Source: Phragmites australis
Taxonomy: Eukaryota; Streptophyta; Magnoliopsida; Poales; Poaceae
NCBI RefSeq assembly: GCF_958298935.1
Contig: NC_084927.1
Location: forward strand, 16,272,001-16,336,000
DNA: 64,000 bases
Direction: 5' to 3'
Positions 1 through 64,000 of this stretch are shown one piece after another. The notes below the pieces were generated by a model that ran no database searches, had not been told where the DNA came from, and saw only the letters and a program-made list of their open reading frames with translations. A program made the translations under genes and the position numbers. Each line of letters opens with the position of its first letter. Position 1 is the first letter of the stretch.

Positions 1-90
1 AATCCATCATATGAACTGATCAAAAACAATAGATCTAATCTATTTCTATCACATATCTTCTATATGTGACTGATCCAGATCGAAAACTAC

Positions 91-110
91 GCAGGATGGC
101 TCTGATACCA
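91..110 (-). promoter_or_regulatory. tRNA-iMet primer-binding site of X
   Basis: The reverse complement begins TGGTATCAGAGCC, the usual plant LTR-retrotransposon primer site. It lies one base inside the LTR end at 112, which fixes the element's minus orientation. Confidence 0.8.
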
Positions 111-525
111 CTGAAGGGTTGCGGGTAGGCTACGCTAGCATAAAATAAATTTTCTCTACCGCATTCAACCAGGAAGCCATGCGAGTAGGGGATCATGAAT
201 CGTTACCACTTGACAAACAGTGCAGCGGAAGAAGAGTTGGAGCAGACCAATCCAACGTCGTGCGCGTCAAGTAGTCGATCGTCAACGTCGTCCCGAGCAC
301 GTCCCGAGCACCTTCCGAGTACTCGCGGGTACGTCCCGAGTACTCCCGAGCAGATCAGTACCGCAATAGTAGCAGCGCCTCTACGGTATCCACACGTACA
401 AGGATGGAATCGTCGTGCGCCGGTGTGCTAGCACCGCGCGCCCGGCTAGGGTTTCGAAGGGAGTTCGGGAATAAGAGGCGGCCAGGGTTTCTAAAAAACT
501 CAATGCGTCTTGGCCCCTGCCTATT

Positions 526-534
526 CTTATATAG
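526..534 (-). promoter_or_regulatory. TATA box of the X LTR
   Basis: CTATATAAG on the minus strand, about 135 bases into the LTR, in the place expected for the U3 promoter. Position and sequence only. Confidence 0.5.
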
Positions 535-679
535 AGCACGCTAATGGGCCTTTAATCAACATTAAAGCCCATTATGACTCTAAACCCTAATGGTCCTTTA
601 ATCAATATTAAAGCCCATTAGCAGATCCAATCCGCAAACTCAATCGCCTCTAGGGCATATCACCAACACTCATCAAGGG

Positions 680-2098
680 TGAGATTGATAAACTAAGTTG
701 AAATATGCCTTGGTTTACTTGTGATGAGTGATTGATATTGATATTTATTTACTTTGATGATCTTCGGTTTTGCATGAGCTTTGATATGGTTTGAATTGAT
801 TTGGGATTTCATTTGAGCATATTGATTATGGACTAACTAAAATTGGAGTTAGAGATATGTGTTTGCTTGTCTCATGGTGTGCAGGTGATGGATGCAACTT
901 GACAGCCAATAGCGGGATGATCTGGACCAAGCGGAGTGCTTGGTGCAAGAACACATAGAGGTTAAGCAAAACATGAAAGGCGGATGGAGACGACGTGTTG
1001 ACAAAGTCATGCGAAGGGGATACCGGTGTAAGTGACAAGACGGCATAAGGGATCGGAAGCGGGAGAGAATTACCGGCGATCAGGATCGCAAGACAGAGTA
1101 CAAACGTCGATATCGGAGCGCTTGCTTAAGATGTAAGCAAGTAGAGAGTCACGCTTTGAGAAACGTGCTAGGGTTTCGCAGTTTGGCCTCAAAACCATGA
1201 GAGGACTGGAGGAGTACGTGGTACCACCGTGAAGCTTGCATCGAGGTGAAGCTAAGTCATGAAGGCATCGTGGCCGTCCGATGAATTGAGAAAAAATAGA
1301 CCAAAATACTATCGATGGTAGGTAGAAGTGTACTACAAGAGAGGGTTGTTTTGGGAAAAAAACTAAAAAATTTAAGCGTTAAGTATCCTAAGCTTATAAA
1401 TAGAGGGGTAAGGCTATGAGAGGAGAGGAACAAACCATTTTGAGCCCCTTGTACTATCCATATGAGAGATTTGTGCTAGGGTTTTAAATGAGATGAAGAT
1501 AAGTACTTAGCCTATGTATTGGGTGAGAGCATTGTGTGGAAAAATCTTTGTATCTGTCTAAAATAGGGCTGATGTCTACTACAATAAAATTTATTTTCTT
1601 CATGTTATTGTGCTCACCTCATTCTAGTTTCCTTCCATTGGTTCTTTTGCAAGTTTACAAGTTTTTCGGTTTCCGGATTTGATTTTTGTTTTGATTTTTG
1701 GGCCGAAATTTCAGCACCTTGTGAGGTCATTTTTCTTGTTGTTAGAGGCATAAAATTCACATACACACATTTATGTGATGGAGTTTTGAATTCTCTTAGC
1801 TCTAGACAATCAACTTGGAGAGTTTTTCTTTCTCAGTGTTTATCTTTTCTTGTTTCTTTGCAAGTTGTGATTTCGGTGTTAAGACAAATGAATTGATCTT
1901 AAATGAAACCTATGGTTTATATATCATCTGTGGAGTCGTGTTGCTTCGATTTTCTTTTATTAAAACTTATATTTATTTTCGCTTTCGCTTGAGTTTTGAG
2001 ATGTATTGGGTGATCCAAATAAGAAAAGATCATCGATTTCATAAGAAATTTGTTGAGTCGCTTATTCGCTCCTTCTACTCACTAATCTTGTTCCTACA
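680..2098 (+). mobile_element. Copia LTR A (same family as B and C), solo or remnant
   Basis: The segment begins TGAGATTGATAAACTAAGTTG, with a 6-base difference from the B and C starts, and ends ...TTCCTACA. It aligns by eye along its whole length with the LTRs at 13699-15553 and 41324-42717: the same start, TATA region, middle and TCCTACA end. No primer site follows, and no matching 5-bp duplication flanks it. It is therefore a solo LTR whose flanks have changed, or a leftover LTR. It lacks the palindrome-rich block present in B. Confidence 0.75.
1395..1402 (+). promoter_or_regulatory. TATA box of LTR A
   Basis: TATAAATA followed by GAGGGG, matching the equivalent position in B (14850) and C (42044). 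The conservation of this block in three copies supports it as the LTR promoter. Confidence 0.6.
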
Positions 2099-2363
2099 AC
2101 TTGTAACACCCGTTGCCGCTGGCGTTGATTATCGAGATGTGAGTCAGAGGATCTCACTCAAGAAGAACCGGAGGGCGAAGAGAACTTGAGAGTGAAGAAG
2201 ACAGGAGGTAAGTGTTCTGAATGTTTTCATGTCTGAATCTCCCTCCAATTCGGTTACAGGCTATGTTATATACTCAACAGCTACTCATTGCCCATAGGGC
2301 CCCACCCATGCCAGCTAGACATATACACCACACCGGCTCACCAACCAATCGTCACCAACCAAC
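2099..2363. other. Unassigned sequence upstream of the first readable PRD1 exon
   Basis: No reading frame resembles a known protein, and the expected N-terminal PRD1 coding sequence is not visible here. The stretch carries a GA-rich segment (2160-2215) that could be old 5' UTR or transposon debris. The real first exon is missing or lies outside recognisable sequence. Confidence 0.4.
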
Positions 2364-2606
2364 TTGTTTGAATCAGTTAGCGCCCACACTGCTACCTGGA
2401 GGTCCGACATCCGCGCGGCCCACCCGTGCCTCCTCGTGGCCCCGCTCGCCGATGCGCTCGTGGGCGCCACGGCCCGACGCGATGCTGCGCTCGCCGCGCA
2501 GGCGTGCGACCTCGCAGCCGCCGTGGGCGCCCCCGCCGCCTCCAAGGTCATCGCCCGCCTCGCCCGCGTCCTCTCCTTCGGCTCCCTCGTCAAGCACCTC
2601 CACACG
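2364..2606 (+). pseudogene. PRD1: PRD1 exon piece a (N-terminal region)
   Basis: GC-rich frame reading ...RAAHPCLLVAPLADAL... through ...LVKHLHT, ending at a GT donor (2607) in phase 0. Exon b begins exactly with LHCLGLLLN in phase 0, as PRD1 requires. The true left end may be the acceptor CAG at 2374-2376 rather than the ATG at 2364. Preceding N-terminal residues are not found. Confidence 0.75.
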
Positions 2607-2898
2607 GTACGTGCGCCCAACTGCGCCGTCCCAGCTACTCAGGTTTTCATGCTACGCTAGCTATCTCAGAAAATTCTATCGTTAGAAATGGTTCTGCACG
2701 GGAGGACATTGTGAGATAGTGGATTTTTAGAAGGCTCATTCTACGCTGATTTGGTTGGCTGCAAAGATGTTTGGAGGAGGCGTGCAGTGGAGGTTAAGTG
2801 TCACTGGATCGAGCGTTTGAAAGGAAATTCTAATTTTTTTCTGCATGTAAGAATGAGGTGAACAGTAAGCCTAGCGTTGATAATTTTTCGGCATGTAA

Positions 2899-4350
2899 GG
2901 CTCCATTTGGCACAGCTCTGTATCCAAGATCCATGTTAGATCTAAAGTTATTACGTGAAAAACAGATAAATAAGACATAAAATTAGTGGTGAGTCATAAT
3001 ATGACTTGTCAGTTATAATAGTAGTGATAGGTTGTAGTTGTGATCCGTTACTTATGACAGGTAATAAGTGGCAGTTCATCTTAGACCAGTCATAAGTGAC
3101 ATATCAAATTATAACCCATCATCGTAGGCTAGTTATAAGTGATGTATCAAGTTGTGACCTGTCACTAACGACTAATTAATCAGGGACGGGTCATCCTAGT
3201 GTCATTAGTGACGGATCAAGTTGTGACCCGTCACTAATGATCATTTTGATGAAACAGAGCAGATAAAGAAATTTTAATTAATCAATTATTAGATGTATTA
3301 ACCAATCAATTTGCTATCACAACTTACTTCATTTTTTACGTAGTAAATGTACATAGTATGATGCTATAATTTATTTATTTATTTTTTATTTTTTCTCATC
3401 TCAGCAGTATTAGAATAGGAATCATCGTATATTTCTACTCAAATTTGATGTAAGGGGTGGCGATATAGACACAAACGCGTATTCCAAAAATGGTGCAGAA
3501 ACTTTAGGGAGGCGAGAACTCAATCTTCTAGACCATTTTTTGTCTCGAAAAATTCACCAAATTTGACAAAGTCAAAAAGAAACAAATGCAACTTTTTCTG
3601 TAGATATCTGTAGAGTCAAAAAAATGTCAAAATTGGAGTCTGTATGCAAAAGTTATGTCTGTTTTACCGAAGACGCTTCGGATCACCTACTTGGTAACAT
3701 GGTCATAGGCGTCACCTAATCAGTTTATGACCCATCGCCTATGACTTTTGGCAACAAATATTAAAAGGATAAAATATCTATTTTCTATCACAACGATATG
3801 ATAGCTGAGGTGGTAAGGAGTACACACGTGAGGGGAAGTCGCGGGTTCGATTCTCGCAGATGCAAAGACTAAAAGCGGTTTTAAAATGAGGAAGCTTGTG
3901 GGGCATATATGATGTGCCCTGTATTGGGTGGCTCGCGTAAAAACATATATTTTAACATTTTTTGTCAAAAATCACGAAAATATCATAAATAATGGGTCAC
4001 TATAATGACTCATCACTTATAACCTTTATAATTGATAGATCAATTTATAACCCGTCACATATGACTGAATTGGTGACAGGTCTTAACCCGTCACCAATAA
4101 CGACTCATTAGTAACATGTTCAGAGTGAAGAGTGCGAGATCCATCACTAATGACAGTTGTCACCGTCACCCGTTAACTTTTTTCATGTTGTGAGTTTGTA
4201 TAATAAAATAAAGTGATTTAAATATTTATTTTTTATTAAAAATAAAACCAGATGACTCAACCAGATACCCTCAATGCACCCACAATTCTAAATCCTAGAT
4301 TTTTTAGAGCTGGTTGTAAATCTAGGATCTGGATCATGTCAAAAAGCCCC
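2899..4350. mobile_element. Harbinger/Tourist-like non-autonomous DNA element in PRD1 intron
   Basis: The left end reads GGCTCCATTTGGCACAGCTC. The inverted right end reads GGGGCTTTTTGACATGATCC. Both are flanked by TAA (2896-2898 and 4351-4353), the 3-bp duplication typical of PIF/Harbinger elements. At 1,452 bp with no transposase, it must be mobilised in trans. Inside are many short direct and inverted copies of a GTCACTAATGAC / GACCCGTCAC motif (about 3000-3240, 3985-4150). I associate that motif with the subterminal repeats of grass CACTA elements, so a mosaic origin is possible. Confidence 0.6.
3795..3960 (+). repeat. tRNA-derived SINE-like segment (pol III A and B boxes)
   Basis: TAGCTGAGGTGG (3801 region) resembles a pol III A box and GGGTTCGATTCTC (3842-3854) a B box, spaced about 35 bases apart as in tRNA genes. 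No tRNA cloverleaf with acceptor stem is evident, so it reads as a tRNA-related SINE or a relic rather than a tRNA gene. It lies inside the Harbinger-like element. No clear tail or duplication was found. Confidence 0.45.
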
Positions 4351-4353
4351 TAA

Positions 4354-5318
4354 GAATGAGCTAGCTTTCTAGTTGTTGCAGTTCATGAATCAAACAATTA
4401 TTTATAGTGGTGAAATCGCCACATGATTTAGTGGCTTCTTAATATGTCGGCAGAAGATTTATTAGAGCTATTGCACTAGATATGGAAGCTGATACTGAAG
4501 AAGAATGACGAGAATATTTGACTAGGAGGAAGAATTATGGGAAATTGCCAGCCTTCACATGATTGACGCACTCTACATTCTCTTATTTTTCGTTACTCCT
4601 CAGAGGCCAATCTCATTTCCTATAATTGTTTGCACTGTCATGTTTCAATTATTTCTGCAACACCACCGTTCACATTAATCTCAAATTTTCAATAATGTGT
4701 ATTTTTTTACAAAGGAGGTATGGTTTTTTTTTTCTTCTTGAGAATGCCTTTGTACTCAATTGCCTTACATTTTCTTTTGCCATCATATGAACAGCTACAA
4801 ACTGAGAGAAGCATCAATTAAGCCATTTCAGTTGTTATCCTCTTTGTCTGATTGTACTGAACTTATATTAGAATATTCTCTTATACATTTATACCATTAA
4901 ATAGACTGGCAACAGTTAATAGGATGCTTAACACACCATTTGAATTAAACATACTACTGGTGGCAGGGAAAAGCTTAACCCAGTGCAGAATCATTTTAAT
5001 TGATTAGTGTCACTCCGGGAGATGTGTCCAAAGGTTGGAGGATGATCGGCTTGCTTGCCCTGTTACAGTAGTTGTGGTTTCGGACTACTGCATTTTGAGT
5101 GGCCCGCAGACCTTAGTAGTTGTGATTTTGCTCATTTGGAGTGGCCCGCAGACCTTTTACCTCATCATTTGACTGAGGCAGACTGGATCACTTAAAGATA
5201 TGAGGCACCGTGGTACTTCTCTTGTAACTTATGCTGAAGTAGTGACCACAATATTGTTGCAATTTTCTTGAATTGATTTATCTCCTCATGTCTGAATCTT
5301 TCTTTTATGTCAGTGCAG
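4354..5318. other. Remainder of PRD1 intron, no gene seen
   Basis: AT-rich noncoding sequence between the DNA element and exon b. A short phrase, GAGTGGCCCGCAGACCTT, occurs twice (5097 and 5140 regions), a local duplication. No RNA gene or coding frame recognised. Confidence 0.6.
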
Positions 5319-5425
5319 CTACATTGTTTGGGGCTCTTGCTAAACTCTACCAAAGATGCTGCAGCATATATAGGAGATAAACATTCTCTTTTCTTAAACC
5401 TTGTCAATGATCTCTGACTACCAAG
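5319..5425 (+). pseudogene. PRD1: PRD1 exon piece b
   Basis: Preceded by an acceptor (GTGCAG) and followed by GTGAAC. It reads LHCLGLLLNSTKDAAAYIGD and on to LVNDL, then an in-frame TGA at 5415-5417 where an arginine or similar codon is expected, then LP. This single nonsense change alone would truncate the protein early. Confidence 0.85.
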
Positions 5426-5516
5426 GTGAACACAACTGAATTCTGATGTTTATTTCTTACCTTCCAAACACCTGATCTGGCAACATCCTTAACGTCCTCT
5501 ATACAGTGATAAAATT

Positions 5517-5687
5517 CGTCGAGAGACTCTTTGTGCTATACAAACTCTCTATATTAAATGCTACCCCATGGGACAATATATGTGATAATGGAGATGTGGA
5601 CCTTTCAGAAACTGGAAGGAGCTTGCTTCAACTCTCTTGAAGTCCTACTCAAAACTCAAAATGATTTTGTTCGCTTGAATTATGTTG
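5517..5687 (+). pseudogene. PRD1: PRD1 exon piece c, two frameshifts
   Basis: Starts after ATACAG and ends before GTTAGC. The first codons read SDKIRRETL. The PRD1-like reading then moves to another frame (VLYKLSILNATPWDN, later LSETGRSLLQLS) and again to a third (SLEVLLKTQNDFVRLNYV). Each part matches the plant PRD1 order, so these are indels in one old exon. Confidence 0.8.
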
Positions 5688-6436
5688 GTTAGCATGTTTC
5701 TTATTTTTATTTAATATTGTTTTAAGAAATAAATGGACTATACTAGCATATATTGTTGACTGAAAACAGAATGCAGTACTAGTGATGCATTTTCTCAGAT
5801 AATTGTTTACTTATTGTAGTGTTATATACAAGTTGATGCTCCATCCAGCAATAGATTCCTGATGTTTGAACTTTAATATTATCCAACAAACAACTCTGAC
5901 CATTAGTTTTTGTCACAACATATACATAAAGTTGACAAAAGTTCTTTGTGACTAATCCACACGTTATTTTCATGTGAACATTCTAAATATATAAGATACA
6001 ATTAGTCAAAGATCAAACGAGTTATATGGCAAGCTTCACATAGTTTATAAACTTGAGAGTAGTGAAAGTGGTACAAAAAGATAGTCTGCATACATAAATT
6101 GACGAATGCACCATTTCTGAAGCTATACAAGACTGTAGGTACAGATGAACTTCTGGAGCAAGCTTCAATACTTCAGAGTTCCTTTAGTTTAAGAGTGTGT
6201 CAAGGTAGGAAAAGAACTCAGAATGTTGATTGAGTACCTTCAAATTGTTTGCACTTTGCAGTGATGAAATTCCTTGCAGCAATAAGAAATATAACATCTT
6301 CAAACTATTTTGACTAATGAATTTCGGGTCACTTTTTCTATAGTTATCAGACAACTCATCGAACGTCAAAGTTGAAACTTTTAGCATTTGCTCGCTCTCT
6401 ACTTGTTAGTGATGTTCCTTTTTTGTGATTCTGCAG
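5688..6436. other. PRD1 intron between exon pieces c and d
   Basis: Opens with GT (5688) and closes with CTGCAG (6431-6436). It is AT-rich with no repeats or coding frames that I recognise. The short minus-strand frames in it look like chance. Confidence 0.7.
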
Positions 6437-6500
6437 CATTGCTCCTTACTTTAGCAAAGAAAGGGCCCTTTGACGTTTTGCTGCTTAGTGATTAGAGTTC
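6437..6500 (+). pseudogene. PRD1: PRD1 exon piece d, left half, broken by element G
   Basis: Follows an acceptor (CTGCAG) and reads ALLLTLAKKGPFDVLLLSD, then TAG. It stops at the left end of element G. The exon resumes at 17471 after the repeated bases AGTTC, the target-site duplication. Joining the halves also needs one frameshift. Confidence 0.85.
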
Positions 6501-8026
6501 TGTGAGGAATAGTGATGTCCTAAAAAGAGATGAATTAGGACACTTAAAAAACTAACGACTTCAAAAACTTCATATGACAAACCTATCTCAATTTCTATCT
6601 AAATATGCTCTAAGTTTATCTAGTGTATCTACTCTACCGTTTAAGAGGATTACAACCTACTCTAGGATGGTAAATTGTAAGTATGTAAATGCAGAAATAT
6701 AAATAAGGTAGAGAGGCAAACTTGGCGTAAGGGATTTTTATCCCGTGGTATCGATGGCACATAAGTCACTCCTAGTCCACGTTGGAGCCCTATAAAGGAT
6801 ATGCTCTTGATCGCCAAATCGATTCCGGTCATAGCTCTTGAGCTACCAAGTCACCAAGACAAGACTTCAAGCACGATGAGCTACCAAACCACTACGGAGA
6901 GGTCTCACCACTAACCTCTCTTCCAGTTACTTGTGCACCATTTTCACTTCAGAGCTTTAGTCACAAAGACAAGGGCATCCGCATCCCCACACAATCTTCT
7001 TGACGCCGCTCCACACCAAGTCAGAGGGTCAACAAGTTACCAATGAGTTACAAAGACTCTAAGGCGCTAGCGTACCTCTCGGTACATAGTTGAATCACTC
7101 CTTGATCACTCTCTAGGTTGTAGCACCTAGCAACACTTATCTCTAGACCTATAAGCACTAATTGCTCTCTAATATTGTGCTTAATTGCCTTAGATGAACA
7201 CTTTAAACACTTTGGTGACTTGGATATCTTCTCAAGTGTATATGGGATTCTCTAGACTTTAGCACCTTTAAATGGACGAGTGGAGGGCCATACATAGCCT
7301 TAACCCTACGGACTAGCCGTTGCTCCAACGACTCAACTTTATTGTGAACACCGGATCATCTGGTGTAGATAGTGGTATAAGCACCAGATCATCCGTTGTG
7401 TACAACCTCATAAAATAGCCATTAAAACCCACTCAGAACCACTTATGAACACCGGATTGTCTGGTGTATACTTTATCTAAATCACCACACTATCCGATGT
7501 GTATACCCTAGCCTAACCGAGCCAACTTCTCCACTGTTTAACTGTTCAATGTATTGATCTTTTGATCACAGGACCTTCTGGTGCGTATAGCTTCATCTTC
7601 TCAGAATTTTTCACACACTCTGTTAAATACTCCGGTGTGAGCCTCTAGTGCACACAATATTGATCACCGAACCATCGGTGTATATAGCTTCATCTTCTAC
7701 GAGTTCTGGAAAACACTCTGGTGTGCACTGTCTTTTTATCACCAGACCTTCCGTGAGTACCAACTCATATCAGCTCAATTTTGTATCCTTCTAGAAAATG
7801 CTCTGGTGTGTATACTTGTGGTATCACCGGACCATCTGGTGTAGTTATTTTCTCTAAGATTTCTCCAATTCAATCAAACTTTATCCCGCCTTTGGTGGCT
7901 TCTTCATGTATTGCATCCATGAGAGCTACTAACATATATTCTTGACAAATATGTTAGTCCCATTGACTATATTGTTATTAATCACTCAAATCACAATTAT
8001 GATCTAATAGGGCTATTTTCACTATA
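6501..8026 (-). repeat. 3' LTR of G (left copy)
   Basis: Begins TGTGAGGAATAG and ends CTATA, with the terminal CA changed to TA. It pairs with 15967-17469. It contains about eight imperfect spaced palindromes of the type CACCGGATCATCTGGTG (first at 7349-7365) between about 7345 and 7840. Confidence 0.88.
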
Positions 8027-8041
8027 ATCTCCCTCTTTTTG
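8027..8041 (-). promoter_or_regulatory. Polypurine tract of G
   Basis: On the minus strand AAAAAGAGGGAGAT lies directly before the 3' LTR, the expected plus-strand primer for reverse transcription. Position and composition only. Confidence 0.6.
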
Positions 8042-8123
8042 GTGATTGATGACAACACAATCAAACCAAGTGGCAAATAATAAACGATACTAATTGTAGA
8101 GAGTATAAAGCCTTACCACATTG

Positions 8124-8128
8124 CTTGG
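8124..8128. repeat. Target-site duplication of F (left)
   Basis: CTTGG immediately outside the TGTAACACC end of F. Identical to 11148-11152. Confidence 0.85.
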
Positions 8129-11100
8129 TGTAACACCCGGTTTTAAGACTAAATCGAATGTAAACTACATGTATGCCAAGATCAAGTTACATACACGTAG
8201 TAACGTCATAAGTGAGTAACAAACATAATATCATTTATTACAATGTTACTTTATTACACCAATGTACCAAGGGTCTAAAAGAATATTACAAAGCAACGGA
8301 AATAAACTTAGCATGGCGCCCAACTCCACAGGCAATCAACCAAAAAGTCACCTAGTTAGAACTCAGCTCCATCTTCTGGGAAATCCTCGTAGTCTTTGCC
8401 TTCTGGGCAGCAACAAAATTATGGGGGAGAGAACAAGCGTGAGTATATGGAATACTCAGCAAGTGTGGGAAAAAAATATGACACGTGGGCCAAAAGTATA
8501 GATAGGCTTAACTCAAGGGTTTGTTTGCATAAATATCATTTTAATAATAAAATAGTTATAAAAGCAACCTATTTCTATGTTAATGATTCTTATGAGCCAA
8601 GGTTCCGACCACCTTGCTCCACAACCGAGGTTCCAACCACCTCTAAACAAAACTAACTTGAATCATAGTTTCCACCGCTGTGATCCACCAAATCCAATTC
8701 AAAACCAACCTGGGAACACCCGATTCATCATGTGAGGAGTCCATGCCGCTCATGGCCATGAGCACGGCTGGTATATTAGTTTTCACTCTACAGAGGTCGT
8801 ACACTTTACCCATAAGACGTGTCCTCCTTCTTGCCCGTGTCGATCAAACACTTACACACTTCCGAGGTGTGCGGTCAGGATTCAACTGCAAAGCCTTTCC
8901 AATGCCTCTCTCAGCAAGTGTCGACCCGCTGAGGTTTCACCACCGTACATAAGTTGAGTACACCCTCTACCGCATAAGCCCCCTCTTGCGCCTTACGGTT
9001 CTAGGAATTACATCATTCTGTCTCCGTACCACCAAATGATTTCCACAATACTGAGAATAGCGAATTACTAGGCTAGGCTCATCCCATAACAGGCTTGTGG
9101 TTGTACTATTTTCATGGGTGGTCGATCCACGAACCGATCTTTAATATGGTCTTGGCAAGACCGATAGCATCCAACATAGGGAGATAACCGATATCTGATA
9201 AAGCTAACATTCTTATCTGGAACATTTCCACATGCCAACCAACATGCCAACTTGCCAAGATCCTATTTCCAAGTCTAAGCATTTTACCCAAGTTCAACAT
9301 TATTAACCAAAACCCATTTTTCCTATGCTACCCATGAGTAAGCACGACTAAGCATTTCTACCCAGAACATGACGATTACACTACGGGTACAAGGAAGGTT
9401 ATGGAAAACTAGTAAACCCTAACAATAAGATATCATGTTTGATGAGCATGCAATTTGTAAAACAGAACTTTATAAAAAAAATAGGTGCAAAATGTTCGAG
9501 GACACTTGCCTTCTCCGTTGAGTTGCTCGAAATCCCCAAAGTCTTGGTCCTGAATGTTCTCGATCGCCTCCGCGACAAGCTCCTCTACAAGTGAGTAAAC
9601 AAGCACCACTAAGAACAGACACTAAACAAGGCAACCACATAAAACCACCTAAAAGAAACACTAGAACAAGCTAGAGCATAATTTTAGGAAGATATAGGTG
9701 AGAGAACCACCCAAATCAGAGCACCGATGCCAAAATTATGGCTAGTGGAATTTTAAACGGCTAAAAATGATTAAAACTATTTTTCTGCAACTATACCTAA
9801 TTTTTAAAAGGCCTAAAACATTTATTAAAATTTTTTCCAGAGTTAGTTTATAGCATAAAACTAATTAAAACAATTTTTTATAAATTAAACTAATTTTATA
9901 TGCAACAAAACATATTAAAAGCATATATTTTGTCAAAGAAAACATTTTTAAACATTATCAGAATTAATCTAGATTTCCTAAACCATTTTCCAATTTAAAA
10001 TATTTATTCTAACATTTTTACAATTATTTTTACAATAGAAGAACATTATATAATATTTACATAAATAAAAATAGAGCAAAAACATTTATATAAAACCCTT
10101 TCTATTTTCTAGAATTTTTGTAAACATAAAAACCTATTTTCGGAATATTTGGATTATCACGAAATATTTTTCTAAAGAAAACTCGGCTATACTGCACAAT
10201 CGCTGACATCAGCGACTAACTAGGCTCTGATCTGCTGACCGGACCGCCACGTAGGACAAAGATGCCTATGTGGCCGCAAAGATGCCTATGTGGTCGCAAA
10301 GATGCCTATGTGGCTGCACACGTAGCACGTTGACTAGGCCGAAGGCTATTTAAATCACGCGCATCAATCTGAGAAAGAACGGTTGAGATCCAACTACTGC
10401 AAAGGGGTAAGTTACTTCTAATCTACACCGATCACACGAGATCTAATGGTAGAGGGGCGAGCTACCTCGGCTCCAGCTCGAGAAGACGTCAGCGCTGCGA
10501 TGCTCGGGAGTCGACAGAGAATAGTAGAGTGCGACCAGAAGGCAACAACAAACTCGTTTGACAGGTCACGGCACGTCAGGAACGATGGACGTTCGGAAGT
10601 CGACAACGAAGGGTCGTGGATGACAAGATGCGGACAACGGGAACAGGTGCGCACTCGGACGCCTTCTGGGAGGCTTCGAACGTCACGGCAACAGTGAGGT
10701 GGCTGGGCGGAGGTTCAGCGACAGCGCTGGAGTTCATGGTTGGAGGAAACTTGATAAGACTTGGGGCTTTGGGCGCGGTGGAGTGCAAAGAAGCTCGACC
10801 TAGGGGTGAATCAAGGTTTCATAGAGGGAGGAGGGTGAATCGACGAGGTCGGCGGGGTCTTAACTCGGCGACGAGAAAATAGGGTGTGATTTCCATCTTC
10901 CTAGTGTGATTTCCTTCGCGATTGCGCCTGGCTTGATTTCCTTCTTCACTGTGGTGTCAGTTACAAAGAAATCGTGGCCTCTTTCCATAACTTGGGTGAG
11001 GGGATGACAGGAACCCAACGGGCGGGTGCTCACAGAGATGGAAAGAGAGGATTCAAAAGAGAGGAGAGGGATGACAGGCGAGGCCCCCAAAGCAAAGAGA

Positions 11101-11147
11101 GAACACATAGAGAGAGATCACAGGGAAGGGAGAAAATGGGCGTGACA
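8129..11147 (-). mobile_element. Solo gypsy LTR F, same family as E
   Basis: On the minus strand it starts TGTCACGCCCATTTTCTCCC and ends ...CCGGGTGTTACA, 3,019 bp. Identical 5-bp duplications (CTTGG) flank it, and no internal element sequence is present. It is therefore a solo LTR left by recombination between two LTRs. Its start, AT-rich middle and end align with the E LTRs (61043-64000 and 53414-55302), so F and E are one family in opposite orientations. It lies in the noncoding part of G and is younger than G. Confidence 0.9.
10257..10316. repeat. 20-bp tandem repeat, three copies
   Basis: Three consecutive copies of CAAAGATGCCTATGTGGCCG, differing at one or two bases near the end. It lies inside solo LTR F. 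I do not see it in the E LTRs. Confidence 0.85.
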
Positions 11148-11152
11148 CTTGG
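11148..11152. repeat. Target-site duplication of F (right)
   Basis: CTTGG just outside the ...GGGCGTGACA end of F. Identical to 8124-8128. Confidence 0.85.
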
Positions 11153-12199
11153 ATGCATGTTCTTACCACTTAGTCTCCCTTTTGTTGTGGCTCCCCCTTT
11201 CTCCATTGCTGCTATCTCCCTTGATCGATCCATACAAGAGCTTCTCCATTTCATGCTTTTAATACTAAATGTAGATGAGTCCCCCTTTGTCAACCTTGGC
11301 ATCTTGCTTGTTCTCCACTAGGAATGCCTCTTCCTTTGGTCATAAAACTTCTTCTCCTTTGTCAACAATCTCAAAAGGGCTATATACACATGTTAAACTC
11401 GAGGAAGAGCATTAGAGCACATGGAAGAGGGTTTTATAAATCATGATCCATATAAAATAATACCAATTTAATAGGTATACCAATTGTAAGGATAGGAGGC
11501 ATTGATATAAATTGAAAAAGACAAACAAGTATCATAATTCATGAAATTCATACGATATAATCTAAACTCTCTTATATGTGTGCATATATATAATGAGACC
11601 CACTTGTAGGAATGAAGCAATATATGCATAACTAGATAATAAGTAGAGGAAGGAAGTTTAAGCTATATCATGTATGGAGGTAGCTTAAATGAACAAATAG
11701 ATTGATAATGATACCAATTGAAGCTCTTAAGCATTGCATACCTCTGGGGACTTGTTGATCACCACATGAGACTACAAAAGATATTACTTGAAACACATGT
11801 TAGTCTCAAAACTACAACCCATAGGATATACTCCCCCTAAATGTATGCATACAAGTGTTGAATACTTATGAGAGATAAGCACTTATTTTTTTATAACAAT
11901 TGGGATTTATCCTATAAATTGGATCATGACACATGAAAGATACCAATTGTAAAACTAGTGCCATAAAGGAACCTACAATTAATAAACCATGTAGGTTGCA
12001 CATAAGAAAGAGAGAAATACAAGTAACCTACAATATGAAAATCTAAACTAAGCATTGCAATAAATATACATATGCATATACAATCCTAGACAAGCCAAAT
12101 GAGATACAATAGTTGAAAGATTTTGCATCTAGCTCCATTACCTCTTTTACCTTTGGATGAGGATTTGGGTATTTAATGATCATGATCTTCATTAATGTG
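11153..12199 (-). other. Noncoding 3' internal region of G
   Basis: Lies between the gag end and the F insertion. It is AT-rich with no frame resembling protease, integrase or RT on either strand. In an autonomous element the pol gene would be here, so its absence is what marks G as non-autonomous. Confidence 0.7.
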
Positions 12200-13698
12200 C
12201 CCAAAAATATGCACTTGACTTTTTTGCTTGAACCTTCACTTCATCTGGCGAGCCAAGTCTCTAAATCCCCGAGTCAACTTGTGGACTTCAAGTCTTCTTT
12301 GGAACCCAAACCGATTGGGGTCCCTTCATGTTGATGATGAATTCCTTATGCACCTAAATCGGTTGGTTCCACCCTCAGTCGTTTCTTCTAACCATGTGTG
12401 TGACTACTTTATCATTGTTTTTCTTCTTGAGCTTGTAGTGGTTGCTCTTGATCTTGGTCTTGTAGTTGGGCTTGGTGTATACGTTGAATGTCTTGTTGGA
12501 GGTTCATGATCTTTTTCTTTTTTTTGATCTCCTTCTTGACTTGCTTGATTGAAAGGACGTGTGACCTTCTTGATGGCACTTGAAGCATGTCACGGTGGAC
12601 CCCTCCGCAAGCTTCTACATTATGATAGCATGTTTATCTTGAGGAGGTTGGATATGGTTCTTGCCCTTTAATCTTGCCAAGTCCTTCTTAGGCTTCTCCA
12701 CTTCTTACTTGATCTCATCATTCTCTTATGTAATGAGGTTGTTAGGTGGTTCTACAACAACATTCTCAACACAAATCTCACTGCAAAGGGGTGAGCTAGA
12801 TAAATCAATTAAATCCTCATAAGAAGTGGAAGCATCTACCTTAGGTTTGAAATTAAAGAGAGAGAGATGGCTTCAAAGGTAGCATGAATATCATTAAGGG
12901 TATTGAATTTCTTTAGTTATTTAGATTGTTTCTTTAAGGCCCTTTGTTATTCGTTGATCAAATCAAGAAGTTCTTCATGAGAGGGAGAATCCTCATCGGA
13001 TTTATCATCACTTACGTGATGACGACTTACATGATGACGACTTTGAGGAAGAGCTTCTCTTGGAGGGGAGGATGGTGAGGCTTTCATCACTTAAACTCGA
13101 TTCTTCATCGTCGCTCACCCATCTTCCTATGCTTGTGAATGCTTTGCTTCTTCCTCTGGTCTCCCTCTTTTTCTTAGTCTTCTTCTTTTTCTTGATATGA
13201 TCAATTGTTTTGACCAAATCTCAGCATTGATCATCTTGATCTTCTCCTCTACTTGTAACATAAGCTTAGCCATCTTGGGATCAATTTCTTCATCGCTTGA
13301 TGTGTTTTGATCATCCTCTTCATAGATCTCTTCATCTTAATCACCATCATCTTCGCTTGTGCTTGACTCTTTCTCTTGTCTTCTCATCTTTGCCTTCATG
13401 TGTTTGCATTGAGCTTGCTTGCTCGTGAGAGCAAGTTTCTTGGTGCCAGATGAGGTAGAAGCTTCAACCCCCATTTTTATGGTCATCTCATGGGTGGTGA
13501 TCTTTCCTAGAACTTGGCTTGGAGTCATCTTGCTCATGTCGTAATTGTTGTAGATGATGGAGACAATCAACTTGTACTTCGGAAGAAGAACTTGAAGTAT
13601 TCTTCTCACCACTTGAGCATCTTCAATTTGTGTCAAATCTAGCCCATTGATCTCATTGACAAGAATATTCAAACGTGAGTACATGTCATTAGTACTTC

Positions 13699-15553
13699 TG
13701 AGAAACCAAATTGAGATATGCCTTGGTTTATCTTGTGTGATGAGTGATTGACGTTTGTGTGGCTTTTGTTGATTAGCATATGCTTGGTTATATACTGTAT
13801 TGTTGATTTTGTCTAACCAAAGTTGAAAAGAATTAGAGTTTGTATTGGTATTTCAATACAGGAAATTTGCACTGACCGGATAGTCCAGTGTGAGGGTTTT
13901 TTTTTTATCTCACTAGATAGTCTGATGTGTGGTGTAGATGTGAGCACTAGAGCTTTTCAGTACAAAAGCAGAGATAAATTCATTCATCGAAAGGTTCGGT
14001 GTGGGTGAGAGTGAGCGCCGAACTATTTTTCTAGAGAAGGGTGCAAATGTGAAAGTCTGGTGCAGTAGCCTCACCGGATGGTCCGGTGTATGCACGGGTT
14101 ATCACCAGAGGCTTCATCGGACAAAGATTTCCAGAGAGGTTGAAAAACTAAGTTCCAATGAAGATGTACTCACTGGATGGTCCAGTGATGGGCGTGTGAA
14201 CATCGGAGAGTATCACCGGAGTTTTTCAGTTTTGAGGCAAATGTTAAGGTGTTCACAGGATTGTCCAGTGTTGGAAATTTGTGATCACCAGACTATTTTT
14301 TCCAAAGAGGAATGCAAACTGGGTTCTAGTGGAGTTGTACTCACCGGATGGTTCGGTGTTGCACTAAGACCGAGCGGAGTTAAGGATGATCCTAACGGTA
14401 CACATAGAGGTCAAGCAAGGCAAGAGATAAAGGTTGATGAAGGTGGCGTGTTGACAAAGTTAAGCAAAGGGGATACCGGTGCAAGTGATAAAATGATCCG
14501 AGGGATCGGGAGCGGGAGAGACTTGCCGATAATCAAGATCACATGACAGAGGACATGTGTCAACATTGGAAGACTTACTATAGGTCAAAGCAAGCAGCTG
14601 TGAGTCACACATTAAGAAGTGTGCGAGTCGGTTTCCCAGTTTGGCCACAAAACTGCGGGTGGATGGAGTACACGTGGCATCATCGCGAATTTTGCGTCGA
14701 TGCAAAGCTAAGTCGTAAAGGCACCATGGTCGTTCGATGGATGGAGGAGAAAATAGACCAAAATACCCTCAGTGGTAAGTAGTAATGTAATGCAAGAGAG
14801 GTGTATTTTTTAAACAGTCAAGAAAACCTGGGGGTCAAGTTTCCTAGGCTATAAATAGAGGGATTTGGCTGGTTGGGAAACCACCCCTTTGAGCCATCCA
14901 TATGAGAGCTTTGTGTTAGGGTTTTAGAGGAGAGGGAGAGAATTGCTTAGCTTTTGTAATAGGTGAGAGTTTTGAGAGATAAATCTTTATAATCCACCTA
15001 AAATAAGGTTGACCTCTTTGAGTAATGAAGTTTAAGTTTTTGCATATGTTTGAATTCCCCTCTTTCTAGTTTCCTTTTATTGGTTCTCTTGCAAGTTTGC
15101 AAATTCTTGGTGTTTTATTGTTGATTTTTATTTTTCTTTTTGAGCTGTAATTTCAACACCTTGGGAAGTTGATTTTCTTGATGCTAGAGGCATAGAATTC
15201 ACATACACATGCATATGTGATGGAGTCTTAAATTCTCTTGCCTCTAGACCATCATCTTGGAGAGTTTACTTGCCCGGTGATCTTGTCTTTATTTTGTTTA
15301 TCTTCAAAGTTGCGAGCTTTTAGGCACAAAGACACATGGAATGATTTTGAATGGAACATATGGTTAATATTCCATCTGTGGAGTCTTATTAATTTGAAAC
15401 TTTCCATCTTACTTTGCCTCTCTGAGCATTTTGCTTCTGCTCAAGCTTTGAGGTGCGTTGGGTGATTAAAAATAGGAGAAGGATATCTATTTTGCAAGAA
15501 ATTATTGAGGCGTCTATTCACCCCCCCCCCTCTAGTCCACTTTCGGTCCTACA
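13699..15553 (+). mobile_element. Solo copia LTR B inserted in G gag
   Basis: Begins TGAGAAACCAAATTGAG and ends CGGTCCTACA, matching LTRs A and C at both ends and around the TATA box. Flanks are ACTTC (13694-13698) and ACTTT (15554-15558), a 5-bp duplication with one change. The G gag frame resumes across it. At 1,855 bp it is about 450 bp longer than A and C. The extra length is a block of spaced palindromes (about 13865-14370), where A and C have a different short sequence. Confidence 0.87.
14850..14857 (+). promoter_or_regulatory. TATA box of LTR B
   Basis: TATAAATA followed by GAGGGA, at the same relative place as in LTRs A and C. Confidence 0.6.
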
Positions 15554-15952
15554 ACTTTCATGAGCAAATTATTTGATGCTATTGAGCTTAGTAACAAGCA
15601 CATGGTATTTCTCATTGCGCACATCCTTTTGTGCTTTCATGTATTTTAAGGAGACTATTCTAAATATCATGTGCATCGGTGAAAGAATAAACAGATTAAA
15701 TGTATCAACACATCAAGATGATAAAAGAATATTCTTTACCAATGCATCTAATTATCTTGCTTTGTTTATGAGGCGTTGCCTCATCCCTTCCTCGATGATT
15801 CTCCAACATCTAAACCTTTGGTATGCAAATAATAAGTCATCAGAATTTTCCATCGGGGAAAATTAGTGGCGTTGAAATGTGGAGCATTATAGGTATCCAT
15901 CCCAATTCTGGACATCACAACTCTAGGTGGTTAAACCTATCAAGAGCACGAG

Positions 15953-15964
15953 GCGCTGATACCA
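15953..15964 (-). promoter_or_regulatory. Primer-binding site of G
   Basis: Minus strand reads TGGTATCAGCGCC, two bases inside the right LTR. One position differs from the usual TGGTATCAGAGC. This sets the element's orientation. Confidence 0.75.
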
Positions 15965-15966
15965 AT

Positions 15967-17469
15967 TGTGAGGAACAATAAAGTCCTAAGAAAGGGGTGA
16001 ATTAGGACACTTAAAAAACTAATGACTCCAAAAACTTTCCAAGACAAATCTATCTCAATTTCTATCTAAATGTGCTACCGCTCAAGAGGATTACAACCCA
16101 CTCTAGCAAGGTAAATTGCAAGTATGTAAATGCAGAAACGTAAATAAGGTAGAGAGACAAACTCGGCATAAGTGATTTTTATCCCGTGGTAATGGTGGTA
16201 CACAAGCCACCCTTAGTACATGTTGGAACTCCACAAATAATATGCTCCCGGTCGTCAAGTCTCTTCCAGTCACGACTCTTGAGCTACCAAGTCACCAAGA
16301 CAAGACATCAAGTACGATGAGCCACCAAGCCACCAAGGCGAGGTCTCACCACTAACCTCTCTTCCGGTCACTTATGCACCATCTTCACTTCATAGCTTTA
16401 GTCACAAAGACAAGAACCTCCACGTCCCCGCACAATCTTCTTGCTGCCACTTCACACCAAGTTAGAGGGTCAACAAGTTACCGACGAGTCACAAAGACTC
16501 TAAGGCGTTGGCGTACCTCTCGGTACACGGTTAGATCACTCCTTCATCCACTCTCTAGGTTGCAGCACCTAATAACACTTATCTCTAGACCTATAAGCAC
16601 TAGTCACTATCTAATGGTGTGCTAAATTGCCTTAGATGAACACTTTAATCATTTTGGTGGCTTGGATATCTTCTCTAGTGTATATGGGATTCTCTGGACT
16701 TCAACACCTTCAAATGGATGAGTGGAGATTATATATAGCTTTAACCCCGCTGACTAGTCGTTGCTCCAACAGCTCAACTTTACTGTGAACACCGGATTAT
16801 CTGGTGTAGACAGTAGTACAAGCATCGGACTATTCGGTGTGTACAACATCAGAAACTAGCTGTTAGATCCCACTCAGAACCACTTCTAAACACCGAATTG
16901 TCCGGTGTATACTTTATCTCAATCACCACACTATACGGTGTGTATACTTGAGCCTGACCGGGTCAACTTATTCACTATTCAACTGTCATGTGTATTGATC
17001 TTCTGATTACCGAACCTTCTAGGGTGTATAGCTTCATCTTCTCACGATTTTTCACACACTCTGTTAAATGCTCCGATTTGAGCCTCCGGTGCACATAACA
17101 TTGATCATCGGATCATCCGGTGTATATAGCTTTATCTTCTCTGAGTTCTGGAAAATACTTTGGTATGTACTGTCTTTTTATCACCGGACTTTCTGGCGAG
17201 TACAATCTCATTTTAGCTCAGTTTTCTATCCTTTTGGAAAATTCTCCTTTGTTTATATTTATTGTATCACCGGACTATCCGGTGTAGTTATTTTCCTTGG
17301 GATTTCTCTAATTCAATCAAATTTTATCCTGGTTTCGGTAGCTTCTTCATGTATTGCATCTATGAGATCTACTAACATATATTCTTGACAAATATGTTAG
17401 TCCTATTGACTATGTTGTTATTAATCACCAAAATTAAAATCATGATCTAATATGACTATTTTCGCTACA
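15967..17469 (-). repeat. 5' LTR of G (right copy)
   Basis: On the minus strand begins TGTAGCGAAAATAGTC and ends ...TTCCTCACA. Homologous along its length to 6501-8026. Contains the same palindrome array (about 16786-17290), for instance CACCGGACTATCCGGTG at 17269-17285. Confidence 0.88.
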
Positions 17470-17470
17470 A

Positions 17471-17715
17471 AGTTCAATCAACTCAGGTAGAAGCAGAAGA
17501 GTCCATGCAGACAGATTATATGTCCCTAAATGCTTCTCTTCTATTTGCTGAGGCTGTCAAAGGATCTCTGTTGTCTACTAACCTAGAAGTTCAGACTGGG
17601 ACATTGGATTTCATCTTTCATTTCCTGTCATCTGATACATATATTTGTGCTCTACTTCAAATTTTGATCGATGAAAATGTTGCTGATTATGTAGTTGAGG
17701 TTCTCAGATTATCAG
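17471..17715 (+). pseudogene. PRD1: PRD1 exon piece d, right half
   Basis: Open from about 17487 with VEAEESMQTDYMSLNASLLF, then AEAVKGSLLSTNLEVQTGTL and DENVADYVVEVLRLS. It ends at a GT donor (17716). This is the segment that identifies the gene most clearly: residues around LFAEAxKGxLLSTxxEVQ are highly conserved in plant PRD1. Confidence 0.92.
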
Positions 17716-17746
17716 GTACGAGAAGTAACCTTTTTGGAGTCATGCA

Positions 17747-17848
17747 CTACTTTCTGAAAGCTACTATGCATTACGAATCATGAAGGTTTACCAAGTTCTA
17801 CTTTCTGAAAGCTTCTATGCATTATGAATCATGAAGGTTTACCAAGTT
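17747..17848. repeat. 51-bp tandem duplication in PRD1 intron
   Basis: Two adjacent 51-base units starting CTACTTTCTGAAAGC and ending TTTACCAAGTT, differing at about three bases. A simple local duplication within the intron after exon piece d. Confidence 0.85.
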
Positions 17849-17872
17849 GAACTTTTGTTATACATTCTTCAG

Positions 17873-19130
17873 GAAATAATGATCTACTGGTCATTTCCTC
17901 TATTCAAATACTATCACTTTTAGCCAGATCAGAGGATAAGATTCAAAGAAAAGCTTGCCGTTGGATTTTCCACTCTGCTTCCTGTTCTTCACTATGTTGC
18001 AGAGAGACCATTTCACCCAGTCCAATCCCATGTTTTACAACTTGTTTGGATTTGCATGGTTAATTGTTCCGGTATTCTCTCGCTACCCCAAGAAGAACAG
18101 ATAGCCTGTACTTTGACCGCAATTTTGAGTAGAAATGGCAATGGTGAACTTGGCATGAGTTCTGAAACCTTTATTCTGGTTTGCTCAATATTAATAGAGA
18201 TTCTGAAGTCACCTCATGCTCATGATGTTGAAAAATTACCACTATTTATTGAAGAAGTATAGAAACATGCGATAGCTTCAACATTATCAGACGAGTATGA
18301 TTCTATGCTCCTTGTTCCACATTCCCTTCTTATTCTGAAATAAGCACTTATATTCTACCTTGAAGGGAACAAAGATCATATTTCTGGCAAGAAGGATCTT
18401 GAGGATAGCATCATTGAAACTTGTGGAACATTTTTACTGCATTAGCTTGAAAGTGCTGTTGTTGATGGTAATGATGAAAAATTAGGGATCCTTCAGATTT
18501 TCAAAATTATTTTATCAAGGACATCTAATGGCAAGCGGTTCAAGTTTGCTGAATTGATTGCATCATCGTCATGGTTTAGCTTGTCTTTTGGATTCATGGG
18601 CTTATTTCCTACTGATCATGTAAAATCAGCAGTATATCTGGTCACTAGTTCAATTGTTGACAAAGTTTTGGGTTGGAAGGCTCTATTTGGTTCAGCTCCT
18701 GCTGGCTTTTGCTACTCAGAAGCAGAAAAAGCTAAACCAAATAGTCCATTTTTGGAAATGGTTTTTAAGAAGCAAAAGCTAGCACTATTACTAGAATTCA
18801 GAAGCTGACTTGGATGAGCTTTTGTAATTTTTGAGGGATGATATTCTAATAGGTATTACATATAATATACATTTTATCCGTATCAAAAACTAATTCAAAA
18901 GCAACTTTTCTATAAGTAACTTTTTAACAACAATTTTTAGAAAAGCCTCGGCCTAACCAAACAGGCTCTAATTACGGAGAAACCATTAGAGATGCATATA
19001 TTTATCTGCCATCAGATCCTACAGAACTGATATATTTACTTGGGCAATGTAGCTCAGAAGACTTCAACTTGGCATCATGCCAATGTGTTATTCTTGTTAT
19101 ACTGTATGCCTGTTCATTCTACAATGATAG
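17873..19130 (+). pseudogene. PRD1: PRD1 exon piece e (long exon, MITE inserted)
   Basis: Begins after TTCTTCAG with GNNDLLVISSIQILSLLARS and runs through ILSLPQEEQIACTLTAILS, AELIASSSWFSLSFGFMG and HVKSAVYLVTSSIVDKVLGW. A 293-bp MITE (18677-18969) follows, then NYGETIRDAYIYLPSDP and LLGQCSSEDFNLASCQC, ending YNDR at a GT donor. At least three in-frame stops (after FIEEV, LLILK and FLLH) and a frameshift near 17955 disable it. Confidence 0.88.
18677..18969. mobile_element. hAT-like MITE inserted in a PRD1 exon
   Basis: The left end AAGGCTCTATTTGGTTCAGC and inverted right end AGAGCCTGTTTGGTTAGGCC form imperfect terminal repeats. The insert is 293 bp without coding capacity. PRD1 reads continuously on either side (VDKVLGW then NYGETIRDAY), which proves the insertion. 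No clear target duplication remains, so the superfamily is uncertain. Confidence 0.65.
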
Positions 19131-19207
19131 GTACTCATCTCCGGCTGCTTTCACTTCACCATTTATAAGAAATGAATGTTAATATGATTATTGTTTTAAC
19201 TACTCAG

Positions 19208-19894
19208 GCTTGCTGTTGACAATCAAATTCTAGCATCTGTTGAGCAATACATCCTCCTCAATGGTGCGAACTTCCCTTACGAAATTAATGGTTCTGCTAT
19301 GCTTACGCTTCTGGTCCATCTTTATGCCTTTGTCAGAGGCATTTCCTACAGCATTCCACATAGTCCAGAAGCGGAGAAAACTCTATTCCATGCAATGACA
19401 CGTAAGGAGTGGGATTTGCTTGTGATCTGAGTCCATCCAGTAGCAATAAAATGGCTCTTTCAGAAGCAAGACCTTATGGAACCACTGGCCTTCCAGATGC
19501 ATAATTTTTGTAAAACTTCTGTGAAAATGAAACTGTCATGCTTTCAAGCAGCAGTCTGGTAATGGACATACAAATGGTTGCAGAGCTGGTACTTTCTGTA
19601 GAAACCAGCATCTCGTTTTTTCTGGTGTCCTTACTGAACCAGATTGTAAAGGAGGGTACAGTAGATGAGGTCTCCTCAGTGGTCAATGCTATTGCTGAAA
19701 TCCTCATGATTTTTCCTTGTTCTTCTGATCAGTTTATATCATGTGGTGTTGTCGATGCATTCCGTGGTATATATTGCTCATTGTACTCTTCAAGGATCAA
19801 AACAGTTTGTTCTTGTTTGATCTTTAACATTTTATATTCAGCAACTGCATTGACGTTCTCTCAGGAACATGAATGGCTTGCTCTTATTGTGAAG
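19208..19894 (+). pseudogene. PRD1: PRD1 exon piece f
   Basis: Begins LAVDNQILASVEQYILLNG after an AG acceptor and later reads VHPVAIKWLFQKQDLMEPLA. It changes frame near 19510-19545 and continues VAELVLSVETSISFFLVSLL to the donor GAAG/GTACTC. A TGA interrupts before VHPVAIKW. The order matches PRD1. Confidence 0.85.
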
Positions 19895-20286
19895 GTACTC
19901 TTGATCTCTCTATATTAGTTAAAACTTGTAATTTTCGATGTGGAGTGTACTTTTAATTACATTTACGCAAATAGCCTTTGGCTGATTACTAATAGGCAAT
20001 ATCTTTGTGGGGTGACTATCTTACAAGTGCATATCTGATAAAAAAAATCGCTTCTTTAACTATTGTCCTGAAACTTTTAAATAAAGAAAGTCTAGTATAA
20101 TACAGGACATTTTTAGTATTTTAAACATTGTCTGAGTTAGGATTTTCTGGAATCCTAGGGATCCAATGTCTTTAACACCTAGTGTCAGTTTGGGCCAAAT
20201 CTAAAATTCCAAACAGAACCAATTGCTAATTAGTATTTCCATTTGTTTTGTTACTAGTTAGATTTATAATTTATCTTTTTTGGCAG

Positions 20287-20567
20287 TTATTAGAGTTTTT
20301 CAATTCTGGTATTGATTATACATCTAGTGATCAAGAACACAAGATATTGATTGGGATATTATGCCTTATTTTGCATCATTCAGCAAACAAAGTTCTTATT
20401 GAGCCTGCAAAAGCCATAGTCTTGAACAGTTCTTTGGTTTCTTTGACGGATGTTATAGTACATGAAGCTTGTGCCAAAGGCCCATCTTTATTTCAACATA
20501 ATCAGGAGACAGCCTTTGGGGAATTTCTGATTCTTATACTTCTATTGGTGTTTTTCTCTATAAGAAG
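20287..20567 (+). pseudogene. PRD1: PRD1 exon piece g (still open)
   Basis: Acceptor TTTTTGGCAG and donor AAG/GTACG bound an uninterrupted frame: LLEFFNSGIDYTSSDQEHKI, ILCLILHHSANKVLIEPAKA, ACAKGPSLFQHNQETAFGEF, ILLLVFFSIRR. This is the best preserved exon and matches the PRD1 segment with a conserved LVLYHSSxxxLVEA-type core. Confidence 0.9.
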
Positions 20568-20638
20568 GTACGAAGCTGGTATTTGCGTGCTTCATTTTAT
20601 TTGCTTTGGTATGCACTGATAATAGTCTGTTTTTTCAG

Positions 20639-21216
20639 TTTGCACGCCATTCTACATGCAAGTATTGACTAGCAGGACTTCCTTCAGTATCCAAATGGCA
20701 TCCAGTCTTCTTCTGTCCATCTTCTATTAAACTTATTGCTTCACAATGCCTGTTGGAATTGCTCACGAGAGTTTCGGATCAAAGAATCTGTTGTAATGCT
20801 GAGTTAAGATGCTCTGTGAAATATCTGAAGTCCATTATTGCAGTGATAGAGGGTTTGGTCTTCAGTGAAGACAGTAAAGTTGCTGGAAATTGTGGTGCCT
20901 GTCTCTCTGTGATTTTAGGCTCGGAGAAATTAGGAAGCCAAGAAAAGGTGGCCGTCAAAGAATATAAATGGTTTAGGCTAATAATGGAGGAATTTGCAGT
21001 TGCCTTGACTGCTCCTTGTTTGATGTCCAAATCTTTCAGTAATCAGCAGAAGTTTGCAGCGAATCGTCATTGTTTGATAGTCATTTGATGTCCGGAATCG
21101 TCGCTAATCTTTCTGCTAGGAATGTTACTGCAGAAATCGTCAATCTCTTCAGTGAGCTCATGGCTAGGAAATATCTTAGTCAAGACCATGTTGTTGTTCT
21201 ACATAACTTGCTCCAG
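20639..21216 (+). pseudogene. PRD1: PRD1 exon piece h
   Basis: Starts LHAILHASID then a stop and QDFLQYPNG. After an apparent small deletion and frame change it reads SSIKLIASQCLLELLTRVSD, VVIEGLVFSED-like sequence and KYLKSIIAVIEGLVFSEDSK, then shifts near 21070 to SHLMSGIVANLSARNVTAEI ... VVVLHNLLQ before a GT donor. Confidence 0.85.
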
Positions 21217-21502
21217 GTTCGTACCAATTCTCTTCGTAATCCTACAAAGTACGGAGCATGTTATATAATCATATAAGTTGAGAACGTGCTGCTGATAACG
21301 GTGGTAAGTCACCGGTTATAGTGCTACCAACAGGAACTCGAATTTTGGTTGTTGTGTATCGTTTTCAGTGTGATTTTAGATGACTATGAAGTCACTTTCA
21401 GGGATGTCCTTAGGTGGTCGATCTTTGGTGTATTTTCTCGATTTTTAAAAACTAATGTCATAGTCTGTATTCTTCCATAGGTTGAGGTTTTTTTATCATA
21501 TA
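21217..21502. other. PRD1 intron, left part
   Basis: Starts with a GT donor after LLQ. No features seen before the Stowaway element. Confidence 0.6.
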
Positions 21503-21755
21503 CTCACTTCGATTGCAAATATAGGTTGTTTTAGACTTATACACAAGGATTAAGAAAATAGATCAAATGACCTTGTTGTCCTTTATTTATTCTCCGTTGA
21601 AAAAGATAACTCATTCATTTGTGAGAGTGATAGCATTTATTAAACAAGGATAAGAAGAGAAAAAAAAGAAAAAAGTGCATAGAAGTTTGAGAATGATTTA
21701 TATTTAGATAATAGTTGAGGAGGCTAAAACAACCTACATTTGTAATCAGAGGGAG
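21503..21755. mobile_element. Stowaway (Tc1/mariner) MITE
   Basis: The left end CTCACTTCGATTGCAAATAT and inverted right end CTCCCTCTGATTACAAATGT both continue AGGTTGTTTTAG, the well-known grass Stowaway terminus. TA dinucleotides flank it (21501-21502 and 21756-21757). 253 bp, noncoding. Confidence 0.88.
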
Positions 21756-21959
21756 TAAGTAGTTTATTTTTTTGAATTCCCCTGCTGTGGTGTATTTGAT
21801 TTGATTTAATATTGCTAAAGATCTGAGGAACACAACCTGCATTTCGTTCTTGGAAGGGAACCGATGCTAGCTTCGTACTAGATCTGAAACATGTGGTCGA
21901 TCAAAGAGCTGAAGAAATGTCGGTTGCCTCCAGGCTAACTTTCATATATTACAATGCAG

Positions 21960-21967
21960 GTGTGCAG
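21960..21967 (+). pseudogene. PRD1: Possible start of last PRD1 exon, cut by element H
   Basis: TTACAATGCAG (an acceptor) is followed by GTGTGCAG. In phase this encodes V-C, as expected after the LLQ end of the previous exon, then the TGTTGG terminus of the next element. Only eight bases, so weak alone; order and phase support it. Confidence 0.4.
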
Positions 21968-22102
21968 TGTTGGAAATCTTGAGCCAATCACACTCAAACA
22001 CGAGCATAACACACGTGAGAACATGCAGGAATTTTTTATGCTGCATTGAACTCACGTGTGTTCTGCTCGTGTTTGAGTGTGATCGGCTCATAAGTTCTAA
22101 CA
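21968..22102 (+). repeat. 135-bp hairpin with LTR-like ends, 5' terminus of H
   Basis: Starts TGTTGGAAATCTTGAGCC and ends GGCTCATAAGTTCTAACA. The two halves are inverted copies over about 52 bases with few mismatches (ATCACACTCAAACACGAGCA is shared). The loop itself contains ATGCAG...CTGCAT. A primer site follows after two bases, which argues for an LTR, but nearly complete self-complementarity is unusual for one. Confidence 0.6.
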
Positions 22103-22104
22103 TT

Positions 22105-22116
22105 TGGTACCAGAGC
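22105..22116 (+). promoter_or_regulatory. Primer-binding site of H
   Basis: TGGTACCAGAGC, one base different from the common TGGTATCAGAGC, two bases after the CA end at 22102. Confidence 0.75.
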
Positions 22117-22161
22117 ATGTATTGTCGATCCAAGTGCAGCTATATCGTCGTGGGTTCCGGG

Positions 22162-23125
22162 CAGTGGCGGACCCAGGATTTGGCGATTGGGTATTCAGTA
22201 TTAAAAAAAATGTTCAATCTAAAATACGAGAAGTCCATAGTAGCGTAAATTTTAAAGTATAAATTATTCATAGTAGAGAAGTTTTAACTAATTAAAAGAA
22301 ATTACAAAGCATTTAAAGAAAATTACAATTTAACTTTGTGTTCCTTTTATAGCTTGGAAGCATTTAATGATGTCACTATCCTTAACTTGCACAAAAAAAT
22401 TCACGCTCAACTGCTGATTGCCGAACTGGGCAGTCACAACATAAAAATCATAAATACCTGATGTTTATTGCTATGTGGGCACTTTTCAGTTAGGGAAAAA
22501 TGCAAAAATCCCCCAAAAAATCACTTGGATTTTAACTTTCCCCTCCAAAAATTGTTTTGTTGCAAAAAAAACCCCAAATATTTGATTTTGTTGAAAAACA
22601 CGCCCAAAAATTTAAAATTTTAAAAAAAATCACAAAAAATTCTAAAAAAAACTAGAGACAATTATAAGACCTTTTGTGAAATTTGTTTTCAAAAATAATA
22701 TCCTTTGCATCATATTACATGGAGAGTAAGTTTGAAAAAAAATGTACAACTCATTTATTAATTCGAGTTAAATGCATAGTTAATTATTTACTAATCCAAA
22801 AATTATGAAACAAAATTTTTTAGTCTTCTTACATGATCCTCTATCTTGTAAAAATACATGAAATCTTGAAATAGTTATTGTAACGTGCAGGATTGAGTAA
22901 ATGTATTGCAGATAGATTAATTCATAATTAATCCATAACACCACAAAATTAGTGAAACCACTTTTATTAGTTTACTAAAACAATTAGTTTACAATTTGTT
23001 GAGTGGTCTGATAGATTGAAACAGCAAAGATATATATACTCAGTATAGGTGCTATATACTCAATTTTTTTGCAAAAAAGTTGGGTATTCAATTGAATACC
23101 CATGCATCATGGTGGATCCGCCCAT
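22162..23125. mobile_element. Mutator-like (or hAT) MITE in the H leader
   Basis: Identical 9-bp flanks GGTTCCGGG (22153-22161 and 23126-23134) bound an AT-rich 964-bp insert. Its ends are imperfect inverted repeats: CAGTGGCGGACCCAGGATTT versus ATGGGCGGATCCACCATGAT, each followed by GGGTATTCA. A 9-bp duplication fits Mutator-like elements, though one base of chance identity would make it an 8-bp hAT duplication. No transposase. A perfect 20-base palindrome lies at 23082-23101. Confidence 0.75.
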
Positions 23126-23139
23126 GGTTCCGGGTGGCA

Positions 23140-24160
23140 TGCAGTTGAAGACTCCTTCGCACCGAGGCCACCGTAGCTCACCGAAACCTTCGCACTAGCC
23201 GCAACACCATGACAATGGTGGTCGTGAGGTGGTCATGTAGCGCGTTGTCAAGGAGGTATAGGGTTCGGTGGTCTACCCCACGCTCACACAGACAAACTAC
23301 ACCGAGTGGGTGCTCGTGATGTGCGTGAACATGCAGGAGCAATGCCTTTGGGAGGCAATCGAACCCAGCAGTGGTGCCTACCATGATAATAGGTTGACGC
23401 TGTCTGCCATTCTCCATGCCGTGCCATCGGAGACGCTATCAATTCTCACCGTCAATGACACCAAGGATGCTTGGGACACGTTCAAGATGATACACGTCGG
23501 CGTCGAGCGTGTTAGAGAAGCAAATGCACATAAGCTGCAATGTGAGCTCGACGAGATCGAGTTCAAAGATGGCGAGTTTATCGATGACTTCGCCATAAGG
23601 ATCACGAGCCTTGCCAACAACCTTCGAGTACTAGGGGATGAAGTCACTGATGTTGAGGTCCCGGGAAATTTCTGCAAGTCGTTTCGGAACGTCTCCAGCA
23701 AGTCACCATCTCCGTCAAGACCCTCCTTGATTTGAGCACGCTATTAATCGAGGAGGTGATTGGTCCCTTACGTGCTATGGAGAATAGGTACCAGCTCAGC
23801 TCTTCGGGTGGGAGTAGCTAGCTCGCGATGGTGAGGGAGGATCCAGTAGCGGCAGCAATGGTAGCTCCTATCGTCATCATGGAAAGAACCGTGGGTGTGG
23901 CTGTGGCAACAAATCACGCAATGGCAACACCAAAACGTCCGACCAAGGAGGTGGTCGGGACCAATATCGAAACTGCGGCAAATATGGCAATTGGGCCAAG
24001 GATTGCTACAGCAAGCCGAAGCAGGCCAAGGCCCACCTGACATAGGGTGACGACGATGAGTCCATGCTTTTGATGGCCAAGGCTTATGTCGCACCACCTG
24101 CCATGTCCACTCCACAATTGGTCAAGACGAAGGTATTCGCATAGCTAGATCGAGAGGAGG
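23140..24160 (+). pseudogene. Gag of copia element H
   Basis: Reads VYPTLTQTNYTEWVLVMCVN then MQEQCLWEAIEPSSG, VERVREANAHKLQCELDEIE and IRITSLANNLRVLGDEVTDV, a copia gag (UBN2) domain; gag forms the particle. Frameshifts occur near 23690 and later. A degraded glycine/asparagine-rich segment follows where a zinc knuckle would be expected (about 23950-24040), without a clear CCHC. No intact start codon is visible. Confidence 0.8.
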
Positions 24161-24460
24161 ACCACGATGATTGCATGTGGTACCTCGACACCGGTGCCAC
24201 AAACCACATGACCGGGTCACGCGCTGCCTTCTCCGAGGTCAACTCCAAAATCCAAAGCACCGTCAAGTTCAACGACGGCTCCATCTCCAACATCGAGGGG
24301 CGCATCACGATCTTGTTCGCTTGCAAGACTAGTGAGCATCCCGCACTTACAGGTGTGTACTTCATTCCCTTGCTCACCACCAACATCATCATCATCAGCA
24401 TCAGCCAGCTTGATGAGAACGACTGCCTGGTGCTGGTCAACGATAGTGTCCTATAGATCT
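24160..24460 (+). pseudogene. Protease domain of H
   Basis: CMWYLDTGATNHMTGSRAAF carries the DTG catalytic triplet of retropepsin, followed by VKFNDGSISNIEGRITILF and VYFIPLLTTNIIIISISQLD, the usual copia protease spacing. The frame ends at a TAG (24454). Confidence 0.85.
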
Positions 24461-24549
24461 GGGACTAGAATCGATGACTGCTGGCGAGCGTGAGGCGCTC
24501 CCATAGCCGATTGTACATGCTCAGCCTTGACATCGCATGACCGGTGTGC

Positions 24550-25123
24550 CTGTCGACAGGAGTCTCAGAGGAGGCATGGCGTTTGCACGCAAGGTATGGA
24601 CACCTCAGCTTCCAATCCCTGCACAAGCTCTCCAAGAAGGCCATAGTGTGAGGGCTGCCATGGATTGATAGCATTGATCAAGTATGCGATAGCTGCCTCG
24701 CTGGGAAGCAAAGGCGAGCATCCTACCCCAAGCTGGTGAAGTATTGCACGGAGCACATCCTCGACCTTATGCACGGTGACCTGTCCGGACTCATCACACC
24801 CATGACGCCGAGCGGTAACCGTTATTTCCTCCTGCTTGTGGACGACATGAGTCGTTACATGTGGCTCAGTCTTCTCACAAGCAAGGACCATGCACCGATG
24901 GTGATCAAGCGATTCCAGGCAACGGTGGAGGTGGAGACAGGATGCAAGTTGAAGGTCCTTCGTACTGACCGCGGTGGCGAGTTCACTTCGGTGGAATTCG
25001 GTGAACACTGTACCGAGTGCAACATGAAGCGGCAGCTTACAGCTCCCTATTCTCCGCAACAAAATAGAGTTATTGAGCATCATAATCAGATAGTGGTTGC
25101 CATGGCTTGTAGCATGTTAAAGG
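24550..25123 (+). pseudogene. Integrase of H, N-terminal and core part, cut by L1-a
   Basis: An HHCC zinc finger is visible (RYGHLSFQSLHKL ... VCDSCLAGKQRR, 24595-24715) with one TGA in it. The core then reads LMHGDLSG (first Asp), LRTDRGGEF (second Asp) and QNRVIEHHNQ (Glu), so the DDE triad is present. The frame ends at AGCATGTTAAAGG (25111-25123), the left target duplication of L1-a. Confidence 0.87.
25111..25123. repeat. Target-site duplication of L1-a (left)
   Basis: AGCATGTTAAAGG, matching 38340-38352 (AGCATGTTGAAGG) with one difference. In both copies it encodes the S-M-L-K of the H integrase. Confidence 0.85.
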
Positions 25124-25159
25124 GGAAATAGTAGGGCAATCCCCATAGTGGTAAATATA

Positions 25160-28100
25160 TTATATATAAAACAGAGAAGAAAAACAAGAAAAAGGAAAAA
25201 AAACAAGGAGGACTAGACAAGAAGAGATAAGGAAACTATACAAGAGAGGAAATCCAGGAGGACACCAGCGATTTAAAGGCTCACGGACCCTATTTAACTG
25301 TAAAAGAAGTTCAGAAGTGAAACAATCCTTCCATCCAAGGAGGGAATGCCTGACATTTCTGAAAATAAGATTGTTCCTCTGCTTCCAAATGCTCCAGGTA
25401 GCAATAATAAAGATCTCCATAAAGAAAGGCTTCTAAAAATATTTTACAGTCTTCTGCATCATCATGAAGAATTGAATATTAAGGTCCCAATGCATATGGA
25501 TAGAGTACGAGCAGTTGGCTGCAATGGGGCAAGTGAAAAAGAGATGGAAGGTAGTTTCTTAAATGTTACTAGCGCACATCACACAATTGTAGTTATTTCC
25601 TTCAATCTTAAGTATCTTTCTTTTCAGGATGTTTCTTGTATTGAGCTTGTCCATTAGCAGTAACCATGTAAACATTTTGAGCTTTTTGCTACAAGTAGCC
25701 TTCTAGATCCAACAGAAGGGAGGTGGAGGTTGGATGTTTCTGAAAGGGTAGTTGTAGAATTCCTTTGCTGTGTATGAACCATTGCCCCAAATATAGTGCC
25801 ATTCATCATTCTAGTCTGATCAATACTGGAGGGGGTTTAATTTTGTATGGAACACTGTGAGCTCCTAGAAAGCCTGTTCTAAAAGAGGGATATGAAAGTG
25901 TTTGTGAATTGATATGTCTTCTCTGAAAGCAGCCACTAAAACATGTTCATTTTTGGCATAAGAAAACAGTTTGTGCAACTAATCCTTAAGCAGAACTGTT
26001 TGACCTTTGCTAGGGCTATAGCAGGATATGCCCCGAAAGTGGTCTGTAAATTTGAGAATGTCTCTCCACCAAAAAAAAGCCCCTATCATTGGCAACATGA
26101 GGCACATAATGATTGGCATAATATGTATTCCAGACTAGGTGAACCCAAGGGAGGTCACGGTTGTTATATAATTTGTGAAGATGTTTCAAAAGAAGAGCTT
26201 CATTCTGCAACTAGAGATTGACTACTCTCAAACCTCCATTCCTTTTAGGTCTATAAATCTTCTCCTAGACCACTAGGGGTTTCTTATAGGTATTTATATC
26301 CGAACCACGCCAAAGACATTGTCTTCTGGCTCTGTCAATGCTTTGAATAACTCTAGAGGGTAATGTGAGGGTGCACATAGAGTAGATTAGAAGAGCTGAT
26401 AGAACTGAATTCACCATTTCTAATCTACCCGTCATTCTAAGGAAGTTAGATACAACAAATAATCTTCTTTCCACATTGTTCATAAGAGGGGAATGATCCA
26501 CAATTTTTTGGATGGGTGGTCCTGAGAGGCAGGCTAAGATAGGTAAAGGGGAGCTTGCCAATAGAGCAACCAAACATTGCATCCAATTGAGAAGCTTTTT
26601 CATGATCAATATCGATAGGAATTAGATAGGATTTATCAAAGTTGACCTTGAGTTCAGTGGAGGCAGTGCAGGAATTTAGAATTGCCCTCAAGCAGAATAA
26701 CTCATTTTGAGAGCCATTTAAGAACAACAAAGTATCATATGTATACTGAATAATTGGAAAATCTTGGTCCACTATCATCTAAATAGGCATAGAGAGGGTA
26801 CCATTTGTGTGGGCCTTGTTGATGATACACTACATGAGGTCTGCTACAAGCACAAATAGTAGGAGTGAAAGAGGATCCCCTTGCCTCCCACCCCCCCCCC
26901 TACATCTGAAAGATTTCCCTGATGTCCCATTGAGGAGCACGACTGAGGATCCAGTGTTCAAGATATTCTCCATCCAGTTGATCCAACGTGTGCTAAAGCC
27001 AAGCTGAGCAAGCATAAGGAGAATGGCGTCGTGTTTTACAATGTCAAAGGCCTTTTCGTAATCAAGCTTCAAAATGACAATTTCCTGTTTTGAATGATGG
27101 CATTGATGTAAGTATTCATATGCCTAGGCCAGACAATCTTGGATGGTTCTCGATTTGGTGAAACCATATTGATTTTTGTGGATTAGAGGAATGATCACAC
27201 TCTGAAGTCTATTACCAGAAGCTTGGTAATCAACTTTACACTAATGTTAAACAAAGAAATAAGTCTATAGTCTTTGATTGCCGCCGGTTGTTATTTTTTG
27301 GGATAAGAATGATGAAATAACTATTTATGACCTGGAAGTCAATGGAGCCATGATAGAAGTTCTCGTAGAGTGAATAAAAGTCATCCTTGATAAGAAGCCA
27401 ATAGTTTTTGAAGAACTATTGAACCCATCTGGCCCTGGAGGTTTATCATAAGGCATTTCCTTAATGATCGTATCAATTTCCATCTTGGAAAAGGGGTTAG
27501 AGAGGCTTTCAAGGTGATCAAAGGACTGACAAGATGATTTATATTAAACCACATTCTTGTTCTGTTGGAGGAACCCATTCTCTACTTGAACACATTATAT
27601 AATACTTCAGCCTTTTCCTCATGGCTACTAACAATCCTTCCCTCCTGAGGTTCAAGAAAGGTAATTGTTTCTTTTTCTTGAACTTTTTGGTAGTAGTAGC
27701 ATGAAAAAAAATTGTGCTTTCATCACCAAACTTCACCCATCTGATAGAGCACATTTTCATCCAATATTCATTTTGTAATGCAGGAGCTTAAGGATATGCC
27801 TTTTGAGGATTAGTATGAAGTTTTTCTCTTCAATGAAAAGAGGTCTAATCTCTCCAATTTTATCTAACACCATAAAGATACCACTACACTCAGTGATCAA
27901 AAGATTTAACTAAGAGAGAATTTTACTCCATCTCTTGAGAACCCTCCTTAACAATTTGAACTTGGCTGGAATTCTCTTTGCACTGTCAAATTCTCTGACA
28001 GGAGCCATCCAAACGTTGCCAACAATCTCCATGAAACCAGGTTGTTCAGCCCAAAAGTTTTTCAAACCTAAAGATCCGAGCTCTTGGAATATTTGTTCCA

Positions 28101-28830
28101 ATTTGAACATAGCAAGGAACATGATCTGAGGTGGGCTTTGAAAAGAGGAGGAGGAGAGTGTGTGGAAAGTGAATAATACAGTTGGTGGAATTAAAACACC
28201 AATCAAGTTGCTTAAGGAGAGGGTCATGTTACATGTTCCTATAAGTGAATTTTCTCCCTTTCAAATGGATTTCCAAGAATCCCAAATTGCTAATAACTTC
28301 GTTGAAAGCTTCAATGTTACTCAGGTTTCCCCCTAGCTTGTTTCGATCATCTAGGGATCTGTAGAGATTAAAATCACCAATGAGCAACCAGTTTTCCTCA
28401 TTCGCTATATCAATTCCATTTAAACATGTGAGAAACTCTGCTCTCTCAGTGGCACTGCTGGGACCAAATATGTTCATGAGAAACCAGTTTGCACCATTGA
28501 ATGTAGATCAGAGCAAAAGGAACAGAGAAAATGATATTTCCAATAAAGTGGGCTCCAATCTAGGCCATAAGGAGGCCTCCAGAAGCACCAATTGAGGGAA
28601 TGAAAGTAAATTTGTTAAATCTTTTAGGGGCAAACTTCTTAACGATTGATATGTCAATCAATTCCATTTTTGTTTCTTGGATACAAAAGATGTATCATGC
28701 ACTCTCCTCAATTTTCTCTTTCAAGGCTAACCACTTGGATTCAGCATTCAACCCTCTGATGTTCCAGTTTAACACGTTCCAATCTCTTTTTTTGGCAATT
28801 CATTAATGACATGATTGTGTGTGGGGTCTG
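25160..28830 (-). pseudogene. ORF2 of L1-a (endonuclease-reverse transcriptase)
   Basis: From the right: DWNVLNWNIRGLNAESKWLA (APE-type endonuclease start, about 28790), NWLLIGDFNLYRSLDDRNK (endonuclease core, about 28380), CSIRWVKFGDESTIFFHATT (27740), KLDYEKAFDIVKHDAILLML and GRQGDPLSLLLFVLVADLM (RT, 27072-26830), then QYTYDTLLFL (26750), where the catalytic box should be Y-A-D-D, and finally IIATWSIWKQRNNLIF near the C-terminus (25420). Several stops and frameshifts separate these blocks. The changed catalytic box by itself would abolish RT activity. Confidence 0.88.
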
Positions 28831-29479
28831 ATGTTCTGACCGTAGGTCCAAAACAAGCAATAGACAATCCCCAAGAAGCCTTGTTGGGAATCCTCCACCA
28901 TAGGAGCAGATAAACTGAAGGCATGAGTAAGCCGCAAAATAGAAATATGAGAGGTCTCCCTAACATTCATATTGAGCAAAGATCCAGCAACATTACTAAT
29001 CCAAGTAGCACAGACCAGATGTCCAAAATACAACTAGAGTTTAATCCCCAAAGAATTGAACCATTCAATCATACATCACAACCTAAGATTATGTTTATCC
29101 ATTACAAAATAACTAAGGTTTGATAATAGCTAGCTAGCCCTCCACAGACACTTCCATCCCGGGATCTAGTAGCCGCTCACGGGTCACCTCCTTAAGGGGT
29201 ATGCTACATGTCTGAACTGCCACCTTCTAGATGGTAGAAATAGAAATTGCTGGTATAAGATTATGAAACGAATCAATGTTAGCACTAGAGGGAAACTTGA
29301 GGAGCTTAGAGACTTCATTGATCGGAGAGACCTCACCCACAATCAAAGCAAGACAGTTGAGGCTGAAGAGCCTTTAGGGGTCTTTGCACCGGTGATCATC
29401 GTGGTTGCCTTGTAGCCCGACGTATTGTTGTTTCTCTAGCTCCACCTCAGGTTCTTGGCAACCAAGGGTGGTCATCTTC

Positions 29480-31125
29480 CTTCTTTTTTTTGCCAATTTT
29501 TCAATTGGGACTCTCCTCACTGATCTCCTTGAGCTGAAGAGCATGCTTCTTTCCTGTAAGTCTTGGTGATTTGCCTATTCACCCTTAATCTTGTTACAGC
29601 GTTGATCTCTATCTTGGATGGCTTTGAGATTGACTGGGTCTCTTTGTGCCAAGTGAGAAGTAGAGGAGGCTCTGGCTGGATCAAAATGTGATCATGCTGG
29701 GGGGTGTAAGCATCCTCAATTCTCAGAGGAATAGAGTCATCATGCAAAAGAGTCTTTGCTGCCAGCATGGAGGTGACGAGACAGGACTTTCGCCTTCTAG
29801 TTCATTCTGGAAATAGGAGAACAAATCCGACTGCACTTGATCCATGAAGTTTTTGCAGATCAACTAAGGGCCCACCAAAAGATCAAAATGCACCTTGCGA
29901 TGTCCTGATTGGTCAATGTAGAAAGGAGGCAGAAGCAGCTTCGAAGAGGACCTGAGCTAACACAACCGATTGGCCACCTCCAAGATTCCCTTCAGAGACT
30001 CATTCATGAAAGGAAGCATCATATTTTTGGAACTGATTAACTTCATTAGGAGAGGGGAGCACACCGTAGTCCCTTTGAGGAAACATGATGGTTCTATCTA
30101 GGTCGCTGCCCTGCTGAGGAACTTGGTTCATTGAGGAAGAAGAGGAATACATCTCTTCTGCATTTGCACTAGAGTTAACAGAGAGGGAGTAATGAGCGGC
30201 CTGAGACTGGGAAGCTTGTAGGGCCTGGACAATCGTTGGGTTAGGCACCCAAGCAGGACCCCTAATGCCATGCCTAGCTTGCAGAATTTGGGCATCCCGG
30301 AGAGGATCACCCATAGCTTGTTGCCAAGGTTGGGCAGCTTGGTTCTCATCAATCAGAGCATTTCCCTGGGCCACTAGATTGTGGAAAGGATGGGGGTTCC
30401 GTTGTCAGGAGGAAGATCATCTTCATCTTAAGGCTGCTGGTCGGCAAACTCATAGTTGAGCACATAGATCGGCATAGTCCAGGATCTGCCAATCCCTCCC
30501 CATTCAAAGCCCTGAAAAATGACTAAACTCTAGGGCATGCTATCCACAATATCAAAGAGACACTTAATCAGGACAAAGGCCTTATTTCTAGTGTTGGAAT
30601 GCCAATGGATTAACTCTCGAACTGAGTGTAGACTTGGTCAAGAAAACTCAAATGTATATAATCTAGGGAGAAACCAAGCAAAAGAAACCACCTGATGCTA
30701 GTGTATGGGAGTTCCTAATGTTCCATGTAGCATCATGCTTGACAAATCTAATTCTGAAACCATCAATGACATGGACAATCTCACTAACCATTCGATAACA
30801 CTGAAGGACATCACGCATTTGAAAAAGACCAACTCCATGGGGATGAGGGCAGCAAAACTGGACATGCAAGTGCCTTTGCTCAATGAGATATTGACGGATT
30901 TGATACATAAACACTGAATAGTCATCAACATCAATATCATTCCAAATAGCAATGGCGATCGCCACTCTTCATGCTTCATGAGAGGATTACCCGCTAGCAA
31001 GACTGAAACCCAAGCAAACCTTTTTTCTCTGCCTTCTCTTCAACCACCATCTCTAGTGGAATGAACCTCAGGGGGTCGATGGTAAAGTTCATCGTAGGCC
31101 TCCTTGCAGGAACAATGACATCACT
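29480..31125 (-). pseudogene. ORF1 of L1-a, C-terminal part
   Basis: The part next to the I insertion reads AIAIWNDIDVDDYSVFMYQI and RFVKHDATWNIRNSHTLASG. Next comes a Gln/Ser-rich segment (AQGNALIDENQAAQPWQQAM, 30374 leftward) and then basic sequence. ORF1 of plant L1s encodes an RNA-binding protein that packages the transcript. Frameshifts are present; boundaries approximate. Confidence 0.65.
31121..31125. repeat. Target-site duplication of LTR I (left)
   Basis: TCACT, against GCACT at 37044-37048: four of five bases match. Confidence 0.55.
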
Positions 31126-31452
31126 TGTCACATCCCAAAAATCATGATCTCGTTTAAGCGTGCATAATCATCATGGCATCATGTTTTTGCCTAGATGATT
31201 TATTAAAGGATGTTTCAAAGAAATTTACCTGTTGTGGATTGTTGCTCATTTCCATCGCATATATGTATTTATAATTGTGGGTGGAAATGGTTTAGAACTA
31301 GTTAGACCCCGAAGACTTTGGAGAAGTAGAAGAAAATAAAAAGGGGAAAGAACGAAGCTTCCATCATAACGACTGTTCTTGCGATCTGACAAGAATTTCC
31401 CACAGTCTGACCGCCAGAGCGCAGGGGCTTATAACATAAGCCACCCACCGAT

Positions 31453-31453
<1 letters not shown>

Positions 31454-31486
<33 letters not shown>
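31454..31486. repeat. (CT)n microsatellite
   Basis: About 16 uninterrupted CT units in the leader-like part of LTR I. Likely length-variable. Confidence 0.95.
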
Positions 31487-31489
<3 letters not shown>

Positions 31490-32560
31490 CATTTTCACTC
31501 TCACTCTATTCCTTCACCCGCACCAAGAGAGACAGAAGGAGAGATCATCTTCAATGTCCCCGACGGCTGAATATTGACGGAGAGGACTTCCCCGAGCTCC
31601 TGCCCCTCTTCTCCATCGTTGGAGACATTTCCTCGCAAGATCTACCACCTCGAAGCTGATAACCACTCCGGGAGCCCGATCTGCGAATCGACGCTTCCCC
31701 GCAGCGAGCTACACTGGTGGAAACCTTCCCTACGCTGAGGTGAGCTTTCCCCTACCATTTTTCTGTCATTTTTGAGCTCCAACCGATTCCCATTTGGTTT
31801 AAATTGAGTTGAACCTGAGCTCAGCCCTAGCTATAGATCTCATCCATGTCCTTTCTTGAGTTTTGGCTAGTGCATGTCATCCAAGCCAACCAAGAAAGTA
31901 TTCCCCTAGTCTTGTTGAGCATTTTGGTAGCCTTCACGGTCGAAGGCAACACCGGAGCCTTCGCCGGCAACTTCGTTGAGGTGACACTAGCAAAGCCCAG
32001 CGGTCTGACCATCGTTAGGGCTGGTTTGACTGCCATTTGAGGCTAAGTCAATTCAAAATATCAGTCAAACTCCATAGTCAGGAGTCAGACCACTACTAGG
32101 TCCAGTCTAACCACCGGCTCTAGTCTGACCATCAGACTTGCTCAGTACCATTTTTCTTCTTTGCAGCTCGATGGTCTGACAGCCGCCTGGTTCAGTCGAT
32201 CGCCAGCTACTCAGAACCCTAAGAACTTAGGTTGTCTTATCCGAGGTTTAAGCCTTTCCCTACCAAAATTGTTTAGCTATCCTTTGCAAATGCTTTCGAA
32301 ACTCGGCGCTTTATTGTTGATCGATCATGCATTATAAGCATACATTTCCATCGTTCGTTCGTTGGTTCGATGCATTCTTGATTTGTCTAGAGTGACACGC
32401 CGATAGTTCACGTGGTCATGGCCAACTCGGAACCAATTTCGTACGTGAGTGAAGTGCTAGAGCCCTAAGACAAGCATCTAAGCATATTCTACCTTATACT
32501 TTGGATCGTGTGATGTCTAAATTGATAAATTATCACTTGATGTATGTTATGCATGTTAAC

Positions 32561-32571
32561 GAGTCAATGCC
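32561..32571. repeat. Target-site duplication of L1-b (left)
   Basis: GAGTCAATGCC, against GAGTTAATGTC at 35591-35601: two transitions in eleven bases. Confidence 0.7.
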
Positions 32572-35500
32572 AGATTTGAGAATTATTGGATTGAGCAAGA
32601 GCACTTTATGGAGATTCTACAGCATGAATGGTCAATTCCTACGAGTCATTTTGACAAAGCAAAAAGTATTGTGGCCAAGTTCAAAAATTTAAGAAGAATT
32701 TTTAGGCACTAGCAAAAAAATCTGTCAAGTTTGGCTTCTACTATTTCCAATACTAAAGTCATCATTATTTTGCTTGATACACTTGAGGATTTCCGTGATC
32801 TCTCGTTGCAAGAATGGAATTTCAGAAAAATACTTCAACAGCATCTAGCTCATTTGCTTGTTTTGCAGAAAATTTATTGGGTACAAAATGGTAACTTAAA
32901 TTGGATTAAATTTGGGGATGAATGTACGCAGTTTTTTCATGTGAATATCACTATCAAGCATAGAAAAAATTCTATTATGTCTCTAACAGATGCCTCCAGG
33001 AAAATTTATTCCTCTCATGATGAGAAAGCTGCCATGTTATGGGAAGCTTATAGAGATCGCTTGGGTTCTTCAGATTTATCAAAAATGCACTTTGATTTAG
33101 CGAGTTTGCTTCCCCCTAGAAATGATCTTGAATGGCTGGATCTGCCATTCTCTAAAGAGGATATTGGTAAGATAATTGCAGGCCTTCCTTCAACTAAGTC
33201 TCCCGGTCCGGATGGTTTTAATGGGGAATTTTTAAAGAGGTGTTGGTCTATCATTGCTCAGGATTTTTATGATCTATCCCAGGGATTCTGGGAGAGAAAT
33301 ATTAATGTTCAAAGCATCAATGGCTCTTTATCACTCTTGTGCCAAAGAAAGACAACCCAAGTCTTGTGGGAGATTTTTGGCCCGTCGCTTTGCTTAATTC
33401 CTCCATTAAGTAGATCACAAAAATTCTGGCTGACAGACAGGAGAAAGTGATTATTCTTCTTATTCACAAAAATCAATATTGGTTCATCAAGGATAGGTCA
33501 ATTCAAGACTGTTTGGCTTGGTCTTTTGAATATCTACATCTCTGTCATTATTCTAAAAAGGAGATTGTTCTTCCAAAATTGGATTTTGAAAAGTCTTTCG
33601 ACAATGTGGAGCATCAAATTATCCTGGATATCTTTTTTCACAAAAGTTTTAGTCAGTGTTGGATTTCTTGGATCTCTGACATTCTTCAATCTGGTACTTC
33701 TACAGTTCTTTTGAATGGGGTGCCTGGAAAAGTGTTCCATTGTAGAAGAGGGTGCGGCAAGGGGATCCCCTTTCAACCCTCCTCTTTGTTTTGGCTATGG
33801 ATCTTCTACAGAGTATTTTAAATAAAGCTCTCTTTGTTTTGGCTATGGATCTTCTACAGAGTATTTTAAATAAAGCTAAAGATCTAGGTCTCCTTCATCT
33901 TCCTCTTAAAATTGGGGCTAATCAGGATTTCCCTGTTGTGCAATATGCTGATGACACACTTCTTATCCTTCAAGCTTGCTCCAGACAACTCTTTGTGCTT
34001 AAAACTTTGCTCAATACTTTTGTTGAATCTACAGGTTTAAGGGTCAATTATTCAAAGTCAGTCATGGTTCCTATTAATGTGTTGGATGAGAAAATGGACA
34101 TTCTTGCTAAGACTTTCAATTGTCAAAAAAGAAGTCTTTCCTTCACTTATCTAGGTTTACCTTTGGGTCTTACAAAACCCAATCTCGGACATTTTCTTCC
34201 TCTAATCAATAGAGCTGAAAGAAGGCTTATTTGTACTTCGACTCTTTTATCCCAAGCTGGTCATCTTGAAATGGTGAATATTGTTCTTTCTTCTTTGCCC
34301 ACTTTCTATATGTGCACTCTCAGGCTTCCTTCGTGGGTTATAAAACAAATTGACAATTATAGAATGCATTGTCTATGGAGGGGGTATAATTTGATTGGTA
34401 AAAAGCCACCACTAGCTTCATGGTAAATGGTCTGTAGACCTAAACAGGATGGAGGCCTTGGTATCATAAAGTTGAGAACTCATAATGATGCTCTGCTTCT
34501 CAAGAACCTTCATAAGTTTTTCAGCAAGAAAGACCTACCCTGGGTATATTTAATCTGGGAGAGCTATTACAAAATTGAACCTTGCATTCCAATTCTAGAA
34601 GAGGGTCTTTTTGGTGGAGAGATACAGTTAAGTTACTGGATATATATAAAGGTGTTGCCTCTCCAATTGTTGGAAATGGATCTTCAGTTCTCCTGTGGAT
34701 AGATATTTGGAATGGTTTTGTTCCTTCTCTTTCTTTCCCTGAGCTCTTCTCTTTTGCTGGAAATGATAAAATTACTCTTCAACAGGTTTCTCAGCTGAAT
34801 AATCTAACTGAGTCTTTTCATTTACCCCTGTCTGTTCAAGCTTATCAGGAGTTTCAGCAGCTTCAAGATCACCTTTCTTGGTTACCTTTTACTTGTCAGA
34901 ATGATACATGGACTTACATTTGGGGAAGTGCCCTCTTCTCTGCTAACAAAGTTTATATTTATCTTATGGGACATAGACCTATTCTACTGATCTTCAAATG
35001 GAACTGGAGAACTTGTTGTCAAATGAAGCATAAAGTTTTCTTTTGGTTGCTTCTAAACGATAGGCTTAATGCAAGAGAGCTTCTGCGATAGAAAAATATG
35101 ACACTCCCTTCTTATACTTGTGATCTATGTTTTTGGCAGCTTGAAGAAACTCAATTTCATCTTTTCCTCTCCTGCAATTTTGCTAGGAACTACTGAGCAT
35201 CGCTAAATCTCCAGTCCAACCCCAATGTTAGCCTGTTTCAGAATTTCATAATCTTCAAGAGAAAACTTGCTATACCTTTTGCAATGGAAATTACTAGAAT
35301 CATGTGCTAGAGCATCTGGGTGATTCGGAATGATTGGGTTTTCAATGATTTGCCTCCAACCGTTCAAGCAATTTGGCAGTTTTTTCAAGCAAGATTTTGC
35401 TCGAATAATTAACCGAGCTAAAAGTTCTAGAGTTGATGACATGTGTCAATGGCTTGCTTCTTTAGAATAATTGTTTTAGGGCTTTTCTTGGTTTTTGTTT
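32572..35500 (+). pseudogene. ORF2 fragment of L1-b (reverse transcriptase and zf-RVT)
   Basis: Reads LNWIKFGDECTQFFHVNITI, PSTKSPGPDGFNGEFLKRCW (RT start), [60 protein letters not shown] (intact YADD catalytic box near 33945), FTYLGLPLGLTKPNLG and a zinc-binding zf-RVT-like region (WNWRTCCQMKHKVFFWLLLN, 35000; CDLCF ... HLFLSC, 35125). There are frameshifts near 33350, 33450 and 33750, and stops after 34426 and 35091. It includes a 48-bp tandem duplication. Confidence 0.87.
33782..33877. repeat. 48-bp in-frame tandem duplication in L1-b RT
   Basis: CTCTTTGTTTTGGCTATGGA and the following bases occur twice in a row, adding 16 residues ([16 protein letters not shown] repeated) just before the YADD box without shifting frame. 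Confidence 0.88.
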
Positions 35501-35601
35501 TTGGTTGGTAATCAATTTTTGTACTCTCTCTTTATTTTAAATTTAATACATAATCAATAGGGGATGATCCTACTATTTCATCAAAAAGATGAGTTAATGT
35601 C

Positions 35602-37043
35602 GGTTTTTTTGGGTAGAACCAATATTGATGCATTACTCCTACCTTGAATTATTGATGTTTCCATCCTTGTAACCTGGGTATAACAATGTTGATGTCTAAC
35701 TTAAAAGTTATCTGAGATACTTAGAAATGCATAGGTCTTCGGTAGAAGTTGAGTAGTGGTTGGACAATCATTCGTGAGCTATAAGACTTAATTACTTTCA
35801 TGATGATAATGATGTTGGGATGAAGAGTTTGTGAGAATAAGACAAGATGTGGGAGGTGCTAGGGGTAGGTCGGGGGAGGAACCCAGATACCATAGACTGC
35901 TTGCATCTATTAAGCACTGACCGTTGTTATCGTTAGCTTTAGCACTTTCCGTACTACCACATATTCGGATAATGGACGAATAAGATAATTATCATACGCC
36001 ATGTTGACGCTTGTTGTGCGTCCCTATGACTTGTAAAAGAAAAAGAATAAGAAGTAAGGTGCTGGGGAGCCAGAGGTGTCTAGGACACACTTGCGGTAAC
36101 CCCAGTGTTATAGGAGCATATGCAAGTGGGTAGTTGTGGGTATGAGAAAGATTTTCTAGTGGGATCAAGAGGATGGACTCGAGTAATGTGGGTAAATATG
36201 TACCCCTGTATGATGTAAGATCAATTCAAATTATCGTGCTCTTAGTCATGAGCATGCTTCTACCCATCCTCATCAATCGCAGAGTTCCGTTATTGGATTG
36301 TTAGGGTATGTTGCGAAATTGTTGTGATAGTTGATGATGAGTTGAGATAGTTCAAGTTGTAGTTATGTTTATGTTGATGATCTTAGGATAGGAGGGTACA
36401 AGGTTAAGTGTAGATGCTCACATACTTGAGTCCAACAATGCGTTTGCATATGAATTCAATTAACCTTGTAGCTGATTCCTTGCTACCATCCTCAATTGCA
36501 TAATCCTTGGAGTTGGGTTATTATATGTACCCATCATGGATTAAGTCTTGCGAATACCTTCATACTCATGTTTGTTTTGACAAGTTTTGCAGGTGAGGAA
36601 GAATTAGTCTTCGCTTACTTCACACCCACTAATGTTGGTGATGGGCAAGAGTAGTGCTATCTACTTGAGTGATGACATTTTGCGTGGTGCCTCAGGGCAA
36701 CTGGCTTCACCTATCTTTTGTTGTTGATAGACTTTATTTTTCTGCTGCGTAACATCTCTAAGTAGCTAGGAGGTGCAGTTGTTCTTTTGTCCTTCTAGCA
36801 TTCGTTTCCTATAAATGAATGAAAAATTATAATCACTCAAAGACTTGTAATATTTCTATAATTACTCGCTCTTTATTATGCCTTGATGTGATGAAACATG
36901 TTGGAAGGGCGTGTGTTCCGATCTTGGGCATAAAACATATGCCGATACTACCAAGATTTGATTCTGGTTAATCATTATAGTTGTAATTATGTAAATAATC
37001 ATCCTAATGATTAATCCAAATACAATTTGGACGATTCCTCACA
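35602..37043 (+). other. Right half of LTR I
   Basis: Noncoding sequence between the L1-b duplication and the LTR end. No reading frame of interest. CCTATAAATGAATG near 36810 could be a TATA-like or polyadenylation region, but its function is unclear. Confidence 0.5.
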
Positions 37044-38339
37044 GCACTAGGAGAAGAGGAAGCGAGACATGAGTAGGCAATGCCAGGAACTGGTGAAGAG
37101 GAGTGGGGTTTTTCCTCCTTGAACAAAATGAGGGGGTGGGCTAGGGGTAGACAAAATGGCACGAGTGGGAGAACCGCCTAGATAAAAAATTGTACAAGAA
37201 AAACTTCCTTTAGGAACCCATCTGAACTGTCTATTGCGCCCATGTTTGAGGCACACCCTCTCAATATGACCATATCCAAAGCATGCCTTACATCGGATTT
37301 GTTCACTATAGTCTCTGACGAGATGGCCCATACCCAGACATTTAACACAGCGGCTCGAAGCGGAGGAAAACCATGGCAAACTATCCTCAGAGCCACTCTC
37401 TTGTGCAGGAAAGCAATTGATTGCTTGTTCATTCCCAAGGGCTACTGAGGAGAGAGCCTTGGTCCAAGCAGCAAACCACTCATAGGAGTTGAGGCTGGGG
37501 GAGGACATGGGCGATTAGATAGGGCGACGACTGCACACTCCCCACCTGCCTCATCGATGAGGGACAACAACTTCACCACAGGCTAACCCCTAGGGAGGGC
37601 GTGGCAAGGCCAGAACCAGAGGAGAAGGCCAAAGAACCATGGCACGGTAGGGGGTGGTAATTTGAAAGGCAAAGCTTTGAATTGAAAAAATGTTGGCCCA
37701 CAACGAACCAAGAACCCAGGCAAGAGCTTCCCTGCACAGGAATGGGGCAAGAGACTTTGCTGGTCTTAATGGCGGTGGGAAGAACAAGGGGAATGGATTT
37801 CTTTATAGGAGAGGAGAGGATCAGCCTCTCAGCAAAGGAGACCTGATTGGAAGGGAAAGATGCATATTTCTTTTTATTACTCAAATGTGAGACCAAAGTC
37901 TACTGCCTCTCTTCTCCAGCTAACCAAAGCATCTCTTCTCTTCTCTGGTCAGGGCCACCATCACGCCAAAGATGGAGATAAACATCAAAGCTATTAGCAA
38001 TCACTCTGCGAAGGTCATAGAACATGAAACCCACCTCTTTTGAGGCAATTGAAAACCTGAAGTGCTTGTTAGACTCAAGCTTGACATGAAAACCCACCAG
38101 AGAACCTCCAAGAATGGAATACAAAGCAAGACTCACAGAGTCCTTCGAGAGACAGAAGGTAAATCGACGAAAAACAACCAAGAGGAAGAAGCTGCCATGT
38201 ACAGAAGAGGAGGGGTGGTGTACCGCTGAGTTGAGACGATTGAGCACCTTTGCTTGGAAGTGCACGCCAAGGGAAGGATCGAACCCATCTAGGTGGGGAA
38301 TGAGCTCACAAATGGGAAAAAGTTGTTACAATAGCCCAA
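37044..38339 (-). pseudogene. ORF1 of L1-a, N-terminal part with zinc knuckles
   Basis: From the right: LIPHLDGFDPSLGVHFQAKV, then FRFSIASKEVGFMFYDLRRV ... VYLHLWRDGGP, a DUF4283-type fold as in plant L1 ORF1. Further left are two CCHC knuckles: CVKCLGMGHLVRDY (last Cys replaced by Tyr) and CKACFGYGHIERVC (complete), at about 37400-37270. The frame is broken at 37897 and continues past the LTR I insertion at 31125. Confidence 0.8.
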
Positions 38340-38352
38340 AGCATGTTGAAGG
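38340..38352. repeat. Target-site duplication of L1-a (right)
   Basis: AGCATGTTGAAGG. The H integrase frame resumes here as SMLKEK, then a TAG before GEAISTAIFILNHAL. Confidence 0.85.
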
Positions 38353-40527
38353 AAAAGTGTCTCCTCAGAACAGTCTAGGGTGAGGCAATCTCCACCGCCA
38401 TCTTCATCCTCAACCATGCACTGACTCAGGGCATCGATGGCAAGACTTCGTACGAGGTTTGGCATGGCATGCGGCTGACGATGCACTTCCTCCGCACCTT
38501 CGGCTGCATCACGCATGTCAAGAACGTGAAGCCTCATCTGCAGAAGCTTGACAACCACAACATTCTTATGATCTACGTCGGCTACAAAAGCGGATCCAAG
38601 GCGTACCGGGTGTATGACCCGGTTAGTAAGCATGTGCATGTGATGCGCAACATCATGTTCGATGAATCTACAGTGATAACCCCTTCATTGTGGAGTACGT
38701 GATCACCAGGGAGCTAATGCACGACACACGTATGAGCTCCCCAGACCACGGCCAAACACTTCCGCTAGCAACACCTGTGGCTGTGGTAGATCAAACTCCG
38801 GTGGTGATCGAACACATCACACCACCCACGGACGACTTCAAGCTTGATGCACCTACTGAAGAAGATGATCCCTAGCGCTACAAAACCATCAACAACATCC
38901 TCAGTCTGACAACTTCACAAGGGTATGCACCGTGCCAACTCGACCTTGACAAGCTTCACATGGTGAGCGTCGAGGAACCAACAGCTTCACTAAAGCATAG
39001 AAGAGTGACATCTGACGGAAGGCAATGCAGGAGAAGATGAACTCCATTAAAGACAACAAGACGTAGAGCCTTGTTGATCTCCCTATAGGTTACGGCGCGA
39101 TCGGCCTGAAGTGGGTATACAAAGTAAAACGCGATGAGCGTGGAGACATCATGAAGTACAAGGCACGCCTCATCAAAAAAGGCTATGTCCAACAAAAGGG
39201 GATGGACTTCGATGAGGTCTTTGCCCATTTTACCCGTCAGGAGATAGTGCGACTCCTACTCGCTATCACCAGACATCAATCCTAGGAGGTTCACCATATG
39301 GATATGAAGACAACATTCTTAAATGGTGATCTCCGGGAGGAGGTTTACGTCGTGCAGCCACTCGGCTTCATCGACAACAAGCATAAGAACAAGGTGTTGC
39401 GTCTCCACAAGGCGCTTTGCGGTCTACGCCAAGCACCGCATGCCTAGAACGAGAAGCTAGATGCCACTCTGCTCACACTCAGGTTTCATCGCAACAGCTC
39501 CGAACATAGTGTACACACGAGGTGAAAGTAGGAGTCAGTTGATCATGGGCATCTACGTCAATGACTTAATCATCATCGGTGACAACATCAGTGACATCCA
39601 TGAGTTCAAGGGGGAGATGAATAACATATTCTAGATGAGCGATTTGGGAGCGTTTAGGTACTACCTCGGCATCGAAATGCACTAGAGCCTGGACAGCATC
39701 AAGCTCGGGCAATCCACCTACGCACTAAAGATTTTGGAGAAGGCTGGGCTGGTAGACTGCAACCCTTATCAGACTCCTATGGAGGTACGCCTCAAGCTCA
39801 GCAAGTCAAGCTCCTCCCTGCCAGTTGATGCTACTCTCTTCCAGAGTCTAGTCGGGAGCCTCCGGTACCTTGTCCACAACTAGTCAAACCTGGCCTATTC
39901 AATAGGCTACGTCAGCCGCTTCATGGAGGCGCCACTTGAAGAGCACCTCATCGTCGTCAAGCGCATATTGCTCTATATTGCAAGGACAAGAACACTAGTT
40001 GTTCTCTACACACCCAGGAAGAAGAAGAGTGTCTGGCCATGTCTGCTAAGTTACAGTGACAATGACATAGCTGGTGACATTGATGATAGGAAGAGCACCT
40101 CTAGGATAATCTTCTTCCTTGACGGCAACCCCATCACCTAGTAGTCGTCCAAGCAGAAGGTGGTGGCACTGTTGTCCTGCGAGGTTGAATATATCACCGC
40201 GGTCTTCGTGGCATGCCAGGACGTTTGGCTGGCATAGCTTCTGAGTGACATGCTCAAATCAGAGCCCACCATGCCAATCTTGAAGGTGGACAACAGGTCC
40301 ACAATCTCTTTAATAAAATATCCAGTGCATCATGACCTGAGCAAGCACATCGATACACATCATCATTATATCCAGGATTGTGCAGATCAAGGCCTGATCG
40401 ACATCGAGTTCATCCGCACGAATGAGCAACTAGCAGACATTCTCACAAAGCCTCTCGAGCGCGTTAAGTTCATAGAGCTCTGCGCAAAGATTGGCATTGT
40501 CATTACCCAAGAACTGCATCAGGATTA
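38353..40527 (+). pseudogene. Integrase C-terminus, RT and RNase H of H
   Basis: GEAISTAIFILNHALTQGID and FLRTFGCITHVKNVKPHLQK end the integrase. The RT follows: IGLKWVYKVKRDERGDIMKY (39100), [20 protein letters not shown] (39290), then IYVNDLIIIG (39550), where the catalytic Y-V-D-D box has Asn for the first Asp. RNase H reads LLSYSDNDIAGDIDDRKSTS (40050) to QLADILTKPLERVKF (40430). Many stops lie where Trp or Gln is expected (TAG at 39064, 39283 and 39445 regions). Confidence 0.87.
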
Positions 40528-40536
40528 GGGGAAGTT
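40521..40536 (+). promoter_or_regulatory. Polypurine tract of H
   Basis: AGGATTAGGGGAAGTT just after the RNase H stop and just before the TGTTGC start of the 3' LTR. Confidence 0.7.
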
Positions 40537-41323
40537 TGTTGCAAGATTTTAATCCTGAGTAGTTAATATTCTTTCAGTTTCTGTTTGCATGCAAATTAGT
40601 GGTCATCCATTTCAGTTTTTTAGTTTCTATGCAGTTAGTGTTTCCGTTACTGCACAGATACTGACAAATTGAAATGCATGACCACTAATTTGCATGCAAA
40701 CAGAAACTGAAAGAGTACTAACTACTCAGGATTAAGAAAACTAACTGCTCAGGACTAAAATCATGCAACAAACTTCCCCTAATCCTGAGTAGTTAGTATT
40801 CTTTCAGTTTCTATTTGCATGCAAATTAGTGGCCATGCATTTCAGTTTCTACGCAGTTAGTGTTTCTGTTACTGCATGTAGGTCTTTAATTAGCAGTTTC
40901 TGCATGTAGGTCTTTAGTGCTTAGACATATGCTAAAGAGCTAGTTGTGAGACTTTGTTTGGATTATAAATAAAGAAGAAAACAGAAGCTGCAAGCAGTTG
41001 AGCGCAACACAAATGAGGGAAGACAGGTGTATGAGGGAAGTTTGAGGGAACCATTGTCGAAGCAAAGGGTTGAAAATGTCTCAAGAAGAACCGATGATGT
41101 GCTTGCATTGCTCTTTAGCCTGACGCTAAATCAGTGTGCAGACTCGGGTGCGGCTCAAGTGGAGCAGCAGAAACCCCTCCGTGAGATTGATTTGTTCTTC
41201 CAGGAGTCAAGCAGGAGAGAACAACATTAAGGCCAAAAAACCAGAACAGTTTTTCCGCCTTGGTATTGTCTACAGATGTTATTCAACGAAGTTCATGACT
41301 TCATGCTCTATGTTTTTGGAAAT
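40537..41323 (+). repeat. 3' LTR of H, internally inverted-duplicated, cut by C
   Basis: Starts TGTTGCAAGATTTT. The first 120 bases or so recur inverted at about 40665-40786, including the flanking polypurine tract, and then a third time in direct orientation from about 40781. A TATA box (TATAAATAA, 40964-40972) follows in the unduplicated part. The right end is missing because element C begins at 41324. Confidence 0.7.
40964..40972 (+). promoter_or_regulatory. TATA box of H 3' LTR
   Basis: GGATTATAAATAAAG; typical LTR promoter sequence. Position relative to the LTR start is shifted by the duplication. Confidence 0.5.
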
Positions 41324-42043
41324 TGAGGAACCAAGTTGAAATGTGACTTGGTTTATATGTGATGAGTGATTGACAAGGTTGTCGATTTGGTTTGTCGAGT
41401 TTTGGATTGCTTGAGATTGGTTTGAGAATTTTGATAATGGACTAACTGGAGTTAGAGTTGGAGAAATGTGTTTACTTGTCTCATGGTGTGCAATTGATGG
41501 ATGTAACTTGGCGGTCAACGGCGAGTGATCAGGGCTAAGCGGGTGCTTGGTGCCGAACAATCAAGGAGGTCGGACAGAGTCAAGAGTGATCTTAGTTGTA
41601 CATGTGGAGGTCAAGCAAAACATAAAACAGAGGACGAAAATGGCATGTTGACAAAGTCAACATAAGGGATGCCGATGCAAGTGACAAGATAGCCCGAGGG
41701 ATCAGCAGTAGGAGAGACTTGCCAACGGTCAGGATCGTAAGATTGAGTACACGTGTTGACATCAAAGTGCTTACTTAAGGTGTAAGCAATTGGCGAGTCA
41801 CGCTTTGAGAAGCATTAGAGGGTTTCACGGTTGGGCCTCAAAACCGTGAAAGGATTAGACGAGTATGTGGCACCATCGCAAAGCTTGCATCGAGATGAAG
41901 CTAAGTCATGAAGGTGCAGTGGCTATTCGATGGATGGAGTAAGAAATGGACTAAAATTCCCTCAGTGGTAAGTAGAAGTGTACTGCAAGATAATGGTATT
42001 TTGGTAACAAGCTAGGAAACTTAGAGGTCAATTTTCTTAGACC

Positions 42044-42051
42044 TATAAATA
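42044..42051 (+). promoter_or_regulatory. TATA box of LTR C
   Basis: CCTATAAATAGATGGG, aligned with the TATA boxes of A and B. Confidence 0.6.
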
Positions 42052-42718
42052 GATGGGTGGGGCTATGTGAGAGTTTGAACTAGCCACTTGATCCCCTTGT
42101 GCTACGCATTTGAGAGCCTAGTGCTAGAATTTTAGAGGCGAAGATAATGATTGCTTAGCCTATGTAATAGGTGAGAGTTTTTTTTAAAAAAAAAATCCTT
42201 GTTATCCGTCTAAAATAGGGTTGACCTCATTGAGTAATGAAGTTTATGTTTTTGCATATGCTTGAATTCCCCTCCTTCTAGTCTCTCTCTATTGGTTCCC
42301 TTGCAAGTTTGCAAGTTTTTCTTTTTCGGTTGTGATTTTCTTTTTCTTTTTGAACTGCTGTTTTTCCACCTTTGTGAAGTAATTCTTCTTGTTGCTAGAG
42401 GCATAAACGTTCATATATTCATGTATTTGAGAGGGTCTTGAATCCCCTTGCCTCTAGATCATCAACTTGGAGAGTTGCTTATTTCGGTGATTGTCGTTTT
42501 GCTTTGTTATTCCTTCAAGTTTAAAGCTTTTGTGTAAAAAGACACATGGAATTTTCTTTAATAGAGCCTATGGTTCATATTTCATAAAATTTATGCTTCT
42601 GTTTGTGCATTTTTGAGGAGTGTTGGGGTGAACTATGAGTAGGCCATCTATTTCATAAGAAATTTGTAAGGCGCATATTCACCTTTTCCCCCTCTAGTCG
42701 CCTATCTCAGTCCTACAA

Positions 42719-42731
42719 TTGGTATTAGAGC
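42719..42731 (+). promoter_or_regulatory. Primer-binding site of C
   Basis: TTGGTATTAGAGC two bases after the LTR end (42717). One base differs from the usual initiator-Met tRNA complement. This confirms 41324-42717 as a 5' LTR. Confidence 0.8.
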
Positions 42732-42781
42732 TGGTTTGATCACTTGTTGACCTTAACTGGCTTTGTGATCCTTATGCAACA

Positions 42782-44210
42782 ATGGATAGAAGTGGGAAAA
42801 TTCCTTTCTTCGATGGTCAAGGTTTTTCGTACTCGAAGGTGCGTATGGAGGCTTATCTCCAAAGCCAAGGAAGTTCAATATGGGAGATTGTGGACTACAA
42901 CTATGTGATTCCTGTTGCTTATTTTTCTTCGGCCCAAATTGAACATTATGAGGGTAACAACAAGGCTCGCAATATATTGTTCACTAGTCAGAGTCATAAT
43001 GAGTTTAATAGAGTTCAGCACCTCCGTACTGCTCGTGAGATCTGATCCACTATTAATGTCTTTAATGAGGGTACTAACTAGATCAAGGCCAAGCGCCAGA
43101 GCACGTACAACCAGGAATATTAGATGTTCGTACAAACACCTAGAGAGTCTTTGGATGCTATGTTTGATTTAGGTTTTGATGGAATTGTTAGCAACATTAG
43201 ATCCGCTGGTGTTTTGCCCTATTCTAGTCATGAGAGAGTGATCAAGCTTCGCTATGCTCTTAGCGTAGCATATTGAAAGTTAAGATCTCAAGCATTGAAG
43301 AGTCACCAAGTTATGACATGTTAACTTGCAATGAACTCTTCAACAAGCTCAAGTCTACCAAGATAGCCAAGGCGGCTCGAATCGGTCTCGAAAACCCCAT
43401 GTCTCAAAACATAGCGTTGGTTTCTAAACCTAGTAGTGGCAAGCAGGTTGGAGCTAATTTTTCTTATGCTAAGACTTCACAAAGTAGATTTGCTTTGTCT
43501 TCCTTGGTTTATATCACAGAGGAGTAGGTGGATGTACTGGATGATGAGGACCTTGCACTCATTGTGAAGAAGTTCGCTCGCTTCTACAACAATATAAAAC
43601 ACCAGGGGAGAGGGGGTTCTCGCGCTTGTTTTGAGTGTGGTGAAACCACTCACTTCAAGGCGGAGTGCCCCAAGCTCAAGAAAAAGAAGAACAACGACCA
43701 CGACTACCACAAGCACAAGAAGAAGAAGAAGAACAAGAAGCCCTTCTTCAAGAAGAACTATGACAAGAGTCCAAGAAGGTGGCCAAGGCAGCTTCTAATG
43801 CGTTCGTGGCAGCTCTCAGTGACATCAAAACCTCTTCAAGCGAGGAGGAGAGCTTAGAGAAGGAGGAACCACAAGTGAAGGACAAGAAGAAGGCCAAGGT
43901 CTTCACCGGCCTCTGTGGATGACAATGACAATGAAAGTGACCCCGAGCTTGATCCTTCCAAGGTATTGCCTTCCTATGACCAGCTTTCCATCTAAGTCGA
44001 TACCTTGAATGATGCTCTTGTTAGCCAAGATAGGTTACTTAAGAAAGCTGTGCGTGAGTTGAAAGATCTTAGGCCTAAGTATGAGTCTGTCTACTGAACT
44101 TGCAGTGCTTAGGTCTAGGCCTGATGTTGAGGAGTGTGAGAGTTGTTTAATTGTCATGGCTGAACTTGCTAAGCTACCGCATATGCTAAAGAATAAGAAT
44201 GAACTCGGAC
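42782..44210 (+). pseudogene. Gag of copia element C
   Basis: Opens MDRSGKIPFFDGQGFSYSKV, a copia gag start (DUF4219/UBN2 type). After frameshifts around 43045 and 43270 it reads IEESPSYDMLTCNELFNKLK, and then a CCHC zinc knuckle CFECGETTHFKAEC (43626-43670) with a lysine-rich tail. It continues with stops through VEECESCLIVMAELAKL (44130) to about 44210, where it joins element D sequence. It would have been the particle protein; now broken. Confidence 0.82.
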
Positions 44211-45666
44211 GATGGTGTAGCAAGGGGCACGGAAGTTGCTGTCTCAGGTACTGAAGGAACTGTAGAAGTGGGAACAGCCTGAGAAGACCCTCCAGCCTCA
44301 GCATCATGTGACCTAAGAACTCAAGATCTGAAGAATCAGAGTCGTTTTCACTCAAGTAGAATGCGTGCGGGAGCGCTGCCTCGGCCGCTGCAAGGGTTTG
44401 ATCCTCTACTACTGCTATCTCTCTAACATCAGCTGGCATCCACTCCTGAGCATGAAACATCGCATGCTGGCTTCATCGCCTATCTGAAGATGCCGTGGGA
44501 GCATACACATTATAGTGGGGTGACTACTCGTAGGCCTGGACGAACTAGGGGAATCTGACCGAATGTGAAATCATGTGGGATATAAAATGTGCATAAGACT
44601 GCTGTCTAGCCATGGTCATCCCCTCAGCAATCACATCCTCAATCTCACAAAGGATCAAATCAACCACATCAAATCTCTGGTGAGTGAGGATGGAGAGTAT
44701 CAGCCACTGCTGCAAACTGGTGATCGCCTCTCCATATCCAATCCTCGGGAGAAGGCTGTGTCTCAATGCCACATGTAAAGCCTTTGCCTTAGGAATCAGC
44801 ATATCTGACACTCTCGATGATCCTAGAGCAAAAGGTGGCCTGAAGATTGGTTGGATCTCGTCGTCTATCGGGAAGACTCCACCAACGAGAGGACGGCGAG
44901 GTGGCTGAGCGTGGGGATGAACAATCTTGTGTAACCATCGGGAGCTCACCTGAAGACCCAACGCCTCTAAAATGTTGTTTCAGTAGAGTCTGTAGCTCTC
45001 ACCCTGGAACACAAACTGTATGAAGTTCCTCTCGGGTGCTATCCAGACTGTGGCATAGAACACTCTCACCCAATCCTCAACATACTGGCTCACTCCAGAC
45101 ACCAACTCAACTATTCTAGGAATAGACTCAAAATGAGCTCTCATATCAACTCCACTAACTGCCAACTCAAGATAATACCAGTTAATCTTCTTGTGCATAC
45201 TCAGACTGACTCTCCTCCTGAGATAAGAAGTGTGAAAGCTCTCCTAGAGGATAGTCCAGAACCTCGGGTTGACCCCTTCATCCCTCTGTGGGGTAAACCA
45301 CTCGTCTATCGGCACAAATCTGTGCTTCTTTATCCTGGGGAACTTGTAAGAGGTCAAGTCCAGTAACTTGAGCTCCCCCTGAGGCTGTGGCTCCTCTGTC
45401 TGCTCTAACTCTGACTCTCCCTGAGGCTCCTGACGAGCCCTCTTTCGGCTCTCCTGGCCAGACGGAATTGATCCTAACCCAGCTGCCCGACGAGTGCGGG
45501 TGGACCGACACGGTGGAGTCCTATTTGTGCCTCTGATCTGCAATCCTCGCAGAGAAACTGGAGCATTGGTGGCTGCAATTGCCCAATCCCACTCCTTCTG
45601 CTCATTTATTTTCTTCTTCTTAGGCTGCTCAATAGCCTTGCCCTTATTGCGGTGCTCATGACCCAT
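44210..45666 (-). pseudogene. Accessory ORF 3' of pol in element D
   Basis: ATG at 45664-45666, directly after TTCTAG, opens MGHEHRNKGKAIEQPKKKK. Next come SYKFPRIKKHRFVPIDEWFT, KINWYYLELAVSGVDMRAHF, VWIAPERNFIQFVFQGESYR, PPRRPLVGGVFPIDDEIQPI, ALRHSLLPRIGYGEAITSLQ and a Ser/Asp-rich end. Proteins with the segments RRPLVGG and LRxSLLPRxGY recur in grass genomes as unnamed retrotransposon-associated proteins; I know no function. Stops near 45243, 44979 and 44544 break it. It may be an accessory or envelope-position ORF of D, or the gene of another element. Confidence 0.5.
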
Positions 45667-47309
45667 CTAGAAGATCAAAAGATGCAATATGGATGAGTGA
45701 GAGATTTGGGTGTTTGAAATTTGAATGAAATTTGAATGAAATTGAATCCTAAGCCCTAATTTGAGGAGAATTTAGATGAACATGCTAGGGATTCAAGATT
45801 GAGACACTATTTGAAGTCCAATTGCATAAGATATGACCTTAATAGAAGCAATTTGACTCACTTTAGCTAGAATTTTGCACTAATTTGAGTGAATTTGAGG
45901 AAATTCAAGCTAGGCTTTAAGGAATTTGGAAAAACTTGAAGGAATTGAGCTCACCACGAGAAGAAGTTGATCTGGAATCTTGGGGTAAGCATCTGTTGGT
46001 CGGCGGAGAGCTCTAGCGGCGGCGGAGAGAAAATTTGCGGCGGCGACGCTGGATTCTCAGGAGATGGTGGCGACTAGGTGGCGGTGGCTCTGAGGGTCGG
46101 CATGTGGTGGCTACAGTGAGGAGACAGCCAGCGGCGAGCTCTGGTGGCAGAGTAGGAGGCGCGTAGCAGGGCGATGCTGTGGTGATGAAACGGCGGTGGA
46201 GACAGAGGCACTTGGATGTCGAGTCGAAAGAGGATAGGACAAGCGAATGAGAGACATATGATAGGTGGGTCCCGTCGATAATATGAACACCGGATAGTCT
46301 GGTGATGACAGGAGTGAGCACTAGACAAAGCACCGCTCCATTTAATAGAACCTCTGAAATTTTGCATCTTCGCTGAAAACTGAACCCCGGATAGTCTGAC
46401 GTCTGACCGTATGCTCACCAGACCATTTTATCTTAAAAATTTCAATAAGCACAACAGATGGTCCGGTGATGTAAACTTTGAACTCACCGGACTATTTCTT
46501 TCCACTGAGATTTTTTTGCCTCTGAAGTGAACACCAGAAGGTCTGGTGAAGCCAACATGAAGAGCACCGGATAGATTTCCAGAGATCTTAGCAAACACTG
46601 ACAACCAAGCATCGGATGATCCGTTGAGATTAACCAAGAGAGAACCGGATCATCCGGTGAGGAGAAAAGATTTCAGCTGAACTAAAATCTCGCGCTAAGT
46701 CCAAACTTCAAACAACCACACAACGAAAACACATGTTTGGACTAGTTTGAGTGAAATCTCACCCTCTCAAACACTCATTTTCAAATATTTTCCAAAAGGC
46801 TATCTTATAATTAATTTCGAAATAGGCAATAAAAAACCAAAGAAAGAGGAGGAATACTCCAAGGAAATATTTGAGCCATATTGCCTATGAATTTAAAATT
46901 TAAGGCTTTAAATTTGTTAGGACATGACTCAATAGACATTAAGAACTTATACCTTTCTAATCACACTTGTAGAGGCATTAAGCACTTATATCTTTCTAAT
47001 CATATGGAAAGCGAACAACATTCTCAAAGAGTGATATTCTCCTTTGTGATCTCTACCACCAATGCACATGCAATGCATAACAAGTGCATGAATTTAAACA
47101 TGAGTGCAAATTATATGGCATGTGAATGCATAGCATAAATCAAACTATCTTGTCATATTACTTCCCTTCTCAATCTTTTTCATGGTGAACTCAACAACAT
47201 GCCTTGAGAGAAACTAGAAAACCACTGTCTCAAGCAAAACCCATGTTCACCACTATCTTGAGAAGGTTAGACAAGTGTCTATTATGAATGCATCTATATG
47301 ACAAAGGCA
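45667..47309 (-). other. Noncoding 3' region of D with palindrome array
   Basis: Between the RNase H end and the accessory ORF. Read on the minus strand it is AT-rich first, then has about ten imperfect palindromes of the CACCGGATnnTCCGGTG type (46660 to 46270), then a pyrimidine- and GC-rich leader-like stretch (46250-46000), then AT-rich sequence to the ATG. The order resembles an LTR promoter and leader, but no LTR ends or primer site were found. Confidence 0.55.
46270..46660. repeat. Array of spaced CCGG palindromes
   Basis: Examples: CACCGGATAGTCTGGTG (46290-46306) and ACCGGATCATCCGGTGA (46643-46659). The same unit type fills the G LTRs and LTR B. I recall such units in maize Opie/Prem2 LTRs. 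Confidence 0.7.
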
Positions 47310-47700
47310 TCACATGGCATTTGAAGCATCTATAACATTTAGCTCACTTTGTAAACTACTAAATGTGGCTTCATTTAGAGGTTTTGTGAAGATATCCGCC
47401 AATTGATCTTCTGACCTTACACCACTAAGAGATATATCATTTTTGGCCACATGGTCTCTAAGGAAGTGATGGCGAATATCAATGTGCTTTGTGCGAGAGC
47501 GTTGAACCGTATTATTTGCAATTTTTACGGCACTCTCATTGTCACAAAGGAGTGAAACCTTCTCTAGATTAAAACCAAATTCTAACAAGGTTTGCTTCAT
47601 ATAAAGAATTTGAGCACAACAAGCTCCGGCGGCTATATATTTGGCTTCTGCAGTAGACAAGGCTACTATATATTCGGCTTCTACGGTAGACAAGGCTATG
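47310..47700 (-). pseudogene. RNase H domain of D
   Basis: Reads STVEAEYIVALSTAEAKYIA (a short duplication of the VEAEYIA-type motif), GACCAQILYMKQTLLEFGFN, LLCDNESAVKIANNTVQ (catalytic Asp), RTKHIDIRHHFLRDHV and SEDQLADIFTKPL, the end of copia pol. RNase H removes the RNA strand during replication. The extra copy of the first motif is unusual. Confidence 0.88.
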
Positions 47701-49110
47701 GAATTTTACTTCTTAGAAGACCAAGAAACAAGGGACCGCCCTAGAAAGTGGAACCCACCTGTAGTACTCTTACAATCCACACGGCATCCGGCAAAGTCCG
47801 AATCCGAGTAACCCAAAAGTAGGAAACTAGCACCTTTGGGATATAACAAGCCTATGCTAGGTGTATGCTTAAGATAGAAGATTCTTTTTACGGCACTAAG
47901 ATGAGATTCTTTAGGATTAGCTTGAAAGTGAGCGCACATCCATACACTAAACATAATATTGGGCCTAGATACGATAAGGTAAAGGAGAGACCCAATTATA
48001 GAATGGTAAAGCTTTTGATCAATCGATTTAACTGAATCATCCAAGTAGAGATGTTCATTGGTAGGCATTAGAGTCTTGATTGGCTTGCAATCATCCTTCG
48101 TGTACTTCTCTTGATGGATGAAAGTCCCTTCCTTCAATTGCTTGATTTGAAACCCAAGGAAGTAGTTGAGCTCGCCAAGCATTGACATCTCAAATTCCTT
48201 TGACATCAAGTCCCCGAATTCCTTGCAAAATTCCTTATGAGTTGAACTAAAGATTATATCATCAACATAAATTTGACAAAGGAAAATCTCATTGTCTATG
48301 ATCTTTGTGAACAATGTGGTGTCCACCCTCCCGATCTTGAATCCTTGATTGATTAGGAAGTCGCGAAGGTGCTCATACCAAGCTCTTGGGGCTTGTGAGT
48401 CCATAGAGTGACTTGTACAACCTGTAGACATGATTAGGATATCTGTGATCGTCAAAACCAGGTGGTTGTTCAACATATACAAGTTCATTAATGAAGTCAT
48501 TTGAGAATGCACTCTTCACATCCATTTGATAAAGCTTAATGTTATGATGTGAAGCAAATGCAAGAAGGATACGTATAGCTTCTAGTCTTGCCACAGGACC
48601 GAACGTTCCACCGAAAACTAAGCCTTCCACTTGTGTGAAACTTTGAGCGACTAATCTTGCCTTGTTTCAAACCACCATACCGTTTTCGTCTTGTTTGTTG
48701 CGGAAGACCCATTTTGTACCAATGAAGTTCTTGTCTTGAGGCCTCTCTTCAAGTATCCAAACTTCGTTGCGGGTGAAGTTATTAAGTTCATCTTGCATTG
48801 CCATCACCCTATCTGGATCCTTAAGGGCTTCTTCTACATGAGTGGGTTCCACAGAAGAAACAAACGAGTAATGCTCACAAAATGAAGCGTATTGAGAATG
48901 AGTTCTTACTCCTTTTGATGGACTCCCAATGATCAAATCAATTGGGTGATCCTTTGAGATATGAGTTTGCTTCACTTGTGGCTCTTGTGGTGTGTCTTGC
49001 GATGGTCCAATGTCTTGAGCTTGAGCTTGAGGTTCCTCTTCAGAGATGTGTGTATCATGTATTGGAAGATGTTGTTTATCCTTTTCTTCATCTTGATCCA
49101 CTTAGGGTGC
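47700..49110 (-). pseudogene. Reverse transcriptase of D
   Basis: From the right: NEVWILEERPQDKNFIGTKW and VFRNKQDENGMVV then a stop; ASHHNIKLYQMDVKSAFSND; VYVEQPPGFDDHRYPNHVYR; after a frameshift near 48380, APRAWYEHLRDFLINQGFKI; QIYVDDIIFSSTHKEF with an intact YVDD box (48260); LGFQIKQLKEGTFIHQEKY; and SYLDADFAG-like sequence near 47800. The order and box identify a copia RT. Two stops and one frameshift make it nonfunctional. Confidence 0.9.
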
Positions 49111-49199
49111 TAAGGAGGTATGTGGAGTAGAAGTCGTAAGCATATGTTCGTCATCCTCCTTAGGCTTGATATCCTCAATGGCCATCTTCTTCATCACTT

Positions 49200-50120
49200 C
49201 TCTCAAAGGTTCATCACTTACATCATCACAAGCAATACCTTCTCCTTGGGAGCCATTAGATTCATCAAACTCCACATCACATGTTTCTTCAACAAACCGG
49301 TGGCATTGTTGAATACTCTATATGCTTTAGAATTAGATGCATAACCAACAAGAAATCCAACATCACAATGACGCTCAAACTTCCCTAGGCGTTCTCTCTT
49401 TTTGAATATAAAGCACTTACAACCAAACACCTAGAAGTATGAGATATTGGGTTTCCTCCCAATGAGAAGCTCGTATGGAGTCTTCTTCAATAGTCGATGG
49501 AGATACACTCTATTTGACGCATGGCATGCCATGTTGATTGCTTCCGCCCAAAACTTCTTCGGCGTACCATACTCATCCAGCATAGCTCTTGCAAGTGTAA
49601 CTAATGTTTTGTTCTTCCTCTCTACCACACCATTTTGTTGAGAAGTGTAGGTAGATGAAAACTCATGCTTGATGCCTCTTTCTTCACAATACTCTTCAAC
49701 TTGAGTATTCCTGAACTCCATCCCGTTGTCGCTTTGGATCTTCACTAATGTTGCTTCAAACTTATTTTGAGCCCTCTTTGCGAATTTTTTGAAGATCCCA
49801 ACGGTCTTGCTTTTGTCATTTAGAAAGAAAGTTCAAGTGTATCTTATGTAATTCATCAACAATGAAAAAGTAATAGAGATTACCACCAAGACTTTTGTAG
49901 GTGGTTGGTCCAAAGAGGTCCATGTGTAGTAGCTCCAAGGGTCTTGATGTAGACATCATAGCCTTGTAAGGATGTGAGCTTGCAGCTTGCTTTCCCGCTT
50001 AGCAAGCACTACACAATTTGTCCTTCTCGAAGATTACATTCTTCAAACTAACCACTATTCCGTTCTTGAATCCCTTCTTGAGTTGGCTCATTCCAATTAA
50101 GCAAGTTGTCGATGCCAAAG
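49200..50120 (-). pseudogene. Integrase of D
   Basis: Right part (50120-49980) carries a degraded zinc-finger region with CSAC-type cysteines and a Lys-rich end. The core at 49745-49431 reads IQSDNGMEFRNTQVEEYCEE (catalytic Asp) and TSQQNGVVERKNKTLVTLAR (catalytic Glu), followed by FWAEAINMACHASNRV and the C-terminal FGCKCFIFKKRERLGKF. Integrase inserts the cDNA. A frameshift near 49800 separates the two parts. Confidence 0.87.
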
Positions 50121-50543
50121 TCAACCCAAAGATGTCTTGGTGAAGAGGCACGTTGTCAACCTAACTTCATTAGACGAAAAATCCGCAAGATATAAATATC
50201 CATGTCTAAAGCCTTTAAAGATTAGATCATTATGCTTCTTGCTAGTAATGACAACATCAACATCACTAAATATGCATGCAAAGCCTAAATCATATAGTTG
50301 AGCTATGGAAAGTAAATTGAAACTAAGAGACTCAACTAGAAGTACATTGGAGATAGAGAGATCATTGGAGATTACCACCTTACCCAAACCTACCCCATTT
50401 GCTTTTGAGTTATCACCAAAGGTGACTTTATCATGTCCACCCACTTCATCTTCTAGAGAGGTGAACATCTTTACATTGCCGGTCACATGTTGTGTACAAC
50501 CACTATCAAGCACCCAATACTTTCCGCCGGCTTTGTAGTTCAC
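50121..50543 (-). pseudogene. Protease of D
   Basis: GKYWVLDSGCTQHVTGNVKM has the catalytic D-S-G and the C-x-H-x-TG signature of copia retropepsin, then VTFGDNSKANGVGLGKVVIS, ISNVLLVESLSFNLLSIAQL and LYLADF. Open over 140 residues. It is separated from gag by one stop at about 50545. Confidence 0.9.
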
Positions 50544-50557
50544 CTACACACATGGGA

Positions 50558-52646
50558 TCAAGCTTTTTGTTTTGGTACCCAACCAAGTTTGGTACCTTTC
50601 ATGTGAGATACAAGATTCTTGGGCACCCAAATTTGCCTTGGAAGCTTGCCCTTTGCTTGAGTTCCAATGAACTTAGCCATGACTTTGCCACTCTTAAGCT
50701 TATGTAATAGAAAATGATGACTATTGAATGTAGACTTGTATTTAGATGGTAAAGTGGGAAGGGGTTTGGAAGGAATAGGACACTCACTTGTGTGGTGACC
50801 GGTGACTTCACAATGTTGACAATAGGAGCCAACTTCTTTGATGAAGCACTTGTTTATCTCCAGTGACTTGATGACCTTTTCCACCGGGTTGGGGAAGCAA
50901 CCAATACCTCTCTTGTTATAGTACATAGCATTCTTCATGAGAATTTCTTTATGCTTATACTCCCCTTTAGTCAACCGGGTCACACATGAATTTAATCTTG
51001 CAATCTCATCCCTAAGCTCTTTTTCCCTTGCATGGTTAGTCTTTAAAGATGATACATCATCACATGAAGATGAGCAAGGTATTTTAAGGAGATCATCACA
51101 AGATGTAGATGCATTAATCTTAACTACTTTAATGGTAGACAATTCATTTAAAGAAGAATAAATGGCATCATATGCAAGTTCAAGTTCTTGATATTTGCTT
51201 TTCAAGTCAACATGCTCAAGTTTTAGCTTTTTGTTACTAGCCTCAAGAGACTTGCTAGATGCAACTACTTCATTATTTTTCTTAAGCACATCATTGTATT
51301 TATCAAGCAACTCGTTATGACTAGAACAAAGCATAGCATTAGCATTTTCAAGAGACTTGATTTTAGCTTTTTTTTTCTTGATTATAGTAGCATAGTCATT
51401 CATGAGATTAGATAGATCACTAGGCAAAAGACCATCATCATCACTGCTATCATCTCCATCACTACTCACCTTGTTGTTACCTTTTGCCATGAGGCACATA
51501 GGTGGTGGAGGTAGGGGTGCATCATCATCATTGGTGATAGCAAGGCCCACGAGGTTGTTACTTTCATCATTACTTGAGTCATCACTTGAGCTTTCGTCGG
51601 AGACCCATTCATCAACAATATAAGCCTTGCGTCCTCCACCCTTCTTGTTGAAGAGCTTCTTCCTTGAATACTTACCTTGGCTCTTCTTCTTGTGCTTGTC
51701 CTCATCTTCCTTTTCTTCAATCTTCTTGCCCTTGTTCATGTTCTTCTTGTTGGGTTCAGGGCAATCCTATTACATGTGGCCAAGTTCATCACAATTGTAG
51801 CATCTTTCTTGTCTTCTCCACCGAACTTGTCAAATTTCTTTGGGCGAAATTTGTTCTTCTTAGGATCATAGTTGTAGCCCTTCTTTTGGAATTTTGGGAT
51901 CATCTTTGTAATTCTTCTCAAGAGAAGAGCAAGCTCGGCGTCGGAGTCATCATCATCATCACTATCTTCTTGATCGCTTTCTCTTGATAATGTGAGCTTC
52001 ATCATCTTCTTCTACTTGTCAACCATCTTTGCCTTGAGAGCAAGATTTTCTTGGACGAAGACTCATGATCTCCAAATAAGAACATCTCATGAGCACATAT
52101 TTTGCCAACGGCGTCGGTGATGATCGTGTCATTGATGACCCTTCTATGAAAAAGAGAGATGACAATGTTGTATTGCGGCTTTAAAACCACCATCAAGATC
52201 CTACGAATAACGTCTCCTTGAGACAATTGAGTTAGTTCAAGAGAGTTAATTTCGTCTACAAGCATATTCATGCGAGAATACATATCATTGCACAATTCAT
52301 TTGGAAGCATCTTGAATTGATTGAGAGCATTCATAAGCACATGATTTTCCTCACGAATTTTCCTAGAACTCTCACGAATTTCATAAAGAGTGGTCCAAAT
52401 CTCATTAGCATATTCCTTGCTACGAATTTTAGAGAAACCCTCTTAACTAATTCTCTCAAATATACCATTCTTAGCCTTAGCATTCCATCTAACTTGTTGG
52501 TCGGTAAAAGGGTGATCAAACCCAATGGAAGCGACTAGCCAAACTTCGGGAGAAATAGCCTTAAGATAGCTCGCCATGCGAACTTTCCAATAGGCGAAGT
52601 TCTTTCCATCGAACCTTGGTACACTACTTCCATTCCCCGGGGTCAT
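50558..52646 (-). pseudogene. Gag of D with coiled coil and zinc knuckle
   Basis: Opens MTPGNGSSVPRFDGKNFAYW at 52646 and continues in pieces (LPNELCNDMYSRMNMLVDEI; DDDDSDAELALLLRRITKMI). The last 393 residues are open: acidic Ser/Asp clusters, a long coiled-coil stretch (NANAMLCSSHNELLDKYNDV to LKSKYQELELAYDAIYSSLN), and a zinc knuckle CQHCEVTGHHTSEC. An upstream knuckle near 51760 is degraded. The large coiled-coil gag is typical of SIRE/Maximus elements. Frameshifts and a stop near 52440 break it. Confidence 0.88.
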
Positions 52647-52680
52647 TGCTATAAGATTTTAAACCTATAAAGAGCAGGAG

Positions 52681-52692
52681 ACTCTGATACCA
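52681..52692 (-). promoter_or_regulatory. Primer-binding site of D
   Basis: Minus strand reads TGGTATCAGAGT, two bases inside the LTR end at 52695; sets orientation of D. Confidence 0.8.
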
Positions 52693-52694
52693 AT

Positions 52695-53413
52695 TGAAAG
52701 GATCTAATGGCTCTAGAGGGGGGGTGAATAGGGCACTAATCAAAAACTAAACCAACTACCAATTTCTAGAACAAATAGCAACCTTAGCCTAGAATAAATA
52801 AAAACAACTAGACTACCTAGCAAGCTAGAATGATAAGCACAAACATGCAAGCATATAGAACATAAGTAAAGTGCGGAATTGAAACTTGCATGAAAGAAAT
52901 GCTAGAAGTAAAATGCGGATTGTTACAAGAGTAGGGAAATGGGACACCGAGTTTTTCCCGAGGTATCGAAGAGTTGGCACTCTCCACTAATCCTCATTCA
53001 AGCATCCACGCAAGGATATCACTCCCTGTTGAGTCACCAAGACTCAAGTGCTCACTAGTCATTGCCACTTTTCCATCTCCGGATTGGCGGGCATCAAACC
53101 AAGTACACAAGCTTCCCGGGGCTCCCACAAGACCTCCAAGAGCTCACCGAGAACACCTCCAATCTCCACAACCGGCTATGTGTTGCCAACCACCAAGAGT
53201 AACAAGCTAACTAGTTCACTTGATCCCTATCAAGCCTAAACAATAGCTAGATGCACACTCACTACTCTTGAAGCACTAATGGAGTCCTTAATCTTCAATT
53301 AAGAATATGCAAATCACCTCAAGTGCTCTCCCTTCTCTCTAGATGATACATACTGTGTATGAATACTTCTGGGTTGCAAGAGAGACGAATGAAACCAAGT
53401 GAGAGGTTATTCA
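52695..53413 (-). repeat. 5' LTR of D
   Basis: On the minus strand starts TGAATAACCTCTCACTTGG and ends ...AGATCCTTTCA, with matching TGAA/TTCA ends; 719 bp. Immediately right of it the E LTR sequence begins in mid-LTR. The start is placed by these ends, since no second D LTR is in the window for comparison. Confidence 0.7.
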
Positions 53414-55302
53414 ATGATTTTCTAATCTAAAAATTTGTGAAAAATAGTAGAATAAATTTATAAATTGGAAAATTGATTTAGAAAATATAGATTAATTATG
53501 ATAATGTTTAGAAATGATTTCTTTAATAGAATAAATGCTTTAAATTTGTTTTTATGCATATAAAAATTAGTTTATTCCTAGAAAAATGCAAATAAAGTCC
53601 ATAAAATTGTTTTAATCATTTCTATGTTATAAAATAATTCTAAAAAATATAAATAAATGTTTTAGGCCTTTTAAAAATTAGGTTTAATTCCAGAAAATAG
53701 TTTTCATCGTTTTAATCGTATAGAATTTTGTTTGGCCATATTTTTCGCTTCGTTGCTCCGATTTGGACGGTTCTTGTGCCCAAATCTTCCTGTTTGTGAG
53801 CCCTAGCTTGTTCCAATGTTTATTTTGTGTGTTTGCTTTGTTTAATGTTTGTTCTTAGTGGTGCTTGTTTGCTCGCTTGTAGAGGAGTTTGTTCCGAAAG
53901 CGTTCAAGAGCGTCCAGAATCAAGACTTCGGAGATTTTGAACAACTCATCGGAGAAGGTAAGTGTCCTTGAACATTCTGCACCTACTTTTATAAAGTTTT
54001 GCTTTACAAATTGCATGCTCGTCAACATGTTATCCCATTGTTAGGGTTTACTAGTTTTTCCTCAATATTCCTTGTAACCGTAGATGGGTTTTTCATGTTG
54101 GGTAGAAAGTGCTTAGTGATGCTAACTCTTGGGTAGCATAGTTGAATTATGTTGATATTAATGAAACTTGGTAAAAGTGCTTAGTCTAAGATAGTAGGGT
54201 TTGGGCAAGTTGGCATGTTTGTTGGCCTGTGGATGTGTTCCAGGTAGAATTGTGGGCTTTCAGATATTTGGTTATTTCCCTATTGATGGGTTGATGGCGG
54301 TCTTGCCCAGACCATATTAAGGACCGGTTCGTGGAGCGACCACCCATGAAAATAGTACAACCACAAGCCCGGTATGGACGGGCCTAGCCCAGTAATTCGT
54401 TTTTCTCTCAGCATTGTGATGATCACTTGGTGGTACGGGGACGGAAGGGTATACTTTCTAGAACCGTAAGGCACAAGAGGGGGCTTCTGGGGTGGAGGGT
54501 GTACTCCACTTATGTATGGCAATGAAATCTCAACAGGTCATCACGTGCTGAGAGAGACATTGGAAAGGCTTTGCAGTGGAATCCTGGCCACACACCTCGG
54601 AAGTATGTAAGTGTTTGATCGACACGGGCAAAAAGGAGGACACATCTGTAGAGTGAAAACTGAATATTCAACCGTGCTCACGGTCACGAGCGGTATGGAC
54701 TCCTCACATGATTAGTCAGGTGGTTCTTCGGGTTAGACTTGGGTTGGAATTGGTGAATCACAGTGGTGGGAACTGTGATTCCAGTTAGCTTTGTTTAGAG
54801 ATGGATGGAACCTCGGTTGAGGAGTAAGGTGGTGGAACCTTAGCTCTTACCTTAAAGAAATTATTCACATAGAAATAGTTCACCTTTATAACTGTTTACA
54901 AAGAAAATAGCATTTATGCCAATAAACCTTTTGAGTTAAGCCTACCTTGATTTTTGGTCCCATATCATAGTTTTTCCCACACTTGCTGAGTATACTATGT
55001 ACTCACGCTTGCTCTCTCCCCCTTATTGTTGTCGCGGCTCAGAAGCTGAAGACTACGAAGACTTTCCTGATGATGGAGCAGAATTTTCGGTCGAGTTCCT
55101 GTGGAGTTTGGGTTTCGCGCTGAGTTTAATTTTCGCTGCTCTGTAATCTGTTTTTAGACCCTTGGGGTTATTGATGTAATAATTACGGTGTAATAATGGA
55201 TATCGCGTTTGCTACTCGCTTATGACGTCACTACGTGTATGTATCTTGATCCTGGCATACATGAAGTTTACATTCGGTTTGGTCATAAAACCAGGTGTGA
55301 CA
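53414..55302 (+). repeat. 5' LTR of E, left part missing
   Basis: Begins in mid-LTR (ATGATTTTCTAATC, equivalent to about 62230) next to the D LTR, and ends ...CCAGGTGTGACA. Near-identical to 62230-64000. About 1.2 kb of the LTR start is lost beyond the D insertion. Confidence 0.9.
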
Positions 55303-55306
55303 GAAG

Positions 55307-55320
55307 TGGTATCAGAGCCA
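55307..55320 (+). promoter_or_regulatory. Primer-binding site of E
   Basis: TGGTATCAGAGCCA, four bases after the TGACA end of the 5' LTR; initiator-Met tRNA complement. Confidence 0.88.
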
Positions 55321-55476
55321 GGTCGACCATAGGACACAAGCCTAGATGGAAATGGTAGCGTGTTAAGGGTTTAATTCATAAAAAATATATTTGAAAAATC
55401 TTTGTTTACCCTTGTGCTTCTTTTTGTCGTTTTATTTAAAATGCTTTACTAATACTCTCCTATTTTCAACCTGTAG

Positions 55477-56274
55477 ATGGCCTGTACCAGGCAGACTGCT
55501 CGCAAGGCCACCAATGGCTACCTTCCTCCCCACGCCCTTGCCACCTTTGTACCCAACACTTCAGCTGGACCCAGCCGTGTTATCATCGTTCTCCAGCATG
55601 AAGGCAAAAAGTTGTACCACTCTGAGGGACTCGAAGCAAGGAAGGCGCCAATGATGCTAGTGGAGATGCTGCAACGACTGGGGTACACCAAGGCGCCCAT
55701 GTACCACGAACTTTATCAGCCTTGTCCAGGACGCAAGGAGTGGACTATCGAAGTGTGCATCTACGGTTCCCCAAAAGGCAATGACAGCTATAAGATCGCG
55801 GGAATCCACAAGGCAGTGGCAGTCCAGGCAAGCTTCGAGGCGGGAATCTGAGACGCAGCAAGACTGGCACTAGCTCACGTTTGTGAGGACAACATGAGCT
55901 TCTTGAGGGGGAGTTCCTATGACTACTTTCCCCGTCGAGAACGTGGGAGCAAGGACATTAAAATGAAGTCGACCACGCATGAGGAGAGTGGTGTGGTCCA
56001 TGAGCAGGTGCTGCTAACTACGATACTGCACAAGGACATGGATGAAGCTTTGGATGAACTCCAGGACACACGCAGGCATCTGCGGGAGGCAGAAGCACAA
56101 ATCAAGGAACTAAAGAGGAGCATTAATGGGATATCCAGTTCTTCAGACTCTGAGGGCCAGTCCATCCACCCGCCTTCTCCCAAGAGGCTACGCTACAATG
56201 ACCCTTCTAGCTCGGAGTCTTCAGGGGATGCCGACCAGTCAGTTGATGGACCAGGAGTTGGATCTCGTTCTTAG
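55477..56274 (+). pseudogene. Extra ORF before gag in E, with histone H3 tail-like N-terminus
   Basis: ATG 55477, 265 codons to TAG-region stop at 56274, interrupted once by TGA (55849-55851) in an otherwise constant frame. Residues 1-14 read M-A-C-T-R-Q-T-A-R-K-A-T-N-G, ten of them identical to the histone H3 start. After it comes a small domain of unknown type (SAGPSRVIIVLQHEGKKLYH, APMYHELYQPCPGRKEWTIE, and past the stop ARLALAHVCEDNMSFLRGSS then YDYFPRRERG), a coiled coil (DELQDTRRHLREAEAQIKEL) and a Ser-rich acidic end. It is not a histone: no histone fold follows. The frame follows the primer site by 150 bases, so it would be the first protein on the genomic RNA. Function unknown. Confidence 0.75.
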
Positions 56275-56525
56275 GATAATTACCATGAGGCAATTTTAAT
56301 AAATCATTTAGAATCATTTTGCTTGTTATTCTTAGTGATGAACTGTCTGAGTGTTAAGTTGCTTAGTTGTTTGTGCTCGATGCGAGCTGTGGGTCACCTT
56401 TGGCACCTTGTCCACAGCCATATCCCCTTTATCATACTTTGAGTTTATATCAGTTGAATTTTTTCCTTCCAACCCTACCATGTATCGTTATTCTGCTTTA
56501 TCACTCTTGTTTACACCTACGTCAG
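56275..56525 (+). other. Spacer between extra ORF and gag in E
   Basis: T-rich noncoding stretch ending TTTACACCTACGTCAGGAGG, which looks like a 3' splice site. Gag may therefore be expressed by splicing. Inference only. Confidence 0.4.
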
Positions 56526-57890
56526 GAGGAACGCTAGTAACGCTAATGCCAACAACAGCAATAACAACGACGGCAACACTAACCCACAGTTGCCAAACCC
56601 ACGGCCACAGGTCAACATGGAGCGGTTGCTAATGATGCAGACATAGATTCTGCAGGGCTTGGTTCAAACTGCAGTAAATATACAGTAAGCCCCAGCATAG
56701 ATACAAGCCCCTCCTCCGTCGCAGAACAAGTTGGGGGAATTTATGAGAACCAAGCCACCTGTGTTCTCTCAGGCCATAGAGCCAATGGATGCATATGACT
56801 GGTTAAAAGCTACAGGAAAGAAACTTTGGATAGCTCAAAGCAATGACAGAGAAAAAGTCTTGTTCGCCTCACATCAACTCTCTGGACCAGTAACAGATTG
56901 GTGGGATGCTTATACTAATGCACATGAAGATCCTCAAGCTATTACTTGGACAGAGTTTAGAAATAGCTTTTGTACTCATCATATACCTGCCGGAGCTATG
57001 AAGATCAAGAAGAAGGAATTCTAGGAGTTAAAGCAAGGATCAATGTCTGTAAGTGAATATGTGGCCAAATTCACTCAACTGTCAAGGTATGCGCCATCTA
57101 AGGTGGACACTGATGAAAAGAAGTAGGAGCACTTCTTGGAGGGACTGAACGATGGGATTCAGTATGTATTGCTTCCTCAGGACTTTGCCAGTTTTCAAGC
57201 TATGGTGAACAAAGCATTGGTGGTGGAAAACCAACGCCGCTAGATGGAGCACAAGAGGAAGATGTCCTCCCAAGGTCAGGAATCAAGCAGTCACTCTCGT
57301 CCCCGTTACAACCCGCCTCAGCAAGGACCAATCTTTTGTCAGCAGAACCAAAATAGACCTCAGATGCAAACCCCGCATTCAAGCTTCTAGACCACTCATC
57401 AGACGCCACCACTAGCACATCAACAGAAGAATGGCAACCAAGCTCCCATCACCGAAAAGGCATGTTTCAATTGTGGTGAAGAAGGGCATTATACCAATAG
57501 ATGCCCAAAGAAACGTCCAGTTGTCACCTAAGGACAGTACAATAACAATGGTGTGAAGCCAGGTCAAACTCAGAACCAGGGACGTAATGGAAACCAAGCT
57601 CCAGTCCAAGGCAATCGTGCACAACAGAACTATGTGCACGGAAAGGTCAACCACGTCACCGTTGAAGAAGCCCAGGACGCTCAGGATGTTGTGCTTGGTA
57701 TGTTTCTTGTCAACTCAAACCCAGCCTCAGTATTATTTGATTCGGGAGCATCGCATTCTTTCATCACTACACGGTATATTGCGAGGTACAATTTGCCCAT
57801 TACATCCATGAGTCGACCAATGCTTATTAGCTCTCTGGGTGGAGAAATGAGGGCAAAATATATATGCCCCAAGATACATCTGAAAATAAG
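56526..57890 (+). pseudogene. Gag and protease of E
   Basis: An Asn-rich lead (from about 56526; first ATG 56617) precedes the retrotransposon gag domain: IEPMDAYDWLKATGKKLWIA, VTDWWDAYTNAHEDPQAITW, GSMSVSEYVAKFTQLSRYAP. A zinc knuckle CFNCGEEGHYTNRC (57466-57507) and the protease ASVLFDSGASHSFITTRYIA with catalytic D-S-G (about 57728) follow. About eight stops occur, mostly TAG or TAA in places where Gln is expected. A frameshift near 57880 leads into the next segment. Confidence 0.9.
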
Positions 57891-60800
57891 GGGGTAGACT
57901 TTCCAACCAACCTTATAGTTTTGGAATCCAACGGTATAGATATCATTCTCGGAATGGATTGGTTAGCAAAGTTTAATGGTATGATAGAATGTGCCCGAAG
58001 AGCAGTTCAACTAACCAATGAAGAAGGTACCAGTATCGAGTTCGTGGCAACCATACCATCAAATGGGGATTGTGAACTCAATAGTTTGAAGGGTGTTCCT
58101 ATGGAAGCAGTCAATGTGGTGTGCGAATATCTGGACGTCTTCCCTAATGACTTGCTAGGTATGCCGCCAGACCGAGATATTGAGTTTATAATTGAGCTTG
58201 TAACGGGAACAACCCTGATAGCTAAACGGCCATATAGGATGCCTGCAAATGAACTAGTGGAACTTAAGAAACAAACCCAAGAATCAGAGGATAAGGGTTT
58301 TGTGCGCCCAAGTTCGTGACCATGGGGAGACCTAGTTCTCTTCATTGAAAAGAAAGATGGTAGCCAAAGGATGTGCGTGGACTATAGAGCTCTCAATGAT
58401 GTAACTATCAAGAACAAGTATCCGCTACCTAGGATTGAAGATCTGTTTGATTAGTTAAAAGGAGCATGTGTTTTCTCCAAAATTGACCTTCGCTCAGGTT
58501 ATCACCAACTGAAGATCCAAGAGTCAGATATACCCAAGACAGCTTTCAGTACCCGATATGGTCTTTATGAATTTAAGGTTATGTCTTTCGGGTTAACCAA
58601 TGCCCCGGCATACTTCATGTACCTCATGAACAAAGTGTTTATGGAGTATTTGGATAAGCTCGTAGTTGTTTTCATCGATGATATCCTCATCTTCTCAAAG
58701 GATGAACAAGAACACGAAGAACACTTAAGGATCGTGTTGCAGAAGCTTAGAGATAACTAGTTATACGCTAAGTTCAGTAAATGTGAATTCTGGTTGGAGC
58801 AAGTCTCTTTCCTTGGCCATATCATCTCAGCAAGTGGAGTAGTTGTAGATCCAAGCAAAGTTAGAGATGTTTTGAACTGGAAGCCACCTCAATCTGTCTC
58901 AGAGATCCGAAGCTTTCTTGGATTAGCTGGGTATTATCGTCGATTTATAGAAGGTTTTTCCAAGATAGCTAAGCCACTCACGGAGTTGTTACAAAAGGAT
59001 AAGAAGTTTCAATGGTGTGAAGCTTGTCAAGCCAGTTTTGAAAAGTTGAAGAATAGATTGACTACAGCCCCAGTACTTGTTCTACCGAATGTTTGTAAGA
59101 ACTTTGATATCTATTGTGATGCTTCTCGACAAGGTTTTGGATGCGTTCTTATGCAAGAAGGAAAAGTCGTGGCTTACGCGTCAAGGCAATTAAGGAATTA
59201 TGAGAAAAATTATCCAACTCATGATTTAGAGCTAGCCGCAGTCGTTCATGCTTTGAAGATTTGGAGGCACTATCTTGTCGGTAATCGGTGTGAAATATAT
59301 ATGGATCACAAGAGTCTAAAATACATCTTCACCGAGTAGTACTTAAATCTAAGGCAACGCAGATGGCTAGAATTGATCAAGGACTATGATGTAGGAATTC
59401 ACTACCATCCTGGTAAAGCCAACGTAGTCGCAGATGCTTTGAGCCGAAAGGTGTATTGCAACACTATCATGGTACAAGAATCTCAACCAGCTCTGTACAA
59501 AGAATTCCAGCAACTTAACTTGGGAATTGTCATGAATAAAGGACCTGTGGTCATGGAAATCGAGCCTACCTTAAATGAAGAGATCCGTAAAGGACAAATG
59601 GAAGATGAGAAAATCAGAGAAATCAAACAGAATATAAAGGGAGGCAAGGCTCCTGGATTTTCTGAGGATGATCAAGGTATCATATGGTTCGGAAAACGCA
59701 TTTGCGTACCGGACCAAAAAGAGCTTAAGGATGTAATTCTGAAAGAGGCCCATGAATCAGCCTACTCCATCCATCCAGGCAGTACCAAGATGTACCAAGA
59801 TTTGAAAGCACGATACTGGTGGTATGGCATGAAGCGTGATGTTACAGAATATGTAGCCCTTTGTGACACTTGCCAGAGAGTAAAAGCAGAACATCAGAGG
59901 CCCGTTGGATTACATCAACCCTTGAAGGATCCAGAATGGAAATGGAAAGAGATTGGTATGGATTTCATCGTTGGGTTACCTCGCACCCAGTCTGGCTACA
60001 ATTCAATATGGGTAGTAGTAGATCGTTTGACAAAGGTTGCTCACTTTATCTCAGTCAAGACCACGTATACAAGTGCACAGCTCGCAGAAGTGTATATGTC
60101 ACGGATTGTTTATCTTCATGGCGTACCCAAGAAGATTGTGTCAGATTGAGGCACTCAGTTCACTTCACGATTCTGGCAGAAACTTCATGAGTCCATGGAT
60201 ACAAAGTTAAATTTCTGCTCAACATATCATCCTCAAACCGATGGCCAAATAGAAAGGACAAATCAGATACTAGAAGATATGTTAAGGGCATGTGCCTTGA
60301 AATATAGACGCAGTTGGGATAAGAGCCTTCCATATGCAGAATTCTCTTACAACAACAGTTATCAAGCCAGCCTCAAGATGTCTCCATTTGAAGCCCTGTA
60401 CGGTAGGAAGTGCAGAACTCCGTTATATAGGAATGAAACTAGAGAAAGTCAAGTATTTGGACCGGAAGTACTACAGAATGCAGAAAAGCAAGTCCGAATG
60501 ATTCGAGATAATCTAAGGACTGCACAATCAAGGCAAAAGAGCTACACCGATAATAGACGAAGAGAATTGACTTTTGAAATTGGAGATCTCGTGTATCTCA
60601 AAGTCTCACCTATCAGGGGACTTCGAAGATTCAAAGTCAAGGGAAAACTGGCACCCAGATATATTGGACCGTTCAAGGTATTAGACAAAAGAGGGGAAGT
60701 GGCATATCAACTGGAGATACCATCTCAACTTTCTGATGTACATAGTGTCTTTCATATATCTCAATTGAAGAAATGCTTACGAGTGCCCGAAGAATAGTTG

Positions 60801-61031
60801 CCTATGGAGGAATTGGATGTTCGAGAAGATCTCACATACCCAGAGCACCCAGTGAGAATCCTCGAAACAGCCGAAAGGGTTACCAGGAGAAAAGTGATTC
60901 ACATGTGCAAGGTACAGTGGAGTCACCATTCTGAAGCTGAAGCCACATGGGAAAGAGAAGAAGATCTGAAGACGGAATTTCCCCAGCTGTTTGGAGAACA
61001 TCCCGAATCTCGAGGACGAGATTCATCCTAA
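57864..61031 (+). pseudogene. Pol of E: RT, RNase H, integrase, chromodomain
   Basis: One frame with six internal stops. [42 protein letters not shown] and [16 protein letters not shown] (catalytic F-I-D-D, 58674). RNase [38 protein letters not shown] and [14 protein letters not shown]. Integrase: an HHCC finger (IHPGSTKMYQDLKARYWW ... CDTCQRVKAEHQRP), then IGMDFIVGLPRT (Asp), VSD-stop-GTQFTSRFW (Asp) and YHPQTDGQIERTNQ (Glu). The GPY/F module KLAPRYIGPFKVLDKRGEVA precedes a chromodomain (HPVRILETAERVTRRKVIHM, VQWSHHSEAEATWEREEDLK, 60850-60990). Chromodomains of this group are thought to steer insertion to heterochromatin. Confidence 0.92.
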
Positions 61032-61042
61032 GGGGGTAGGTT
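61030..61042 (+). promoter_or_regulatory. Polypurine tract of E
   Basis: AAGGGGGTAGGTT between the pol stop and the TGTCATGC start of the 3' LTR. Confidence 0.8.
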
Positions 61043-64000
61043 TGTCATGCTCGTCTCTCCCTTCCCCTGATCAATCTCCATGTCTCTCTTTCTGCCTTGT
61101 AGGTCCCATCTGTCAGCTCTTCCTCTCTCCCACCGAATCTTCCCTTCCTCTTCTCCCGCATAAGCTGCCCGTTTCAAACCGTCGAATCCACGCTCGAGTT
61201 AAGGAAGGCGGCCACGATCTTTGGTAATTGATGCTGGTGTTGATGACTGCCATCAAGAGGAGATTGCTCATGAAGGAAATCGCGCGAGGTAAAGGGAAAT
61301 CGAGCCGAATTTCCCATCCGCCTACTCCAAACACTGTCAATCGATTCAATTCCTCTTCTCCTCTCTATAAAAGCTCAATTGGATCCTCGACTGAGCCTCC
61401 TCACCCTCCACCGCATCCAATTTCGCAATCCTCATCCAATTTCCTCAAGCCAAGAGCCCTAGCGCCGTCGCCGGACTTCTTCCGCTCCCAACCACCGTCA
61501 CCAAGTCACTCTGCGCCTCACTGTCGCCGTCCGAGTACGCGACCCCATTCTCCGTCCGCATCTCGTCATACCCGACCATTCATCGTCGAGTTCCATCGCT
61601 GCCACCGAGCTTTCTTCGCCACCGAACCTCCTCCGTTGAAGCCCGTCGTCGCCGAGCCGCTCCGGTCTTCCCCGATGCCCGCAACCCCCTCAAACGAGTT
61701 CGCTGCCCTCATCTGGTTGTGGTCCGCCGCTCGCCGTCAACTACCGACCACAGCAGCTTCATCTCCGTCCATCTCCAACCACCCTCCTCCATGCCCGCTC
61801 GTCACCGTCGCCTTCCCGCGCCGAAGCCGAGGTAGGCCACTCCTCCGCCGTCCAATCGTGTTTGTGCGGTTCAGATTAGAAGTAGCTTACCCCTTCGCCT
61901 CGAGTAGATCTCAACCGTCCGTTCAGAATCGTGCGGCTCCGATTTATTGTAGTGCCTTGTCACCCCTGTTGCCTAGTCACCCTGCCATGTGCGCGGCCAC
62001 GTCATCGTTTTGCCCAACGTGGCTGTCCAGTCAACCAGTCGAGCTGAGTCAGCAGTGACGTCAGCGATTGCGTAATAATTTGGTCTTCCCGTTAGAAAAT
62101 AATTAACGATAATCCGATTATTCCAAAAATAGGTTTTCTTTAATAGAAAAATTCCAGAAAAATATAAAATAGTTTAGATAATTATTTATAAATGTTTTAA
62201 CTCTCTTTTTAATTTTGTAAATGATTATTTAATGATTTTCTAATATAAAAATTTGTGAAAAATAGTAGAATAAATTTATAAATTGGAAAAATGATTTAGA
62301 AAATATAGATTAATTATGATAATGTTTAGAAATGATTTGTTTAATAGAATAAATGCTTTAAATTTGTTTTTATGCATATAAAAATTAGTTGATTCCTAGA
62401 AAAATGCAAATAAATTCCATAAAATTATTTTAATCATTTCTATGCTATAAAATAATTCTAAAAAATTATAAATAAATGTTTTAGGCCTTTTAAAAATTAG
62501 GTTTAATTCCAAAAAATAGTTTTCATCATTTTAAGCGTATAGAATTTTGTTTGGTTGTAGTTTTTGCTTCGTTGCTCCGATTTGGGCGGTTCTTGCGCCC
62601 AAATCTTCCTGTTTGTGAGCCCTAGCTTGTTCCAGTGTTCGTTTTGTGTGTTTGCTTTGTTTAATGTCTGTTCTTAGTAGTGCTTATTTGCTCACTTGTA
62701 GAGGAGTTTGTTCCGGAAGTGTTCGAGAGCGTCAAGGATCAAGACTTCGGAGATTTTGAATAACTCATCAGAGAAGGTAAAGTGTCGTTGAACATTCTGC
62801 GCCTACTTTTATAAAGTTTTGCTTTACAAATTGCATGCTCGTCAACATGTTATCCCATTATTAGGGTTTACTAGTTTTTCCTCAATTTTCCTAGTAACCG
62901 TAGATGGGTTTTTCATGTTGGGTAGAAAGTGTTTAGTGATGCTTATTCTTGGGTAGCATAGTTGAATTATGTTGATATTACTGAAACTTGGTAAAAGTGC
63001 TTAGTCTAAGATAGTAGGGTTTGTGCAAGTTGGCATGTTTGTTGGCCTGTGGATGTGTTCCAGGCAGAATTATGGGCTTTCAGATATTTGGTTATTTCCC
63101 TATTGATGGGTTGATGGGGGTCTTGCCCAGACCATATTAAGAACCGGTTTGTGGAGCGACCACCCATGAAAACAGTACAACCATAAGCTTGGTATGGGAC
63201 GGGCCTAGCCCAGTAATTCGTTTTTCTCTCAGCATTGTGATGATCACTTGGTGGTACGGGGACGGAAGGGTATACTTTCTAGAACCGTAAGGCACAAGAG
63301 GGGGCTTCTGGGGTGGAGGGTGTACTCCACTTATGTATGGCAATGAAATCTCAACAGGTCATCACGTGCTGAGAGAGACATTGGAAAGGCTTTGCAGTGG
63401 AATCCTGGCCACACACCTCGGAAGTATGTAAGTATTTGATCGACACGGGCAAAAAGGAGGACACATCTGTAGAGTGAAAACTGAATATTCAACCGTGCTC
63501 ACGGTCACGAGCGGTATGGACTCCTCACATGATTAGTCAGGTGGTTCTTCGGGTTAGACTTGGGTTGGAATTGGTGAATCACAGTGGTGGAAACTGTGAT
63601 TCCAGTTAGCTTTGTTTAGAGATGGATGGAACCTCGGTTGAGGAGTAAGGTGGTGGAACCTTAGCTCTTACCTTAAAGAAATTATTCACATAGAAATAGT
63701 TCACCTTTATAACTGTTTACAAAGAAAATAGCATTTATGCCAATAAACCTTTTGAGTTAAGCCTACCTTGATTTTTGGTCCCATATCATAGTTTTTCCCA
63801 CACTTGCTGAGTATTCTATGTACTCACGCTTGCTCTCTCCCCTTTATTGATGTCACGGCTCAGAAGCTGAAGGCTACGAAGAATTTCCTGATGATGGAGC
63901 AGAATTCTAGGCAGGCGGCTTTTCGGTTGACTTCCTGTGGAGTTTGGGTTTCGCGCTGAGTTTAATTTCCACTGCTCTGTAATATGTTTTTAGACCCATG
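61043..64000 (+). repeat. 3' LTR of E, running past the window end
   Basis: Begins TGTCATGCTCGTCTCTCCC. It has a TATA box at 61365 and then a pyrimidine- and CG-rich leader to about 62060. From 62230 it matches the 5' LTR fragment. By comparison about 145 bases remain beyond 64000. The reverse complement of its start also matches the end of solo LTR F. The 276-codon frame at 61228-62058 lies in the leader and looks like chance opening in CG-rich sequence. Confidence 0.92.
61365..61374 (+). promoter_or_regulatory. TATA box of the E LTR
   Basis: CTATAAAAGC about 320 bases into the LTR, followed by a pyrimidine-rich leader, the expected core promoter layout. Confidence 0.6.

Follow-up and report, generated by a model that had tools for sequence, protein, structure and literature searches.

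The window, by which we mean the whole 64,000-nucleotide stretch of Phragmites australis DNA analysed here, lies on contig C7 of the genome and contains an LTR retrotransposon with an ORF between its primer site and gag. This ORF is a decayed copy of ORF0 from a Tekay-type chromovirus. The element is composed of the following features:

53407..55302, plus strand: 5' LTR of ~1.9 kb, ending ...GGTGTGACA, recognised by its match to the second LTR, with the right end read before the primer site
55307..55319, plus strand: primer binding site TGGTATCAGAGCC, read from the sequence, which we take to be of the initiator-Met tRNA type; the same motif occurs in the other two ORF0 families
55449..55476, plus strand: splice-acceptor-like leader end, with CTAAT, a pyrimidine-rich tract and TGTAG abutting the ATG
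55477..55518, plus strand: H3-tail look-alike MACTRQTARKATNG, from translation and from conservation across copies and relatives
55477..55851, plus strand: first open piece of ORF0, 124 aa by translation, closed by an in-frame TGA
55633..55896, plus strand: equivalent of the predicted dsRBD-like domain of P0001 (residues 53-140; AlphaFold2 model of P0001, VIA-align 2), with coordinates transferred by residue number from P0001, which is 72% identical
55894..56274, plus strand: second open piece of ORF0, 126 aa by translation, in the same frame as the first
about 55990-56133, plus strand: equivalent of the coiled coil predicted in the model of P0001
56176-56193, plus strand: basic motif SPKRLR, the C-terminal motif kept over distant members
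56731..57024, plus strand: gag fragment (Pfam Retrotrans_gag, E 3.8e-6, 27.5 bits against a cut-off of 24.1)
58794..60797, plus strand: three pol pieces matched by Pfam (RNase H, integrase zinc-binding domain and SH3-like C-terminal domain)
60798..61028, plus strand: Tekay-type chromodomain region (ERVTRRK ... CKVQW ... EAEATWERE; motifs per PMC3350952)
62225..64000, plus strand: 3' LTR, recognised by its match to the 5' LTR and running past the window end

The LTR pair matches at 95.4% over 1773 alignment columns (5' LTR against the copy from 62225). An earlier sequence-only reading of this DNA had treated 55477-56274 as a single ORF; the TGA at 55849-55851 splits this frame into the 124-aa and 126-aa pieces. 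It is this in-frame TGA, together with the loss of one arginine from the tail, that marks the window copy as decayed, and a further in-frame stop precedes the chromodomain region. The chromodomain that the same reading had placed at the end of pol is found at about 60798-61028. Tekay chromodomains are described as having the motifs (K/R)x(L/T)Rx(K/R) and EExTWExE (PMC3350952). RVTRRK is present in the window chromodomain, and AEATWERE departs from the second motif at one position; judged by these motifs, the element would be classed as a Tekay-type chromovirus. A different element appears to lie on the minus strand at 50121-52340, where open pieces resemble, by eye, a Ty1/copia-type gag and protease.

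The suggestion that related grass ORFs might already be on record is borne out by the work of Gao et al. (2012, PMC3485330), in which such ORFs are described as ORF0, an extra ORF upstream of gag-pol in the long grass Ty3/gypsy elements Retrosat2, RIRE3, RIRE8 and FRetro3. As presented in the sections of that paper drawn on here, ORF0 diverges strongly between families, its function is not established, and it is found in grasses only, the relatives in Arabidopsis, soybean and other non-grass species having a gag-pol ORF without ORF0. The window element has in common with this group the extra ORF before gag, and its LTR ends GGTGTGACA where theirs end GGGCGTGACA (PMC3485330). Its LTR of ~1.9 kb differs from the ~3 kb or more reported for the Retrosat2/RIRE3/RIRE8 group in the same source, and the element is therefore treated as a relative and not filed under Retrosat2, RIRE3 or RIRE8. 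The word histone has no occurrence in the main text of PMC3485330, and those of its sections drawn on here speak of no H3 tail and no dsRBD-like fold. The predicted dsRBD-like fold, the coiled coil, the KRLR-type motif and the splice-acceptor-like leader end at the ATG are newly described in ORF0.

The N terminus of the window ORF0 reads MACTRQTARKATNG, as compared with MARTKQTARKSTGG in histone H3. The likeness pointed out in the sequence-only reading is confirmed: aligned in register from the initiator Met, 10 of 14 positions agree, or 9 of 13 when the Met is not counted. At an assumed residue composition, at least 9 of 13 matches would arise in a random N-terminal 13-mer with P = 7.5e-9; the window ORF0 start is an H3-tail look-alike, and its resemblance is beyond chance. 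The cysteine codon is TGT, as had been stated, and arginine occupies that position in 39 of 41 copies and cysteine in two, the 41 comprising 40 fetched same-genome copies and the window. The rest of the ORF, which had been called non-histone, is indeed without a histone domain or fold and is predicted to form a dsRBD-like domain and a coiled coil instead; Pfam matches no histone domain in the two window pieces (E<=0.1) or in P0001 (E<=10). A host histone gene in the window was ruled out, there being no histone fold.

Further copies occur in the same genome (848 Mb, 28 contigs searched). With the first ORF piece as query, 150 matches were scored among 1227 candidates, and many of the 150 have open frames of at least 265 aa. 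The 40 fetched copies are the top matches of a query that included the tail. With the window, 25 of the 41 are stop-free (no stop over 265 codons), and 15 of these 25 start with MARVKQTARKTTGG, the remaining starts varying around it (for example MARIKKTARKTTGG and MARTRQTARKATNG). The K9 and T6 equivalents are present in all 41 copies and the R8 equivalent in 36; the five R8 losses all fall in the 16 broken copies and none in the 25 that are stop-free. Four comparisons of the stop-free copies, made position by position and without gaps, give pN/pS values for the tail of 0.51, 0.54, 0.53 and 1.20; the values for the fold, 0.27-0.32, lie below these. At least four of the 25 (L009, L012, L023 and L045) have altered C-terminal ends, which raise the C-terminal and whole-ORF pN/pS. 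Because the tail pN/pS is not low, the within-genome data do not demonstrate recent selection on the tail, which has 13 codons and thus few sites and little power in this measure.

A search of the genome with a Urochloa protein yields 111 matches, all to the body of the query alone (residue 152 onward). Two further ORF0 families are obtained from this search, one of 249 aa with the commonest start MARTRLTARKQVGG and one of 247 aa with the commonest start MARTKITPRKRVLV; a readable start is present at 28 of the 30 loci of these families and absent from two. At G000:C3:27979317-27979940, an ORF0 match lies within an open frame of 4396 aa, much longer than the others tabulated.

Relatives in other genomes were collected with a profile of five ORF0 bodies from which the tails had been removed. 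Of the 57 proteins that this tail-less profile finds, 12 have an H3-like start, agreeing with H3 at 7 to 14 of 14 positions, and P0029 has part of one (TPRKSTGG). No H3-like start is seen in the remaining 44, which are unscored; by eye, they begin in the linker or domain or are frame-shifted or chimeric (P0003). The search is not exhaustive, as P0004 is absent from the 57 matches despite its body being in the query. P0017, from the panicoid grass Urochloa humidicola, reads MARTKQTARKSTGG and thus equals H3 at 14 of 14 positions, with a body ~28% identical to that of the window family. P0046, which is included among the H3-like starts with 7 matches out of 14, keeps K9 and lacks A1, R2 and R8; the predicted proteins P0024 and P0051 have their tail at residue 36. 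The sequence-only reading had held that the likeness would be coincidence if intact relatives lacked the H3-like start or if it varied freely. The likeness is not refuted by this test: stop-free relatives keep the tail, and many are nearer to H3 than the window copy is. P0003 is a database protein in which a piece matching PF00521, presumably of the DNA gyrase A type, is joined to an ORF0 piece; it is probably a metagenome assembly chimera.

The strength of the likeness was measured on 16 representatives, hand-chosen for showing the tail and including near relatives. The set excludes P0010 and P0046; it takes P0004 and P0006 from a search whose query included the tail, and P0006, P0024 and P0051 are read from Met 36 as their start. 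Within this set the A1, R2 and K9 equivalents are invariant and T6 and G13 nearly or fully fixed, and K4, Q5, S10 and T11 vary: the K4 equivalent is Lys in eight, Arg in seven and Trp in one, S10 is often Arg, A7 is sometimes Pro, and one family is without G12-G13. Of the 208 tail residues in the 16 representatives, 159 agree with H3, as compared with 30 expected from column shuffles, and none of 200000 shuffles is as good. The 69 pairs with body identity <0.35 average an identity of 0.62-0.68 in the tail, as compared with 0.22-0.28 in the body. In ten chosen distant pairs, the best conserved window is the first 13 residues, and the next separate one is the C-terminal SP..KRLR motif.

Profile searches of the PDB point the same way. 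A profile of eight close ORF0s matches histone H3 in register with a best E of 9.6e-4, and a profile of 15 tails (the 16 representatives without L053) matches histone H3 with a best E of 6.2e-8; the best 60 of its 137 matches are H3, H3 variants or chimeras, one of them labelled Cse4. The profile of the ORF0 body has no histones in its 37 matches, which are weak (best E 0.27) and mostly to coiled-coil stretches. The H3 resemblance is beyond chance and is kept over deep divergence. Deep tail conservation and the recent pN/pS rates are nonetheless not of one voice.

The intact ORF0 protein is predicted to comprise four parts: an unfolded N-terminal H3-like tail, a dsRBD-like domain, a long coiled coil and a basic SP..KRLR stretch. 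In the AlphaFold2 model of P0001, the tail is unfolded and the domain shows the alpha-beta-beta-beta-alpha fold of a dsRBD. The plant dsRBD proteins DRB7.2, DRB4, HYL1 and DCL4 are among the top structural matches of this predicted domain, from which it differs in having ~7-20% sequence identity to them and neither a Pfam dsrm match nor the canonical basic motif. Pfam dsrm is not matched by P0001 (E<=10) and is not among the best 25 of the 46 families listed for 23 members, and the domain is accordingly termed dsRBD-like only. With Foldseek alone, neither ORF0 model has a match at E<=0.001, and no dsRBD is among the best 50 matches listed for the second model. In a viral structure library, the best match is a DRBM-domain protein at E 0.01, with none at E<=0.001. 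RNA-binding dsRBDs have a basic KKxAK motif at the last helix. This motif is absent from the ORF0 members examined, which read SFEAGIRDAARQAL (P0001) and TYAASVSAAAKRAL (P0017) there, making RNA binding doubtful. The KRLR-type motif near the C terminus is kept over distant ORF0 members, and the basic SP..KRLR stretch looks, from its sequence, like a nuclear localisation signal. Homology models had led to a proposal that ORF0 proteins are hydrolases and other enzymes (PMC3485330), for which neither the Pfam matches listed nor the fold matches provide support.

We propose that the ORF0 protein is a nuclear adaptor that presents its H3-like tail to chromatin proteins handling the H3 tail and thereby counters silencing, a reading of sequences and models to which we give about even odds (a probability of roughly 0.5). 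The protein would enter the nucleus by means of its basic motif. The initiator Met, which precedes Ala, would by general rules be removed, so that A1-R2-T3-K/R4 would be free at the N terminus, in the manner of H3. The tail could then bind host factors that act on the H3 tail, for instance SUVH-type H3K9 methyltransferases and readers, and might be methylated by them at its K9 equivalent. Through the dsRBD-like domain and coiled coil, ORF0 may self-associate or join DRB/Dicer-type partners or element RNA, and its tail would then act locally as an anti-silencing adaptor and not as a bulk histone decoy. The fixed A1-R2 and K9 and the mostly conserved R8 would fit both H3K9 writers and readers and readers of the free H3 N terminus, going by the binding rules of such proteins. 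Given the abundance of histones, an argument made for another protein (PMC10833455), mere titration of silencing factors is less likely. More tentatively, and at odds clearly below even, ORF0 may constitute a family widespread in grass chromoviruses in which a full H3 tail is mounted on a dsRBD-like, coiled-coil nuclear scaffold, the tail engaging H3K9 methylation and the domain, by way of DRB/Dicer partners, the small-RNA machinery. Such a two-headed suppressor layout would be comparable to that of influenza NS1.

Short histone-like sequences are found on proteins of several other kinds. NS1 is itself a histone mimic. The SNAG domains of SNAIL and GFI1 are, like the ORF0 tail, N-terminal H3-tail mimics and bind the chromatin enzyme LSD1; their sequence is loosely H3-like, and they are carried by host transcription factors, not element proteins. 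An H3K9-like ARKS motif is described as a histone mimic in host proteins that partner EHMT (PMC10611923), and the standing of SARS-CoV-2 ORF8 as a histone mimic is disputed (PMC10833455). ORF0 resembles the EHMT partners, ORF8 and NS1 in having a short H3-like sequence on a non-histone protein. Their motifs span a few residues, placed internally or at a protein end, whereas ORF0 has up to 14 residues in register from its own N terminus, kept over distant families, in an LTR retrotransposon. As an accessory protein of a plant transposon, ORF0 would be comparable to VANC of the Arabidopsis VANDAL transposons, an anti-silencing protein that binds noncoding regions of specific element copies; no H3-like tail is mentioned for VANC in the abstract of PMC10398659. 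No H3-like tail on a plant retrotransposon protein is reported in the titles and abstract openings among the literature matches listed, which are mostly open-access, with bioRxiv outside the scope, and neither the term mimic nor ORF0 occurs in passages of a meeting report (PMC12859917). Should the adaptor reading be true, a kind of ORF that was described in 2012 without an obvious function would acquire one, and a plant retrotransposon would offer a testable example of histone-tail mimicry, longer than the motifs usually called mimics. One could then ask how such elements survive H3K9 methylation and RNA-directed silencing. Whatever the mechanism, an H3-like tail kept while the body diverges to 22-28% identity calls for explanation.

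The tail could instead be a basic peptide conserved for its part in nuclear import or in binding nucleic acids, its likeness to H3 reflecting the same import or charge needs and not chromatin signalling. Importins also read H3 tails, the ORF0 tail is basic and predicted unfolded, Lys and Arg interchange at the K4 equivalent, and another basic motif is conserved elsewhere in the protein. The C-terminal KRLR motif would already suffice for import, and dependence on the exact protein N terminus is not known to be typical of import signals. The constraint on the tail is, moreover, positional, with A1, R2, T6, K9 and G13 nearly or fully fixed in the 16 representatives and no column shuffle agreeing with H3 as well; import or charge alone does not account for this, and we regard this explanation as unlikely.

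It is improbable that, as the sequence-only reading had suggested, the tail is read by the chromodomain of the element's own integrase, tethering the ORF0 protein to the integration complex. A Tekay chromodomain is present in the window and in seven of eight downstream pieces fetched from the three ORF0 families (none in the eighth), as tethering would have it. Group II plant chromodomains, however, are described as being without Y24 and usually without Y48 of the methyl-lysine cage, and as having no known interacting factor (PMC3350952). W45 is kept here and the W+3 position is His, so that the cage of the element's chromodomain looks incomplete. The non-grass relatives reported with gag-pol and without ORF0 (PMC3485330) also speak against tethering.

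If the element had in the past captured the 5' portion of a host H3 gene, the tail would be a relic, kept by descent and with little present function. A member identical to H3 over 14 residues is most simply derived from a fused H3 start, and the tail pN/pS is not low. A relic would be expected to diverge with the body, yet the tail stays at 0.62-0.68 identity where the body falls to 0.22-0.28, and synonymous codons differ under conserved residues (T6 is ACT, ACA and ACC in the three families). A mere relic is on these grounds quite improbable; the tail may still have originated by H3 capture with later constraint. Chance resemblance in a single ORF, to which the 9 of 13 matches of the window copy alone might be put down, is rejected as very improbable on the starts of the relatives, the tail against body identity, the PDB profile match to H3 (E 6.2e-8) and the column shuffles.

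The leader between the primer site and ORF0 has a pattern, GACC/GTAGG ... CTRAY ... YAG/ATG, that is common to the three ORF0 families (window 55307-55476 and copies in L009-L078). Of the 67 copies with a start ATG, 66 have AG/ATG and 62 a CTRAY whose A lies 23-25 nt upstream; GACC/GTAGG follows the primer site in 52 of the 57 copies that contain the primer-site string. In the window copy (leader 55307-55476), the GT reads AT. The pattern suggests a putative leader intron ending at the ORF0 start codon, which, because the copies are related, is a lead and not proof. In P0006, P0024 and P0051, a 35-residue start ending ..LQ/M precedes the H3-like Met, which fits an unspliced leader read as coding. 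Copies of the 249-aa family are observed ~8.6 kb apart at G000:C10:34239269, 34247921 and 34256564, at C21:22864738 and 22873393, and at C3:399358 and 407983, a spacing that suggests tandem elements with common LTRs.
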